DNA of 46,510 nucleotides from positions 1 to 46,510 of the IMG/VR virus record IMGVR_UViG_3300031711_000312, one strand, 5' to 3'. The translations under genes were made by a program, and so were the position numbers. The notes under the pieces are model-generated. The model had not been told where the DNA came from, made no database searches, and worked only from the letters and a program-made list of their open reading frames with translations. This document shows, piece after piece, positions 1-46,510 of the stretch (positions within the stretch are counted from its first letter, which is position 1; every line of letters starts with the position of its first letter). Source of the DNA: a virus.

Positions 1-1341
1 ATGAGTGCAACGCCAAGGAACGCAAAGCTCAGCCGATTGATTTGCGACAAGGAGTTTCGAAAGAGTGAGGCGCGCAGGGCCTCCCTTGAGCTCGATCGCT
101 TATGGCGAGCCTTGCCGAAAAAGCGGAACGCCTCTGTCGACGTAATCGACTTCTTTTCTGGTTGCGGTGGTATGTCCGCCGGGTTTCTCGCTACAAATGC
201 CATTGCCCCAATCTACAACCTTGCGATGGCAGTGGACTTAGATCGAGACGCCAATGAGACGTACGCTCGCAACATTGGCGTCCAGCCGCAACCGCTTGAC
301 GTGGCTCATCTCGCGCAGCGACCTCGGCAAGCCGCCGATCTTATCCGAAAATATCGAACCTCTGCGAAAACCCCTCTCGTGTTAATCGGATGTGCCCCTT
401 GTCAGGGGTTTTCCTCGCACAGAAATGCATCCGGCCAAACCGACCTAAGAAATTCGCTTTTTGTCTCATTTGCAAAGATCGCCGTCGAGGTCGGGCCTGA
501 TGTCATAATCATGGAAAATGTTCCCGAGATACTAAGCGACAGATATTGGCCTCTAGTAGCTGAGAGCCGTAAGACATTGGAAAAGGCCGGGTACGTTTCG
601 CGTATCATCGTGCACGATATGGCTGAATTTGGAGTGCCTCAACAACGCTTTCGCGCACTTATGATCGCCATGAAGAGACCGTTCATAATGCCTTCCGGCT
701 TTTTGAGCCGCGGCAATTATCGGACAGTCCGAGACGCGATAGGCAATTTGCCCAAGGTACAACCCGGCGAAACCTGTCCGAATGATCCGATGCACTACAC
801 CGCCGGCCATAGGGCTTCGACAGTTGAAACGATTATGGCTGTGCCGCTTAATGGCGGGAGCCGCCCCTGGCACGTCGGGCCTGAGTGCCTTAGAAGAGCT
901 GCTGCCAAGCAGGGCCGCGCCGCATACGAGGACGTATACGGACGGCTTTGGTGGGATCGACCGGCCATCACTGTCACCGCTTACGCCCGCAATCCCGCAA
1001 GCGGTAGATACGTGCATCCTGAACAGCATCGCGGACTATCGATACGGGAAGCCGCCCTGCTTCAGGGTTTTCCACGAGATTATGTTTTCTGTGGAGGCTT
1101 TGATTCTCGATTTCGTCAAATTGGAAATGCGGTTCCCCCAGCATTCGCAGCGTTCTTGGCAGTGCATTTGATAGGCGAGCTATTTCGGAGGAAGGGAGCT
1201 ACAGTTCACGAGGATCTGGATCGGACTGACATTATCGGCTCCATTGGCCCTTCCTTTTCGAGATTGATTCCGTCGTTGAAGGCCGGCCACAGGAAGATTG
1301 CGGCTGGAACAGCCGAAGCAGCCGCGATGAGAGTTGGATGA
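1..1341 (+). CDS. C5-cytosine DNA methyltransferase (first of a pair)
   Basis: 446-aa m5C methyltransferase that would transfer a methyl group from SAM to cytosine within a recognition site. Motif I (DFFSGCGGMSAGF) is near residues 50-62. Motif IV GCAPCQGFS holds the catalytic Cys at about residue 134. Motif VI is ENVPEI, motif VIII QQRFRALMIA, and motif X QIGNAVPP lies near the C-terminus, so the enzyme looks complete. About 45 residues precede motif I, more than in minimal enzymes. The stop overlaps the start of the next methyltransferase (ATGA), implying co-translation. The ATG is the first base of the window, so an upstream start cannot be excluded. Two methyltransferases together suggest an asymmetric site with each enzyme modifying one strand (inference from LlaJI/BsuMI-type systems). 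Confidence 0.93.
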   Translation: MSATPRNAKLSRLICDKEFRKSEARRASLELDRLWRALPKKRNASVDVIDFFSGCGGMSAGFLATNAIAPIYNLAMAVDLDRDANETYARNIGVQPQPLDVAHLAQRPRQAADLIRKYRTSAKTPLVLIGCAPCQGFSSHRNASGQTDLRNSLFVSFAKIAVEVGPDVIIMENVPEILSDRYWPLVAESRKTLEKAGYVSRIIVHDMAEFGVPQQRFRALMIAMKRPFIMPSGFLSRGNYRTVRDAIGNLPKVQPGETCPNDPMHYTAGHRASTVETIMAVPLNGGSRPWHVGPECLRRAAAKQGRAAYEDVYGRLWWDRPAITVTAYARNPASGRYVHPEQHRGLSIREAALLQGFPRDYVFCGGFDSRFRQIGNAVPPAFAAFLAVHLIGELFRRKGATVHEDLDRTDIIGSIGPSFSRLIPSLKAGHRKIAAGTAEAAAMRVG

Positions 1342-2438
1342 CACTGCGCGCCATAGACCTGTTTGCTGGAGCGGGTGGACTCTCGCGCGGGCTGAACGAC
1401 GCTGGGTTTGAGATTGTAGCAGCAGCGGAGAACTGGAGACCCGCAATTCGGAGCTACTCTGAGAATTTTCCTCGTCATCTCGTGATTGACGACGACTTGG
1501 GACATTCGACGTCGGAATTACTGAAAACACTAAAGTCTGTCAGTCCGATCGACCTATTAGTGGGAGGCCCTCCTTGCCAGGGCTTTTCGATCCAGCGGAT
1601 TGGTAACGACCACGACGACCGCAACACGCTTATTTATGCGTTTGCCGATATTGTAGCCGAACTGCGACCCCGCATGTTTTTAATGGAGAACGTCCCGGGA
1701 CTGCTCGGTCACAGGGGGCGGAACATCGCCCAACAATTTATGCGCCGAGTGGCGAATTCGGGCTATGATCTGGAGACTAGCGTAGTGGACGCGGCGTCGT
1801 TTGGTGTGCCGCAAATCAGGCGTCGCGTCATATTTGTCGGTTGGTTACGTGAACTGCTCCCGCGCTTCGATTTTCCTGAGCCGATACTACAAGAGGGGGA
1901 GTATCGTACTGTCGATCAGGCGATTGGCGACCTCCCTCCCCCTCCTGACGACTACTCGGCCTCGCCGAGTGATCCCTTACATCGGAAGATGAAGCTCTCG
2001 CCGCTGAACGTGGAGCGGCTAAGGCTAATTCCTCCGGGCGGTGGATTCGAAAGCTTGCCAGTTCGACTTCGCGTGAACTGCCACAAAGCGGGTGCCGATA
2101 GAATCGGGCACCGCGCCGTTTATGGCCGGCTGGATGGCAATCGCCCAGCAAATACAATTACGGCAAGGTTTGACAGTTTTACACGAGGACGTTTTGCCCA
2201 TCCGAGACAGGATCGCAATATCACTTTACGTGAGGGGGCTCGTTTGCAGAGCTTTCCCGATGATCACATCTTCTATGGCACTCAGGAAGAAATCGCTGCA
2301 CAAATAGGAAACGCCGTTCCACCACTCTTGGCAGTGCGTCTAGCTACTTCATTGCGCGACAATTTAACCAAAAAAGTTAGCCAGGCCGGAAACTCGCGGC
2401 AGGGGACATTGCTACAGCGATTCGCGTCGTTCACTTGA
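1338..2438 (+). CDS. C5-cytosine DNA methyltransferase (second of a pair)
   Basis: 366-aa m5C methyltransferase, clearly different from the upstream one. Motif I is DLFAGAGGLSRGL near residues 7-19. Motif IV GGPPCQGFS has the catalytic Cys at residue 80. Motif VI is ENVPGLL, motif VIII QIRRRVIFVG, motif X QIGNAVPPLLAVRLA. Length is normal for a single-domain m5C enzyme. It starts in a 4-base ATGA overlap with the first methyltransferase. Both are likely the protective half of the restriction system encoded just downstream, with 54 bases to the next gene. Confidence 0.93.
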   Translation: MTLRAIDLFAGAGGLSRGLNDAGFEIVAAAENWRPAIRSYSENFPRHLVIDDDLGHSTSELLKTLKSVSPIDLLVGGPPCQGFSIQRIGNDHDDRNTLIYAFADIVAELRPRMFLMENVPGLLGHRGRNIAQQFMRRVANSGYDLETSVVDAASFGVPQIRRRVIFVGWLRELLPRFDFPEPILQEGEYRTVDQAIGDLPPPPDDYSASPSDPLHRKMKLSPLNVERLRLIPPGGGFESLPVRLRVNCHKAGADRIGHRAVYGRLDGNRPANTITARFDSFTRGRFAHPRQDRNITLREGARLQSFPDDHIFYGTQEEIAAQIGNAVPPLLAVRLATSLRDNLTKKVSQAGNSRQGTLLQRFASFT

Positions 2439-2492
2439 CCAACGACGCCTTAATAGCTTGAGTCGGCAAGTCGTCATCGACGGTGAGTCGAG

Positions 2493-3317
2493 GTGCCTTG
2501 GAGCTGCTCCTTCCGTTCGACATTTCGCCTCTTTCCCAAAAATAACGGGATGAGAGACCTGGTGGACGTCTTCTTGGACGGCGACGGAATGGCTCCGGAC
2601 ACCGTGTTGAGCGCGCTGCCTTATGATACCGCGCGTTCGCATTCTCCGGGCACAACGCCTGATCCTAAACGCTATCGAGATGGTCGACAGCTTCTTCGGA
2701 CCGTCGGGTTGGTCTACGAGGAAGTTGTTGATGACACAAAGCTGCTCCGAGTGACTCCGCTCGGTAACGCCGTGAAGCGCTGGCGTCCGGTCATAAACGA
2801 AAAGAACGCCCCTGTTCTAGGCCGCCATGCAGCCCAAGCGCTCGCAGCCTGCCAGCTTCGCAATCCAACGCGCGAAGGAGGCGACTACGGATCGAATATC
2901 GTCGTCTTTCCCTTTGCGTTCATTTGGCGTGCCATGCTTGCCCTGGATGGCAATATATCCTCGGATGAACTGAACCGTGCGATCCTCAAGGTCAACACGG
3001 AAGACGACTTGATTGAGGCTATCGGCAAGATTCGTATTGCACGGTCGACTGGAGACCTGAGTGTGCTGGGCCCTGAAACAGTTCCCGAGCAGGCGAAAAA
3101 CGACCGGATACTTGTTTGGATGGCCTGGGCTTCATTTGGCTGGACTCTCATCCAGGATAAGCGTGCCGCCGGAGGAATCTACTCCATTGTTCCAAACGCA
3201 CGGAGACTAGTCTCTGACGCTGCTGCTATCCGACATCGGCATAAGGAGTTTCGTTCGGAGAGAGACTACATCGAGTATCTCTCGGCGTGCGCAGGATTAC
3301 CGGAGGATATCAGGTGA
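2493..3317 (+). CDS. Unrecognised protein of the restriction operon; candidate recognition subunit
   Basis: 274 aa from a GTG start at 2493; an ATG at 2550 is an alternative. I recognise no catalytic motif. The N-terminal half (LFPKNNGMRDLVDVFL, then VTPLGNAVKRW near residue 90) reads like a winged-helix-type fold, but that is an impression. It lies between the methyltransferase pair and the McrB-like ATPase, and its stop overlaps the ATPase start as GTGA. In BsuMI-type systems three restriction genes follow two methyltransferases, so this gene takes the place of the first. The downstream ATPase lacks the N-terminal DNA-binding domain of classic McrB, so this protein could supply target recognition (inference). 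Confidence 0.72.
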   Translation: MPWSCSFRSTFRLFPKNNGMRDLVDVFLDGDGMAPDTVLSALPYDTARSHSPGTTPDPKRYRDGRQLLRTVGLVYEEVVDDTKLLRVTPLGNAVKRWRPVINEKNAPVLGRHAAQALAACQLRNPTREGGDYGSNIVVFPFAFIWRAMLALDGNISSDELNRAILKVNTEDDLIEAIGKIRIARSTGDLSVLGPETVPEQAKNDRILVWMAWASFGWTLIQDKRAAGGIYSIVPNARRLVSDAAAIRHRHKEFRSERDYIEYLSACAGLPEDIR

Positions 3318-4165
3318 CAACTTATGGTCCCGCAACTGAACGGCAGATCGGCGCGGTCGTCGACGCCTGCGAACGATACGGCGCGACATCCATAATCACT
3401 CTCAGTGGCGTGCCGGCTACTGGGAAATCGTACATCGCTTCGATCGCCGCTCAACGACATGCAGGCGAACCGACGCGGGTTCGCGAAGTTCAATTTCACC
3501 AATCCTTCACATACGAGGAATTCATCGAGGGGCTTAGGATTGCGCCCGGCGGCGCCGTCGAGGCGTTGCCCGGGGTCTTTCTCGACTGGAACGAACGAGC
3601 GACAGAGGACGGGAAGCTCCGGTATGTGCTTTTGATTGAGGAACTGACACGCGCAAATCTTGGCTCGGTGTTGGGAGAACTCTTGACGTACGTCGAGCAC
3701 AGGAACCGCCAATTTTTCAGTTTGTTCAGCCGGCGGGCAATCAGCGTTTCCCCGACGCTCACGATTATTGCGACATTCAATCCTGTCGACAGATCCGCAA
3801 TCGATATGGACGACGCGCTTCTTCGACGCCTGCGGATCATCGACATGCCGCCCGACACTGAGCAGCTCACGGAGATGCTTGCGAACAATGGTGTGCCGCC
3901 GGCCATCGGAGAAGCGTTGCGGAGGGTCTTTGACGACAGCAAGGCCGCCTTTCCTTCGGAGTACGAAACGTTGATGCCATTCGGTCATGGAGTGTTCGCG
4001 GAAGTGCACAGCGAGGATGACCTCTATCCACTATGGCACCAGCGTATCCGCCGAATGCTCTATCGGCCGTTGCTCGACCCGCACGCGTTCGCAGAGACAA
4101 TCGAAAAGGCATACCCCTGGAAGAATAAGGACTATCGCCTTCCTGTGTCAGGCAGTCCCGGATGA
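3314..4165 (+). CDS. McrB-like AAA+ NTPase, restriction motor subunit
   Basis: 283 aa with the GTG at 3314, chosen because GGAGG at 3302-3306 sits a normal distance upstream and the start overlaps the preceding stop (GTGA). An earlier GTG at 3287 lacks this. Walker A GVPATGKSY is near residues 31-39. It is followed by FHQSFTYEEFIEGL, typical of McrB-family AAA_5 proteins. Walker B is LLIEELTRAN near residues 106-114. The McrB signature (MNTADRS in the classic enzyme) appears as FNPVDRS near residues 155-161. Only the motor domain is present. Such proteins use GTP or ATP to translocate and trigger a partner nuclease; the nucleotide here is unknown. The partner is the next gene, which starts in an ATGA overlap. 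Confidence 0.88.
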   Translation: MTTYGPATERQIGAVVDACERYGATSIITLSGVPATGKSYIASIAAQRHAGEPTRVREVQFHQSFTYEEFIEGLRIAPGGAVEALPGVFLDWNERATEDGKLRYVLLIEELTRANLGSVLGELLTYVEHRNRQFFSLFSRRAISVSPTLTIIATFNPVDRSAIDMDDALLRRLRIIDMPPDTEQLTEMLANNGVPPAIGEALRRVFDDSKAAFPSEYETLMPFGHGVFAEVHSEDDLYPLWHQRIRRMLYRPLLDPHAFAETIEKAYPWKNKDYRLPVSGSPG

Positions 4166-5418
4166 TCGTGGCGGTCCCAGAACGCGGTTCTACGCTACTT
4201 AACGTCGAACAGTGGGCGTCACTTTCGTCCGATCACCGATTTTGGCAATTGGTGAGTTCGAACATCATTGGAATTGAGTCTGGAGGTGCCGGCAGGTGGA
4301 TGCTTAAGGGCAGCTGCTACGTCGGCCGCGCCCTCATCGGCGACACACTCTTGGAGGTTTCTGAAAAATTCTCGAACTCCTTTGAAACTTTGGTTGGATT
4401 GGGCGCCCTAAAGGCGCCGAAAACGCTGCATGTTACTTCCCCAGTATCACCGTCCGCGGGATCGACGGCAATTCTTGTGTCGCTTTTCCTGCAAGCAGTT
4501 CGTACGTACCTATCGGGCAACAAGAGGAGCGTATACACGCAAGTGCCCGATGCCGGCGCGCTGATCGGCGGGCGGCTTTCCGTCAAGCGCACGATCCGGT
4601 TGCGTACAAGGGGAGCATCCCATCAGGCGGCTTTCGACCGACCGACGCTCTCAGCAGACGTGCCATTCAACAGGTGCCTTTATGCCGCCCTGCGCGAGGT
4701 CGAGCGGCTGAGCAAAGTTACCAAAATCTCAGCGTCAGATGTCGCCACAGCGCGCGCACTTCGCCTCGGGCTTTCTGAATGTCTCCCCAGCGTACTCATG
4801 TCGTATCCGGGTGAACTATCCGAAATCGCGTCCCGGGAGGCGATGTCAAATTATGCAAATCCGCAATTGCATAACGCGATTTCATTAGCAGGGGCAGTAC
4901 TCGATGCCGCGGGCTTCGGCGGTGCGGAAGCTTGGAAGCGATCCGTAGAGCGCTCCTGGTTTGTGAATTTAGAAACCTTTTTTGAAGAGGCTGTCCGTCG
5001 TTCGGTTCAGGCAGCGCTTAGCGGGAGCGCCACAGTTTGTTCTGCAAAACAGCGCCCCAATATTTTTCGACCTCGAAGTCATCGCTATCGGGCTAACCCC
5101 GATTTAGTTATCTCAAATCACCAGACAGGAGCAGTCGTTATTGGCGACGCCAAATACAAGGACTTTTCGGATTGGCCGTCCCAATCGGATGTCTACGAAT
5201 TGATTGCACACGCTTCAGCCTATGGAGCGGGCAAAGCTTTGCTGTTCTACCCTTCGGAGAGGGAGTTTATTTCTCGCCATCTCGGACTTTCCACAACCGG
5301 CTGTGACGTGTGGGCGTTTGGAATATCGTTTGGAGACTTTGCCGGTGATATTCGAAGTGCGCTTGAGATCAGCGGTCAACTGCCTGTGATCTCGAAAGAT
5401 GCGAAAGTGAGCGCCTAG
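4162..5418 (+). CDS. McrC-like PD-(D/E)XK nuclease subunit
   Basis: 418 aa, translationally coupled to the AAA subunit by ATGA. The C-terminal third carries a PD-(D/E)XK nuclease core: NPDLVIS with the first acidic residue at about D314, then GDAKYK with D329 and K331. This matches McrC-type endonuclease subunits, which bind their AAA partner and cut DNA. The N-terminal half (residues 1-200) is diverged and would be the AAA-binding part. It is longer than the roughly 350 aa usual for McrC. Genes 2493, 3314 and 4162 probably form one restriction enzyme. Confidence 0.82.
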   Translation: MIVAVPERGSTLLNVEQWASLSSDHRFWQLVSSNIIGIESGGAGRWMLKGSCYVGRALIGDTLLEVSEKFSNSFETLVGLGALKAPKTLHVTSPVSPSAGSTAILVSLFLQAVRTYLSGNKRSVYTQVPDAGALIGGRLSVKRTIRLRTRGASHQAAFDRPTLSADVPFNRCLYAALREVERLSKVTKISASDVATARALRLGLSECLPSVLMSYPGELSEIASREAMSNYANPQLHNAISLAGAVLDAAGFGGAEAWKRSVERSWFVNLETFFEEAVRRSVQAALSGSATVCSAKQRPNIFRPRSHRYRANPDLVISNHQTGAVVIGDAKYKDFSDWPSQSDVYELIAHASAYGAGKALLFYPSEREFISRHLGLSTTGCDVWAFGISFGDFAGDIRSALEISGQLPVISKDAKVSA

Positions 5419-5424
5419 CTCGAT

Positions 5425-5904
5425 ATGGATAGGTTCAGCCCGCTCAAACGTAGCGAGATCATGTCGCGCGTTAAGAGCAGAGACACCAAGCCCGAACTTC
5501 GCGTTCGGCTCTATTTGCATGCGCGAGGACTCCGTTATCGGTTGCACGATGCGAGTTTACCTGGTCATCCGGACATAGTGTTCCCATCTCGACGCATTGT
5601 CGTTTTCGTCAATGGATGTTTTTGGCATGGGCACGCGAAGTGCAGGAAGGCTTCGATTCCTGCTACCCGCGTTGAGTTCTGGACTCAGAAAATCCTTAAA
5701 AACAAACAGCGCGATCGACGCGTCCGCCTGCATTTGAAGTCACTTGGTTGGTCAGTCAGAGTACTTTGGGAATGTTCGATTTGCACGGAAACGCTAGATA
5801 GATTGGCAAGCGAGATCAAAGGGGCGCCACGTCGGACGTTCCTTCAACCTGCCCAGCATAATGGCGCAAATCGTCGTCAAGTGACACAAGCGATACGGCC
5901 CTGA
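5425..5904 (+). CDS. vsr: Very short patch repair (Vsr) endonuclease
   Basis: 159 aa. Vsr nicks DNA 5' of T:G mismatches that arise when m5C deaminates inside a methyltransferase site, limiting C-to-T mutation. Recognisable family motifs are RSEIMSRVKSRDTKPE near the N-terminus, GHPDIVF with the catalytic Asp at residue 50, NGCFWHGH carrying the active-site histidines, ATRVEFWTQKI and VLWEC. About 25 residues beyond VLWEC form a family-atypical tail. It starts 6 bases after the nuclease gene and closes the operon. Its presence fits two m5C methyltransferases upstream. Confidence 0.93.
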   Translation: MDRFSPLKRSEIMSRVKSRDTKPELRVRLYLHARGLRYRLHDASLPGHPDIVFPSRRIVVFVNGCFWHGHAKCRKASIPATRVEFWTQKILKNKQRDRRVRLHLKSLGWSVRVLWECSICTETLDRLASEIKGAPRRTFLQPAQHNGANRRQVTQAIRP

Positions 5905-6205
5905 GCATCGGCTGTGACGTTTATTGAACCCGTTTGGTGGAGATGAGCAGCTGTTCATGGCTTCCGACTGCCACTGACGAGTTCGATTGTTATCCGGCGC
6001 GGTTGCGCGCCGACGCGCAACAGGCACAACAACCAGACTGCACAAGAAAATCGGGCGTTCCGTAACCGTCAGATTGTAGTCAATCAGAACTAGAATACCT
6101 GCCCCCGAGTATTAGGATACGAACAGTGTGACTTTGCGGCGGGTGCTGGTCGCTTGACGCTTCTAGTCCATTTGCTGCCCTGTAGTCTGCTTCTTGCCAC
6201 TCGGA
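5905..6205. other. Intergenic junction between restriction island and prophage
   Basis: About 300 bases without a credible gene. It contains a perfect 8-bp inverted repeat, GTTGCGCG (6002-6009) and CGCGCAAC (6014-6021), with a 4-base loop. It has no T-tract, so it may be a weak or Rho-assisted end to the restriction operon. The integrase reads toward this gap, so the left attachment site is expected here. I found no tRNA fragment and no direct repeat shared with the right end of the window. Confidence 0.4.
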
Positions 6206-7237
6206 TTATTTCGCTGACGTGATAAACCTCTGTGCCTTCTCAAGCCTCCGGACGCGGTCGCGCAAGATCTCGTCGCGCTTCACGTAACGGTCGATCAGGC
6301 GTTCGACCCGATCCTCCGACCAAGCCATCATGTCGGCGATTTCGCGCAAGGTGAAGCCGGCGCGGTAGAAGTTCGTCGCCGCCGTCCCGCGCAGGTCGTG
6401 GAAATGCAGGTCCTTGCCGTCCGGCCAAGCCTTCTGCATGGCCTTGTTCCAACTCGAACCGAACCCCTTCCAGGGCTTGCCATCTGAATTCGTCAGCACG
6501 GTCGTCGCCCGCTTCGGAATCTCCTTGAGCAGGGCGCGCAAATCCTTCGTCACGGGCACAACAGCGGTCCTACGGCGACGGCTCTTGCCGGTCTTGATCT
6601 CGATCGCGTGCGGGCCGACCTGGCCCCAGGCGAGCTTCAGAAGGTCTCCCTGGCGCAATCCCGTCTGGGCAGCCAGCTTCGCGGCCCAGGCGATTTCCTT
6701 GGACGTCGTCGGCCGGCTGCAGAGATGCTCGATGTCGGCGAAGGTCCAGATGATGTCCGCGCGATCGCTTTGGTAGATGTTCGGTATGCCTTCGCAGGGA
6801 TTGGTCGACAGGCCGCCTTCGCCCACGGCATAGGACAGGACGCGGGAAAGCACCTGCTTCGCCGTGTCCGCGGCCCTCGGTCGGTCTCGCCACTCGTCTC
6901 GCCACTTGCGGATATCGACCCGGATAGACGGCCGGTCGAAAAGCCTCATCGAGAGCTTGCCGAACTTCGACTTGGCGGCATCGAGCCACGGCGACCAAAC
7001 GCGCTGCGTGGATGGCGCCAGTGCCTCCCATTCGTCGCTCGCCTTGTACAATACAACCCACGCCGCGAAACGGCGCTTGTCGCATCCGGACGTCGGAATG
7101 CGGGCTTCGCAGAATTCGGCGTGAAACTCGGGTGTACCGTAGTCGGCCATGATGCGCGGGCCGCCACGCCAAGCGTAATAGTAGACCGCGCCGTTCGATT
7201 TGACGGTGTGGAGGCCTTTCAGGTCAACCATAACCAT
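6206..7237 (-). CDS. int: Tyrosine recombinase / phage integrase
   Basis: 343-aa integrase that would recombine attP with attB. The C-terminal catalytic domain shows R195 (TGLRQGDLL), H280 and R283 (HDLRGTAATNF), W306 in the position often occupied by His, and the nucleophile Y318 (LIDRYVKRDE). The N-terminal 110 residues would include the SAM-like core-binding domain. An ATG at 7231 is a possible alternative start. It is the last gene of the - strand lysogeny operon and overlaps the 3' end of the preceding small gene by 14 bases. It probably shares the promoter upstream of the HD-like gene. Confidence 0.95.
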   Translation of the reverse strand: MVMVDLKGLHTVKSNGAVYYYAWRGGPRIMADYGTPEFHAEFCEARIPTSGCDKRRFAAWVVLYKASDEWEALAPSTQRVWSPWLDAAKSKFGKLSMRLFDRPSIRVDIRKWRDEWRDRPRAADTAKQVLSRVLSYAVGEGGLSTNPCEGIPNIYQSDRADIIWTFADIEHLCSRPTTSKEIAWAAKLAAQTGLRQGDLLKLAWGQVGPHAIEIKTGKSRRRRTAVVPVTKDLRALLKEIPKRATTVLTNSDGKPWKGFGSSWNKAMQKAWPDGKDLHFHDLRGTAATNFYRAGFTLREIADMMAWSEDRVERLIDRYVKRDEILRDRVRRLEKAQRFITSAK

Positions 7238-7445
7238 TTGCGCGACGGAATTCTGCCAGCTCCTGGTCCAGACTCGCCTCGCCGCTTCCCAAAGTCAAAT
7301 TCCCGCCGTCGGTAGTAATGATTCGCACTCTATCCGCGCTGATCTCGACGGCGGCGGCTTTCGCGCCCATGGACTGCAGAAACGCGGCGGCGCGATCATA
7401 ATCGGCTTTCGTCACCTTGGCCTGTTTCTGATGCGAAGCGGGCAT
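7224..7445 (-). CDS. Small protein upstream of integrase
   Basis: 73 aa from the ATG at 7445, preceded on the - strand by GTGAGGCG as ribosome-binding site; a longer frame reaching 7559 would run into the neighbouring gene. The sequence (KADYDRAAAFLQSMGA, then SADRVRIITTDGG) contains no motif I recognise. It resembles the short conserved proteins often placed before integrases in alphaproteobacterial prophages. An excisionase role is possible by position only; no clear HTH is visible. Confidence 0.6.
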   Translation of the reverse strand: MPASHQKQAKVTKADYDRAAAFLQSMGAKAAAVEISADRVRIITTDGGNLTLGSGEASLDQELAEFRRANGYG

Positions 7446-7452
7446 GCTCGCC

Positions 7453-7647
7453 TCACTTCTCTGCCAGCAGACGCCGCAGTGCCGCCGCCTCCGGCTGGTC
7501 GGGCTGGAGCACGACGAAATCGGGCCGTTCGACCTTCGCGACGAAGTCGTCGACTTCAAACGCCTCCTTCTCGAAACGGACGAAGGTGCAGACCACCTTG
7601 CCCGGTACCTTCCTGTCGTCGACGGCGATCAGAAAGCGCTGGCTCAT
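7453..7647 (-). CDS. Small hypothetical protein
   Basis: 64 aa. I chose the ATG at 7647 because GGGGAGG lies 5-6 bases upstream. A GTG at 7707 overlapping the upstream stop (GTGA) would add 20 residues. The sequence begins MSQRFLIAVDDRKVPGKVV and is acidic in the second half; no domain recognised. It ends 7 bases before the next start, inside the lysogeny operon. Confidence 0.6.
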   Translation of the reverse strand: MSQRFLIAVDDRKVPGKVVCTFVRFEKEAFEVDDFVAKVERPDFVVLQPDQPEAAALRRLLAEK

Positions 7648-7703
7648 GGAATCCTCCCCAGAAAGTTGCTCCCTCCCGTTCACGAGCGCGGTAACGATGC
7701 GCA

Positions 7704-8015
7704 TCACGCGGCTCCCTTTGGTGCGGGCTGATCCGGGCCGCGGCCGGGCTTTGTGGTCTCGGATTGCACCGCCTGCTTGCCGATCCCGGCGCGCGTCAGC
7801 GTGACCGGCATCACCTTGTCGGGCGCCTTGGCGAGTGCTCCGCGCCCGTCGGTCAATTGGATTTCGTAGCCGGCGAGGTACATCCGGCCTTCCGCATCAA
7901 AGGCGAAATCCCAATCGCGGACGAAGCCCAGGCGGCCGTCGTTCGTTTCGACCGGGACGCCGCGGCGAATGATGCCGCGCGTAAGCTTTGTGAACGGAAT
8001 GATCGTCGCGCTCAC
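7704..8015 (-). CDS. Small hypothetical protein
   Basis: 103 aa from the GTG at 8015, which overlaps the stop of the HD-like gene (GTGA). The open frame extends to 8180 but that part only shadows the upstream gene. The N-terminus SATIIPFTKLTRGIIRRG is followed by GRLGFVRDWDFAFDAEGRMY and an Ala/Pro/Lys-rich tail. No recognised domain. Coupled translation places it in the same transcript as the integrase. Confidence 0.6.
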   Translation of the reverse strand: MSATIIPFTKLTRGIIRRGVPVETNDGRLGFVRDWDFAFDAEGRMYLAGYEIQLTDGRGALAKAPDKVMPVTLTRAGIGKQAVQSETTKPGRGPDQPAPKGAA

Positions 8016-8593
8016 AGCAGGTCTCCAAACGCGGGTTGCCTCGGAAGGCCCGCGACTTTGGCGTAGGTGCGCAGCGCTTCGACGAAACGATCGTGCGCGC
8101 GGTCCCATCCCAGCGGGCGGATCAACGATTTGAGCGGCACGGCGCCGGCGCGTTCGAGGCGCGCGATCTCCGGTTCGCATCCTGAGCAGAGCTGCTTGAG
8201 TTCGGTCAGCTCGACGCAGTCGTGGATGCGCTGAAGCGGGGCGATCTCGGGGACCGGCGTCGGCAAGGGAAGGCCGAACGCCAGATACACGGCCTCGCGC
8301 AAAGCCGGCGCATGTCGCGGGTCATCGGAATAGCTGTTGGCCGCGTGATGCAGCAGACCGTAGAGCGCAGCCGTCGCGCCTTCTTCGCGCGCCATCTCGC
8401 CGGCCACGATGGCGCAATGCTGGGCCGCGGTATAAAGGCCGCGCGTAGCGCCGCGGAACATCGCCTGCTTGGAGAGATGCTCGGCAAGATCGCTTGCCAG
8501 GATCGAGGGTGGGAGTGGCGCCTCAAGACTGACTCGCCGACCGGAACAAGTGAACACCGTCGATTCGGAGGAATTGCCGGGATTCCGTGGCAT
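8012..8593 (-). CDS. Phage HD-domain hydrolase homologue with altered metal motif
   Basis: 193 aa from the ATG at 8593, with GGGAG about 8 bases upstream. The layout matches phage YfbR-like HD proteins: an SGRRVSLEAPLP start, then LAEHLSKQAMFRG, TAAQHCAIVA and ALYGLLHHAANSYSDD. In the active family these segments read roughly GHT..YSVAQH and LLHDA.EAY.GD, binding metal for nucleotide dephosphorylation. Here the GHT-type His is replaced (RGAT) and the HD doublet reads HH, so catalysis is doubtful. First gene of the - strand operon, under operators at 8627-8665. Confidence 0.7.
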   Translation of the reverse strand: MPRNPGNSSESTVFTCSGRRVSLEAPLPPSILASDLAEHLSKQAMFRGATRGLYTAAQHCAIVAGEMAREEGATAALYGLLHHAANSYSDDPRHAPALREAVYLAFGLPLPTPVPEIAPLQRIHDCVELTELKQLCSGCEPEIARLERAGAVPLKSLIRPLGWDRAHDRFVEALRTYAKVAGLPRQPAFGDLL

Positions 8594-8626
8594 TTCTTGC
8601 GCTCCCGCCTGTCGTTGCGGAAACGG

Positions 8627-8714
8627 TTGCGAAAATCGCAATTAATGTCAATGCGGAAATCGCAATTGTGCTTGTTGGTCGCAACTTGCTGCGGCGGCGC
8701 ATTGCGAATCGCAA
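8627..8714. promoter_or_regulatory. Repressor operator cluster and promoter of the HD-integrase operon
   Basis: TTGCGA-AAA-TCGCAA at 8627-8641 is a perfect 15-bp palindrome. ATGCGG-AAA-TCGCAA at 8651-8665 is a near copy, and 8702-8714 is a variant with a 1-base spacer. On the - strand a TTGACA (complement of 8646-8651) lies between the first two sites. This arrangement closely matches the Cro-side promoter at 9410-9435. Read as the promoter/operator of the leftward operon. Confidence 0.65.
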
Positions 8715-8734
8715 GGCTTCGGGAGCCTGGATTT

Positions 8735-9352
8735 TCAGCCGATGTAACGGCCGATCCAGATCACGCGTCCGATCACGTCGAGATCGTCCGGCGACAGGTT
8801 GTCGTAAACCGGCTGTGTCGGGTCCTCGCTTTTTACAGTCAGCGTCTTGTGGACCGGATGGGACGAAACGGAGCGCTTGAGAAGCACGTCGTCGATGCGA
8901 AGGATGTACGTCCCCTCACGGCGGGGATTGGTCTGCGTGGTGTCGACGAGCATTTGTTCGTCGCCGCATTCGAAGGCCACCAGGACGCGCGGATCGTTCG
9001 TCGCGCGTTCGAGCCAACGGCGATCGAACAGCATATAACGAAGCGGGATCGCATCTTCCAACGGCTGTCCCGGCTTTAGCTCCAGGCGCAGGTCGTAGAC
9101 AGATACTGATGCGAAATCCGTCGGCGCCGGGGGCGGACCGTCCGCGAAACGTTCGGCACGGTCCGGAGCTCGCTCGCCCAGATAGCGTTCCACAAGCGGC
9201 AGCTCTGACGCTTTCAGCTGTCGCGTGCCCTTGGTCAGTCGATTTGCCGCAGCGGGGTCGAGGCCCAACGCGTCGGCAAGACCTTTTTGGGTTTTGCCCG
9301 TGCGCGCGAGCGCCTCAACGATCCATTGGCTTCGAAGTTCGTCGCTTCCCAT
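8735..9352 (-). CDS. CI-like phage repressor (HTH plus S24-like C-terminal domain)
   Basis: 205 aa from the ATG at 9352; GTG codons at 9364 and 9361 are alternatives. The N-terminal HTH (GKTQKGLADALGLDPAAANRLTKG) would bind the palindromic operators. The C-terminal half follows the LexA/CI S24 layout: FECGDEQMLVDT, YILRIDDVLLKRSV with the conserved Lys, KSEDP, and DVIGRVIWIGR at the end. The expected GDSM segment with the nucleophilic Ser is not evident, so self-cleavage may be lost and the domain may serve only for dimerisation. Divergent from the Cro-like gene, with an operator almost touching its start (autoregulation likely). Confidence 0.82.
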   Translation of the reverse strand: MGSDELRSQWIVEALARTGKTQKGLADALGLDPAAANRLTKGTRQLKASELPLVERYLGERAPDRAERFADGPPPAPTDFASVSVYDLRLELKPGQPLEDAIPLRYMLFDRRWLERATNDPRVLVAFECGDEQMLVDTTQTNPRREGTYILRIDDVLLKRSVSSHPVHKTLTVKSEDPTQPVYDNLSPDDLDVIGRVIWIGRYIG

Positions 9353-9363
9353 CGTGATCACCA

Positions 9364-9435
9364 CTGCGAAAACCGCAATTTCAAGAGATTGCGTTTATCG
9401 CAATACTCCTTGACATACAATTGCGATTTCCGCAA
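9364..9435. promoter_or_regulatory. Three-operator lysis/lysogeny switch
   Basis: Three 15-bp palindromes: CTGCGA-AAA-CCGCAA (9364-9378), TTGCGT-TTA-TCGCAA (9389-9403) and TTGCGA-TTT-CCGCAA (9421-9435). A TTGACA at 9410-9415 on the + strand lies just before the third. The expected -10 overlaps the end of this site and is not consensus. Sites between divergent repressor and Cro-like genes form a typical immunity region. Confidence 0.75.
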
Positions 9436-9446
9436 CCTCACGAATC

Positions 9447-9854
9447 ATGAGACCAGCCGAAGACGTCATTCGCAAATGCGGCGGCGGCAATTTCGCCAAG
9501 GGCGTTAACCTTATATCCGCTTGGACGGGCATCCACAAAACCCAGGTTTTTCGCTGGTCGCGCCCCGCCTCCGGCGGCGGTACCGGGGGCATGATTCCCG
9601 CGCAACACCAGCAGAAAATCCTCGATGCCGCCCGCCGGGAGAGCATTGCGCTTGGCCCGGAGGACTTCTTTGCGCAGGGAACCGAGGCCCCCGCACAGGT
9701 CAAAAAACCGCGCGACGGCACGATCCGCTCGAAGACCGACGTGATTGTCGTCGGAACGGGGCGCGACGGGCCCATCGCCTACCTCAACGGCCTGCTCGTC
9801 GATCTTGCAGTGGTGAAGCGGCGCATCCGGGACCTGGAGAGGGTTGCCGCATGA
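9447..9854 (+). CDS. Cro-like HTH regulator
   Basis: 135 aa. The N-terminal region (DVIRKCGGGNFAKGVNLISAW, then TGIHKTQVFRWSRP) forms an HTH typical of the regulator divergently transcribed from CI in alphaproteobacterial prophages. It is followed by IPAQHQQKILDAARRE and a 60-residue basic and hydrophobic tail. Expected to bind the same operators as the repressor and start lytic growth. Its stop overlaps the ATG of an 18-codon reading frame. Confidence 0.75.
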   Translation: MRPAEDVIRKCGGGNFAKGVNLISAWTGIHKTQVFRWSRPASGGGTGGMIPAQHQQKILDAARRESIALGPEDFFAQGTEAPAQVKKPRDGTIRSKTDVIVVGTGRDGPIAYLNGLLVDLAVVKRRIRDLERVAA

Positions 9855-9907
9855 GCCGTCTTCGCTCCTCCGTAGCTTCACCGCGCGCCCGGACGTGGGC
9901 GTCATGA
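9851..9907 (+). CDS. 18-codon bridging micro-ORF
   Basis: Encodes MSRLRSSVASPRARTWAS. It starts in an ATGA overlap with the Cro-like gene and ends in another ATGA overlap with the next gene. It may only pass ribosomes from one gene to the next. Coding status unproven. Confidence 0.3.
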   Translation: MSRLRSSVASPRARTWAS

Positions 9908-10212
9908 GTGACGCGGTCTCCGAGCTTTTGAAACAGGCGCACGTCGTCCTTGCCGAAAGGACGCCATCGTCAAATCGGACGAGACAAGCCTTGAACCTGA
10001 TCGCGCATCTGCCGCGGCTCGAAAAGGACGAAATCGGACGCACCAAGTTCGCCATTGCGATGTCGTTGCGCGGGCTCTGCCTTAGCTTCCGCAGCGTGCC
10101 GGGGTGGATGCGAACAGAGGCGCTCGCCTGCATCGAGCACGGCACAACGTTGCTCGAAGGCCTCAACGACGCGCCGCAGGACACCGCTTACGACCGCTGG
10201 CTGAGGGAGTGA
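9904..10212 (+). CDS. Hypothetical early protein
   Basis: 102 aa from the ATG at 9904; a longer frame starts at 9844. Mostly helical (ALNLIAHLPRLEKDEIGRTKF); no motif recognised. Lies in the early operon between the Cro-like gene and the replication genes. Confidence 0.5.
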   Translation: MSDAVSELLKQAHVVLAERTPSSNRTRQALNLIAHLPRLEKDEIGRTKFAIAMSLRGLCLSFRSVPGWMRTEALACIEHGTTLLEGLNDAPQDTAYDRWLRE

Positions 10213-10261
10213 CCCGGAAAAATTCCAGGCGGTCGCGTAACCGCCGCAAAGGAGGCGTGCG

Positions 10262-10375
10262 ATGAAACGCATACGGACGAAATTGCTTGGAACTGTTTCG
10301 CACGATGCGATCGTGCGGGGCTGGATCGACGCCTGGAAAAACCGCGGGATGAACTGGGATCACCCGGTCATCTGA
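10262..10375 (+). CDS. 37-aa hypothetical protein
   Basis: Short frame beginning MKRIRTKLLGTVSHDAIVRG and ending WDHPVI. A near-perfect ribosome-binding site AAAGGAGG lies 6 bases before the ATG. The stop is 2 bases before the next gene, so it fits neatly between its neighbours. Basic N-terminus, Trp-rich C-terminus; function unknown. Confidence 0.55.
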   Translation: MKRIRTKLLGTVSHDAIVRGWIDAWKNRGMNWDHPVI

Positions 10376-10377
10376 TC

Positions 10378-11247
10378 ATGGACGAAGAGAGCGAAATCCT
10401 GGAGGAAGCGGAACCGACGATCAGCCGGGCAGGGCAGCAGTGGCTCTCCCTGATGGCTGCGAGCGATGGTGCGCTGATCTGCGGCGCCTTCGGGCTGCCG
10501 TTCCCGGTCGACCCCGAATCCGAAGACATCCCAACGGCACTTGCACTGATGGACCTGGGCGTCTGCTCCGCCCGTGTCGTCCGCGAACCGCGCGAGAAGG
10601 GCCGTACCATCAAGGCGCGGCACGCATGGGAGAGCGACGAGACGGTCGTCGACTTGGCGCCACGTTGGCGTTTTGCCGATCCGAACGTCGAGACGGGGGA
10701 GTCGGCGATCGTCCTGCCGGTGCGGTCCGCGCGCATGGGCGAGTGGAACAGCAGTGCGTTCACACCACCCGGCGCTGCCGTCACCTCGTCGCTGGCGCGT
10801 TGCGGTGACGAGTCCTTCGCAGCCGACGTCGTCGATCTGATCGCCATTCCGCTCAACGGCGGCCGTCCGCTTTCCGCAACCGGACTTACGACCGCCGTCG
10901 GTGCGTGGCTCCCCGATGAGCGAGGGTCCCTGGGCATTTTCGCGAGCGGGCTGGGCTGGCTCAACCGACACCTGGGCCGGGCCCGAAAAATCGCGGAGGA
11001 GACGCCGCCTCACCTCGTCGCAAAGCTGTACGTCCCGTTCCCCGACCCCGAGGGCGTGCTGATGCTCGAACCGCGGGCGCTCGAATGGCGCGTGACGAAG
11101 ACCGACTGCGTGGTTCCGCCGGCGGCAAGACGCGTCGTCTGCCCGGACTCCCGTGTGCTGGCCGAATTGATCGACGGGCTGGTGCGGCGGCGCGAACGCG
11201 CCCGTCCGCTGCCTGTCGTGTGCGGCCCGAAAGAGGAGGCTGCGTGA
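10378..11247 (+). CDS. Hypothetical phage early protein
   Basis: 289 aa, not recognised. Acidic N-terminus (MDEESEILEEAEP), a hydrophobic stretch near residues 25-40 (MAASDGALICGAFGLPFPV) and a repeated-looking central part without catalytic motifs. It is followed directly by the zinc-ribbon gene (TGA then ATG) and belongs to the early operon leading to the helicase, so a role in replication is plausible by position only. Confidence 0.65.
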   Translation: MDEESEILEEAEPTISRAGQQWLSLMAASDGALICGAFGLPFPVDPESEDIPTALALMDLGVCSARVVREPREKGRTIKARHAWESDETVVDLAPRWRFADPNVETGESAIVLPVRSARMGEWNSSAFTPPGAAVTSSLARCGDESFAADVVDLIAIPLNGGRPLSATGLTTAVGAWLPDERGSLGIFASGLGWLNRHLGRARKIAEETPPHLVAKLYVPFPDPEGVLMLEPRALEWRVTKTDCVVPPAARRVVCPDSRVLAELIDGLVRRRERARPLPVVCGPKEEAA

Positions 11248-11469
11248 ATGCTTCACGGGAAACTCTGCTCCAAGTGCCGTGTAAATCCACGTCGTTTGAG
11301 GGACTACTACTGCGAAGCCTGCCGCAAGACCTACAACAAGGAGGCCTGGGCCAAGCAGAAGAAGCGCCTCGACGCGATCCGCGCCGAACTGCGCGCGCCC
11401 GAGGCGATCATCGCTCGGATGAAGGCGACCCGTGACCGGCGGCTGGCGAACCGGACGCGGCGAGCTTAG
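11248..11469 (+). CDS. Small zinc-ribbon protein
   Basis: 73 aa. Two CxxC pairs (LCSKCRVNP and YYCEACRKTY) near residues 7-25 should bind one zinc ion. The rest is a highly basic helix (KKRLDAIRAELRAP). Starts immediately after the previous stop and ends 3 bases before the helicase. Probably a nucleic-acid-binding accessory of replication or transcription. Confidence 0.65.
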   Translation: MLHGKLCSKCRVNPRRLRDYYCEACRKTYNKEAWAKQKKRLDAIRAELRAPEAIIARMKATRDRRLANRTRRA

Positions 11470-11472
11470 CGC

Positions 11473-12993
11473 ATGACAACGCGCGACCCATACGATGAAG
11501 AGGACGTCGAGCCGGTCGGAGGGCACGGCAAAAGGCGACGCGCCGCGCCGGCGGCCGACGTCGGCGACGACTCGGTAGAGGGCGATGGCATCGACCGCAC
11601 GCTGGCGTTCAAGCGGGCCAACGATCGCGGCAACGCCGACCGGCTGATCGCGCGGCACGGCGAGGACATGTTCTACGTGCCGATGAACGGCTGGTTCATC
11701 TGGCGTGGGCACAGCTTCGAGCATGATCCGGAAGGCGACGAGGCGCTGATCCGCTGTCACCAGACGGCCGAGGCTATCTACGCCGAAGCGAGAGCGCTTG
11801 AAGCGAAGCCCGGGCGCACCTCGCCCGAGCGCATCGCGCAGCTGTTCAAATGGGCCGAGACGTCGGGCAACGAACCGAAGGCGCGTTCCATGCTGGCGGC
11901 GGCGCGCCCGTATCTTGCGAAGCGCCTCAACGAACTCGACTCCGATCCGTTTCTGGCGGCGTGTGAGAACGGAACGATCCTGCTGCGCAACCTGGTCGAG
12001 CAGAAGGCCAGTGAGCGGAAGGACCTCATCACGCGGCGGCTCGGCGTCCCGTTCGTCGAAGGCACACCGTGTCCGCGCTGGACCACCTTCCTCGAACGGG
12101 TCATGCCCGACCCGGAGCTGCGCGCGTTCCTCCAGCGCTGCGCCGGCTATTGGCTGACTGGTTCGACGCGCGAGGAGTGCATCTTCATTTTCTACGGCAC
12201 CGGCCTCAACGGCAAATCGACTTTCGTCAACGTCGTCCGGCGCGTGATGGGCGGCTACGCCATGCACACGCCGGTCGCGACGTTCCTGGCGAAGCGGGAG
12301 GGCGGTTCGGGAAGCGAGCATTCGGCCGACGTGGCGCGCTTGGTGAACATCCGCCTACTGACCGTTTCCGAGCCGCCGCAGAGTGGGCGCCTCGACGAAA
12401 GCCGGATCAAGGACGTGACGTCGAAGGACCCGATCACGGCGCGGCACCTGCGCGAGGCCTTCTTCGAGTTCCTGTCGAAGTTCAAGGTCGTGCTGTCGAC
12501 CAACCACTATCCGGTGATCCGCGGAACGGACTTCGGCATCTGGCGCCGCATCCGCATGGTGCCGTGGACCGTGACGATCCCCGAGGACGAGGTCGATCGC
12601 GAGCTGGAGGCGAAATTGGTCACTGAAGCGCCAGGCGTGCTGCAATGGATGCTGGACGGTGTCGAGGAGTGGTTGCGCATCGGGCTCGCCCCGCCCGAAA
12701 AGGCGCGCAACGCCGTCGAGGAATACCGCGCCGCGCAGGATCCCGTCGGCGAATTCCTCGCCGCGAAATGCGAGATCACCGGCGACTATCCGAGCCCGTC
12801 GACCGGAAGGCCCTACGAAGTCACGGCGAAGGCGATGCGCGACGCCTACAAGGCGTGGTGCGAGGAAGAAGGGCTCGATCCGATCAAGGGCAACGTGTTC
12901 GGGGCGCGTCTGCTCACGAAGGGCATCACCAAGCGCAAGACGAACGGCTGCACGGTCTATGTCGGCGTGCACCTGAATTGGGAGGCGACGTGA
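11473..12993 (+). CDS. SF3 / D5-type replicative helicase
   Basis: 506 aa. Residues 40-210 resemble the D5_N region (DMFYVPMNGWFIW onward). Walker A GTGLNGKST is near residues 242-250, Walker B is around LLTVSEPP, and sensor segments are FKVVLSTNHYP and GIWRRIRMVPW. The C-terminus carries a winged-helix-like D5-associated part (YEVTAKAMRDAYKAWCEEEG). Phage and poxvirus D5 helicases unwind the origin. The N-terminal primase domain often fused in phage versions is missing, so primase must be separate or host-derived. A CTCCCTGCCTCCC repeat cluster follows immediately, a candidate origin. Confidence 0.88.
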   Translation: MTTRDPYDEEDVEPVGGHGKRRRAAPAADVGDDSVEGDGIDRTLAFKRANDRGNADRLIARHGEDMFYVPMNGWFIWRGHSFEHDPEGDEALIRCHQTAEAIYAEARALEAKPGRTSPERIAQLFKWAETSGNEPKARSMLAAARPYLAKRLNELDSDPFLAACENGTILLRNLVEQKASERKDLITRRLGVPFVEGTPCPRWTTFLERVMPDPELRAFLQRCAGYWLTGSTREECIFIFYGTGLNGKSTFVNVVRRVMGGYAMHTPVATFLAKREGGSGSEHSADVARLVNIRLLTVSEPPQSGRLDESRIKDVTSKDPITARHLREAFFEFLSKFKVVLSTNHYPVIRGTDFGIWRRIRMVPWTVTIPEDEVDRELEAKLVTEAPGVLQWMLDGVEEWLRIGLAPPEKARNAVEEYRAAQDPVGEFLAAKCEITGDYPSPSTGRPYEVTAKAMRDAYKAWCEEEGLDPIKGNVFGARLLTKGITKRKTNGCTVYVGVHLNWEAT

Positions 12994-13145
12994 TGGAGGC
13001 CGCCATCGTTCAGGGACGCGTAGGGAGGCAGGGAGGCTCGCGGATGGGAAAAGGGGCGTCCGTCCACAGTTTCGTTGTGGTCGCGTGGGCGCCTACATAC
13101 AAGGGAGACTCCCAAAAACCTCCCTGCCTCCCCATGCCTCCCTGA
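12993..13145 (+). CDS. Possible 50-aa ORF across the repeat region
   Basis: Starts with ATG overlapping the last base of the helicase stop and ends at 13145. Encodes MEAAIVQGRVGRQGG at the start and PPCLPMPP at the end. Both ends are dictated by the GGGAGGCAGGG-type repeats, so this may be chance open frame over a DNA element. Confidence 0.25.
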   Translation: MEAAIVQGRVGRQGGSRMGKGASVHSFVVVAWAPTYKGDSQKPPCLPMPP

Positions 13146-13276
13146 GATGTCGAGAGGCGAAGATCATGGCAGATCAAAGCGGTAAGCATCGAGGGAGGGA
13201 CGGGGAGATGTTTCCTGGGCCGTGTGCGCAGGCGCGCCCGCGTGCGAGCTACTACAAAGTCTCCCTGCCTCCCTAC
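13020..13276. repeat. CTCCCTGCCTCCC repeat cluster; candidate replication origin
   Basis: GTAGGGAGGCAGGGAG (13020-13035) and CTCCCTGCCTCCCTAC (13261-13276) are perfect 16-bp inverted copies. A third copy, CTCCCTGCCTCCC, is at 13120-13132 and a half copy (TGCCTCCCTG) at 13135-13144. A palindrome GGGAG-A-CTCCC lies at 13103-13113 and a purine-rich GAGGGAGGGA at 13191-13200. The cluster spans the end of the helicase gene and the start of the next. Iterated sites beside a phage helicase are often the origin; that is inference. Confidence 0.55.
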
Positions 13277-13849
13277 AGAAAAGAAAAAGTCCGAAAAGCT
13301 GTTACCGTTGAAGCGCTGCTGACCTGGGCCTATGTGCGCGAGAAGGTGCATCTGGCGCGCGACCCAGGACTTGGCACGGGCGCCGGGTTTCGGCCGCGTG
13401 GCTTTCCCGGATCGAGTTCCAGCGAGCGGATCGGCGCGGCGGTAGGTTCGTCGATGAATTTTGGCTTCGTCGCGCCGGCGGATGCCTACAAGGTGCGCGA
13501 CGCGGTGGAGGAATGCGGCGCGCCGGGGCTGGTGCGGAACTATGCGCTGATCGGTTCGCGGCCCGATTGGACGCCGGTGCCCCGCCTGAAAAGCCGCCCG
13601 GACCGGAAATTCTCGGTTGCTGATCCTGACCTGCGCGACGGCAAGGGGCGTCCGTGCATCCTGACCGGCTGGACCTTCACCTGGTCTGGTGACCTGCCCG
13701 AGCATGTCGACGAGCGCCGCGAGCGCTATGCGCGTTGGGCCCGCGCGATTTCTCGTGTGCATGCGGCGCTCGCGGGCCGGCTCGCCCAGCACGAATTGCT
13801 GCCCGATCTGCCGCGCGAGAAGCCTTGGCAGGGCGGCTCAGACCTATAG
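13166..13849 (+). CDS. Hypothetical early protein
   Basis: 227 aa from the ATG at 13166 (GAGAGG upstream); a GTG at 13085 is possible and an ATG at 13210 could be the true start. The first 40 residues span the repeat cluster and look non-conserved. The body starts around AVTVEALLTWAYVREKVHLA and continues to a basic C-terminus. No motif recognised. The following 200 bases to 14052 hold no gene. Confidence 0.55.
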   Translation: MADQSGKHRGRDGEMFPGPCAQARPRASYYKVSLPPYRKEKVRKAVTVEALLTWAYVREKVHLARDPGLGTGAGFRPRGFPGSSSSERIGAAVGSSMNFGFVAPADAYKVRDAVEECGAPGLVRNYALIGSRPDWTPVPRLKSRPDRKFSVADPDLRDGKGRPCILTGWTFTWSGDLPEHVDERRERYARWARAISRVHAALAGRLAQHELLPDLPREKPWQGGSDL

Positions 13850-14052
13850 CTCATGGAATGCGTCAGTGCGCACCTCTATTCGCGTCCTTGCTGAGGTCAA
13901 CCAATACAACTGCTCCCCATCTCTTTGGGTGGCCACATGTTACGTTCTTGCATGCGTCTCCTAACGCGCGAACAAATGCGTGAAACCGCAAATCGAATGT
14001 GCGTGCAGTCAAAAGGTGCTAGACTTCGAGGCATAAAGGGTGGTGGGGCCAA

Positions 14053-15501
14053 ATGTTCAAACAATTGAAAACCGATACTCGTGAGCCGTCCCGGGCGCGT
14101 ACTCGGCTCGTTCTTAACCGAGAGCCATCTTCGCAGCTGATCAATGGTCAGTCTGATGCGACGGAACAACTCTCAGCCCGTGGCGAAGCGATCGCGACTT
14201 TGAAGCTGGGCGTCAGCTCTTGGAACGCATGGATCGCCGAGAAGCGCAAGGCTGATCCTGAGTTTCGGCCAGATCTGCGTGGAATAGACTTTCGAAGTGC
14301 CGAGTGGCGCAGTACGCCACTATGGCGGAAGACGTTCGAACGCGTCCGCGACCAGTCAAAAGAATTAATATGCCTCTTTGAAGACAAATTCACTGACCGC
14401 GGGAACTACTCCGAATTCTCTATCGTGCCGATAGATATGAAGGGTGCAATTCTGTATGACGCACATTGCGAAGGGGTCGCCCTATTTGAAGCAGATCTAC
14501 GAGGAGCGCACTTCGACAGCGCACATTTCGATCGGGCTTATTTGTCCGAAGCGCATATGGAGGGCGCAAGCCTGAACAATACCAGCTTGAGGTCAGCGGA
14601 CTTGGCAGGGGCGCATCTAGACAAGACTTACGGCAGACCCGATTTTGAGGAGGCGTTTGTTAGTGGGACGTCGTTCAATGGTGCGTATATTGGGGCTGTC
14701 AGTTTTCGCAACGCCTATCTTGGGAATGCAGATTTTGAGGATGCCGACTGCTTTTACATAAACGTTGAGGGAGCTGTCCTACGTGGGACGGACTTTACTC
14801 ACGCGCGCGTGACCGAAATTCGATATAAGCGTTACAGGGGATGGCCACTCGATATTTTCCCTTTCAATCAGGGTCTTTGGCCCTTTAAGCGCAATCTGAT
14901 GCTCGGCAACTATCTGGGAATTCGTGGGCTCGATAGTTGCTATGGCAGCCCCGGTTTTCGTCGGGATGCACTCGATCAGGACTTCGTTGATGACAAATTC
15001 GAGAGAGTCAAGCTGGTCGCAAACTCAGGTCAGGTCATAATACAGAATCGCTGGATCGGTTGGCTGGTGAATTCCGAATGGGGTTTGCGAATTCGCCGCG
15101 TACTTAGTCTTCCATTCCGCACGCGATGGACCCGACTTCCGGCTCGCCTCGCGTTCGCCATGTGGGGCTTCTTCGACTATGGTCGCAGCATGCTTTCATT
15201 GCTGGTCTTTTCCTCGCTAATTATTGGCCTCATCGGATGGTGGTATCAGGGCCTAGAAATAGCGGGCGCTATAACATTCACTGGCAATCTAGCGAACGCA
15301 GGCGCTGGGGATGCAGTCGCACAATACGCGAGGCCATGGTTTGCTGCGTTCATGGGTTTTGCAACACTCGGGATTACGGACTTGGTGCGCCCAAATACTT
15401 GGGTTGGGCAGCTTGCCATGGGACTCGATGTACTCACTGGGTTTTCGATGCTTGGGCTTTTCATAGCGGTGTTTCAAAATAAGTTCGCGAGGCGAAGCTG
15501 A
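14053..15501 (+). CDS. Pentapeptide-repeat protein fused to a two-TM ion-channel-like domain
   Basis: 482 aa. Residues about 130-260 are pentapeptide repeats (MKGAILYDAH, ADLRGAHFDSAHFDRAYLSEA, SADLAGAHL, NAYLGNADFED), expected to form a right-handed beta-helix. The C-terminus has a TM helix near 379-398 (MLSLLVFSSLIIGLIGWW), a pore-like loop near 431-446 (WFAAFMGFATLGITDLVRP) and a second TM helix near 452-476 ending GLFIAVFQNKFARRS. The layout is that of two-TM potassium channels, but the filter reads TLGITD instead of TVGYGD. Base composition is more A+T-rich than the phage genes, which suggests cargo. A membrane effector for superinfection exclusion or abortive infection is plausible but unproven. 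Confidence 0.8.
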   Translation: MFKQLKTDTREPSRARTRLVLNREPSSQLINGQSDATEQLSARGEAIATLKLGVSSWNAWIAEKRKADPEFRPDLRGIDFRSAEWRSTPLWRKTFERVRDQSKELICLFEDKFTDRGNYSEFSIVPIDMKGAILYDAHCEGVALFEADLRGAHFDSAHFDRAYLSEAHMEGASLNNTSLRSADLAGAHLDKTYGRPDFEEAFVSGTSFNGAYIGAVSFRNAYLGNADFEDADCFYINVEGAVLRGTDFTHARVTEIRYKRYRGWPLDIFPFNQGLWPFKRNLMLGNYLGIRGLDSCYGSPGFRRDALDQDFVDDKFERVKLVANSGQVIIQNRWIGWLVNSEWGLRIRRVLSLPFRTRWTRLPARLAFAMWGFFDYGRSMLSLLVFSSLIIGLIGWWYQGLEIAGAITFTGNLANAGAGDAVAQYARPWFAAFMGFATLGITDLVRPNTWVGQLAMGLDVLTGFSMLGLFIAVFQNKFARRS

Positions 15502-15746
15502 CAACCAGAGAGCCGAACGGTCGTGGCGCGACCTGGCCGCAGTTCGGACGGCGGGATTCGCGTTCAGAGTCGCCATTCACGCTGCGTCGCAAAGTCGGCG
15601 CCAACCTGGTCCAGCGAAGCTCTTGGCAACGGCTTGCGCCGTGTCTCGGTCGCATTTCATCGAGCTGGGACGGGACAGACTCGGCGGCGGGATTCGGTAC
15701 AGGAAATCGTCCGTCGAAAAGCCGCGGTTGGTCCGGAAAGCCGCGC
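15502..15746. other. Intergenic stretch, no gene seen
   Basis: Together with the promoter at 15747-15814 this is a 313-base gap after the channel gene. Open frames here (15523-15801 and 15623 onward) lack ribosome-binding sites and plausible composition. I see no structured RNA or repeat. Confidence 0.4.
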
Positions 15747-15814
15747 TTGCCGTCGGCTCAACGATGTCCTATATATCGGACGCCCGAATTATCGGACATA
15801 AGGGAGCCGACGCC
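15747..15814 (+). promoter_or_regulatory. Mini-regulon promoter/operator 1 (HTH gene)
   Basis: -35 TTGCCG (15747-15752), exactly 17 bases, -10 TATATA (15770-15775). TGTCC (15765-15769) and GGAC (15778-15781) flank the -10, and a further GGACAT half-site is at 15794-15799. AGGGAG is the ribosome-binding site. Unlike the other three members it lacks the CCGGC/GCCGG leader hairpin. Confidence 0.65.
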
Positions 15815-16048
15815 ATGCCGGACGAAAAGCCGATCAGCGCGGACAAGTTCGCTGCCGTGTGCGAACTTCTGTGGGGGCCTTCCTGGCGGGGAACCGCGGC
15901 GCGCGAATTGAAGGTCAACGAGCGCACCATAGGCCGGTGGTCGAACGACGAATTCAACATCCCGCCGGGCGTGCGGGCGGACTTGGCGAAACTGTGCCGC
16001 AGGCACGCCGAGAAGCTGGTGAAAATGGCGGAGCGGCTCGAAGCGTAG
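15815..16048 (+). CDS. Small HTH DNA-binding protein, candidate regulator of the mini-regulon
   Basis: 77 aa from the ATG at 15815. A helix-turn-helix is visible at about residues 24-45 (RGTAARELKVNERTIGRWSN), followed by a proline break and a helix rich in Arg and Lys. The whole protein is one small DNA-binding domain. Its promoter carries the same TGTCC/GGACA palindrome over the -10 as the three units downstream, so it could repress itself and them (inference). The next promoter begins only 4 bases after its stop. Confidence 0.68.
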   Translation: MPDEKPISADKFAAVCELLWGPSWRGTAARELKVNERTIGRWSNDEFNIPPGVRADLAKLCRRHAEKLVKMAERLEA

Positions 16049-16051
16049 GGC

Positions 16052-16134
16052 TTGCGCCTTCACGCACTGTGTCATATTTTTCGGACATACCGTCTGGCAT
16101 CGGGCCGGGCGAAGTGGGCAAGGAGGCCTGGACC
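16052..16134 (+). promoter_or_regulatory. Mini-regulon promoter/operator and leader 2
   Basis: -35 TTGCGC (16052-16057), 17-base spacer, -10 TATTTT (16075-16080). Imperfect left arm TGTGTCA (16068-16074) and right arm GGACATA (16083-16089). Leader hairpin CTGGC-ATCGG-GCCGG (16094-16108) keeps pairing through a T-G wobble. AGGAGG at 16121-16126 is 8 bases before the ATG. Confidence 0.7.
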
Positions 16135-16596
16135 ATGGAAACGAAAAGCCGTACGACACTCATCTGCGCGCCGATGGACGGCGCGAACTTCACTTTCGAG
16201 ACGACGGAACGCGACGGACGCCTTGTCCAGCTGGGCCTGTGGCGCCTGTCGTCGTCGGACGGATGGCACCGCTGTATCGGCGCGGACGGCCAGGAAGTCG
16301 AGCACCGTTCCGCGATCGAGGCGGAACATACCGCCGCCCGGCATTTGATCGCGACGTTGCGGCGCGGTCCGGCGAAGGAGCCCGAAGGCCGGGCCGCACA
16401 GGCCGCGCGCGCCGCGGGCTGGAGGCACGGCGGCGACTGCGGCGGGTTCTGGTTCCATGGCCCGACCTGGGGCGAGGACTGGAAAGCCGCGGCGTCGTGG
16501 TCCGGCACCGACAACGAGCCGAACGGGCCAGCCGACAAGACTGCGCTTTATGACACCCTGGCGGAGTTATTCGCCGCGGAACACATCGAGGCCTGA
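16135..16596 (+). CDS. Hypothetical protein of mini-regulon unit 2
   Basis: 153 aa from the ATG at 16135 behind AGGAGG. No known domain seen. It has a Trp/Gly-rich C-terminal half (GWRHGGDCGGFWFHGPTWGE, then DWKAAASWSG) and an acidic end. The leader is nearly identical to those of the genes at 16928 and 17698. Cotranscribed with the 28-aa membrane peptide that begins 1 base after its stop. Confidence 0.65.
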   Translation: METKSRTTLICAPMDGANFTFETTERDGRLVQLGLWRLSSSDGWHRCIGADGQEVEHRSAIEAEHTAARHLIATLRRGPAKEPEGRAAQAARAAGWRHGGDCGGFWFHGPTWGEDWKAAASWSGTDNEPNGPADKTALYDTLAELFAAEHIEA

Positions 16597-16597
16597 G

Positions 16598-16684
16598 ATG
16601 GCAGACCTCTTGTGCTTCCTGATCTCGCTCGCGATCTTTGCCGCGCTGATCGCCTGGGACCGACATTGCGGCATCTTCAAATGA
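16598..16684 (+). CDS. 28-aa single-TM peptide
   Basis: Starts MADLLCFLISLAIFAALIAW and ends DRHCGIFK: one hydrophobic helix with a short basic tail. One base separates it from the previous stop, so it is probably translated by coupling. Size and layout recall small phage membrane peptides (toxin-like or lysis-modulating), but no family is recognised. A double hairpin follows directly. Confidence 0.5.
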   Translation: MADLLCFLISLAIFAALIAWDRHCGIFK

Positions 16685-16735
16685 GCGGCTGAAAAGCCGC
16701 ACAGGCCGGCGCGAACTGAAAAGCCGCGCCGGCCT
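16685..16735 (+). terminator. Tandem hairpins ending unit 2
   Basis: Hairpin 1: GCGGCT-GAAA-AGCCGC (16685-16700), a 6-bp stem with a GAAA tetraloop. Hairpin 2: AGGCCGGCGCG (16703-16713) with CGCGCCGGCCT (16725-16735), a perfect 11-bp stem. The 12-mer CTGAAAAGCCGC occurs in both (16689-16700, 16716-16727). No U-tract, so termination may be Rho-dependent, or the hairpins protect the transcript end. Confidence 0.55.
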
Positions 16736-16845
16736 CCAAAACCCTCACAAGCTTTCCACCGACAAAGCGTACGCAATCGCCGGAACCGACCGGCGATGCA
16801 TATAAGCGCAAACGGACGCGCCGGCGCTTCGAAGTACCGCGGCGC

Positions 16846-16927
16846 TTGAAACCGCTTTAGCTATGTCCTATTTTTCGGACATACCGTCCGGCATTGGGCC
16901 GGGCGAAGTTGGCAAGGAGGCCTAACA
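16846..16927 (+). promoter_or_regulatory. Mini-regulon promoter/operator and leader 3
   Basis: -35 TTGAAA (16846-16851), 17 bases, -10 TATTTT (16869-16874). Perfect palindrome TATGTCC (16862-16868) and GGACATA (16877-16883) across the -10. Leader hairpin CCGGC-ATTGG-GCCGG (16888-16902). AAGGAGG at 16914-16920 is 7 bases before the ATG. This is the best member of the set. Confidence 0.75.
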
Positions 16928-17563
16928 ATGGGTCAACGTCATCAAGTCTATGTGCGTCTTCCCGCGGTCCAATATGGGGAAGGAAATCCGAACAACCGGC
17001 CGCCGCTGGTCATCGGTCTGCATCATCAATGGCTTTACGGGCGTACGGCAATTCGCTTGCTCGCCAATTTCTTCCGCTACCATCAAGCGCTGTTCGCGGA
17101 CAAGGAACCCGACGCGCGCATCTATTCGCCGCTCAACGACGCAGGCGACGGGGAGGAAGCGCGCGCTCTATTGTCGGCCATCTATTCCACCGACGTCGCC
17201 GAAGGTTATTTCCACCGCGTGTGGCCCTTCCAGAAGAGCGACGGGGAACTGACGAACCCCTATATGGGCGACAACAATGACGGGATAACCGTCGTCGACT
17301 TGGCCGACTTCGCGAAGCCGCAATACTGCTTCTACACGCTGGACGGTATCGAATGCGCGGACCCGCGCCCCAGGCCGCACACGATCCTGACGGCGCGCCA
17401 ATATGTCGGGCGCTATTACCCGAAGTTCAAAGGCCGCAAGGGGGAGGATTTGACGGCGTGGATTGAGCCGGAATTGGAAGTCATCGAGAAATTCCCTGTC
17501 ATGGACCGCGCCGCGTTGGCGGGCATCTTCCCAAAGATGGAACGGCGCAAGGCCGCGGCGTAA
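16928..17563 (+). CDS. Hypothetical protein of mini-regulon unit 3
   Basis: 211 aa beginning MGQRHQVYVRLPAVQYGEG. The N-terminus resembles conserved phage proteins of unknown function. Rich in aromatic and charged residues (HHQWLYGRTAIRLLANFFRY; YMGDNNDGITVVDLADF); no catalytic motif or membrane segment seen. It stands alone between its own promoter-leader and a strong terminator. Confidence 0.68.
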   Translation: MGQRHQVYVRLPAVQYGEGNPNNRPPLVIGLHHQWLYGRTAIRLLANFFRYHQALFADKEPDARIYSPLNDAGDGEEARALLSAIYSTDVAEGYFHRVWPFQKSDGELTNPYMGDNNDGITVVDLADFAKPQYCFYTLDGIECADPRPRPHTILTARQYVGRYYPKFKGRKGEDLTAWIEPELEVIEKFPVMDRAALAGIFPKMERRKAAA

Positions 17564-17581
17564 TTCCGTCCGTCGTGCGAG

Positions 17582-17613
17582 GGGCGCCCGTCGAAAGGCG
17601 GGCGCCCTTTCGT
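17582..17613 (+). terminator. Rho-independent terminator of unit 3
   Basis: GGGCGCCCG (17582-17590) and CGGGCGCCC (17599-17607), 9-bp stem, followed by TTTCGTTT. Confidence 0.8.
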
Positions 17614-17618
17614 TTGAC

Positions 17619-17697
17619 TTGAACCTCGCGACGGTATGTCCTAAATATCGGACACTGAGTCCGGCATGGGCCGGGCGAAATTGGCAAGGGGCCAACC
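17619..17697 (+). promoter_or_regulatory. Mini-regulon promoter/operator and leader 4
   Basis: -35 TTGAAC (17619-17624), 17 bases, -10 TAAATA (17642-17647). Left arm TATGTCC (17635-17641), right arm GGACAC (17650-17655). Leader hairpin CCGGC-ATGG-GCCGG (17661-17674) with the loop one base shorter but the stem intact. AAGGGG at 17686-17691 precedes the ATG. Confidence 0.72.
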
Positions 17698-18411
17698 ATG
17701 AACCAAGCAACATTGAAAGCGGAATTGTTGCGGCGCGCGGATCGCCGCAAGACCTATGCGTGCCACGGCGCGCGCGCCTATGCCGTCGCGCATTTCGGCG
17801 GCGGATGGAACCGCGAGGACCGGGACGGCACCCGCTGGGTCGAAACCCTCGAAGGCGCCGGCTTGCGACTGGCGGGGTATTCCGATGCGCTGACCCGCCT
17901 CGGGCATACCGGGTGGTATTGCGATACCTTCCAGGACGACACTTACCGCGGCGCCGTGCTGCAGCTGGCGTCGCGCCACGGGCGCCCAGTCTTCCTTGCG
18001 GCGTACCAGGAAAGCGCTAACGACGGGTTCCGGGTGGACACGCGCGGCGGAACGTACGACGACGAATTCGACGCGGCGCACGCAGCGGACGGTTTCGCCC
18101 GCCACTGGGCCGAAGAGGCACGGGCCTATGACGAAGCGTGGCAAGCCGGCGCCCGTTATGGCGAGCTGGGGGAAAACATCAAAGAGGATAGGCGCGCCGC
18201 GCTCGCATTGGCACGCGAGATACGGGCGGCCGGGAAGTATTTCGCACCTGCCATCTGCAGCACGTTGCGCATGCGTCTGGAACAACTGCGGCGCCGGATC
18301 GCCGAATATCGCGAGGAGCGGCGGACATTGCGTGACGCGGGCGCCTGGTGGGTCCGCGCCTATGGCGCCGCGTTCAACGACGGTGCGGGCGAAACCGTGT
18401 TCGCCGCGTAG
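17698..18411 (+). CDS. Hypothetical protein of mini-regulon unit 4
   Basis: 237 aa. The N-terminal part (AELLRRADRRKTYACHGARA) is basic, the middle is Trp/Gly/Asp-rich (WNREDRDGTRW, GHTGWYCDTFQDD) and the C-terminal 90 residues are a charged coiled-coil-like helix (LRMRLEQLRRRIAEYREERR). No known domain identified. It has its own promoter-leader and terminator like unit 3. Confidence 0.68.
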   Translation: MNQATLKAELLRRADRRKTYACHGARAYAVAHFGGGWNREDRDGTRWVETLEGAGLRLAGYSDALTRLGHTGWYCDTFQDDTYRGAVLQLASRHGRPVFLAAYQESANDGFRVDTRGGTYDDEFDAAHAADGFARHWAEEARAYDEAWQAGARYGELGENIKEDRRAALALAREIRAAGKYFAPAICSTLRMRLEQLRRRIAEYREERRTLRDAGAWWVRAYGAAFNDGAGETVFAA

Positions 18412-18430
18412 CCCTGGACACAGGTGATTC

Positions 18431-18474
18431 GGGCCCGTCGCCCCTTTTGTAGGCGCGGCGGGCCCTTTTGTTTG
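18431..18474 (+). terminator. Terminator of unit 4
   Basis: GGGCCCG (18431-18437) and CGGGCCC (18459-18465) with additional imperfect inner pairing, followed by TTTTGTTTG. Confidence 0.72.
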
Positions 18475-18819
18475 TCCTGAGTCGAAACGCCGCACGGACT
18501 AAAAAGATTCGCGCCCTCTTGGCTCTATGGTCAGCTGCCTGGCGCCTCCGCTTCCCCGTGCTTGACAGTCCCAGAGCAAAGCTTGACCTTGACGCCGCAT
18601 GGTGAAATGCGCCCGGGGGCTGGAAAGGCCGCCCGGGCGCTTCGCTTTTGGAGCGAATAGTCACTCTCGCGACAATCGGGAACCGTGACGCTGCGAACCG
18701 GGCAAGCGGCGCCGTCGCCACTTGCCCAGCGCCGCCCAAGTCCGCGGGTCCTTCCCGTCCGAAAAACCCATACGGGCAAGCTGCGCGTTTGAGATTTCCA
18801 GTGAGGAGATGCGCGAGCG
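18475..18819. other. Gene-free region with a second terminator before the terminase
   Basis: No credible gene. A strong hairpin GCGCCCGGG (18609-18617) and CCCGGGCGC (18632-18640) followed by TTCGCTTTT looks like a Rho-independent terminator, yet no CDS precedes it. TTGACA at 18562-18567 could drive a short RNA ending there. Position just upstream of the small terminase also makes this a candidate packaging (cos/pac) region. Both ideas are inference. Confidence 0.4.
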
Positions 18820-19392
18820 ATGCAACAAGTTGCATCAGACGACAACGCGCGCTGCAACGAAACTGTAGCGGCGCAACGTCTGAAACCGGCCCAGGCCGCA
18901 GCAAAGCTCGGCATCAACCGCAGTTCCTTGAAGCGGTATCTGGACACGTATCCGGAACTGATGCCGGACGGCAAAACGGTCGATCTGGAGCAGGTGCGCA
19001 AGCATCGGGCCGACAATCCGAGCGTGATCGACGCCGTGAGGAAGGTCGAAGAGCGCGAGACGTCGAAACCGAAGCCGGCGGCGCTGGGCGGACGTACGGA
19101 ATCGAAATCGCGCCTCGAAGATGCCAAGGCGATCAGCGCCGAACTCGATCTGGCCGAGCGCCTGGGCCAACTTGTCGATCCGGGCGAAATGTTGGACGCG
19201 GTCGCTGAAGCGGCGAACTTCCTTCGCGAGAATTTCAGCGGTGTCGACCCGAATCTGTGCGAGCGCCTGGCCTCGGAAACCGACCCGCGGCAGATCCGCG
19301 TGGTCATCGAAGCGCACTACCGCAAGATCCTGGCCGAAGTGAAAGACAAGTTCGACGCGATCGTGAAGCCGAAGACCGATGAAGGGCAGTGA
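18820..19392 (+). CDS. Terminase small subunit (Nu1-like)
   Basis: 190 aa. An N-terminal winged-helix/HTH (LKPAQAAAKLGINRSSLKRY) would recognise the packaging site, and helices follow that should oligomerise and contact the large subunit. GAGGAG lies 11 bases before the ATG. The first codons form a hairpin, TGCAAC-AA-GTTGCA (18821-18834), which could affect translation. Overlaps the large terminase by 14 bases. Assigned mainly from HTH plus position. Confidence 0.72.
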   Translation: MQQVASDDNARCNETVAAQRLKPAQAAAKLGINRSSLKRYLDTYPELMPDGKTVDLEQVRKHRADNPSVIDAVRKVEERETSKPKPAALGGRTESKSRLEDAKAISAELDLAERLGQLVDPGEMLDAVAEAANFLRENFSGVDPNLCERLASETDPRQIRVVIEAHYRKILAEVKDKFDAIVKPKTDEGQ

Positions 19393-21463
19393 ACGCTTCA
19401 CCGGCCTCGCGAATGCAAGGGTTCTGGTGGCTGCGACGCTCGCCGCGGCGCTTTCCGTGCCGCCGTCCACGACGGTCTCGATGTGGGCCGAGGCAAAACG
19501 CGAGGTTCCGACAGAAACCGGCTCTTCTCACCCCGGCAAGTGGCACAACGCGCTCACGCCGTACCTCGTCGAGCCGATGGATTGCTTGTCGGCCGACGAT
19601 CCGGCGTCCGACGTCACGCTGAAATTCAGCGCGCAGAGCGGAAAGAGCGAAGTCGGCGTCAATTGGATCGGTTACACGGTCGACATCGACCCTTGCGGCA
19701 TGCTGGTCGCGCTGCCCTCGATCGACGAGGCGCAAAAGTTCGTCAAGACGAAGCTGCAGCCGGCGATCGACGGGACGCCGGCGCTGAAATTCAAGGTCAA
19801 GGAGGTCAAGAGCCGGGACGAGAAGGGGTCCACGGCCAGTTACAAGCGATTCCGCGGCGGCTTCGTCCAGATCACGCACACGGGTTCGTCGAAGGGCCTG
19901 CAGGCGATCACCGTCAAGCGCAATTGGGGCGACGAGATCAGCGAATACGCCCACGACGTCGGCGGTCGCGGTGATCCGCTCGACCAAATGCGCCAGCGCA
20001 ATTCGACGTTCGTACTCCTGGGCGCCAAGAACCTCTGGACCTCGACGCCGCGGCTGAAAGGGTCGTGCCGCATCTCGGCTCTGTACGAAGCGTCGGACCA
20101 GCGGCGGCTCTATTGGCTATGTCCGCATTGCGGCGACTACTTCCTGTTTCGTTTCGAGCATCTGAAATGGGACAGCGAGAGGCCGCCATACAACGCCTAT
20201 GTCGAATCGCCGTGCTGTCACACGGTCATCGAACATTGGCGCAAGCGCGACATGCTGGCAACGGCCGTCTGGCTCAAGACGTTCCCCGCGGCCGACGACA
20301 CTGACGTCGTTCCGGGCAACGTCGTCGAGCCGGACCAGATCGCCGCGTTCCGCGCGCGATCGAGCCAGGGACGTCAGCCGGGCTTCCATCTGTGGCGCGG
20401 TCAAAGCGCGCTCGCTGACTGGAACTCGATCGTCGGCGAATGGCTTGCGGCGAAGGACATCACCGCCAAGCTCAAGACGTTCACACAACAGGTTCTCGGG
20501 GAGGCGTTCGAAGAAGCCGGCGAGGCGCCGGATCATCTGAAACTGCTCGCGCGGCGCGAGGATCGCGAAAGCGGGACGCTGCCGGACGGTGTCCTCGCGT
20601 TGACCGGCATGGCCGACGTGCAACAGCAGCCGCCGCGCATCGAGTGGGCGGTCTATGGCTGGGGCCTGTCGATGACGTCGTGGCTGATCCAGCGTGGCAT
20701 CATCGAGGGAAGCGCGGACGACGAGGAAACCTGGGCCAAACTCGCAGCGGTCATCACGACGCTGTACGAGGACCCATGGGAACGCATCTGGCCGATCGAG
20801 GCCTTCGGTGTCGACTCTGGCTACAAGAGCCACGCGGTCTACAACTTCGTGCGGCGCCGGCCGAACGTCTACGCAACGGATGGACGCAAAGGGGCGACAC
20901 GGCCTTTCATCGGAACGCCGACAAAGGTCGATGTGAACTGGCGCGGACGCGTCGTAAGAAACGGCGCGCTGCTGTGGCCCATAGGAGCACACCCGCTCAA
21001 GAGCGCACTGTATGCTGCGCTCCAAAAAACCATCGACGGGCCCGACAAGGAATCTGGCCTGTGGCCCGCCGGCTGCGTTCGCTTTCCGCGGGATTGCGAC
21101 GAGGCGTTCTTTCAGCAGATAACGGCGGAATATCTGCACACGACTGAAACGCGCGACGGCTTCACGCGGCAGGAATGGCGCAAACGTCCCGGCCAGGCGA
21201 ACGAACAACTCGACATTTGGGTCGGGGCCCGCGCCATGGCGGCGCAGCTCGGGCTTGATCGCTACACAGCGGCGAAATGGGCGGTCCGCATTTTGGCGCA
21301 TGCGGCGCCGGATCAAGGCGGCGCCGACGATCTATGGGCCAACGCCGATCGCGCGAAGGAAAAACCCGACAAGAACCGGTTTGCAAAGCCGGAGTCCGCG
21401 CCGCCATCAGCAAGTGTGGCGCCCAGGATGCGTCCGGCATTTCGGTTCCGTCACAGGGAGTAG
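19379..21463 (+). CDS. Terminase large subunit, GpA family
   Basis: 694 aa, the usual length for lambda GpA-type terminases. The packaging ATPase domain shows a Walker-A-like segment SAQSGKSEV near residues 82-90 and Walker B WGDEISEY near residue 185. A CPHCG zinc pair lies near residue 250. The nuclease half includes GVDSGYKSHAVYNFV near residue 480. It translocates DNA into the prohead and cuts it. Followed 3 bases later by the gpW-like gene. Confidence 0.92.
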   Translation: MKGSERFTGLANARVLVAATLAAALSVPPSTTVSMWAEAKREVPTETGSSHPGKWHNALTPYLVEPMDCLSADDPASDVTLKFSAQSGKSEVGVNWIGYTVDIDPCGMLVALPSIDEAQKFVKTKLQPAIDGTPALKFKVKEVKSRDEKGSTASYKRFRGGFVQITHTGSSKGLQAITVKRNWGDEISEYAHDVGGRGDPLDQMRQRNSTFVLLGAKNLWTSTPRLKGSCRISALYEASDQRRLYWLCPHCGDYFLFRFEHLKWDSERPPYNAYVESPCCHTVIEHWRKRDMLATAVWLKTFPAADDTDVVPGNVVEPDQIAAFRARSSQGRQPGFHLWRGQSALADWNSIVGEWLAAKDITAKLKTFTQQVLGEAFEEAGEAPDHLKLLARREDRESGTLPDGVLALTGMADVQQQPPRIEWAVYGWGLSMTSWLIQRGIIEGSADDEETWAKLAAVITTLYEDPWERIWPIEAFGVDSGYKSHAVYNFVRRRPNVYATDGRKGATRPFIGTPTKVDVNWRGRVVRNGALLWPIGAHPLKSALYAALQKTIDGPDKESGLWPAGCVRFPRDCDEAFFQQITAEYLHTTETRDGFTRQEWRKRPGQANEQLDIWVGARAMAAQLGLDRYTAAKWAVRILAHAAPDQGGADDLWANADRAKEKPDKNRFAKPESAPPSASVAPRMRPAFRFRHRE

Positions 21464-21466
21464 CAG

Positions 21467-21679
21467 ATGATGGCGTGGACTCAAGGTGACCTCGATACGC
21501 TCAAAAAAGCCTATGCGACGGGCGCGCTTCGCGTCGAGCTGCCCAGCGCCGGGACCGTGACGTATCGCAGCCTCGATGAAATGCGCGCCATCATGAAAGA
21601 CATAGCGACGGAAATCGGAGCGGAACAGGGACTCGTTCCGGTGCGGCGCATCAAGTTCGTCATGCGCAAGGATCTCTGA
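21467..21679 (+). CDS. gpW-like head-tail joining protein
   Basis: 70 aa. WTQGDLDTLKKAYATGALRV, then VTYRSLDEMRAIMKDI, matches the small gpW-type head-completion proteins placed between GpA terminase and the lambda portal. ATG codons are at 21467 and 21470, with GGGAG upstream. It starts 3 bases after the terminase stop and ends 1 base before the portal. Confidence 0.82.
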   Translation: MMAWTQGDLDTLKKAYATGALRVELPSAGTVTYRSLDEMRAIMKDIATEIGAEQGLVPVRRIKFVMRKDL

Positions 21680-21680
21680 G

Positions 21681-23294
21681 ATGGCAAAGCCGCGGTATCG
21701 CGTCGCCGCGCATGCGGACGGGCGCATCGTATCCCGACGCCCGCTTGCCTTCGCACAAGGCGGGCCAGTCTCCGGCTTCGAGGGCGCACGGCATGGGCGC
21801 CGCCTGTCCAGTTTTCGGCCCGCCGACACGGGCATCAATTCGCTCCTGGTCCAGGCCGGGCCGATGCTCAGGGCCCGCGCTCGCTATCTGGTGCGCAACA
21901 ACCCTTATGCGCGGCGCGCCCAGCGCGTCTTCGTGACTTATCTCGTCGGCACGGGCCTGCGCCCGCAACCGTTGACCAAAGACGAGATGGCGAAATCCGC
22001 CATCGTGGAGTTATGGGACGAATGGACCGACGAAGCTGACGCCGATGGCGTATGCGATTTTTACGGCCAGCAGGTCCTTGCGGCGCGCGCGCTGTTTGAC
22101 GCCGGCGAGTTGTTCATCCGCCGCCGCCCGCGCCGCACAAGCGACGGACTGTCGGTTCCGATGCAGTTGCAGCTGCTCGAATCCGATTTCTGTCCTTACG
22201 AACTCAACATGCCGGCGCCGGGCAACCCGAACAATTTGATCCGCGCGGGGGTCGAGTTCAATCCGATCGGCAAGCGCGTCGCGTATTGGTTCTGGCGCCA
22301 GCACCCCGGCGAATATGCGGTGAACCTGGGCGGCGTCGGTTACACCCGCGTTCCGGCGGACGACGTGCTGCACCTGTTCGAGCCGCTGCGTCCGGGCCAG
22401 GTGCGCGGCATTCCGTGGGTAACGTCCTCGATCGTGCGTGCTTGGCTGCTCGACCAATACGACGATGCCGAACTGGAACGGAAGAAAACGGCGGCTGGCA
22501 TCACAGGCTTTATCACGAGCCCTGCCGCCGATCCGCAGGACCCTGACGTAGCAGGCGCAGGAAATGTGCGGCCTGCCGACACTGCGCCCGACGCGCCGGG
22601 CGAACGAACCGTCGATCTTACGCCCGGCGATATGTACAGGCTGGGGCTTGGAGAGGATGTGAGATTCGCCGAGCCGGCCGATGTCGGAAACAACTACGAA
22701 GCGTTCGAATATCGCGCCTTGCTTGCGATGTGTGCCGGGTGGGATACGCCCTATTCAAATACGACGGGCGACTACAAGGGCGCGAATTATTCCAGCGAGA
22801 AGGCGCGGCAGATGGACATGCGCGCCGCGGTCCGCCCGATCCAGCGCAACGTGATGATGTTCCAGATGTGCCGGCCCGCGTTCCGCTGGTTCGTCGGCGA
22901 CGGCGTACTGTCCGGTGCGCTCCCGATCCGCGCTTCGAAGTTCAACGCCAATCCCCGCGCCTACACGCGCACGAAATGGATTCCGCCACAGCTCGATTGG
23001 ATCGATCCGGTGAAGGACATCCAGGCCGACGTCGCGGCAATCCGCGCCGGCCTGAAGAGCCGCGAGGAAGTCGCTCTGGCGCGCGGCATGACGCTGGAGG
23101 AATTGGACAGCGCGATCGAGCGCAGCAATGCGTCGGCCGACGCCCACAGTCTGGTACTCGATTCTGATCCCCGAAAAGTCACTAAGGGCAGTACCGCTCC
23201 GCCAACTGGCGGACAGTCACCCTCCATCACGCCGTCCGAGCCGGACGACCCGGACGAACCGCTCGACGAAGCCGACGACGAAGTCGCGGCGTAG
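21681..23294 (+). CDS. Portal protein, lambda family
   Basis: 537 aa, normal for the lambda-type portal (gpB). Conserved parts include RARYLVRNNPYARRAQRVFVTYLVGTG near residue 75, LFDAGELFIRRR, QLQLLESDF and AADDVLHLFEP-type segments, and ALLAMCAGWDTPYSNTTGDY near residue 350. The C-terminal 50 residues are a disordered Pro/Asp/Glu tail. It forms the dodecameric DNA gate at one capsid vertex. Confidence 0.92.
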   Translation: MAKPRYRVAAHADGRIVSRRPLAFAQGGPVSGFEGARHGRRLSSFRPADTGINSLLVQAGPMLRARARYLVRNNPYARRAQRVFVTYLVGTGLRPQPLTKDEMAKSAIVELWDEWTDEADADGVCDFYGQQVLAARALFDAGELFIRRRPRRTSDGLSVPMQLQLLESDFCPYELNMPAPGNPNNLIRAGVEFNPIGKRVAYWFWRQHPGEYAVNLGGVGYTRVPADDVLHLFEPLRPGQVRGIPWVTSSIVRAWLLDQYDDAELERKKTAAGITGFITSPAADPQDPDVAGAGNVRPADTAPDAPGERTVDLTPGDMYRLGLGEDVRFAEPADVGNNYEAFEYRALLAMCAGWDTPYSNTTGDYKGANYSSEKARQMDMRAAVRPIQRNVMMFQMCRPAFRWFVGDGVLSGALPIRASKFNANPRAYTRTKWIPPQLDWIDPVKDIQADVAAIRAGLKSREEVALARGMTLEELDSAIERSNASADAHSLVLDSDPRKVTKGSTAPPTGGQSPSITPSEPDDPDEPLDEADDEVAA

Positions 23295-23369
23295 GCAACA
23301 AACGCGTTCACCCCGGCGCGGCACCCGAAAATCTTCGCCGCCACCCGGCGGCTCATCAGGAGACGAACC

Positions 23370-24794
23370 ATGGCGGATGAAAACGCGGCCGTCGAAGGCC
23401 TTTTGAACGAAAGCGCGGTTGTCGATACGACGGGGCAGGTCGCGGAAGCGGCGCCCGAGGCGGAAGCGGAGATGCCGGCGGTCGAAGCGTCCGCACCGCG
23501 CGCGCCGCTGAAAACGGGAACGCCGCGCGACGTGCCGCGGCTCATGACGCGGATCTTCGGCACGCCGCTCTTGATCGCGCCGGAGAAGCTCGACGTCATC
23601 CTGGCGGCTCTCGGACCCCGGCTCGGAATTGCGGCGCATCCGCTGACGAGCGAAAAGGAAGCGGATTTCGTCGGCGCCTTGCTTGGGATCGATAGCGAGG
23701 AGGGCGACGAGTCCGCCACGCCCTACGAAACGACAGGGGACGGTATTGCGGTAATCACGGTGGACGGCACGCTGGTTTACAAATCGAGCTGGCTCGGTGC
23801 GTTGTCCGGTCTCGTATCGTATTCGGACATCAATGCAGCGCTCGACCAGGCCATCGCCGATCCGTCGATCAAGGGCATTTTGCTGCAGATCGACTCGTAC
23901 GGCGGAGAGGTCAACGGCTGTTTCGATCTGTCGGACGCCGTGTTCGCCGCGCGTCAGAAGAAGCCTATCTGCGCCGTCGCGGCCGACGATTCCTATAGCG
24001 CAGCCTTCGCGCTCGCGTCAGCGGCGTCGAAACTCTATGTGAGCCGCACGAGCGGCGTCGGTTCGGTCGGCGTCGTCGCCCTGCACATCGATCAGTCCAT
24101 GGCGGATCGCATGGATGGGCTCAAGTACGACTACATCTACTCCGGCGACCACAAAATCGACGGCAATCCGCACGCGCCCCTTACGTCGCCGGCGCGCGAA
24201 GCCATCCAGGCGGAATGCGATCGCCTGCGCATGCTGTTTGCGTTGTCCGTTGCGCGGTATCGCGGACTGTCGGTCGACGATGTGCTCTCGACCCAGGCCG
24301 CGTGCTTCCATGGCGAAGGAGCCGTGAATGCGAAATTCGCGGATGCGGTCGGAACGCCTGCGGAGGCCCTCGCGGGACTGCGGGGCATGATCGCGAGCCT
24401 GTCGCCGGCGGCTCCGGCCGCGCCCGGATTGGCGGTCGCAGCGGAACTTCCTCGCGTCGCCGCTGAGAAGCCGGAGGGGCCGCAGGAGGCGAAGGTCATC
24501 GACCTTGCGACGGTGCGCGCCCAGGTGCGCGGCGAACTTGTTGCCGAACATGGCGAAATCTTCGAGTTGTGCCGGCTCGCCGGAAGGCCGGAGGCCGCAG
24601 CAGAGTTTATCTGCGGCGGCGTGAGCCTCGCCGACGTCCGGGTGCAGCTGCAGAACCGAAGGGCGGAAGTCAGCGACGCCCGACGGACGACGGGGCACAT
24701 CATGCCCGACGCTGACGTTAGCAATCCCCAGGCGAATGCCGCCGGTTGGGACACTGCGCTCGCGAAGGCTCGCGGGCAGAGGAGCAAGCAATGA
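23370..24794 (+). CDS. S49-family capsid maturation protease (possible scaffold fusion)
   Basis: 474 aa with AGGAGA before the ATG. The ClpP/SppA-type core spans about residues 125-330: GIAVITVDGTLV, IKGILLQIDSYGGEV, then ADDSYSAAFALASAA carrying the likely catalytic Ser, SGVGSVGVV, and GEGAVNAKFADAVGT. Residues 1-60 are low complexity. The C-terminal 130 residues (VIDLATVRAQVRGELVAEHG) may act as internal scaffold, as in lambda gpC. Overlaps the decoration gene by ATGA. Confidence 0.88.
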   Translation: MADENAAVEGLLNESAVVDTTGQVAEAAPEAEAEMPAVEASAPRAPLKTGTPRDVPRLMTRIFGTPLLIAPEKLDVILAALGPRLGIAAHPLTSEKEADFVGALLGIDSEEGDESATPYETTGDGIAVITVDGTLVYKSSWLGALSGLVSYSDINAALDQAIADPSIKGILLQIDSYGGEVNGCFDLSDAVFAARQKKPICAVAADDSYSAAFALASAASKLYVSRTSGVGSVGVVALHIDQSMADRMDGLKYDYIYSGDHKIDGNPHAPLTSPAREAIQAECDRLRMLFALSVARYRGLSVDDVLSTQAACFHGEGAVNAKFADAVGTPAEALAGLRGMIASLSPAAPAAPGLAVAAELPRVAAEKPEGPQEAKVIDLATVRAQVRGELVAEHGEIFELCRLAGRPEAAAEFICGGVSLADVRVQLQNRRAEVSDARRTTGHIMPDADVSNPQANAAGWDTALAKARGQRSKQ

Positions 24795-25720
24795 CGGTAT
24801 TGACCGAAAAAGGGCATGCCGGTGGCTATCTCGTTTGGGAAGCATCGGTCGCCATGTCGCGCGAGATCGGGACGATCACGGGCGGCGATTACGAGGCCGG
24901 GACGGTTCTCGGCAAAATCCTGCTTGGCACCGTGAGCCGCACGGCGCTCCAGGGAAACCACGGCAACGGCACGTTGACGCTCGCTGCAACGCCCCTCGGC
25001 ACGGGAGCGAAACAGGGCAATTACGCCGTGACCTGCACCGGCGGGGCTTTCAGCGTCGCCGCGCCGAGCCTGGGCGGCGGGGGCAACGGCACCTGCACAC
25101 TCGCGAATCCTGCCTACGGAACTGGCGTGAAAGCCGGAACGTACAAGGTCCGTTGCACGGAAAAAACGACGGACAGCGGAGAGTTCGAAGTCATCCGTCC
25201 AGACGGATCGAATGCGGGCTTCGCTGTGGTCGGGACCGCGTTCACGGGCGAAATCAAGTTCACGATCGCAGACGGCACCTCGGATTTCGATCAGACCTCG
25301 GAGTGGTCGATTGTCGTGACGGCATCCGTCCCGACCGATGGCGGCTCGTTCTCGGTCGTGGACCCGGACGGCCTCCAGATTGGAACCGCGACGGTCGGCG
25401 CGGCCTTCACCGGCCCGATCAACTTCACGATCGCGGACGGCTCGACGGACTTCCAGGTCGGCGACGGCTGGACCGTGGCCGTGCCGGCGGGCAGCCTTTC
25501 CTACACGCAGCACGATCCGAGCGCGCACAATGGCGCCGAGATTGCCGTTGCCGTCCTCTTCGACGGCGTGAAGGCGGCGGTTTCGCCGGTGAAGCAGACC
25601 ATCACGGCCCGGGACACGGTGGTCAACGTCTCCGAACTCGTCTGGAAGACGGGCATCACGACGCCGCAGATAACCGCGGCGCTCGCCCAGCTCGCCGACC
25701 AGAAAATCGTCGGGCGCTAA
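24791..25720 (+). CDS. Head decoration protein D, with internal repeats
   Basis: 309 aa from the ATG at 24791 (ATGA overlap). The N-terminus (REIGTITGGDYEAGTVLGKI) and C-terminus (GAEIAVAVLFDGVKA, ITARDTVVNVSELVW) match gpD-type capsid decoration proteins, usually about 110-130 aa. Between them are roughly 180 inserted residues with duplicated motifs. NGTLTLAATPLGTGAKQGNY recurs as NGTCTLANPAYGTGVKAGTY 40 residues later. VGTAFTGEIKFTIADGTSDF recurs as VGAAFTGPINFTIADGSTDF. The insert likely forms surface-exposed beta domains on the capsid. Confidence 0.82.
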   Translation: MTVLTEKGHAGGYLVWEASVAMSREIGTITGGDYEAGTVLGKILLGTVSRTALQGNHGNGTLTLAATPLGTGAKQGNYAVTCTGGAFSVAAPSLGGGGNGTCTLANPAYGTGVKAGTYKVRCTEKTTDSGEFEVIRPDGSNAGFAVVGTAFTGEIKFTIADGTSDFDQTSEWSIVVTASVPTDGGSFSVVDPDGLQIGTATVGAAFTGPINFTIADGSTDFQVGDGWTVAVPAGSLSYTQHDPSAHNGAEIAVAVLFDGVKAAVSPVKQTITARDTVVNVSELVWKTGITTPQITAALAQLADQKIVGR

Positions 25721-25738
25721 TCCGCCGTCGAGCTTGCC

Positions 25739-25768
25739 GCGGCGCCTCTCGGGGCGCCGCTTTCCTTT
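25739..25768 (+). terminator. Hairpin between decoration and capsid genes
   Basis: GCGGCGCC (25739-25746) and GGCGCCGC (25753-25760), then TTTCCTTT. May attenuate transcription into or stabilise the capsid message. Confidence 0.65.
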
Positions 25769-25819
25769 CAACAATCTTGATCGAACGGCCGGAGTGCTCT
25801 CCGGCTGATGGAGAGACTC

Positions 25820-26887
25820 ATGGCAGAAATGAATATCTTCGAGAATGACGCATTCTCGATGATGACGATGTTGGCCGCCTACGAGAAGGTCGAATTCAAG
25901 CCTTCGATGCTAGGCGATCTCAACGTCTTCACGCCTAAGCCGGTCGTCGGCGACACGGTCTACATCGAGGAGCGCAGCGGAGCGCTGAACCTGGTGCCGT
26001 CAACGCCGCGCGGTTCCCCGTTGCCCCAGCGGACGACCGAGAAGCGGACGGCGCGCTCATTCCAGGCAACCCGTATCGCCCAGGGCGACCGGATGACGGC
26101 GTCGGAAATCGCCAAGGTGCGTGCCTTCGGGTCGACGACCGAGCTGCAGGCAATGCAGAACGAAGTCAGCCGGCGCATGTCCGGACCACTCGGCATCCAG
26201 GCCAACATCGAGTTGACCCTGGAGCATATGCGGCTCGGCGGCGTGCAAGGCATCGTGCTCGATGCGGACGGGTCGGTGTTGTGGGACTGGTTCAACGCCT
26301 TCGGCATCTCTCAGCCCGACATCGTCTATTTCGACCTCGACGGCGCTCTCAAGGCGTCTTCGGACGTCCACGGCAAGCTGGTTCTGCGCAAGTACGTCCA
26401 GAAGTACATCAAGCGTCCCATGATCCGGGCCTCGAAGGGTTTGTTCACGCCGCAATCCCAGGTCATTGGCCTGTGCGGCGACGACTACTTCGACGAGTTC
26501 ACCAGTCACGGCGACGTGGCGCGCGCCTATGACATCTGGGGTTCGAAGCAGGATGCGACGGGCGAGAATGCGTTCACCGCATTCCCGTACGGCGGCGTGA
26601 ACTGGGTCAACTACCGCGGCACGGACGACAATTCGACCGTCGCCATTCCGACGGACGAGGTCAAGTTCTTCCCGGCCAACGCTCCCGGCGCGTTCGTCAC
26701 CGCTTGGGGCTCCGGCGAGTCCTTCAGCCAAGTCAACGTCCCCGGTCAGCCGCTCATGCCGCTGATCGTGCCGGACCGCGACCGGGATGCCTACGTCGAC
26801 CTCGAAATGTACTCGTATCCGCTCATGTATTGCTCGCGGCCCGAGATGCTGTTGCGCGGCAAGCTCGGCGCGGCGCCGGGCGGCTGA
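25820..26887 (+). CDS. Major capsid protein, lambda gpE family
   Basis: 355 aa from the ATG at 25820, 6 bases after GGAGAGA; an ATG at 25808 would add four residues. Typical gpE parts are NIFENDAFSMMTMLAAYEKV at the N-terminus, RTARSFQATRIAQGDRMTASEI, LTLEHMRLGGVQGIV, and the C-terminal MYSYPLMYCSRPEMLLRG. It forms the HK97-fold shell together with the decoration protein. Flanked by hairpins on both sides, suggesting a stable, abundant message. Confidence 0.93.
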   Translation: MAEMNIFENDAFSMMTMLAAYEKVEFKPSMLGDLNVFTPKPVVGDTVYIEERSGALNLVPSTPRGSPLPQRTTEKRTARSFQATRIAQGDRMTASEIAKVRAFGSTTELQAMQNEVSRRMSGPLGIQANIELTLEHMRLGGVQGIVLDADGSVLWDWFNAFGISQPDIVYFDLDGALKASSDVHGKLVLRKYVQKYIKRPMIRASKGLFTPQSQVIGLCGDDYFDEFTSHGDVARAYDIWGSKQDATGENAFTAFPYGGVNWVNYRGTDDNSTVAIPTDEVKFFPANAPGAFVTAWGSGESFSQVNVPGQPLMPLIVPDRDRDAYVDLEMYSYPLMYCSRPEMLLRGKLGAAPGG

Positions 26888-26910
26888 TCATCGTTCGACA
26901 AATGGCTGGA

Positions 26911-26949
26911 GGGCCGCATCGGAAGGTGCGGCCCTTCGCGCTTTTTTTG
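26911..26949 (+). terminator. Rho-independent terminator after the capsid gene
   Basis: GGGCCGCA (26911-26918) and TGCGGCCC (26927-26934), followed by TTCGCGC and a run of seven T. Confidence 0.8.
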
Positions 26950-26965
26950 TGAGAGAGGATAACTG

Positions 26966-27220
26966 ATGTCAAAGAAAAAGGACGGAGACGACAACGGAAG
27001 ACTTCCGCTCGTGTCTCTCGCAGATCGTATCCTTGGGATAGCGCTGACCCGTACGGGCTACGTGCTGAAGCCGTATCCAAAAGATGCCAGCAGGGAAGAT
27101 ATCGAAGTTGCGTTGGAAGCGCTGAAACAGCGCAGTTTCATTCACTATCCGGCCGAGCACCCGAACCTGACGCCGGCAGGCGTCATCGCCGCGCAGCGCC
27201 TCGCCGGGATCGAGGACTAA
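26966..27220 (+). CDS. Small hypothetical head-region protein
   Basis: 84 aa, GAGAGGAT upstream of the ATG. Lys/Asp-rich N-terminus, then a compact region (SLADRILGIALTRTGYVLKP, SREDIEVALEALKQ). No family recognised. Lies between capsid and head-tail joining genes, 3 bases before the next. Confidence 0.6.
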   Translation: MSKKKDGDDNGRLPLVSLADRILGIALTRTGYVLKPYPKDASREDIEVALEALKQRSFIHYPAEHPNLTPAGVIAAQRLAGIED

Positions 27221-27223
27221 GCC

Positions 27224-27544
27224 ATGGCGGATCCCTTCGCGGCATTGCAGACAACTTTGCGCAACGATCCAAGCCTAAGCGTCGCGATCGTCTACCGGCC
27301 CAAGGTTGGCGGCGTCATTCCGTGCCGGGCGAACTACGTCGAGCCCGACGTTACGGCGCAACTCCAGACGGCCAAGGTGCGCGATCGCAAGCGCGTGTTG
27401 AGCGTGAATCAGTCCGACGTCGAACAGCCCGCTAACGGCGACGAGGTCGAAATCCCAGCCGGCGGGATGCTGTATCGGGTTGTGGATTTCGAAGGCGCCG
27501 ACGTCCGGCGTCTCGGATGGAACATCACGGTGGCGCCGCAATGA
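27224..27544 (+). CDS. Head-tail joining protein (FII-like)
   Basis: 106 aa. Beta-rich small protein (RPKVGGVIPCRANYVEPDV; DEVEIPAGGMLYRVVDFEG) in the position and size of lambda gpFII-type connector proteins. Assignment by position, size and the EIPAGGMLYRV-type turn. Overlaps the next gene by ATGA. Confidence 0.6.
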   Translation: MADPFAALQTTLRNDPSLSVAIVYRPKVGGVIPCRANYVEPDVTAQLQTAKVRDRKRVLSVNQSDVEQPANGDEVEIPAGGMLYRVVDFEGADVRRLGWNITVAPQ

Positions 27545-27975
27545 CACAGACCCGCGCCGGTGCGCTCGCCGCCCTCGAAACGGCGATCCGTACGGCCTTG
27601 GAGGCTGGAGGAAGAGCTTTCCATCGAAATCCTGAAACGTCGGTCGACGCGAGTCACGAGGGCGTCGTCATCATGACGGACGGCGTTCCAGGCGAGCCGG
27701 AACCGATCCTGTCGCCGCGCCGCTACTCCTGGGACCATTCCGTTGAGTTCGAGATCACGGCGAGCGGGCCGGAACGCGAAGCCACGGTCGAGACCATCAT
27801 CCAATTGTTTGAACCTGCGCTGGGCCTGGACCGCACACTGGGGGGCGCCGTTGACTATGCGGCGATCGACACCGCACCGGACATCGCGGAGTACGAGGTC
27901 GAAGGTGCCGAAACGGAACGCTCCGCCGTGCTTCACGTAACATTGTCCTACGTGACGGCGAGCGGCGCGGGCTGA
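27541..27975 (+). CDS. Minor tail / tail-terminator-like protein
   Basis: 144 aa from the ATG at 27541 (ATGA overlap); an upstream ATG at 27517 lies inside the previous gene. Alternating strands and helices (LAALETAIRTALEA, YSWDHSVEFEITASG, AVLHVTLSYVTASG) and position before the tail genes fit a tail terminator (gpU-like). No decisive motif. Confidence 0.6.
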   Translation: MTQTRAGALAALETAIRTALEAGGRAFHRNPETSVDASHEGVVIMTDGVPGEPEPILSPRRYSWDHSVEFEITASGPEREATVETIIQLFEPALGLDRTLGGAVDYAAIDTAPDIAEYEVEGAETERSAVLHVTLSYVTASGAG

Positions 27976-28011
27976 CCATGCGCTCAAGTAGCGAAGCGGT
28001 AGCGCATTGAA

Positions 28012-28680
28012 ATGGCCCGCTTCAAATTCGAGCGCAAGAACGACTTGCGCAAGATTTTCGATCAGCTCGGCGATGACATCGCCCGCGGCGCCACAGGCGC
28101 GATGAGCGAGGTCAGCGCGGGGCTCAAAGCGGAGCTTCGGCAACAGGCGGAGTCGGCGGGGCTTGGCGGCAAGGTCGCGAACACCTGGCGCGGCGTGACG
28201 TATCCGGTCGGAGGGCGGGTGAGCCTGTCCCCGGCCTCTTTTGTGTTTTCGAAGGCTCCGAAAATCGTCGATGCCTTCGAGCGGGCACCCGTGATCCGCA
28301 CGGTGAATGGGAGGAAGTATCTCGCGATCCCGACCGAAAACGTGCCGCGGCTCGGCACGCGCGGCCATCCGCGCATGACGCCGGCGGAGGTCGAGACATT
28401 CTTCAACCAGGACCTCAAGTTCACCCGGGCAAAATCCGGTCGTCTGCTTGCCTATATCGATGCCGTTGGGGGCGCCAAAGGGTTTCGGCGCGCCAGCGGC
28501 AAGCAACTTGGCAGACTTTACCGCGGCAAGGGCGCGCCGGCTCGGCATGCCCAAGTCGTGATGTTCATCCTGACGCCAACGGCGAAGATGCCGAAGCGGC
28601 TCAATGTCGACGAAGCGGCAGCGCATTGGGCGGATCAAGTGCCGTCAATCCTGGAGCGTCGCCTGGGCGACGCCCAATAG
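28012..28680 (+). CDS. DUF6441-type phage protein
   Basis: 222 aa. Features matching this uncharacterised phage family are NTWRGVTYP, SLSPASFVFSKAPKIVDAFE and RKYLAIPTENV. It sits between tail terminator and tail tube genes as usual for the family, so it is probably a minor tail or completion protein. Direct 18-base repeats (27992-28009 and 28611-28628, one mismatch) flank most of the gene. The upstream 36 bases have no clear ribosome-binding site. Confidence 0.75.
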   Translation: MARFKFERKNDLRKIFDQLGDDIARGATGAMSEVSAGLKAELRQQAESAGLGGKVANTWRGVTYPVGGRVSLSPASFVFSKAPKIVDAFERAPVIRTVNGRKYLAIPTENVPRLGTRGHPRMTPAEVETFFNQDLKFTRAKSGRLLAYIDAVGGAKGFRRASGKQLGRLYRGKGAPARHAQVVMFILTPTAKMPKRLNVDEAAAHWADQVPSILERRLGDAQ

Positions 28681-28701
28681 CCCGACAAATAGGAGACACT
28701 C

Positions 28702-29994
28702 ATGGGTCGTGCTCGCGGCGCCAATGCCCTTATGGCGTTGGCCTTTGAATCCACCTACGGCGTTCCGTCGGCGGCGAACTTCTTCCAGATGCCGTTCGCA
28801 AATGACGATCTCGGCGATGAGCAGGGCTTGATCGCATCCGACCTGCTCGGGCAGGGCCGCGATCCGATGGCGCCGGCGCTCGACGTCATCAATAACGTCG
28901 GCTCAATCGGCGTGCCGGTCGACCTTCGCTATTTCGGCCTCTGGCTGAAGCTGCATTTTGGCGCGCCGACCACGACCCAGGGACTTCCGGCGACCGGCTA
29001 CTACGGCTTCAGCGCACAGCCGGCGAACAACTCGAAAATCACCGTCAACGGAACGGACGTGACGTTTGTCACCGGCACACCGACCGCGGGCCAAGTGAAG
29101 ATCGGGACCGCGTTGCTCGACACGCTGACCAGCCTCGTCATCTTCCTCAATTCGAGCGCGGATGCGAATATCTCGCCGGCGACTTACTCGCTAGACGTCT
29201 CGGGCACCAAGCTCAATATCCAGCACGACACGATTGGGACGGCCGGCAATAGCTTCACGATTACCGCCGGATCGAGCCCCGCGTCCAATGCGACGCCCTC
29301 GGGAGCAACGCTATCGGGTGGCGCGGCGACCGGCGCTTACAACCACGTTTTCGCCTCCGGCGCATCGACGCTCCCGTCGGCCTCGATCGAGGTCGGCAAT
29401 CCCGATGTCCCGAGCTATGCCATGAATTACGGCATCGTCTCAGACAAGATCGCGATCAATCTGGCTCGCTCCGGGCTCTTGAACGCGACGCTGACCTACA
29501 TTGCGCAGGGCGAGGCGGCGCGCACCGCAGTGACCGCGGCGGGAACGCCGACGACGTATTCGTTCACCCGTCTGTCGCAATTTACCGGCCAGGTGTCGCG
29601 CATTGGCGTGCCACTCGGCGATCTGGTGAACGGAACCCTCGCGGTCGCGAACAACTACGACAAGGTCGAGATCATCCGGCAGGACGGGCGCATCGGCGGC
29701 GCCGATCCGGGCGAGTCTTCCTACACCGGCCAAGCCGTGTGCCGGTTCAAGGACACGGTGCTGCGCGACCTGGCGACCAACGGCACGCCGATCGACCTTT
29801 CCTACGGCTGGAAAATCTCGTTGAGCAAATCGCTCCTGTTCATGTTCCACGAGGTCTATCTGCCGCGTCCGAAGATGTCCCGGTCTGGGCCCGGCGGCAT
29901 CTCCGAAACCTACGACTGGCAGGGCGCCAAGAACGCAACCGTCGGGCGCGCCTGCACCGTCACGCTGGTCAACGACGTGGCGAGCTACGCGTAA
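28702..29994 (+). CDS. Major tail tube protein with inserted domain
   Basis: 430 aa, AGGAGA upstream. N-terminus (ANALMALAFESTYGVPSA) and C-terminus (SLSKSLLFMFHEVYLPRP, GRACTVTLVNDVASYA) match siphophage tail tube proteins of this type. Residues about 110-195 form an extra beta-rich domain (KITVNGTDVTFVTGTPTAGQ, SLDVSGTKLNIQHDTIG) likely displayed on the outside of the tail. Polymerises into the DNA conduit. Confidence 0.82.
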   Translation: MGRARGANALMALAFESTYGVPSAANFFQMPFANDDLGDEQGLIASDLLGQGRDPMAPALDVINNVGSIGVPVDLRYFGLWLKLHFGAPTTTQGLPATGYYGFSAQPANNSKITVNGTDVTFVTGTPTAGQVKIGTALLDTLTSLVIFLNSSADANISPATYSLDVSGTKLNIQHDTIGTAGNSFTITAGSSPASNATPSGATLSGGAATGAYNHVFASGASTLPSASIEVGNPDVPSYAMNYGIVSDKIAINLARSGLLNATLTYIAQGEAARTAVTAAGTPTTYSFTRLSQFTGQVSRIGVPLGDLVNGTLAVANNYDKVEIIRQDGRIGGADPGESSYTGQAVCRFKDTVLRDLATNGTPIDLSYGWKISLSKSLLFMFHEVYLPRPKMSRSGPGGISETYDWQGAKNATVGRACTVTLVNDVASYA

Positions 29995-30059
29995 GCCACC
30001 GACTCAGGCCGTCCTTCCGGTTTGACTAAATTGAGCTTACAATTCCTGTCGCTGAGCAT

Positions 30060-30830
30060 ATGCGAAGCTACGGGGCGGGCATGGCAAGTGAACGTAACAG
30101 GGGGTGGAAAGAGTGGCTTTCAACCCAAACAATTCGTTGGCTCGGAATTGTAAGCGGCGCGCTGTCTCTGTTCTTTCTTGTGCAGAGGGCATGGGGTTTT
30201 GGACTATATGCAGCCTTCGAGAACATCCACGCTTATTATGTGGCAGTGTTTCATCCGCTGGCAGAGATTTTTCGCCCCTTAGCAACTTGGTTGCTAAGTC
30301 AAGTTGGTTACAAATTGCCAGTTCACTGGCACGAGCTTGTTATTCTGTATTTAGCAATGGGAGCGGCTGCGTTTCGCGCTCGCACGCCAAATTGGCAAAA
30401 GCCGTTTATGGTTAGGTATGAATTGGACAACGTCAAATTGGAGAGGCTTCGCCGCATAAGCGAAGCCCTTCGCGCGGGCAGGCGACCGGAAGAAAACGAC
30501 GACCCCGAGTTGCGTCAACGACTTTCGAGGGCGCGATGGGCGCTGCGGCGCGCATACCTATTCGAGGTGTATTTTTTTCTGACTGATGTTGCGCACATAT
30601 TCTTTTGGCCGGTGTACTGGGGGTTTGACGTATTGCAGTATAGCTACAACGCATTGACATCGCGTTCAATTTGGAGAGCCCCGACCTTATCTCTTGGGCT
30701 TGATCCAACGGATGATCAGCCGCGAGTAGTCATGCTCGGAATAATTCCACCTGATTTGTTTGAGTTTTTCAAAGTAGGGCTCGGTGCCGTTCTATTCCTG
30801 CTGCTGAATGCCGGCTTGCCCGGTAGTTAA
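30060..30830 (+). CDS. Membrane protein, putative cargo (moron)
   Basis: 256 aa; an ATG at 30081 is an alternative start. Hydrophobic segments near residues 26-45 (WLGIVSGALSLFFLVQRAWG), 90-105 (LVILYLAMGAAAF), 170-190 (VYFFLTDVAHIFFWPVYWGF) and at the C-terminus (VGLGAVLFLLLNAG), with an Arg-rich cytoplasmic stretch between. No family recognised. A+T-rich compared with neighbouring tail genes and lodged between tail tube and tail chaperone, where phages often carry morons. Superinfection exclusion or defence is possible but not shown. Confidence 0.6.
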   Translation: MRSYGAGMASERNRGWKEWLSTQTIRWLGIVSGALSLFFLVQRAWGFGLYAAFENIHAYYVAVFHPLAEIFRPLATWLLSQVGYKLPVHWHELVILYLAMGAAAFRARTPNWQKPFMVRYELDNVKLERLRRISEALRAGRRPEENDDPELRQRLSRARWALRRAYLFEVYFFLTDVAHIFFWPVYWGFDVLQYSYNALTSRSIWRAPTLSLGLDPTDDQPRVVMLGIIPPDLFEFFKVGLGAVLFLLLNAGLPGS

Positions 30831-31309
30831 AGGGGGGTATGCGGGGGAATTCGGTGACAGGAGCAATGGTACCGATGCTTCTGGAGTGAGGTGAATAGTG
30901 CTCCTGTCACCGTGTTTCCGTGTTTGTAGTCTGAGCGCGCGAACCTTCTCCCACAGAACGGCAAATGCCAAAACTCGCCGCTGAGAGAAGGTCGCATTGG
31001 CGCCAGAACCAGATATTCCAAGAACGACCCATGCCTCCCTCAAGTCACCAGCGATTCGCGACGCCGCATGCATAATCACGTATCAATGGCCGAAAGAGTT
31101 TTACACTCGGCCCGGGTCCTGTGGTAAGATACACGCGCTGAGGGAATGAACAGTGAAGATTAGAGCAAGACATAAATCCGTAGTCGCTGATGCAGTGACC
31201 CGTCTCTAGAGTAGGGTCGGATGCGAATAGAGCTCTGCTTATGCAACTCTGATAAAGCATCCAACGGCTCGTACATGGCTTTCTAACTCGCACTGGACGT
31301 CGAATCGGC
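30831..31309. repeat. Gene-free region with two inverted-repeat elements
   Basis: CGGTGACAGGAGCA (30852-30865) and TGCTCCTGTCACCG (30899-30912) are perfect 14-bp inverted copies. ACCTTCTC (30943-30950) and GAGAAGGT (30985-30992) form a second pair. The style recalls REP-type intergenic palindromes of chromosomes rather than phage DNA. A - strand frame (31079-30792) only reads through these repeats. The remaining 300 bases show nothing identifiable. Confidence 0.5.
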
Positions 31310-32149
31310 ATGGGAGAGCGATGGAAAAGTACGGGCCTCCACAGCTCTCCCACCCTCATTCCAAATGATTTGGGTTTTCCGCCCTATCGGGATTGGCTTT
31401 CTCTCACCAAAACTGCAGGAAAGTACTTTGCGCTTGCGCATACGCTATCGTCTTTCCCGCCAGCTTGGATCAAATGGGCCGATCGCAAAGCGTTGCTATG
31501 TTCGCGCCGCGGGTTCGTTACCAAAGACCCCATTGCTTACCGCATGGCGATTCTATGGAACGGGATCATTTTGCTCCAGGAGAGCAAGTTTCTCTGCGAT
31601 ATGATGGAAAACTCACTTCGAATCGGCGTGTACCGGCATTGTGTGCTTCGTGCCGTTCCGCTGCAGAGTATCTATGTCCGTAGCTGGGAACGCACGCGAT
31701 CTCGCTTCGAAAAGGACTACAAGACAAAGTTGGACCTGTCGGCACCTATTCCCGAGCTGATGCTGTCCTCAATGGACTTCGGCCTCATTCCTCAACTTAT
31801 CACGGACAATTGGAGACGAATAAAATTGTCGCCGAGTTTCGAAATTGGATTTGGCGACTTGTTTTGGCGAAAGCGAGCATGTCGCGACAAAAATTTGTTC
31901 GCGCATGATATGGGAGTTATCAGAGAGGCGCACAATGCACTCGCACACTCCAAGAAGCTATTTGAAGAAACCGAGGTGCTGAGAATCTATAGCGTTGTGC
32001 AGCGATGGCTGGACGCGATTGACATTGGTCTCGCTCCGCGTATCGCACAATATCGACAGCATCGGCGTGATTATCTCGCAGAAATCCCAATGGTGGGCGA
32101 AAGCAGCCACAAAACTCGTACGCCCTTCGGTGTATCAACGCCATCGTGA
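31310..32149 (+). CDS. HEPN-like protein, putative cargo
   Basis: 279 aa, not previously recognised as a whole. The C-terminal part (MGVIREAHNALAHSKKLFEE, then VLRIYSVVQRWLDAIDIG) resembles the Swt1-type HEPN helix pair, whose core is RNxxAH. Here R205, N209 and H213 are present but the motif reads HNALAH, so RNase activity is uncertain. The N-terminal 190 residues are Trp/Arg-rich with no motif. Lower GC than the phage genes. HEPN proteins often act in toxin or abortive-infection systems. No good ribosome-binding site precedes the ATG. Confidence 0.55.
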   Translation: MGERWKSTGLHSSPTLIPNDLGFPPYRDWLSLTKTAGKYFALAHTLSSFPPAWIKWADRKALLCSRRGFVTKDPIAYRMAILWNGIILLQESKFLCDMMENSLRIGVYRHCVLRAVPLQSIYVRSWERTRSRFEKDYKTKLDLSAPIPELMLSSMDFGLIPQLITDNWRRIKLSPSFEIGFGDLFWRKRACRDKNLFAHDMGVIREAHNALAHSKKLFEETEVLRIYSVVQRWLDAIDIGLAPRIAQYRQHRRDYLAEIPMVGESSHKTRTPFGVSTPS

Positions 32150-32482
32150 AATAATCGAGTGACGCCTGATTACGCCGCTTGGTGAGTGGCGGGTTCTGGC
32201 ACGAAACAGACATCTTGCGGCAGTGGGATCTTCCGCTTCTGGAGTCGATGAAGCTAATTGAATCAGCCTGTTTCTGGTCGAATAGCGATCGTCCTGGGTA
32301 ACAGTAGCGGCTTTACCGTCATCACTTTGCCCCAGACTCTCCTAAGAACACCGCCGTCGCTGCGGAATCATACGGGCCGGACGATGTTCCGGACCTTGAT
32401 CGCCGGGGGGCTTCCGCCGTGCGTGCACAGCACACGAAGTCATCCACTGAAATAACGTCTCACAAGAAAGAGGAAACAACTC
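32150..32482. other. Intergenic region before the tail chaperones
   Basis: About 330 bases at the right end of the cargo insertion. The only open frame (32258-32455) lacks a ribosome-binding site. AAAGAGG just upstream of 32483 belongs to the chaperone gene. Probably insertion scar plus the tail operon's upstream region. Confidence 0.35.
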
Positions 32483-32983
32483 ATGCTGCGACTCTCAGCA
32501 GAGAAGACCGAGCCATTCTGGCTCGACGCCTCCAAGGTCAAACGTCCGTATCGGCCGATCCTCGGCTTCAAGGTGAAGGTGAAACCCGTCACGGTCGCAA
32601 TGATCCTGGCCGCCAGGACTGCGGCATCAAACGCTCTGCTTGAAGCGCTTGAGGCCAAGGTGCCGAACGCGCAGAACGTGGGCCAATTCGCTTTCACGCG
32701 TTCGCTCGTCCTGGACGGTGTAGTGGAATGGAAGGGCGTTTGCGGGCCGAACAACAAGGCGCTCAAAGCCACAACCGAGAACATTGATACCGCGTTGCGC
32801 AACGTGGCGGTGTTCGACTTCTTCGACCGGCAATATGTTTTGCCAGCATTGCCCCAGGCCGACGAAAAAAACGCATCCTCGCCCTCGCGGAACATCACTT
32901 CGAGGGCGGCGGCGGCGAAGCGTACTGCAAAGGCTGCATCCAAGTCCGCGGGCGCCGCTGCCCCGACTGCCCCTACGTCGTAA
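32483..32983 (+). CDS. Tail assembly chaperone (gpG-like)
   Basis: 166 aa with AAAGAGG upstream. Contains a compact domain (KVKVKPVTVAMILAARTAAS, GQFAFTRSLVLDGVVEWKGV, VAVFDFFDRQYVLPALP) and an Ala/Lys-rich tail. Located directly before the tape measure, as for lambda gpG. Codons GAA-AAA-AAC at 32864-32872 contain the slippery heptamer A-AAA-AAC, so the frame-0 product and a -1 transframe product are both expected. The chaperones coat the tape measure during tail assembly and are absent from virions. Confidence 0.8.
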   Translation: MLRLSAEKTEPFWLDASKVKRPYRPILGFKVKVKPVTVAMILAARTAASNALLEALEAKVPNAQNVGQFAFTRSLVLDGVVEWKGVCGPNNKALKATTENIDTALRNVAVFDFFDRQYVLPALPQADEKNASSPSRNITSRAAAAKRTAKAASKSAGAAAPTAPTS

Positions 32984-33228
32984 GCGCACCCCATACCTCC
33001 GATGGTGCGGCGACGTGGGAAGTCATTCGCCGCATCAACGGACAATTGCGGTGCGCGCCAATCATCGTCGACGGCGAGCAGCGTTCGGGCGGCGTGTACG
33101 GCCTCGATTTCGGGGCCGTGATCAGGCTGGCCGAAGGCATGGGCGCTACGTCGCCTCTCTTCTTCGATCTGCTCCCCGACATCGAAGGCATCATGGTCCG
33201 ATCCTATAACCTGGAAACTGAAGCATGA
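32483..33228 (+). CDS. Transframe tail assembly chaperone (gpGT-like) by -1 frameshift
   Basis: Join 32483-32872 with 32872-33228, 248 aa. After slipping at A-AAA-AAC (32866-32872) the -1 frame stays open to 33228, where the TGA overlaps the tape-measure ATG (ATGA). The extension begins KRILALAEHHFEGGGGEAY and has two Cys pairs (YCKGC and RCPDCPY) suggesting a zinc knuckle, then a compact domain ending VRSYNLETEA. No good independent start exists for this frame (only a TTG at 33046). This matches programmed frameshifting of lambda G-T. Confidence 0.75.
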
Positions 33229-36200
33229 CGCAGCGCCAGTATTCGATCCGCATCGGTCTTGACGGCAAAGCCGAGATCACGCGCGATTTCGACGACATTG
33301 CACAGAAGGGCGAAGGCGCGTTTTCGTCGGTCCAGGACACGGTCGACCGCGCGACCGGTGCGCTCGGCAACTTCCGAAAATCCGCGCAGGACTCCGCAAC
33401 CGTGTTCGCTCAAGGCGGCGCGGTCGCGGGCCGTTCCGACTTCGACGCCCAAATCGCACGGCTGAAGGCGGAACAGGACGCTCTCACGTCGGCACAGAAG
33501 CAGCTGCAGATTTCGTCCGCGAGCCAGACGAACTTCAACCGCTTTATGGGAATAGACCAGCCGAATACCGGCTCGGCGGCGGAATCGGCTCGCGCGTTCC
33601 AGACGCAGTTCGACCAGCTCGACGAGATCGCCGCGGCCAAGGCCCAGCAGATCGGCCAGAACTTCCAGTCGACGCTCAACACGGCTATGGGGATCGGTAC
33701 GCCGGTCAAATCTGCCAAGGACTCGGCGGGCGTGTTCGAGGACGAAGCGAAGGCGATGCAAGCGCTCGACGAGCGCGCCGCGTTGCTTAAGGCACAGATC
33801 GACCCGCTCGGCGCGGCACAAGCCCGCCTCAATTCCCAACTCCAGAACGCGAACGAACTGCTCGCCGCGGGCAAAATTACGACCGCCGAGCACACCGTCG
33901 CCACGACTCAGGCCCAACGGACCTACGACGTGGCGGCGAAGTCCCTCAAGGGGATGTCAAACGAAGCCCGGCTCAATTCCTTCCAGATTTCGAACCTGAC
34001 GTTCCAGATCAATGACGTCATCTCCGGCCTTGCCATGGGCCAGAAGCCGCTGTCGGTCCTGACCCAACAGGGCGGTCAGATCATTCAGGTGTTTGCAGGG
34101 ACCGGCATGGGCGTGGTGGGCGCCCTGAAGGCGACGGCCGAGACGATCAGGTCGTTCCTGACGCCGACGGTATTGCTCGGCGGCGCGATCGCGGCGGTCG
34201 GCGCGACCACGGCGTACGTGCTCTACAACAACTGGCAGGCGTCCCGGCAGTTTCAAGCCGCGACGGAGGGCTTGGGGAGGGCGACGGGCGCCACGGCCGG
34301 CGAACTCGCCATCATCGCGCATCGAGCGACGGAGGCCGGTGCAGCTTCGCTCTCTTCGGCGCGCGATACCGAGACGGCCTTCGCGAAAACCGGCACGGTC
34401 GGAAAGGAAAACCTGCAAGACCTCATCGCGCTGACCGATCATTATTACCGCGTTAGCGACCAGAGCATGGACAAAGCCCGCGAAACGATGGTGGGCGCGT
34501 TCCAGGATCCGGCCAAGGCCGGCCTCGACCTGCTCGCCAAGCTCGGCGGCCTCGACGACAAGACGGCGCAGTACATCAAAACGCTGGTTGCCGAAGGCGA
34601 ACGCACCAAGGCGCAAAAAGTCCTGCAAGACGCCCTGACGGCGGCGATGAAGGACACTACGGAGAAGGGTTTCGGCCTCGGCGACGCATTTCACTATGTC
34701 GCGAACTCCTGGGCCGAATTCTTCGATGGATTCCGTCCGAAATCGGTCGCGGAAAAGATCGGCGAAATGCAAGCCGAGATCGATGCCGCTCGGAAGCTTG
34801 CGCCGAAGGACGTTCCGGGCCTCGAAGCGCAATTGCGCGACCTCCAGGCTCAGAATCCGGAAGAGGCGCGCCGCGCCGCAGCCGAACGCGCCCGCCAGGA
34901 CGCGCAGAACCTCTCCAATCAGGCCGGGCCCGTCGTACGAAGCGCCGTGCCGGGCTATCAGGAGCTACAGGACCTCACGACCGGTAGCGAACTACTCGAT
35001 AAGCTGACGTCGAACGCCCAGGCGATGAAATTGCTTGGCGTCACGACCGATCAGGCAAGACAGGCCCAAGACTCGCTCACCCGCGCCAAGCAGACCTATC
35101 TCGATCCCGCGGAAAGAGCCGCATCCGCGGATATGCTGGAAATCCAGGCGCTCGGGCATTTCACGGTTGCCGAGCGGGCCGCCGACGCCGCTCGCCGCAC
35201 GAGATTGGAGCTTTCCGGCAAGGTCGTGACTGCCGCTGAGGTCGAGCGTCAGGTGCAGTCCGCGTCCACGAAGGTCTACGCAGAAGCGGCGCGGGAAATC
35301 GCGGCGCAGACGATCGAACTCGACCGCAACGCGCGTTCGTCGCTCGCAACAGGCAACGCGTACCTGGTGAGCGCCGCTGCCGGCCAGACTGCCGAGGCGC
35401 GGGCCAAGGCTCTTGCGGAAGCGCTCCGGGATGGCGTCAATGTCGAGACCCGCACGCGCCAATTGCTCGCCGAGCAGGTCGCCCAGGATTACGCCGCCGG
35501 CGCCAAGCAGATTTCTCAACTCGGCGAACATGCCACGGCCCAAAAGACCGTCAACGATGCGCTCGCATCCGGCAAGACCACGGTCGCTGATGCAAATCAG
35601 CAAATGCAGATCGAGATCGCGCTGGCGAACCTTCGCGTCGCCAAGGCGCTCGCGCTGGCGCAAGGCTATACCGCCGAAGCGAATGCGCTGCAGAAGATCA
35701 TCGATAAGTTGCCGGCGGCGTTCGCAAACGACAATGCCGAGACGCGCCGCAATCAAGCGCTCCGGACCGTTTCGGGCCAGAACGATCAGATCGAAATCGC
35801 GAAACGCGAGATCGAACTGCAAGGCGCGAGCGAGTCGGCACGCGAAGTCGAACTGGCGCAGTTGCGGGCCAAGCAACAGCTTCTCCAGCAGGGCATCGAC
35901 CTGGGCAGCGACGAGGGCAAGCAGATCGTCGCCAACGCGGGCGAGATCGAGCGCCTCAACCAGCAGCTCCAGCTTGCCACGGCGTCGCGCGGCGAGCTGG
36001 AAAGTACATTCGACAGCGTGTCGAGCCGCTGGTCCGATTTCATCGTCCAGGGCAAATACGACTGGGAGAGCTTCGCAAAAGCCGGACTCTCGGCCATGCA
36101 GGACATTGAGAGCGAAATCATCAAGCTCGGCGCAATCAACCCACTCAAAAACCTGCTCTTCGGCGAAAAAAATCCGACCTTAGACAGCGTGGGCGGCATC

Positions 36201-36602
36201 ATCGGCGACATCTTGGGCAACGGCAAAAGCACGACCGCCGCCGCAGCGTCGAGCGGAACCTGGATTTCCGCGGCGGAAAGTTGGCTGGCCGGATTGTTCC
36301 ACGAAGGCGGCATGGCGGAAGCGGCGAACAGCAATCGCGCCCTGCCGGCGAACGTGCTGCGATTCGCGCCGCGTCTTCATGCTGGCGCCTATCTCGGCCC
36401 CGACGAAGTCCCCGCGATCCTGCAGACGGGCGAACGCGTGCTCAACCGGGCGCAGACGCGCGACTACAACGCCGGCGGGAGCCGTCCCATGCAGGTCAAT
36501 CAGTACATCCAGACCACGAGTCCTCGCGCTTTCCAGGCGAGCAAGGGGCAAGTGATGTCGTCCCTGGTCCGCGGCATGCGGGCTGCTGCGGCGAGGATGT
36601 GA
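33225..36602 (+). CDS. Tail tape measure protein
   Basis: 1125 aa, the second largest gene, setting tail length. Starts in an ATGA overlap with the chaperone T frame. Long stretches of heptad-like Ala/Gln-rich helix (residues 60-230, 500-950), with hydrophobic segments near residues 280-330 (PTVLLGGAIAAVGATTAYVLY). The region around residues 250-290 (FQISNLTFQINDVISGLAMGQKP) is typical of TMP_2-type prophage tape measures. C-terminus ends VMSSLVRGMRAAAARM. Confidence 0.92.
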   Translation: MTQRQYSIRIGLDGKAEITRDFDDIAQKGEGAFSSVQDTVDRATGALGNFRKSAQDSATVFAQGGAVAGRSDFDAQIARLKAEQDALTSAQKQLQISSASQTNFNRFMGIDQPNTGSAAESARAFQTQFDQLDEIAAAKAQQIGQNFQSTLNTAMGIGTPVKSAKDSAGVFEDEAKAMQALDERAALLKAQIDPLGAAQARLNSQLQNANELLAAGKITTAEHTVATTQAQRTYDVAAKSLKGMSNEARLNSFQISNLTFQINDVISGLAMGQKPLSVLTQQGGQIIQVFAGTGMGVVGALKATAETIRSFLTPTVLLGGAIAAVGATTAYVLYNNWQASRQFQAATEGLGRATGATAGELAIIAHRATEAGAASLSSARDTETAFAKTGTVGKENLQDLIALTDHYYRVSDQSMDKARETMVGAFQDPAKAGLDLLAKLGGLDDKTAQYIKTLVAEGERTKAQKVLQDALTAAMKDTTEKGFGLGDAFHYVANSWAEFFDGFRPKSVAEKIGEMQAEIDAARKLAPKDVPGLEAQLRDLQAQNPEEARRAAAERARQDAQNLSNQAGPVVRSAVPGYQELQDLTTGSELLDKLTSNAQAMKLLGVTTDQARQAQDSLTRAKQTYLDPAERAASADMLEIQALGHFTVAERAADAARRTRLELSGKVVTAAEVERQVQSASTKVYAEAAREIAAQTIELDRNARSSLATGNAYLVSAAAGQTAEARAKALAEALRDGVNVETRTRQLLAEQVAQDYAAGAKQISQLGEHATAQKTVNDALASGKTTVADANQQMQIEIALANLRVAKALALAQGYTAEANALQKIIDKLPAAFANDNAETRRNQALRTVSGQNDQIEIAKREIELQGASESAREVELAQLRAKQQLLQQGIDLGSDEGKQIVANAGEIERLNQQLQLATASRGELESTFDSVSSRWSDFIVQGKYDWESFAKAGLSAMQDIESEIIKLGAINPLKNLLFGEKNPTLDSVGGIIGDILGNGKSTTAAAASSGTWISAAESWLAGLFHEGGMAEAANSNRALPANVLRFAPRLHAGAYLGPDEVPAILQTGERVLNRAQTRDYNAGGSRPMQVNQYIQTTSPRAFQASKGQVMSSLVRGMRAAAARM

Positions 36603-36606
36603 AGCT

Positions 36607-37197
36607 ATGCCGACTCCATTTCTCAACACGCCTTTCCCCGATGCTGTCGCGAAAGGAGCCACCGGCGGACCGACATTCCTGACCGATGTTGTCACGCTCG
36701 GATCGTCCGCAGAACAGCGGAACATCTGCTGGGAACAGGCCAAATGTAAATTCAACATCGGGACCGGAATCCGGACCCGCGCCCAAATGGCCGCCGTCGT
36801 CGCGCACTTCCGCGTGGTGAAGGGGCGCGCTTACTCGTTCCCGTTCAAGGACTGGTCGGATTACGACGCTGCCGATGTGCAGACAGTGCAGGTCAGTTCG
36901 ACGGTCTACCAGCTCGTCAAGCGCTACAGCACCACCGGCGGAACGCACGTCCGCACCATCACGAAGCCGAAGAGCGGAACAGTCGTCGTCAAAGTCAACG
37001 GTTCGATCGTTACGCCCGCTTCGATCGATTATCTCACCGGTCGTGTGACGTTCTCGTCGGCGCCGGCGCAGACGCCGACCGCCAGCTTCGAGTTCTACGT
37101 CCCTGTCCGTTTCGACATGGATCATCTGCCGATCCAGGTCGAAAGCTGGGATCAGCAAACCGTGACCCAAATCGATCTTATAGAGGTCCCGGAATGA
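36607..37197 (+). CDS. DUF2460 distal tail protein (GTA gp12-like)
   Basis: 196 aa. Segments NICWEQAKCKFNIGTGI, VVAHFRVVKGRAYSFPFKDW and FDMDHLPIQVE match DUF2460, the distal tail protein of gene transfer agents and related siphophages, which links tail tube and hub. Overlaps the next gene by ATGA. Confidence 0.9.
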   Translation: MPTPFLNTPFPDAVAKGATGGPTFLTDVVTLGSSAEQRNICWEQAKCKFNIGTGIRTRAQMAAVVAHFRVVKGRAYSFPFKDWSDYDAADVQTVQVSSTVYQLVKRYSTTGGTHVRTITKPKSGTVVVKVNGSIVTPASIDYLTGRVTFSSAPAQTPTASFEFYVPVRFDMDHLPIQVESWDQQTVTQIDLIEVPE

Positions 37198-38087
37198 AAA
37201 CCCTCGATCCCGGATTTGCGACCCATATTGCCGAAGGTGTGACGACGTTGTCCTGGTGCTGGCGTGTCGTCCGCAAAGACGACGCGGTGCAGGGTTTTAC
37301 CGATCACGACGCCGAACTCAGCTTCGACGGATTGACCTACATGGCCGCGAGCGGCTTCACGGCATCGCAGGTTCAATCGTCCCTCGGGCTGTCCGTCGAC
37401 AACCTCGAAGTCTCGGGCGCTCTTTCCGCGGACGATCTCAACGAGGACGATCTTGCCGCCGGTCTTTACGACGGCGCTCTGGTCGAAATCTGGCGCGTGA
37501 ACTGGTCGAACCCGGATCAGCGCGTTCTCATGCGCAAAGGGACGCTCGGCGAAGTCAAGCGCGGAAAGACTGCGTTTCAGGCGGAAATTCGCGGCCTTAT
37601 GCAACAGCTAAGTCAACCGGTCGGCCGCGCCTTTTGCTACGCCTGCGATGCGGATGTCGGGGATGCACGCTGCACCATCGACATTACGACAGCGGCCAGG
37701 AAGGGTGCCGGGACCGTGGCAACGGTTACCGACAATCGCCGCTTCGCCGCCGCCGGGCTTTCTGCTTTTGCAAACGGATGGTTTGCCGGCGGCAAACTGA
37801 CCTGGACGAGCGGCAACAATGCCGGCCATGCGATCGAGGTCAAGCGCCATAGCAAGACCTCGGCTTCAGTACTCTTCGAGATTTGGCAGGTGGCCGCCGT
37901 CAATATCGCGACCGGCGATACCTTCACAGTTACGGTGGGCTGCGACAAGCAGTTCTCGACCTGCAAAAAGAAGTTCTCCAACGCAGCCAATTTCCGCGGC
38001 TTCCCCTATATGCCCGGAAACGATGCGGTGATCGCCTACGCCAATTCCAACACGGATATGGATGGAGGCTCACGCTATGGCAACTGA
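37194..38087 (+). CDS. DUF2163 / BR0599-type hub protein (GTA gp13-like)
   Basis: 297 aa. Contains WCWRVVRKDD, GFTDHDAELSFDGLTY, then Cys-rich AFCYACDADVGDARCTIDI and CDKQFSTCKKKFSNAANFRG near the C-terminus, characteristic of this family; some homologues bind an iron-sulfur cluster. Part of the conserved tail-tip block with gp12-, gp14- and gp15-like genes. Confidence 0.9.
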   Translation: MKTLDPGFATHIAEGVTTLSWCWRVVRKDDAVQGFTDHDAELSFDGLTYMAASGFTASQVQSSLGLSVDNLEVSGALSADDLNEDDLAAGLYDGALVEIWRVNWSNPDQRVLMRKGTLGEVKRGKTAFQAEIRGLMQQLSQPVGRAFCYACDADVGDARCTIDITTAARKGAGTVATVTDNRRFAAAGLSAFANGWFAGGKLTWTSGNNAGHAIEVKRHSKTSASVLFEIWQVAAVNIATGDTFTVTVGCDKQFSTCKKKFSNAANFRGFPYMPGNDAVIAYANSNTDMDGGSRYGN

Positions 38088-38514
38088 TCCGGACATGATC
38101 GTCGCCGCCGCGCGCGGTTGGATCGGTACGCCCTATGTGCACCAGGCGAGCGTCAAGGGCGCGGGCTGCGATTGCCTCGGCTTGTTGCGCGGAGTGTGGC
38201 GCGAGGTGAAGGGGGCCGATGATCCCGAACTCCTGCCGCCCTATTCGCCGGATTGGGCCGAGGCCACGAATGAGGAAACCTTGCGCGACGGCCTGGCGCG
38301 CCATCTCAGCGAGATCGACATAAAGAGCATCGCTATCGGCAATGTGGCGCTGTTCCGCATGGTGGCGAACGGACCGGCCAAGCATTGCGGCATCGTGGCA
38401 AAGAAGGATGGCGCGCCGACCCTCATCCACTCGCGGCAGAACAAGCGCGTCAGCGAGGAAGAGTTCTCGCAAGCCTGGCGGCGCAAGCTCGCTTATGCCT
38501 TCGAGGTTCCGTAA
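38077..38514 (+). CDS. NlpC/P60 cell-wall peptidase (GTA gp14-like)
   Basis: 145 aa from the ATG at 38077, 7 bases after GGAGG, overlapping the previous gene by 11 bases; an in-frame ATG at 38062 is less likely. Active-site Cys in GAGCDCLGL (about residue 25) and His in AKHCGIV (about residue 105). The tail-tip peptidase opens peptidoglycan during DNA entry. Confidence 0.9.
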   Translation: MATDPDMIVAAARGWIGTPYVHQASVKGAGCDCLGLLRGVWREVKGADDPELLPPYSPDWAEATNEETLRDGLARHLSEIDIKSIAIGNVALFRMVANGPAKHCGIVAKKDGAPTLIHSRQNKRVSEEEFSQAWRRKLAYAFEVP

Positions 38515-41500
38515 ATGGCTACCCTCGTTCTCGGGCTTGCCGGAGCGGCAATAGGATCGCAGATCGGCGGCACAATTCTGGGCGTTACTGCCGCCTCGAT
38601 CGGCGGGATGATCGGTAGTGTGGCTGGCAGCGTCGCCGACAAGTATCTCTTCGGAACCACGACCAAGGGTCCGCGGCTCTCCGATACGTCGTTGCAGACC
38701 TCGACCGAGGGCGCCAGCATCTATCGCGTAGATGGCAGAATACGAGTCGCCGGACAGATCATCTGGGCGACGAAATATAGGGAATCGACCGACACATCCG
38801 GCGGTAAGGGCAGCGGTAATTCGACCAAAACATATTCCTATTCGATCTCGTTCGCCGTCGGATTGTGCGAAGGCATAGTCAAAAAACTCGGTCGCATCTG
38901 GGCCGACGGCAATTTGATCGATCCGACCAATTCGGAATATGGACCGCCTACGATCCGGTTCTACCAGGGCACCGAGACCCAAACCGCCGATCCGCTGATT
39001 GAGGAAACCGAAGGCGAGGGCAACACGCCGTCCTATCGCGGGCTCTGCTATGTCGTGATCGAGGATTTGCTGCTCACTCAATTCGGCAATCGTATTCCGC
39101 AATTGCAGTTCGAGCTGATCCGCTCGATTACCGCAGACGAACATGAGGACGCACTGGAAAATGTCCTCTCCTCCGTCAATCTCATTCCCGGCGCCGGCGA
39201 ATTCGTCTATGCCACGACGGTCGTCGTCAACGATGACGGAGAAGGAACCACTGCGCCGGAGAACCAGGCCAATTCTTCGGGGGTCACGGACGCGGTTTCC
39301 TCGCTCGACGATCTTGAAAACAGTGCGCCAAACCTAAAATCGGTGTCGCTCGTGGTGGGTTGGTTCGGCGACGATCTGCGCGCGGGCGAATGCACCATCA
39401 AGCCGAAAGTCGATAATAATTCGAAATCGACCTATGGCGAATATATCGACGACGACGGCAACACCAAGAAAACCGATTACGCCTGGTGGGTGGACGACAA
39501 AAAACGCTCCGAGGTCGGGGTCGTCTCCTATGTCGATGGCTTTCCCGCTTACGGCGGCACGCCATGCGATAGGTCGGTCAAGCAGATCATTGCCGACATC
39601 AAATCGCGCGGCTGGAAGGTGACGTTTTATCCCTTTGTGTTCATGGACATTGCGTCCGGCAACGCGCTGCCCAATCCGTACTCGAACAATGCCGCGGCAA
39701 ACGGTCAGCCCGCCTATCCCTGGCGCGGTCGGATTACTTGCAGTCCGGCGTCGGGCTACGCCGGCAGCGTGGACAAAACCAGCGCCGCCGCCACCCAGGT
39801 CGACGCCTTTTTCACCGGCACTTGGGGTTACCGGCGCATGGTACTGCATTACGCCGACCTTTGCGTCGAGGCGGGTGGGGTCGATGCTTTCATCATCGGC
39901 TCGGAACTTCGCGGCCTGACGCGCGTGCGCAGCGATGCTTCCACCTATCCGGCGGTTGCGGCCTTGAAAACCCTCGCGGCGGACGTGAAGGCCATCGTGG
40001 GGTCGAGCTGTAAGGTCGGCTATGCGGCGGACTGGTCGGAGTACAACAACCACCAGACCGGCGACGCGGCGGGCGCGGTGCGTTTCAACCTCGATCCCTT
40101 GTGGTCGGACAGCAACATCGATTTCATCGGCATCGACAATTACATGCCGTTGGCGGACTGGCGCGACGGCACAATGCATCTCGATTATGACGCGACTAAC
40201 GGCCCGACGACGCCGCACGACCGCGACTATCTGCAATCGAACATCAAGGGCGGCGAGGATTACGACTGGTACTACGCCAGCGATGCCGACAGAGATTCGC
40301 AAACCCGCACGTCAATTACCGATGCAACCTATGGAAAACCGTGGGTATGGCGCCAGAAGGACATCTGGAACTGGTGGAGCAATCTCCACTACGACCGCCC
40401 CAGCGGCGCCGAAAGCAGCTCACACACGGCCTGGGTGCCGCAGTCAAAGCCGATCCGCTTCACCGAACTGGGCTGTCCCGCCATCGACAAGGGCGCCAAC
40501 CAGCCGAACGTCTTCTATGATCCGAAATCGAGCGAGAGCTTCCTGCCGTACTATTCGAACGGCCAGCGCGACGATCTCATGCAGCGCGCATTCTTGGAAG
40601 CCCACCTTAATTACTGGGCACTAGACGCCAACAATCCGACATCGACCGTCTATTCCGGCAAGATGGTTGCGGCCGATTACGTCGCGGTGTGGTGCTGGGA
40701 TGCGCGTCCCTTCCCGTTCTTCCCGGCGCGCAAAGATTTGTGGGCGGATTCGGACAACTACACGCTCGGCCATTGGTTGAACGGCCGATTGGGATCCGTA
40801 CTGCTGGCGGACCTGGTCACCGAGATTTGTGAAGGCTCCGACTTTACCGCCTACGACGTGTCCAATCTTTCCGGTTTGGTGACCGGCTACGCCCGCACTT
40901 CGACCATGAGCGCGCGCGACGAATTGGAACCGTTGGCTAACGCCTTCTTCTTCGACGGCGTCGAAAGCCAAGGGTCGATCAAGTTCCTGATGCGCGGGCG
41001 GCCGGAAGCGACGGCAATCGCAGAAGATGACCTCGTTGTCGAACCGGACGGCGATACCAATTTCGGCTTCGCGCTGACGCGGGCGCAGGACAGTGATCTG
41101 CCGCTGGCCTACCGCCTTACCTTCATCGACGCCTCGAACGGTTATGAGCAAGGTTCCTATCAGGCCCGACGACTTGTCGGGAATTCCAACCGCGTCGCGG
41201 AAACGCAAATTCCCCTTGTGATGGATCGCACTCAGGCCGGCGGAGTCGGCGACCGTCTGATCCAGGAAGCATGGATCGGCCGCGAAACCGGCGCGTTTTC
41301 CTTGCCGCCTTTGTATCTCGCGCTCGATCCCTCCGATGAGGTCACGGTTACCGTCGGCGGGCGGGCCCGGCGCATGCGCGTGACCGAAATCAACGATACC
41401 GAGTCGCGGGCACTGACAACCGTTGCTACCGATCCTTCGATTTACGAGAGCGTCTCCGGTGCGGCGCGCGACACCGGCACGACCAGCCTGACAAAGGTTA

Positions 41501-42465
41501 CCGGCCGCGCGCTTGTCGTGTTCATGGACATGCCGGCGCTATCGGACACCGATTTCGCGCGGGCCTGGGCGCCGCACGTCGCGGCCTATGCCGACCCGTG
41601 GCCCGGCAAGGTGCAAATCCTGAAAAGCCCCACGGATTCGAATTATGCACTCGATACGTCGATCACAAAGCCGTCCGTCATCGGCAAGACGATGTACGAC
41701 TTCTATTCCGGTCCGTTGTGGCGCTGGGACCGCATCAACGATTTGTACGTCGAACTGTCCACCGGAACTTTCTCGTCAACCGACGACATCGGTGTCTATA
41801 ACGGAGCCAACGTCTTAGCGATCCAAAATGCTGATGGCTGCTGGGAGATTGTTCAATTCCGCGATGCCGACCTGATCGGGGAAAAACAATGGAAACTGCA
41901 TAATCTCTTGCGAGGCCAGCGTGGTACCGAAGAGCAGATGCGCAGCCCGGTCTCTGCCGGCGCTCGCGTCGTCGTTTTGGATCAGACCATCACACAACTT
42001 GGTCTCGCACAATCGGAAGCCCGAAGTCAGTTCAATTGGAAATGGGGTCCGCAGGACAAACCCATTTCCGATCCGGCCTACCAGGGTGCGCAACTCTCGT
42101 TCGAAGGTGTCGGCCTTAGGCCGTTCGCGCCATGTTATATGAACTGTTATTGGGATGGGGCAGGAAATCTCACGATCAGATGGATTCGTCGTGATCGTTC
42201 GCCAGCGGCCGACAGTTGGGACCAAGTAGAAGTTCCAATGAGCGAGGCGAGCGAAGTTTACGATGTCGAAATTCTTGATGGCTCCGGTGATGTCGTGCGG
42301 ACGTTCAGTTCTTTGACGTCATCGATCCTCAGTTATTCGGCGGCACAGGTCGCTTCCGACTTCCCCTCGGGAATACCGTCGCCATTCGAGTTCAACGTCT
42401 ATCTACTTTCGTCTGTCCTTGGACGCGGGATCGCCGCGACAGCGCAAATCTTTTTTTCGTTCTGA
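38515..42465 (+). CDS. Tail-tip hub 'megatron' with GTA-TIM domain (GTA gp15-like)
   Basis: 1316 aa, normal for the family. A Gly-rich hydrophobic N-terminus (VLGLAGAAIGSQIGGTILGV) leads into the hub region. The TIM-barrel (glycoside-hydrolase-like) domain spans roughly residues 430-720 with VGYAADWSEYNNHQTGDAAG, FIGIDNYMPLADWRDG and PIRFTELGCPAIDKGANQPN. The phage-tail_3 domain follows (residues 780-950), then a C-terminal beta domain (DRINDLYVELSTGTFSSTDD). Builds the baseplate and may bind or degrade surface glycan. Starts directly after the peptidase stop. Confidence 0.93.
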   Translation: MATLVLGLAGAAIGSQIGGTILGVTAASIGGMIGSVAGSVADKYLFGTTTKGPRLSDTSLQTSTEGASIYRVDGRIRVAGQIIWATKYRESTDTSGGKGSGNSTKTYSYSISFAVGLCEGIVKKLGRIWADGNLIDPTNSEYGPPTIRFYQGTETQTADPLIEETEGEGNTPSYRGLCYVVIEDLLLTQFGNRIPQLQFELIRSITADEHEDALENVLSSVNLIPGAGEFVYATTVVVNDDGEGTTAPENQANSSGVTDAVSSLDDLENSAPNLKSVSLVVGWFGDDLRAGECTIKPKVDNNSKSTYGEYIDDDGNTKKTDYAWWVDDKKRSEVGVVSYVDGFPAYGGTPCDRSVKQIIADIKSRGWKVTFYPFVFMDIASGNALPNPYSNNAAANGQPAYPWRGRITCSPASGYAGSVDKTSAAATQVDAFFTGTWGYRRMVLHYADLCVEAGGVDAFIIGSELRGLTRVRSDASTYPAVAALKTLAADVKAIVGSSCKVGYAADWSEYNNHQTGDAAGAVRFNLDPLWSDSNIDFIGIDNYMPLADWRDGTMHLDYDATNGPTTPHDRDYLQSNIKGGEDYDWYYASDADRDSQTRTSITDATYGKPWVWRQKDIWNWWSNLHYDRPSGAESSSHTAWVPQSKPIRFTELGCPAIDKGANQPNVFYDPKSSESFLPYYSNGQRDDLMQRAFLEAHLNYWALDANNPTSTVYSGKMVAADYVAVWCWDARPFPFFPARKDLWADSDNYTLGHWLNGRLGSVLLADLVTEICEGSDFTAYDVSNLSGLVTGYARTSTMSARDELEPLANAFFFDGVESQGSIKFLMRGRPEATAIAEDDLVVEPDGDTNFGFALTRAQDSDLPLAYRLTFIDASNGYEQGSYQARRLVGNSNRVAETQIPLVMDRTQAGGVGDRLIQEAWIGRETGAFSLPPLYLALDPSDEVTVTVGGRARRMRVTEINDTESRALTTVATDPSIYESVSGAARDTGTTSLTKVTGRALVVFMDMPALSDTDFARAWAPHVAAYADPWPGKVQILKSPTDSNYALDTSITKPSVIGKTMYDFYSGPLWRWDRINDLYVELSTGTFSSTDDIGVYNGANVLAIQNADGCWEIVQFRDADLIGEKQWKLHNLLRGQRGTEEQMRSPVSAGARVVVLDQTITQLGLAQSEARSQFNWKWGPQDKPISDPAYQGAQLSFEGVGLRPFAPCYMNCYWDGAGNLTIRWIRRDRSPAADSWDQVEVPMSEASEVYDVEILDGSGDVVRTFSSLTSSILSYSAAQVASDFPSGIPSPFEFNVYLLSSVLGRGIAATAQIFFSF

Positions 42466-42477
42466 TCGAGGACTTCC

Positions 42478-43737
42478 ATGACCGTAACCACCCCGCGCCT
42501 GAAAATTCAGCAACTTGCAGCTTCTCAGGCGCAGAAGCATGTCACAGTCAACGAGGGCTTCGTCCAGCTTGACGCCCTGACAAACGCCTATTTCGCGAGC
42601 CGCTCGGTTGCGGCGCCGCCCGGCTCGCCAACGGACGGGACAACGTATCTCGTCGCCGCGAGCCCGACGGGCGCCTGGACGGGACAGGCGGGAAAGATCG
42701 CCTACGCGCTCGATGGCGCGTGGATATTTTATGCACCCTTCACGGGTCTGACCGCCTATGTCGTCGATGAGACAATTCTCATCGCTTACAATGGAAGCGC
42801 CTGGGTCGACTACTCGTCGCTGATCGCGCTTCAGAATGTGTCGATGCTGGGCGTGAACGCCACAGCCGACGCGACCAATAAGCTGTCAGTGTCCTCGTCC
42901 GCGATCCTGTTCAACAACATTGGCAATGGCGTTCAAGTAAAGGTCAACAAACACGCCGCGGCCGACACGGCATCCTTTCTGTTTCAGACGAATTGGTCCG
43001 GTCGCGCCGAAATTGGTACCACGGGCGACGACAATTTCCACTTCAAGGTGTCGGCAGACGGTTCATCTTGGTACGACGCGATTCAAATTGCCGGCGGGAC
43101 CGGAGTTGTCACGATAGCTTCCACTGTTCTCACAAGCACGGACATTAACGGAGGTACAGCGGATAATATTGCTATCGGTCAGACGACGCCGGGGGCAGGC
43201 AAATTCACAACACTACAGGCAACGGGCGCCGTCACGCTCTCGCCGGCGTCTGCTGCGGTGGCAATTTCGCCGACTGGAACCGGAACCGTCACGATCTCGC
43301 CTGCCGGCGTGCTCACGATTAATCCAACCGCAGCCAGCACGATCAACAATACCAGCATTGGCGTCACCACCGCCGCGGCGGGGCGCTTTACGACACTCAC
43401 GGCAACGGGCGCCGTGACCTTGAGCCCCGCTTCCGCTGCCGTTGCCATCTCGCCGACGGGGACGGGCACGGTCGCGATCAGCCCGGCAGGCGCGCTCACA
43501 ATAAATCCGACAGCGGCCTCGACCATCAACAACTGCTCTGTCGGCGTGACTACGGCGGCAGCGGGCGTTTTCACGACACTGCAGGCAACGACCAGCCTCA
43601 AGATGCCGACCGTAGCCAACAGCAGCGTTGCCACGACAATGACGTCGCTCGGCCCAAGCGGCTCGCACACCACGATACAGGAATGGTTCGCGATCCTGAA
43701 TGCCAGCGGCACGACCCGCTATGTCCCAGCCTACTAA
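42478..43737 (+). CDS. DUF2793 tail fibre protein with tandem repeats
   Basis: 419 aa, GAGG upstream. N-terminal DUF2793 module (LAASQAQKHVTVNEGFVQLD, then GSPTDGTTYLVAASPTGAW, AYNGSAWVDYSSL) attaches the fibre to the baseplate. Residues 243-370 hold tandem 61-residue repeats beginning FTTLQATGAVTLSPASAAVA (first copy from 43204, second from 43387, partial third from 43570). Probably a trimeric fibre involved in host adsorption. Confidence 0.85.
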   Translation: MTVTTPRLKIQQLAASQAQKHVTVNEGFVQLDALTNAYFASRSVAAPPGSPTDGTTYLVAASPTGAWTGQAGKIAYALDGAWIFYAPFTGLTAYVVDETILIAYNGSAWVDYSSLIALQNVSMLGVNATADATNKLSVSSSAILFNNIGNGVQVKVNKHAAADTASFLFQTNWSGRAEIGTTGDDNFHFKVSADGSSWYDAIQIAGGTGVVTIASTVLTSTDINGGTADNIAIGQTTPGAGKFTTLQATGAVTLSPASAAVAISPTGTGTVTISPAGVLTINPTAASTINNTSIGVTTAAAGRFTTLTATGAVTLSPASAAVAISPTGTGTVAISPAGALTINPTAASTINNCSVGVTTAAAGVFTTLQATTSLKMPTVANSSVATTMTSLGPSGSHTTIQEWFAILNASGTTRYVPAY

Positions 43738-43747
43738 GGAGAAAACG

Positions 43748-44080
43748 ATGAAGAGGATTCAACTCGGCGCGATCGTGTTCATGGGAAAGGAAACCCCGGT
43801 CGCTGCCACACTTGTCAGCACTGTCAAAACCACTCCCGAAATTTCGGGGCAGATGGGGTGGGGTTTCGACGGCACTTACAAGCGCATGAAGATCGTTACG
43901 CGCCTTGAAGCTGCCGAAAAGTCGAACGCCGACCATGTGGACCTCGAAGACGCTGACTACGATCTCCTCATAAAGATCGTGACCCAAGACGCGCGCTATA
44001 TGGCCGTCGATCAAGGCATCGTCGATCTTGTAAACCGCGTCCGGAACGCGGCTGACCCCGAAGTTCTGCAGGCCGCTTAG
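43748..44080 (+). CDS. Hypothetical protein after the tail fibre
   Basis: 110 aa from the ATG at 43748, AAGGAG 6 bases upstream; a longer frame to 43700 overlaps the fibre gene. Beta/alpha mix (IQLGAIVFMGKETPVAATLV; LLIKIVTQDARYMAVDQGIV), no family recognised. Followed by a terminator. Confidence 0.6.
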   Translation: MKRIQLGAIVFMGKETPVAATLVSTVKTTPEISGQMGWGFDGTYKRMKIVTRLEAAEKSNADHVDLEDADYDLLIKIVTQDARYMAVDQGIVDLVNRVRNAADPEVLQAA

Positions 44081-44107
44081 CGGCAGTCAATCTCCAAAAG
44101 TCTACCC

Positions 44108-44134
44108 GCCCGGCCCGAGTGCCGGGCTTTTTGT
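44108..44134 (+). terminator. Rho-independent terminator before the lysis genes
   Basis: GCCCGGC (44108-44114), loop of 6, GCCGGGC (44121-44127), then TTTTTGTT. Confidence 0.82.
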
Positions 44135-44148
44135 TGAGAGAAACAACG

Positions 44149-44571
44149 ATGCAGAGCTATTGCGGCCCCATCGCCGGGGCACCGTGGGACGTGAAGCGCT
44201 GGCCGCATTTCACCGCGCGTGAAATAGCGTGCCCGTGCTGCGGCGAGATCATGATCTGGCCCGAGGCGCTCGATGCGATCGAGCGTGTTCGGCAGGATCT
44301 CGGCGAGCCGACCCGTATCAATTCCGGGCACCGCTGCGCGCTTCACAATGCGCATATCGGCGGCGCGCCGCTGTCGCTTCACAAACGCTTGGCGTTCGAC
44401 GTGGCACTTGCCGGGCACGACCCGGCGTCCCTTCTCGCGGCGGCGCGCAGGGCCGGCTTCACCGGCTACGGCTTCGGCCAGACGTTTCTTCATCTCGATA
44501 CGCGGGCCAGGCCCGCGCAGTGGTTCTATGGCGAAAGGAGCAAGGCAAAATGGACATCGGTTCTGTCTTAG
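44149..44571 (+). CDS. M15-family peptidase endolysin
   Basis: 140 aa from the ATG at 44149. Peptidase M15A layout: HFTAREIACPCCGE at the N-terminus, then RINSGHRCALHNAHIGGAPL, SLHKRLAFDVA (zinc His and Asp) and FLHLDTR (second zinc His). These enzymes cut cross-linked peptidoglycan at cell lysis. First gene of the lysis block; its end overlaps the holin-like gene by 22 bases. Confidence 0.87.
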   Translation: MQSYCGPIAGAPWDVKRWPHFTAREIACPCCGEIMIWPEALDAIERVRQDLGEPTRINSGHRCALHNAHIGGAPLSLHKRLAFDVALAGHDPASLLAAARRAGFTGYGFGQTFLHLDTRARPAQWFYGERSKAKWTSVLS

Positions 44572-45017
44572 ACGCGGGCTTGTCGGGTGGGCTTTTCGGT
44601 CTTCTCGGAAACGTCGTCGGCAAGGTCATCGGCATTTTCGAGGCGAAACAGACATTCGTCCAAAAGAAAGAGGAATGGGCGCACGAAGAGCGTCTGCTGG
44701 ACATGCAGACCAAGGCAAAAGCCGAGGAGACCGAGCAGGAACTAGCGGTCACGGCATCGTCAGGATCGTGGGGCGGCCTGACCGAAAGCCTCAAATCGGA
44801 GGTTTCGATCGGGTCGACCTATCCGTGGGTCAATGCGGTGCGCGCTCTGGTGCGGCCGGCGCTGACGATGGGGCTGGCCGGATTCCTCTGCGCGGCGTTC
44901 TTCGCGATGACGCCCGGCGACATCGATCGCGCCTACGTGGCGGACTCGCTCGTCTTCGCGGCCGTGACCGCGATCGTGTGGTGGTTCGGCGACCGTGCAC
45001 CGAAGAAAACGCGATAG
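44550..45017 (+). CDS. Holin-like membrane protein
   Basis: 155 aa, AAAGGAG upstream within the endolysin gene. A hydrophobic Gly-rich N-terminus (LDAGLSGGLFGLLGNVVGKV), a charged coiled-coil (QKKEEWAHEERLLDMQTKAK) and two C-terminal TM helices (ALTMGLAGFLCAAFFAM and LVFAAVTAIVWWFGD). Pairing with the M15 enzyme and size support a holin-type role. Confidence 0.7.
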   Translation: MDIGSVLDAGLSGGLFGLLGNVVGKVIGIFEAKQTFVQKKEEWAHEERLLDMQTKAKAEETEQELAVTASSGSWGGLTESLKSEVSIGSTYPWVNAVRALVRPALTMGLAGFLCAAFFAMTPGDIDRAYVADSLVFAAVTAIVWWFGDRAPKKTR

Positions 45018-45035
45018 CGAAGAGGAGAGCTATAG

Positions 45036-45290
45036 ATGGCCGCAGGCGATAACGCACATGCCTCATACCGCGAGAGGCTCGCTCGACTGGAAGAGGCAGT
45101 TGCGACGATCAAGTCCAACCAGGAGAGCCAAGATCAGAAGCTGACATCGATCAAGACGACGCTCGACCAGATGACCGGCGGCAAGAAAATGCTGCTAGCG
45201 ATCTTCGCCATCGTTGGTGCGATCGGCGCGGTCATCGGCGCAACTGCCACATTCATAACGGCAGCGGCGAAAGGGATGTTGCGCCCCTAG
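45036..45290 (+). CDS. Small coiled-coil/TM protein, second holin or lysis regulator
   Basis: 84 aa, GAGGAGAG upstream. Coiled-coil (RERLARLEEAVATIKSNQES) followed by one TM helix (MLLAIFAIVGAIGAVIGATA) and a short basic tail. Typical of small phage proteins encoded next to holins (XhlA/hemolysin-like layout). Exact role not determinable. Confidence 0.65.
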   Translation: MAAGDNAHASYRERLARLEEAVATIKSNQESQDQKLTSIKTTLDQMTGGKKMLLAIFAIVGAIGAVIGATATFITAAAKGMLRP

Positions 45291-45408
45291 CGCATCCTAA
45301 ATTGCGAACCTGCCCTTGCTACCCCCGGTCTCGCCGACGGGCACACGAATTGTGAAACCGTGCAACCGGTGCGACGCTCGCAGCTAGATTGTCGCGGAGG
45401 AGAATCCG

Positions 45409-45867
45409 ATGCCACGCAAGAAACAGCGCAAAGGGCAGCAGGGAGAGCATCGCCTGCTCATGTTTGAGATCAAGGAATGGGAGCCGAGCTATTCTTTTTC
45501 GACAAATCACCAGAAATACGCCGAAACAGACTATTCGGAATATGCGGAACTTCACTTGAAGACGGTTTGCATATACCCGGACAAATTTGCCGGACGCTCC
45601 GCAAGCATGGACATATCGAGCCGCAGGGGGCTCCTTATTCCCTTTGACCCGCGTCGCGATCCACGCGATAAGCCGACCGAGATAGGCTTGCTTGAACTCC
45701 CACCTTCCGGAGGCAGATTCTACGGCGGTGTGCCGCATGAAACGATGTCGTTTCTGCTGTCGGGGCTTGTCGCGGAGAGGTTCCGGTATGTGACCCTATC
45801 GGGAAACAGCTTGCCGCGTAGTGCTTTCTTTTGCACCGAATTTGGCTTCCAGCGCACGTCGGATTAA
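45409..45867 (+). CDS. Hypothetical protein
   Basis: 152 aa, GGAGGAG 7 bases before the ATG. Basic N-terminus (MPRKKQRKGQQGEHRLL), then aromatic and charged residues (EWEPSYSFSTNHQKYAETDY), GLLIPFDPRRDPRDKPTEIG and HETMSFLLSGLVAERFRYV. No domain recognised. Not part of a standard lysis module; may be phage cargo. Confidence 0.6.
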   Translation: MPRKKQRKGQQGEHRLLMFEIKEWEPSYSFSTNHQKYAETDYSEYAELHLKTVCIYPDKFAGRSASMDISSRRGLLIPFDPRRDPRDKPTEIGLLELPPSGGRFYGGVPHETMSFLLSGLVAERFRYVTLSGNSLPRSAFFCTEFGFQRTSD

Positions 45868-46008
45868 AGCGCGTCCCTGCGGGATCTGGCTCTAGGCGTT
45901 GCCCCGAACCCGCAAGCGGTTTCGGCCATTCGGTAACGATCCCTCGCGCCGATCAGAAATTGGTCACATTCTTTGCGGGCTTGCTCACTTCGGAGTGGAG
46001 CCCGACCT

Positions 46009-46245
46009 CTAGCCCTCGCAGATCAGCCTTTGGGCGGGGTGGCCAAGGGTCAGGATCGAACGGCCGATCGCCGCGACGAGCCTGCGCTTGCCGCAATCGG
46101 GGCAAGTGTCGCCTTCGTGCCAGCGTTTGAACCAGACCATGACCGCCCCCCATCCTTGATCGCGAGGCTTCGGTGACGGGCGCACCGGCTTCTCAACAGG
46201 TAGTGGCTGGACTTCGAGCTGATTTTGTTCTTCAATTGTTCTCAT
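46009..46245 (-). CDS. Small protein with CxxC motif
   Basis: 78 aa on the - strand. A CPDCGKRRLVAAIGR segment near residues 48-62 suggests a zinc-binding knuckle with a lone further Cys near the end. Pro-rich N-terminal half. No strong ribosome-binding site. Start region overlaps that of a divergent + strand frame. Could mark the end of the prophage's rightward transcription unit. Confidence 0.45.
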   Translation of the reverse strand: MRTIEEQNQLEVQPLPVEKPVRPSPKPRDQGWGAVMVWFKRWHEGDTCPDCGKRRLVAAIGRSILTLGHPAQRLICEG

Positions 46246-46510
46246 GCTCTATCCAACGGATTTCACCCGACACACGCCGATGACGGAGGAGGAGGCCGTC
46301 AATGCGATCCACATGGCAGTGCTGCTCAAGCTGCGGTTCTTGTGCGCCGTGAAGGGAAAATCGATGGAAGATCAGTTGCGCGCGTCCGGCGTCAATTGGT
46401 TTGCTCGGGAGGTCGCCGAACAGCTGACCTTGAGCAACGTCGCTCTGTTCAAGGGACCGCCATCGGGCCACCACAGCACCTCCGGCCATAGCGATGTGCA
46501 GATGCCTTGA
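46244..46510 (+). CDS. Hypothetical protein at window edge
   Basis: 88 aa from 46244 or, more likely, 75 aa from the ATG at 46280 (MTEEEAVNAIHMAVLLKLRF). The N-terminal helix is amphipathic; the C-terminus is Gly/His/Ser-rich (PSGHHSTSGHSD). The TGA is the last codon in the window. Neither start has a clear ribosome-binding site. Confidence 0.45.
   Translation: MLYPTDFTRHTPMTEEEAVNAIHMAVLLKLRFLCAVKGKSMEDQLRASGVNWFAREVAEQLTLSNVALFKGPPSGHHSTSGHSDVQMP

What the first reader, a model, noticed from the sequence alone, without database searches (positions are those of the whole stretch)
1..5904. BsuMI/LlaJI-like restriction system with split recognition and Vsr
Two distinct m5C methyltransferases, an unknown 274-aa protein, a motor-only McrB-like AAA (FNPVDRS in place of MNTADRS), a McrC-like nuclease and Vsr form one overlapping operon. 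Paired methyltransferases suggest an asymmetric site. A GTP/ATP-driven cutter coupled to cognate methylation differs from the methyl-dependent McrBC paradigm. The 274-aa protein is a candidate recognition subunit not tied to a known family here.
Basis: partly seen in the sequence, partly recalled or inferred. Interest (0 to 1): 0.55.

Follow-up and report, generated by a model that had tools for sequence, protein, structure and literature searches.

The report
McrBC-type restriction with type IIS-like reader
A bacterial DNA-defence gene set pairs an McrBC-like molecular motor and cutter with two DNA-methylating enzymes and a separate small protein whose predicted shape matches the DNA-reading part of type IIS restriction enzymes, which suggests how such motor-driven cutters can be aimed at a chosen unmethylated sequence.

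Summary
In detail: an intact operon M1-M2-X-AAA-McrC-Vsr fills bases 1-5904 (AAA probably starts at 3314). The five-gene core M1-M2-X-AAA-McrC recurs in nine independent loci; Vsr is present in six. The unknown 274-aa protein X is the main result. Two AlphaFold models (window; Phycisphaerales homologue, 43% identical) match with confidence only the DNA-recognition domains of Nt.BspD6I and BpuJI, over almost all of X and without their nuclease part. X's stop codon overlaps or abuts the AAA start in eight of nine loci. So X is most likely a detached type IIS/IIT-style site reader loading an N-domain-less McrB motor and McrC nuclease. That supports an asymmetric target with one methyltransferase per strand. 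The target-recognition regions of M1 and M2 are more conserved than their catalytic cores, so one site is probably shared across phyla. The LlaJI/BsuMI label fits the way it works, not strict membership: the nuclease is McrC-type (PF10117), not RE_LlaJI, and a clade joining this AAA with LlaJI is rejected (p 0.0003). Restricting unmethylated DNA with an McrBC-like enzyme was already known from LlaJI; the stand-alone type IIS-like reader on a true McrB/McrC engine appears new. Function, site and nucleotide are untested.

The parts
1..1341 (+). M1, m5C DNA methyltransferase (446 aa); starts at the first base of the record, so its promoter is not in the window
   Evidence: PF00145 1.2e-47; TIGR00675 above cut-off
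667..1029 (+). M1 target-recognition region (residues 223-343, between motifs VIII and IX)
   Evidence: mean pairwise identity 0.673 against 0.548 for the catalytic part, 36 pairs of 9 loci
1338..2438 (+). M2, second m5C DNA methyltransferase (366 aa)
   Evidence: PF00145 5.3e-65; 34% identical to M1
1839..2213 (+). M2 target-recognition region (residues 168-292)
   Evidence: mean pairwise identity 0.598 against 0.507 for the catalytic part
2493..3317 (+). X, 274 aa, predicted stand-alone DNA-recognition subunit (BspD6I/BpuJI recognition-domain fold, no nuclease domain)
   Evidence: models; Foldseek; VIA; RE_AlwI 0.0027 in one homologue
3314..3317 (+). GTGA overlap of AAA start and X stop (translational coupling)
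   Evidence: sequence; overlapping or abutting in 8 of 9 loci
3314..4165 (+). McrB-like AAA+ motor without N-terminal domain (283 aa; the ORF list gives 3287 as the first possible start)
   Evidence: AAA_5; alignment A2 profile matches E. coli McrB 6hz4 at 7.9e-32
3407..3430 (+). Walker A (GVPATGKS)
   Evidence: invariant G and K-S in 9 of 9
3626..3643 (+). Walker B, VLLIEE (Glu where McrB has Asp)
   Evidence: IEE or VEE in 9 of 9 family rows
3776..3796 (+). FNPVDRS (McrB signature NxxD, first Met replaced)
   Evidence: [FYL]NPxDRS in 9 of 9
4162..5418 (+). McrC-type PD-(D/E)XK nuclease subunit (418 aa)
   Evidence: PF10117 5.5e-16; alignment A3 profile matches T. gammatolerans McrC 6ut5_G 2.8e-5
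5098..5154 (+). nuclease motif PD...DAK (P313, D314, D329, K331)
   Evidence: invariant in alignment A8, 8 of 8 rows
5425..5904 (+). Vsr mismatch endonuclease, optional companion
   Evidence: TIGR00632 145.8 bits, cut-off 97.85; Vsr in 6 of 9 independent loci

Best explanation
This is a restriction-modification system built on a true McrB/McrC engine. X binds a short, probably asymmetric, unmethylated sequence through a type IIS/IIT-style recognition fold. It recruits or anchors the N-domain-less McrB-like AAA+ ring, which uses GTP or ATP and hands the DNA to the McrC nuclease; cleavage is then probably near or between sites. M1 and M2 each methylate a cytosine of that site, one per strand, and this blocks X. 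Vsr repairs T:G mismatches left when the 5-methylcytosines deaminate. Shown here: gene content, conserved order, homologies, intact motifs, predicted fold of X, X-AAA coupling, conserved recognition regions. Inferred: DNA binding by X, X-AAA contact, one MTase per strand, protection by methylation, cleavage mode, nucleotide.
For: Fold of X: 12 of 265 Foldseek matches reach E<=0.001 and all 12 are BspD6I (8) or BpuJI (4); VIA Z 15.4 over 234 residues to BspD6I 11-302 and 13.3 to BpuJI against 8.5 for the next fold. Replicate on the Phycisphaerales homologue: 10 of 298, same two proteins; Z 15.6 and 13.1, next 8.9. RE_AlwI (family of BspD6I by recall) gives a sub-cut-off match to one of 8 members, E 0.0027. 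X stop and AAA start overlap or abut in 8 of 9 loci, and their divergence correlates at 0.91, the second highest of ten gene pairs. Five-gene set in 9 of 9 loci. M1 and M2 recognition regions more conserved than cores. Type IIT enzymes recognise asymmetric sites and generally come with two MTases, one per strand (PMC4081073, passages); LlaJI is a precedent (PMC12707154, passage).
Against: No biochemical or genetic data. The X models have moderate confidence (pLDDT 79.3 and 73.6), rest on one 8-sequence set, and sequence identity to BspD6I is about 10-16%. Window X itself has no Pfam hit at E up to 10. Sensor-1 Met and Walker B Asp are replaced in all 9 family rows, so NTP use may differ from McrB. 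Two MTases could also serve a symmetric site (BsuMI, recalled).
Confidence: 0.68

Rival explanations
1. Modification-dependent (type IV) system: X is a winged-helix sensor of a modified base, and the two methyltransferases belong to a separate function or protect in another way.
For: Engine is of the McrBC lineage; winged-helix domains can sense N6-methyladenine (PMC11037411, abstract start in search listing only).
Against: M1 and M2 are present in 9 of 9 loci, next to X or on the facing strand of the same cassette; X matches full tandem recognition domains of sequence-specific enzymes, not only single winged helices; no DUF3578, YTH or EVE domain was reported in any of the proteins.
Confidence: 0.12
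2. Asymmetry is wrong: M1 and M2 act on one palindromic site (as recalled for BsuMI) or on two different sites, and X reads a symmetric or composite sequence.
For: M1 and M2 are related to each other (34% identity, shared framework in the recognition region); BsuMI precedent by recall.
Against: Recognition loops differ between M1 and M2 and each is separately conserved; X's fold relatives read asymmetric sites (PMC4081073 passages, for BspD6I; BpuJI by recall).
Confidence: 0.2
3. X is an adaptor or regulator (for example a transcription factor) and DNA specificity lies elsewhere, for example in McrC or in a methyltransferase.
For: Parts of X resemble MarR-type winged helices (Z about 8).
Against: Those matches cover about 70-90 residues only, while BspD6I/BpuJI cover 217-241; AAA has no N-terminal domain left to carry specificity; X is coupled to AAA.
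Confidence: 0.1

Closest known systems
LlaJI (Lactococcus; two m5C MTases, R1 McrB-like, R2 RE_LlaJI)
   Same: Two m5C methyltransferases plus an McrB-like motor and a PD-(D/E)XK nuclease; unmethylated asymmetric site in LlaJI (PMC1459862 passages)
   Different: Nuclease PF10117 not PF09563; recognition in a separate protein, not fused; AAA in another clade
BsuMI and LlaI (three-ORF restriction cassettes, small McrB-like subunits of 343 and 337 aa; PMC1459862 section 5)
   Same: Separate third protein, small AAA without N-terminal half, nuclease gene; for BsuMI also two MTases (bsuMA/ydiO and bsuMB/ydiP, PMC8156514 passage)
   Different: Sequences of YdiR and LlaI subunits not available here, so homology of the third protein is untested; a similar three-ORF cassette seen here (L027) has an unrelated AAA lineage and its third protein does not match X significantly
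Nt.BspD6I / BpuJI / FokI recognition domains (type IIS and IIT)
   Same: Predicted fold of X, over the recognition domain; FokI only at background level
   Different: X has no nuclease domain; cleavage is supplied by an AAA motor and McrC
E. coli and T. gammatolerans McrBC (type IV)
   Same: Motor and nuclease families
   Different: No modified-base domain; two MTases and X present; [FYL]NPxDRS and IEE/VEE motifs
Alphaproteobacterial plasmid cassettes MTase - McrB - McrC (L004, L005, L006)
   Same: Sister clade of this AAA (100/99), NPxDRS motif, McrC PF10117 in L004
   Different: One site-specific MTase (N6_N4_Mtase in L004), and a fused N-terminal region of about 240 aa that does not match X

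Membership tests
LlaJI family | Nuclease subunit of family RE_LlaJI (PF09563) | tested here: not met
   0 of 1 records match PF09563; LlaJI R2 does at 3.8e-31; window nuclease is PF10117
LlaJI family | McrB-like subunit of the LlaJI lineage | tested here: not met
   AU test rejects one clade, p 0.00026; groups chosen after seeing a first tree
LlaJI family | Two m5C methyltransferases in the operon | tested here: met
LlaJI family | Restriction of unmethylated DNA at an asymmetric site | not testable with these tools
   needs methylome and plating
BsuMI | Three-gene restriction cassette with a small N-domain-less McrB-like subunit | tested here: met
   description of BsuMI from PMC1459862 section 5
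BsuMI | Third protein homologous to YdiR | not testable with these tools
   no BsuMI sequence could be reached; B. subtilis control only rings for PF09563
McrBC type IV | McrB-type AAA+ core with NxxD signature and McrC-type nuclease | tested here: met
McrBC type IV | Modified-base-binding domain (DUF3578, YTH, EVE) | tested here: not met
   no such family in any of the 6 proteins at E up to 1; Walker A lies about 30 residues from the AAA N-terminus
BspD6I/BpuJI-type recognition module | Tandem winged-helix recognition fold | tested here: met
   two predicted models; predicted, not solved
AlwI restriction endonucleases (PF09491) | Score above Pfam cut-off | tested here: not met
   best of 9 members tested 17.2 bits against 23.1 (window)
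Type IIS/IIT endonuclease | Nuclease domain in the recognition chain | tested here: not met
   X ends where the recognition domain ends
Vsr | TIGR00632 above cut-off | tested here: met
   145.8 against 97.85 bits

The most novel reading that the evidence does not exclude
A distinct class of restriction enzyme in which the site reader of a type IIS/IIT enzyme has become a free-standing, HsdS-like specificity subunit for an McrB/McrC motor-nuclease, with a fixed asymmetric site kept across phyla and cleavage that depends on translocation or on two sites. McrBC-like engines would then be general cutters whose target is set by an exchangeable, separately encoded reader.
Probability: 0.4. Interest if true: 0.72.

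Novelty: new variant of a known kind. Interest (0 to 1): 0.55.

Why it matters
How an AAA+ motor of the McrB type is aimed at DNA is known for fused domains (DUF3578, YTH, B3). A separate, compact reader with the fold of type IIS enzymes makes the step testable with purified parts: site, motor and nuclease are three proteins. It also gives a concrete candidate function for the unexplained third protein of BsuMI/LlaI-like cassettes, and a possible source of retargetable long-range cutters. If the site really is the same across phyla, one methylome would identify it for the whole family.

Tried and rejected
Tried without result: X in plasmids (0 of 72,556 records) and phages (0 of 50,697); a second viral scan with the X alignment found only the two known loci; X in genomes: order of G002 1 of 397, the seed itself, phylum of G003 2 of 398, the seed and one whose match scores the same as L011/L012. 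The first look scores at most 6 candidates a genome, so distant relatives may be missed. att repeats: no shared exact repeat over 15 bases between the cassette/integrase side and the rest of the record, so whether the cassette lies inside the prophage is open. Host: right end against 297 genomes gave only short matches; megablast to phages none; no tRNA or Rfam match. The third protein of L027 had no relative beyond its own record in viral contigs, none in plasmids, and no PDB sequence match of note.

Considered and rejected: LlaJI membership; X as a relative of the LlaJI R1 N-terminal half (hhalign E 0.059, shuffled control 0.29) or of the third protein of L027 (0.066, same call): not significant, left open; X as the N-terminal region of the sister plasmid proteins (E 0.68). 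The PDB sequence match of X to 9lgi_A (0.035) is too weak to use. The AAA clade with L027 was also rejected (p-AU 0.0024). FokI matches X less well (Z 7.7 and 8.2), at the level of background folds.

Recognition sites of BspD6I, BpuJI, AlwI and BsuMI, that AlwI is the family of BspD6I, and the HsdS comparison are recalled.

Rows dropped: L012 and L019 (same X match as L011), L020 (same record as L002), L022 (same record as L003), L015-L018 (same places as L008, L009, L010, L013) and L034 (same record as L027) were not counted as independent. Alignments A7 and A8 hold 8 rows, without L021; the 9-locus counts are. The AAA tree (26 rows) used 5 of the 10 more distant AAA loci L024-L033 besides L027. 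In one search the AAA starts typed for L009 and L021 were a few bases early; the overlap was read from the printed sequence.
Full report
Observation. The window is a virus record of 46,510 bases. Bases 1-5904 hold six intact, same-strand genes: M1, M2, X, AAA, McrC-type, Vsr. Families confirm two m5C methyltransferases, an AAA_5 motor related to McrB, a PF10117 McrC-type nuclease and Vsr; X (274 aa) matches nothing in Pfam, PADLOC or NCBIfam. AAA most likely starts at GTG 3314, overlapping the X stop, since in the nearest homologue (L008) the frame opens exactly there.

Conservation. X finds L002 and L003 in viral contigs (2 of 6 candidate stretches) and L008-L013 in genome contigs (6 of 78); the AAA alignment adds L021 (14 loci, of which 3 records belong to this family). 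Removing duplicates (L012 as L011, L020 as L002, L022 as L003) leaves nine independent loci with the window: Mesorhizobium, Rhizobium, Novosphingobium, a Magnetococcales/Nitrospinota MAG contig, a Phycisphaerales MAG and viral contigs. M1, M2, X, AAA and McrC are present in 9 of 9; in the Phycisphaerales contig the two methyltransferases face the other genes. Vsr is in 6 of 9 (window, L008, L009, L011, L013, L021), on varying sides and strands; in L002 and L003 only one side is visible, and L010 shows none on either side. X is rare.

What X is. AlphaFold2 on the 8-sequence alignment gives pLDDT 79.3, pTM 0.79. Foldseek against the PDB gives 265 matches, 12 at E<=0.001, all Nt.BspD6I or the BpuJI recognition domain. 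VIA-align: Z 15.4, rmsd 3.7 over 234 residues to BspD6I residues 11-302; Z 13.3 to BpuJI; the next fold 8.5. With the Phycisphaerales homologue as query (pLDDT 73.6) the result repeats: 10 of 298 at E<=0.001, the same two proteins, Z 15.6 and 13.1 against 8.9. The two models share one set of sequences, so they are not fully independent. Sequence support is weak but points the same way: RE_AlwI at E 0.0027, below cut-off, in one of the members. X ends where the recognition domain of BspD6I ends; no nuclease part is there.

The motor and nuclease. The three-sequence AAA profile matches E. coli McrB structures at 7.9e-32 and the McrC profile T. gammatolerans McrC at 2.8e-5. Walker A, N-x-x-D-R-S and the nuclease residues are invariant. 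Two departures hold in 9 of 9 family rows: Walker B is IEE or VEE and the signature is [FYL]NPxDRS, where PMC7680126 gives MNxxDRS for McrB homologues (passages). Guanine contacts in known McrB lie upstream of the AAA core (same paper, passages), a part missing or different here, so GTP against ATP cannot be predicted.

Coupling and specificity. The X stop overlaps or abuts the AAA start in 8 of 9 loci, and X and AAA divergences correlate at 0.91 over 36 pairs (M1-McrC 0.93, others 0.69-0.83); shared ancestry alone gives high values, so this is supportive only. Recognition regions of M1 and M2 are more conserved than their catalytic cores (0.673 against 0.548; 0.598 against 0.507). X itself (0.52) is less conserved than AAA (0.62) but far more than McrC (0.36). 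I read this as one fixed target shared by the family.

Mechanism. Best reading: X reads an asymmetric unmethylated site, loads the AAA ring, McrC cuts, M1 and M2 protect one strand each, Vsr repairs deaminated m5C. Type IIT enzymes such as BspD6I read asymmetric sites with the large subunit and generally have two MTases (PMC4081073 passages). The reading and cutting functions of type IIS enzymes can be split into separate chains (same call).

Comparison with known systems. LlaJI is the nearest described system by function (PMC1459862 passages and section 5; PMC12707154 passage). I met LlaJI itself on a Lactococcus plasmid: R1 585 aa, R2 RE_LlaJI. The window AAA matches R1 at 9e-11; the methyltransferases are 23-26% identical; X has no convincing match to any LlaJI protein and McrC none. 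The AAA tree puts the nine family rows together (100/100) with alphaproteobacterial plasmid cassettes as sister (100/99) and LlaJI in another clade; forcing LlaJI and the family together is rejected (p-AU 0.00026), with the caution that groups were chosen after a first tree. BsuMI and LlaI also have three-gene restriction cassettes with small McrB-like subunits; their third proteins could not be compared. L027 shows the same arrangement with an unrelated AAA lineage, so the split may have arisen more than once. PMC11090510 reports MTase-associated McrB branches and defers them to a later paper (passages); searches for such a paper or for a BspD6I-like reader with McrBC found none in the listings of the held library.

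Context. The cassette lies beside a tyrosine integrase (6206-7237, minus) and a tailed prophage (terminase, portal, tape measure). Its GC is 0.55 against 0.62. No att repeat was found, and the record starts at the M1 start codon, so whether it is phage cargo or host flank is undecided. L009 also has an integrase-like gene beside Vsr, and L002, L003 and L021 have serine-recombinase-like genes beside the cassette (read from translations; no family search was run on them).

Verdict. Observation confirmed; interpretation partly supported; new variant of a known kind, with one clear advance: a predicted structural identity for the unknown subunit.

Noticed in passing
L027:1-4291: Viral contig with m5C MTase, 287-aa unknown, small AAA (331 aa) and PF10117 nuclease: a BsuMI/LlaI-style three-ORF cassette on a different AAA lineage; third protein unidentified.
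   Followed up: partly
L023:2448-7862: Two m5C MTases, a 697-aa McrB-like protein with a long N-terminal region and an McrC-type nuclease: LlaJI order with a non-LlaJI nuclease.
   Followed up: partly
L004:4252-8132, L005, L006: Alphaproteobacterial plasmids carry MTase-McrB-McrC cassettes with a shared 240-aa N-terminal region of unknown fold; sister clade to this family.
   Followed up: partly
L009:9618-10910: McrC is only 39% identical to the window's while its AAA is 72%; the nuclease may have been replaced or evolve faster there.
   Followed up: no
L011 and L012: Near-identical cassette contigs are binned as Magnetococcales and as Nitrospinota MAGs; one assignment is probably wrong.
   Followed up: no
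window 14053-15501: Pentapeptide-repeat protein in a low-GC patch (0.526) of the prophage between early genes and terminase, a likely added gene.
   Followed up: no
window 30001-32149: Low-GC patch (about 0.51-0.52) with two ORFs of 256 and 279 aa without Pfam match.
   Followed up: no
window 45314-45343 and 45869-45949: Short stretches that recur, sometimes repeatedly, in many genomes of the family of G001; no tRNA or Rfam family there.
   Followed up: partly
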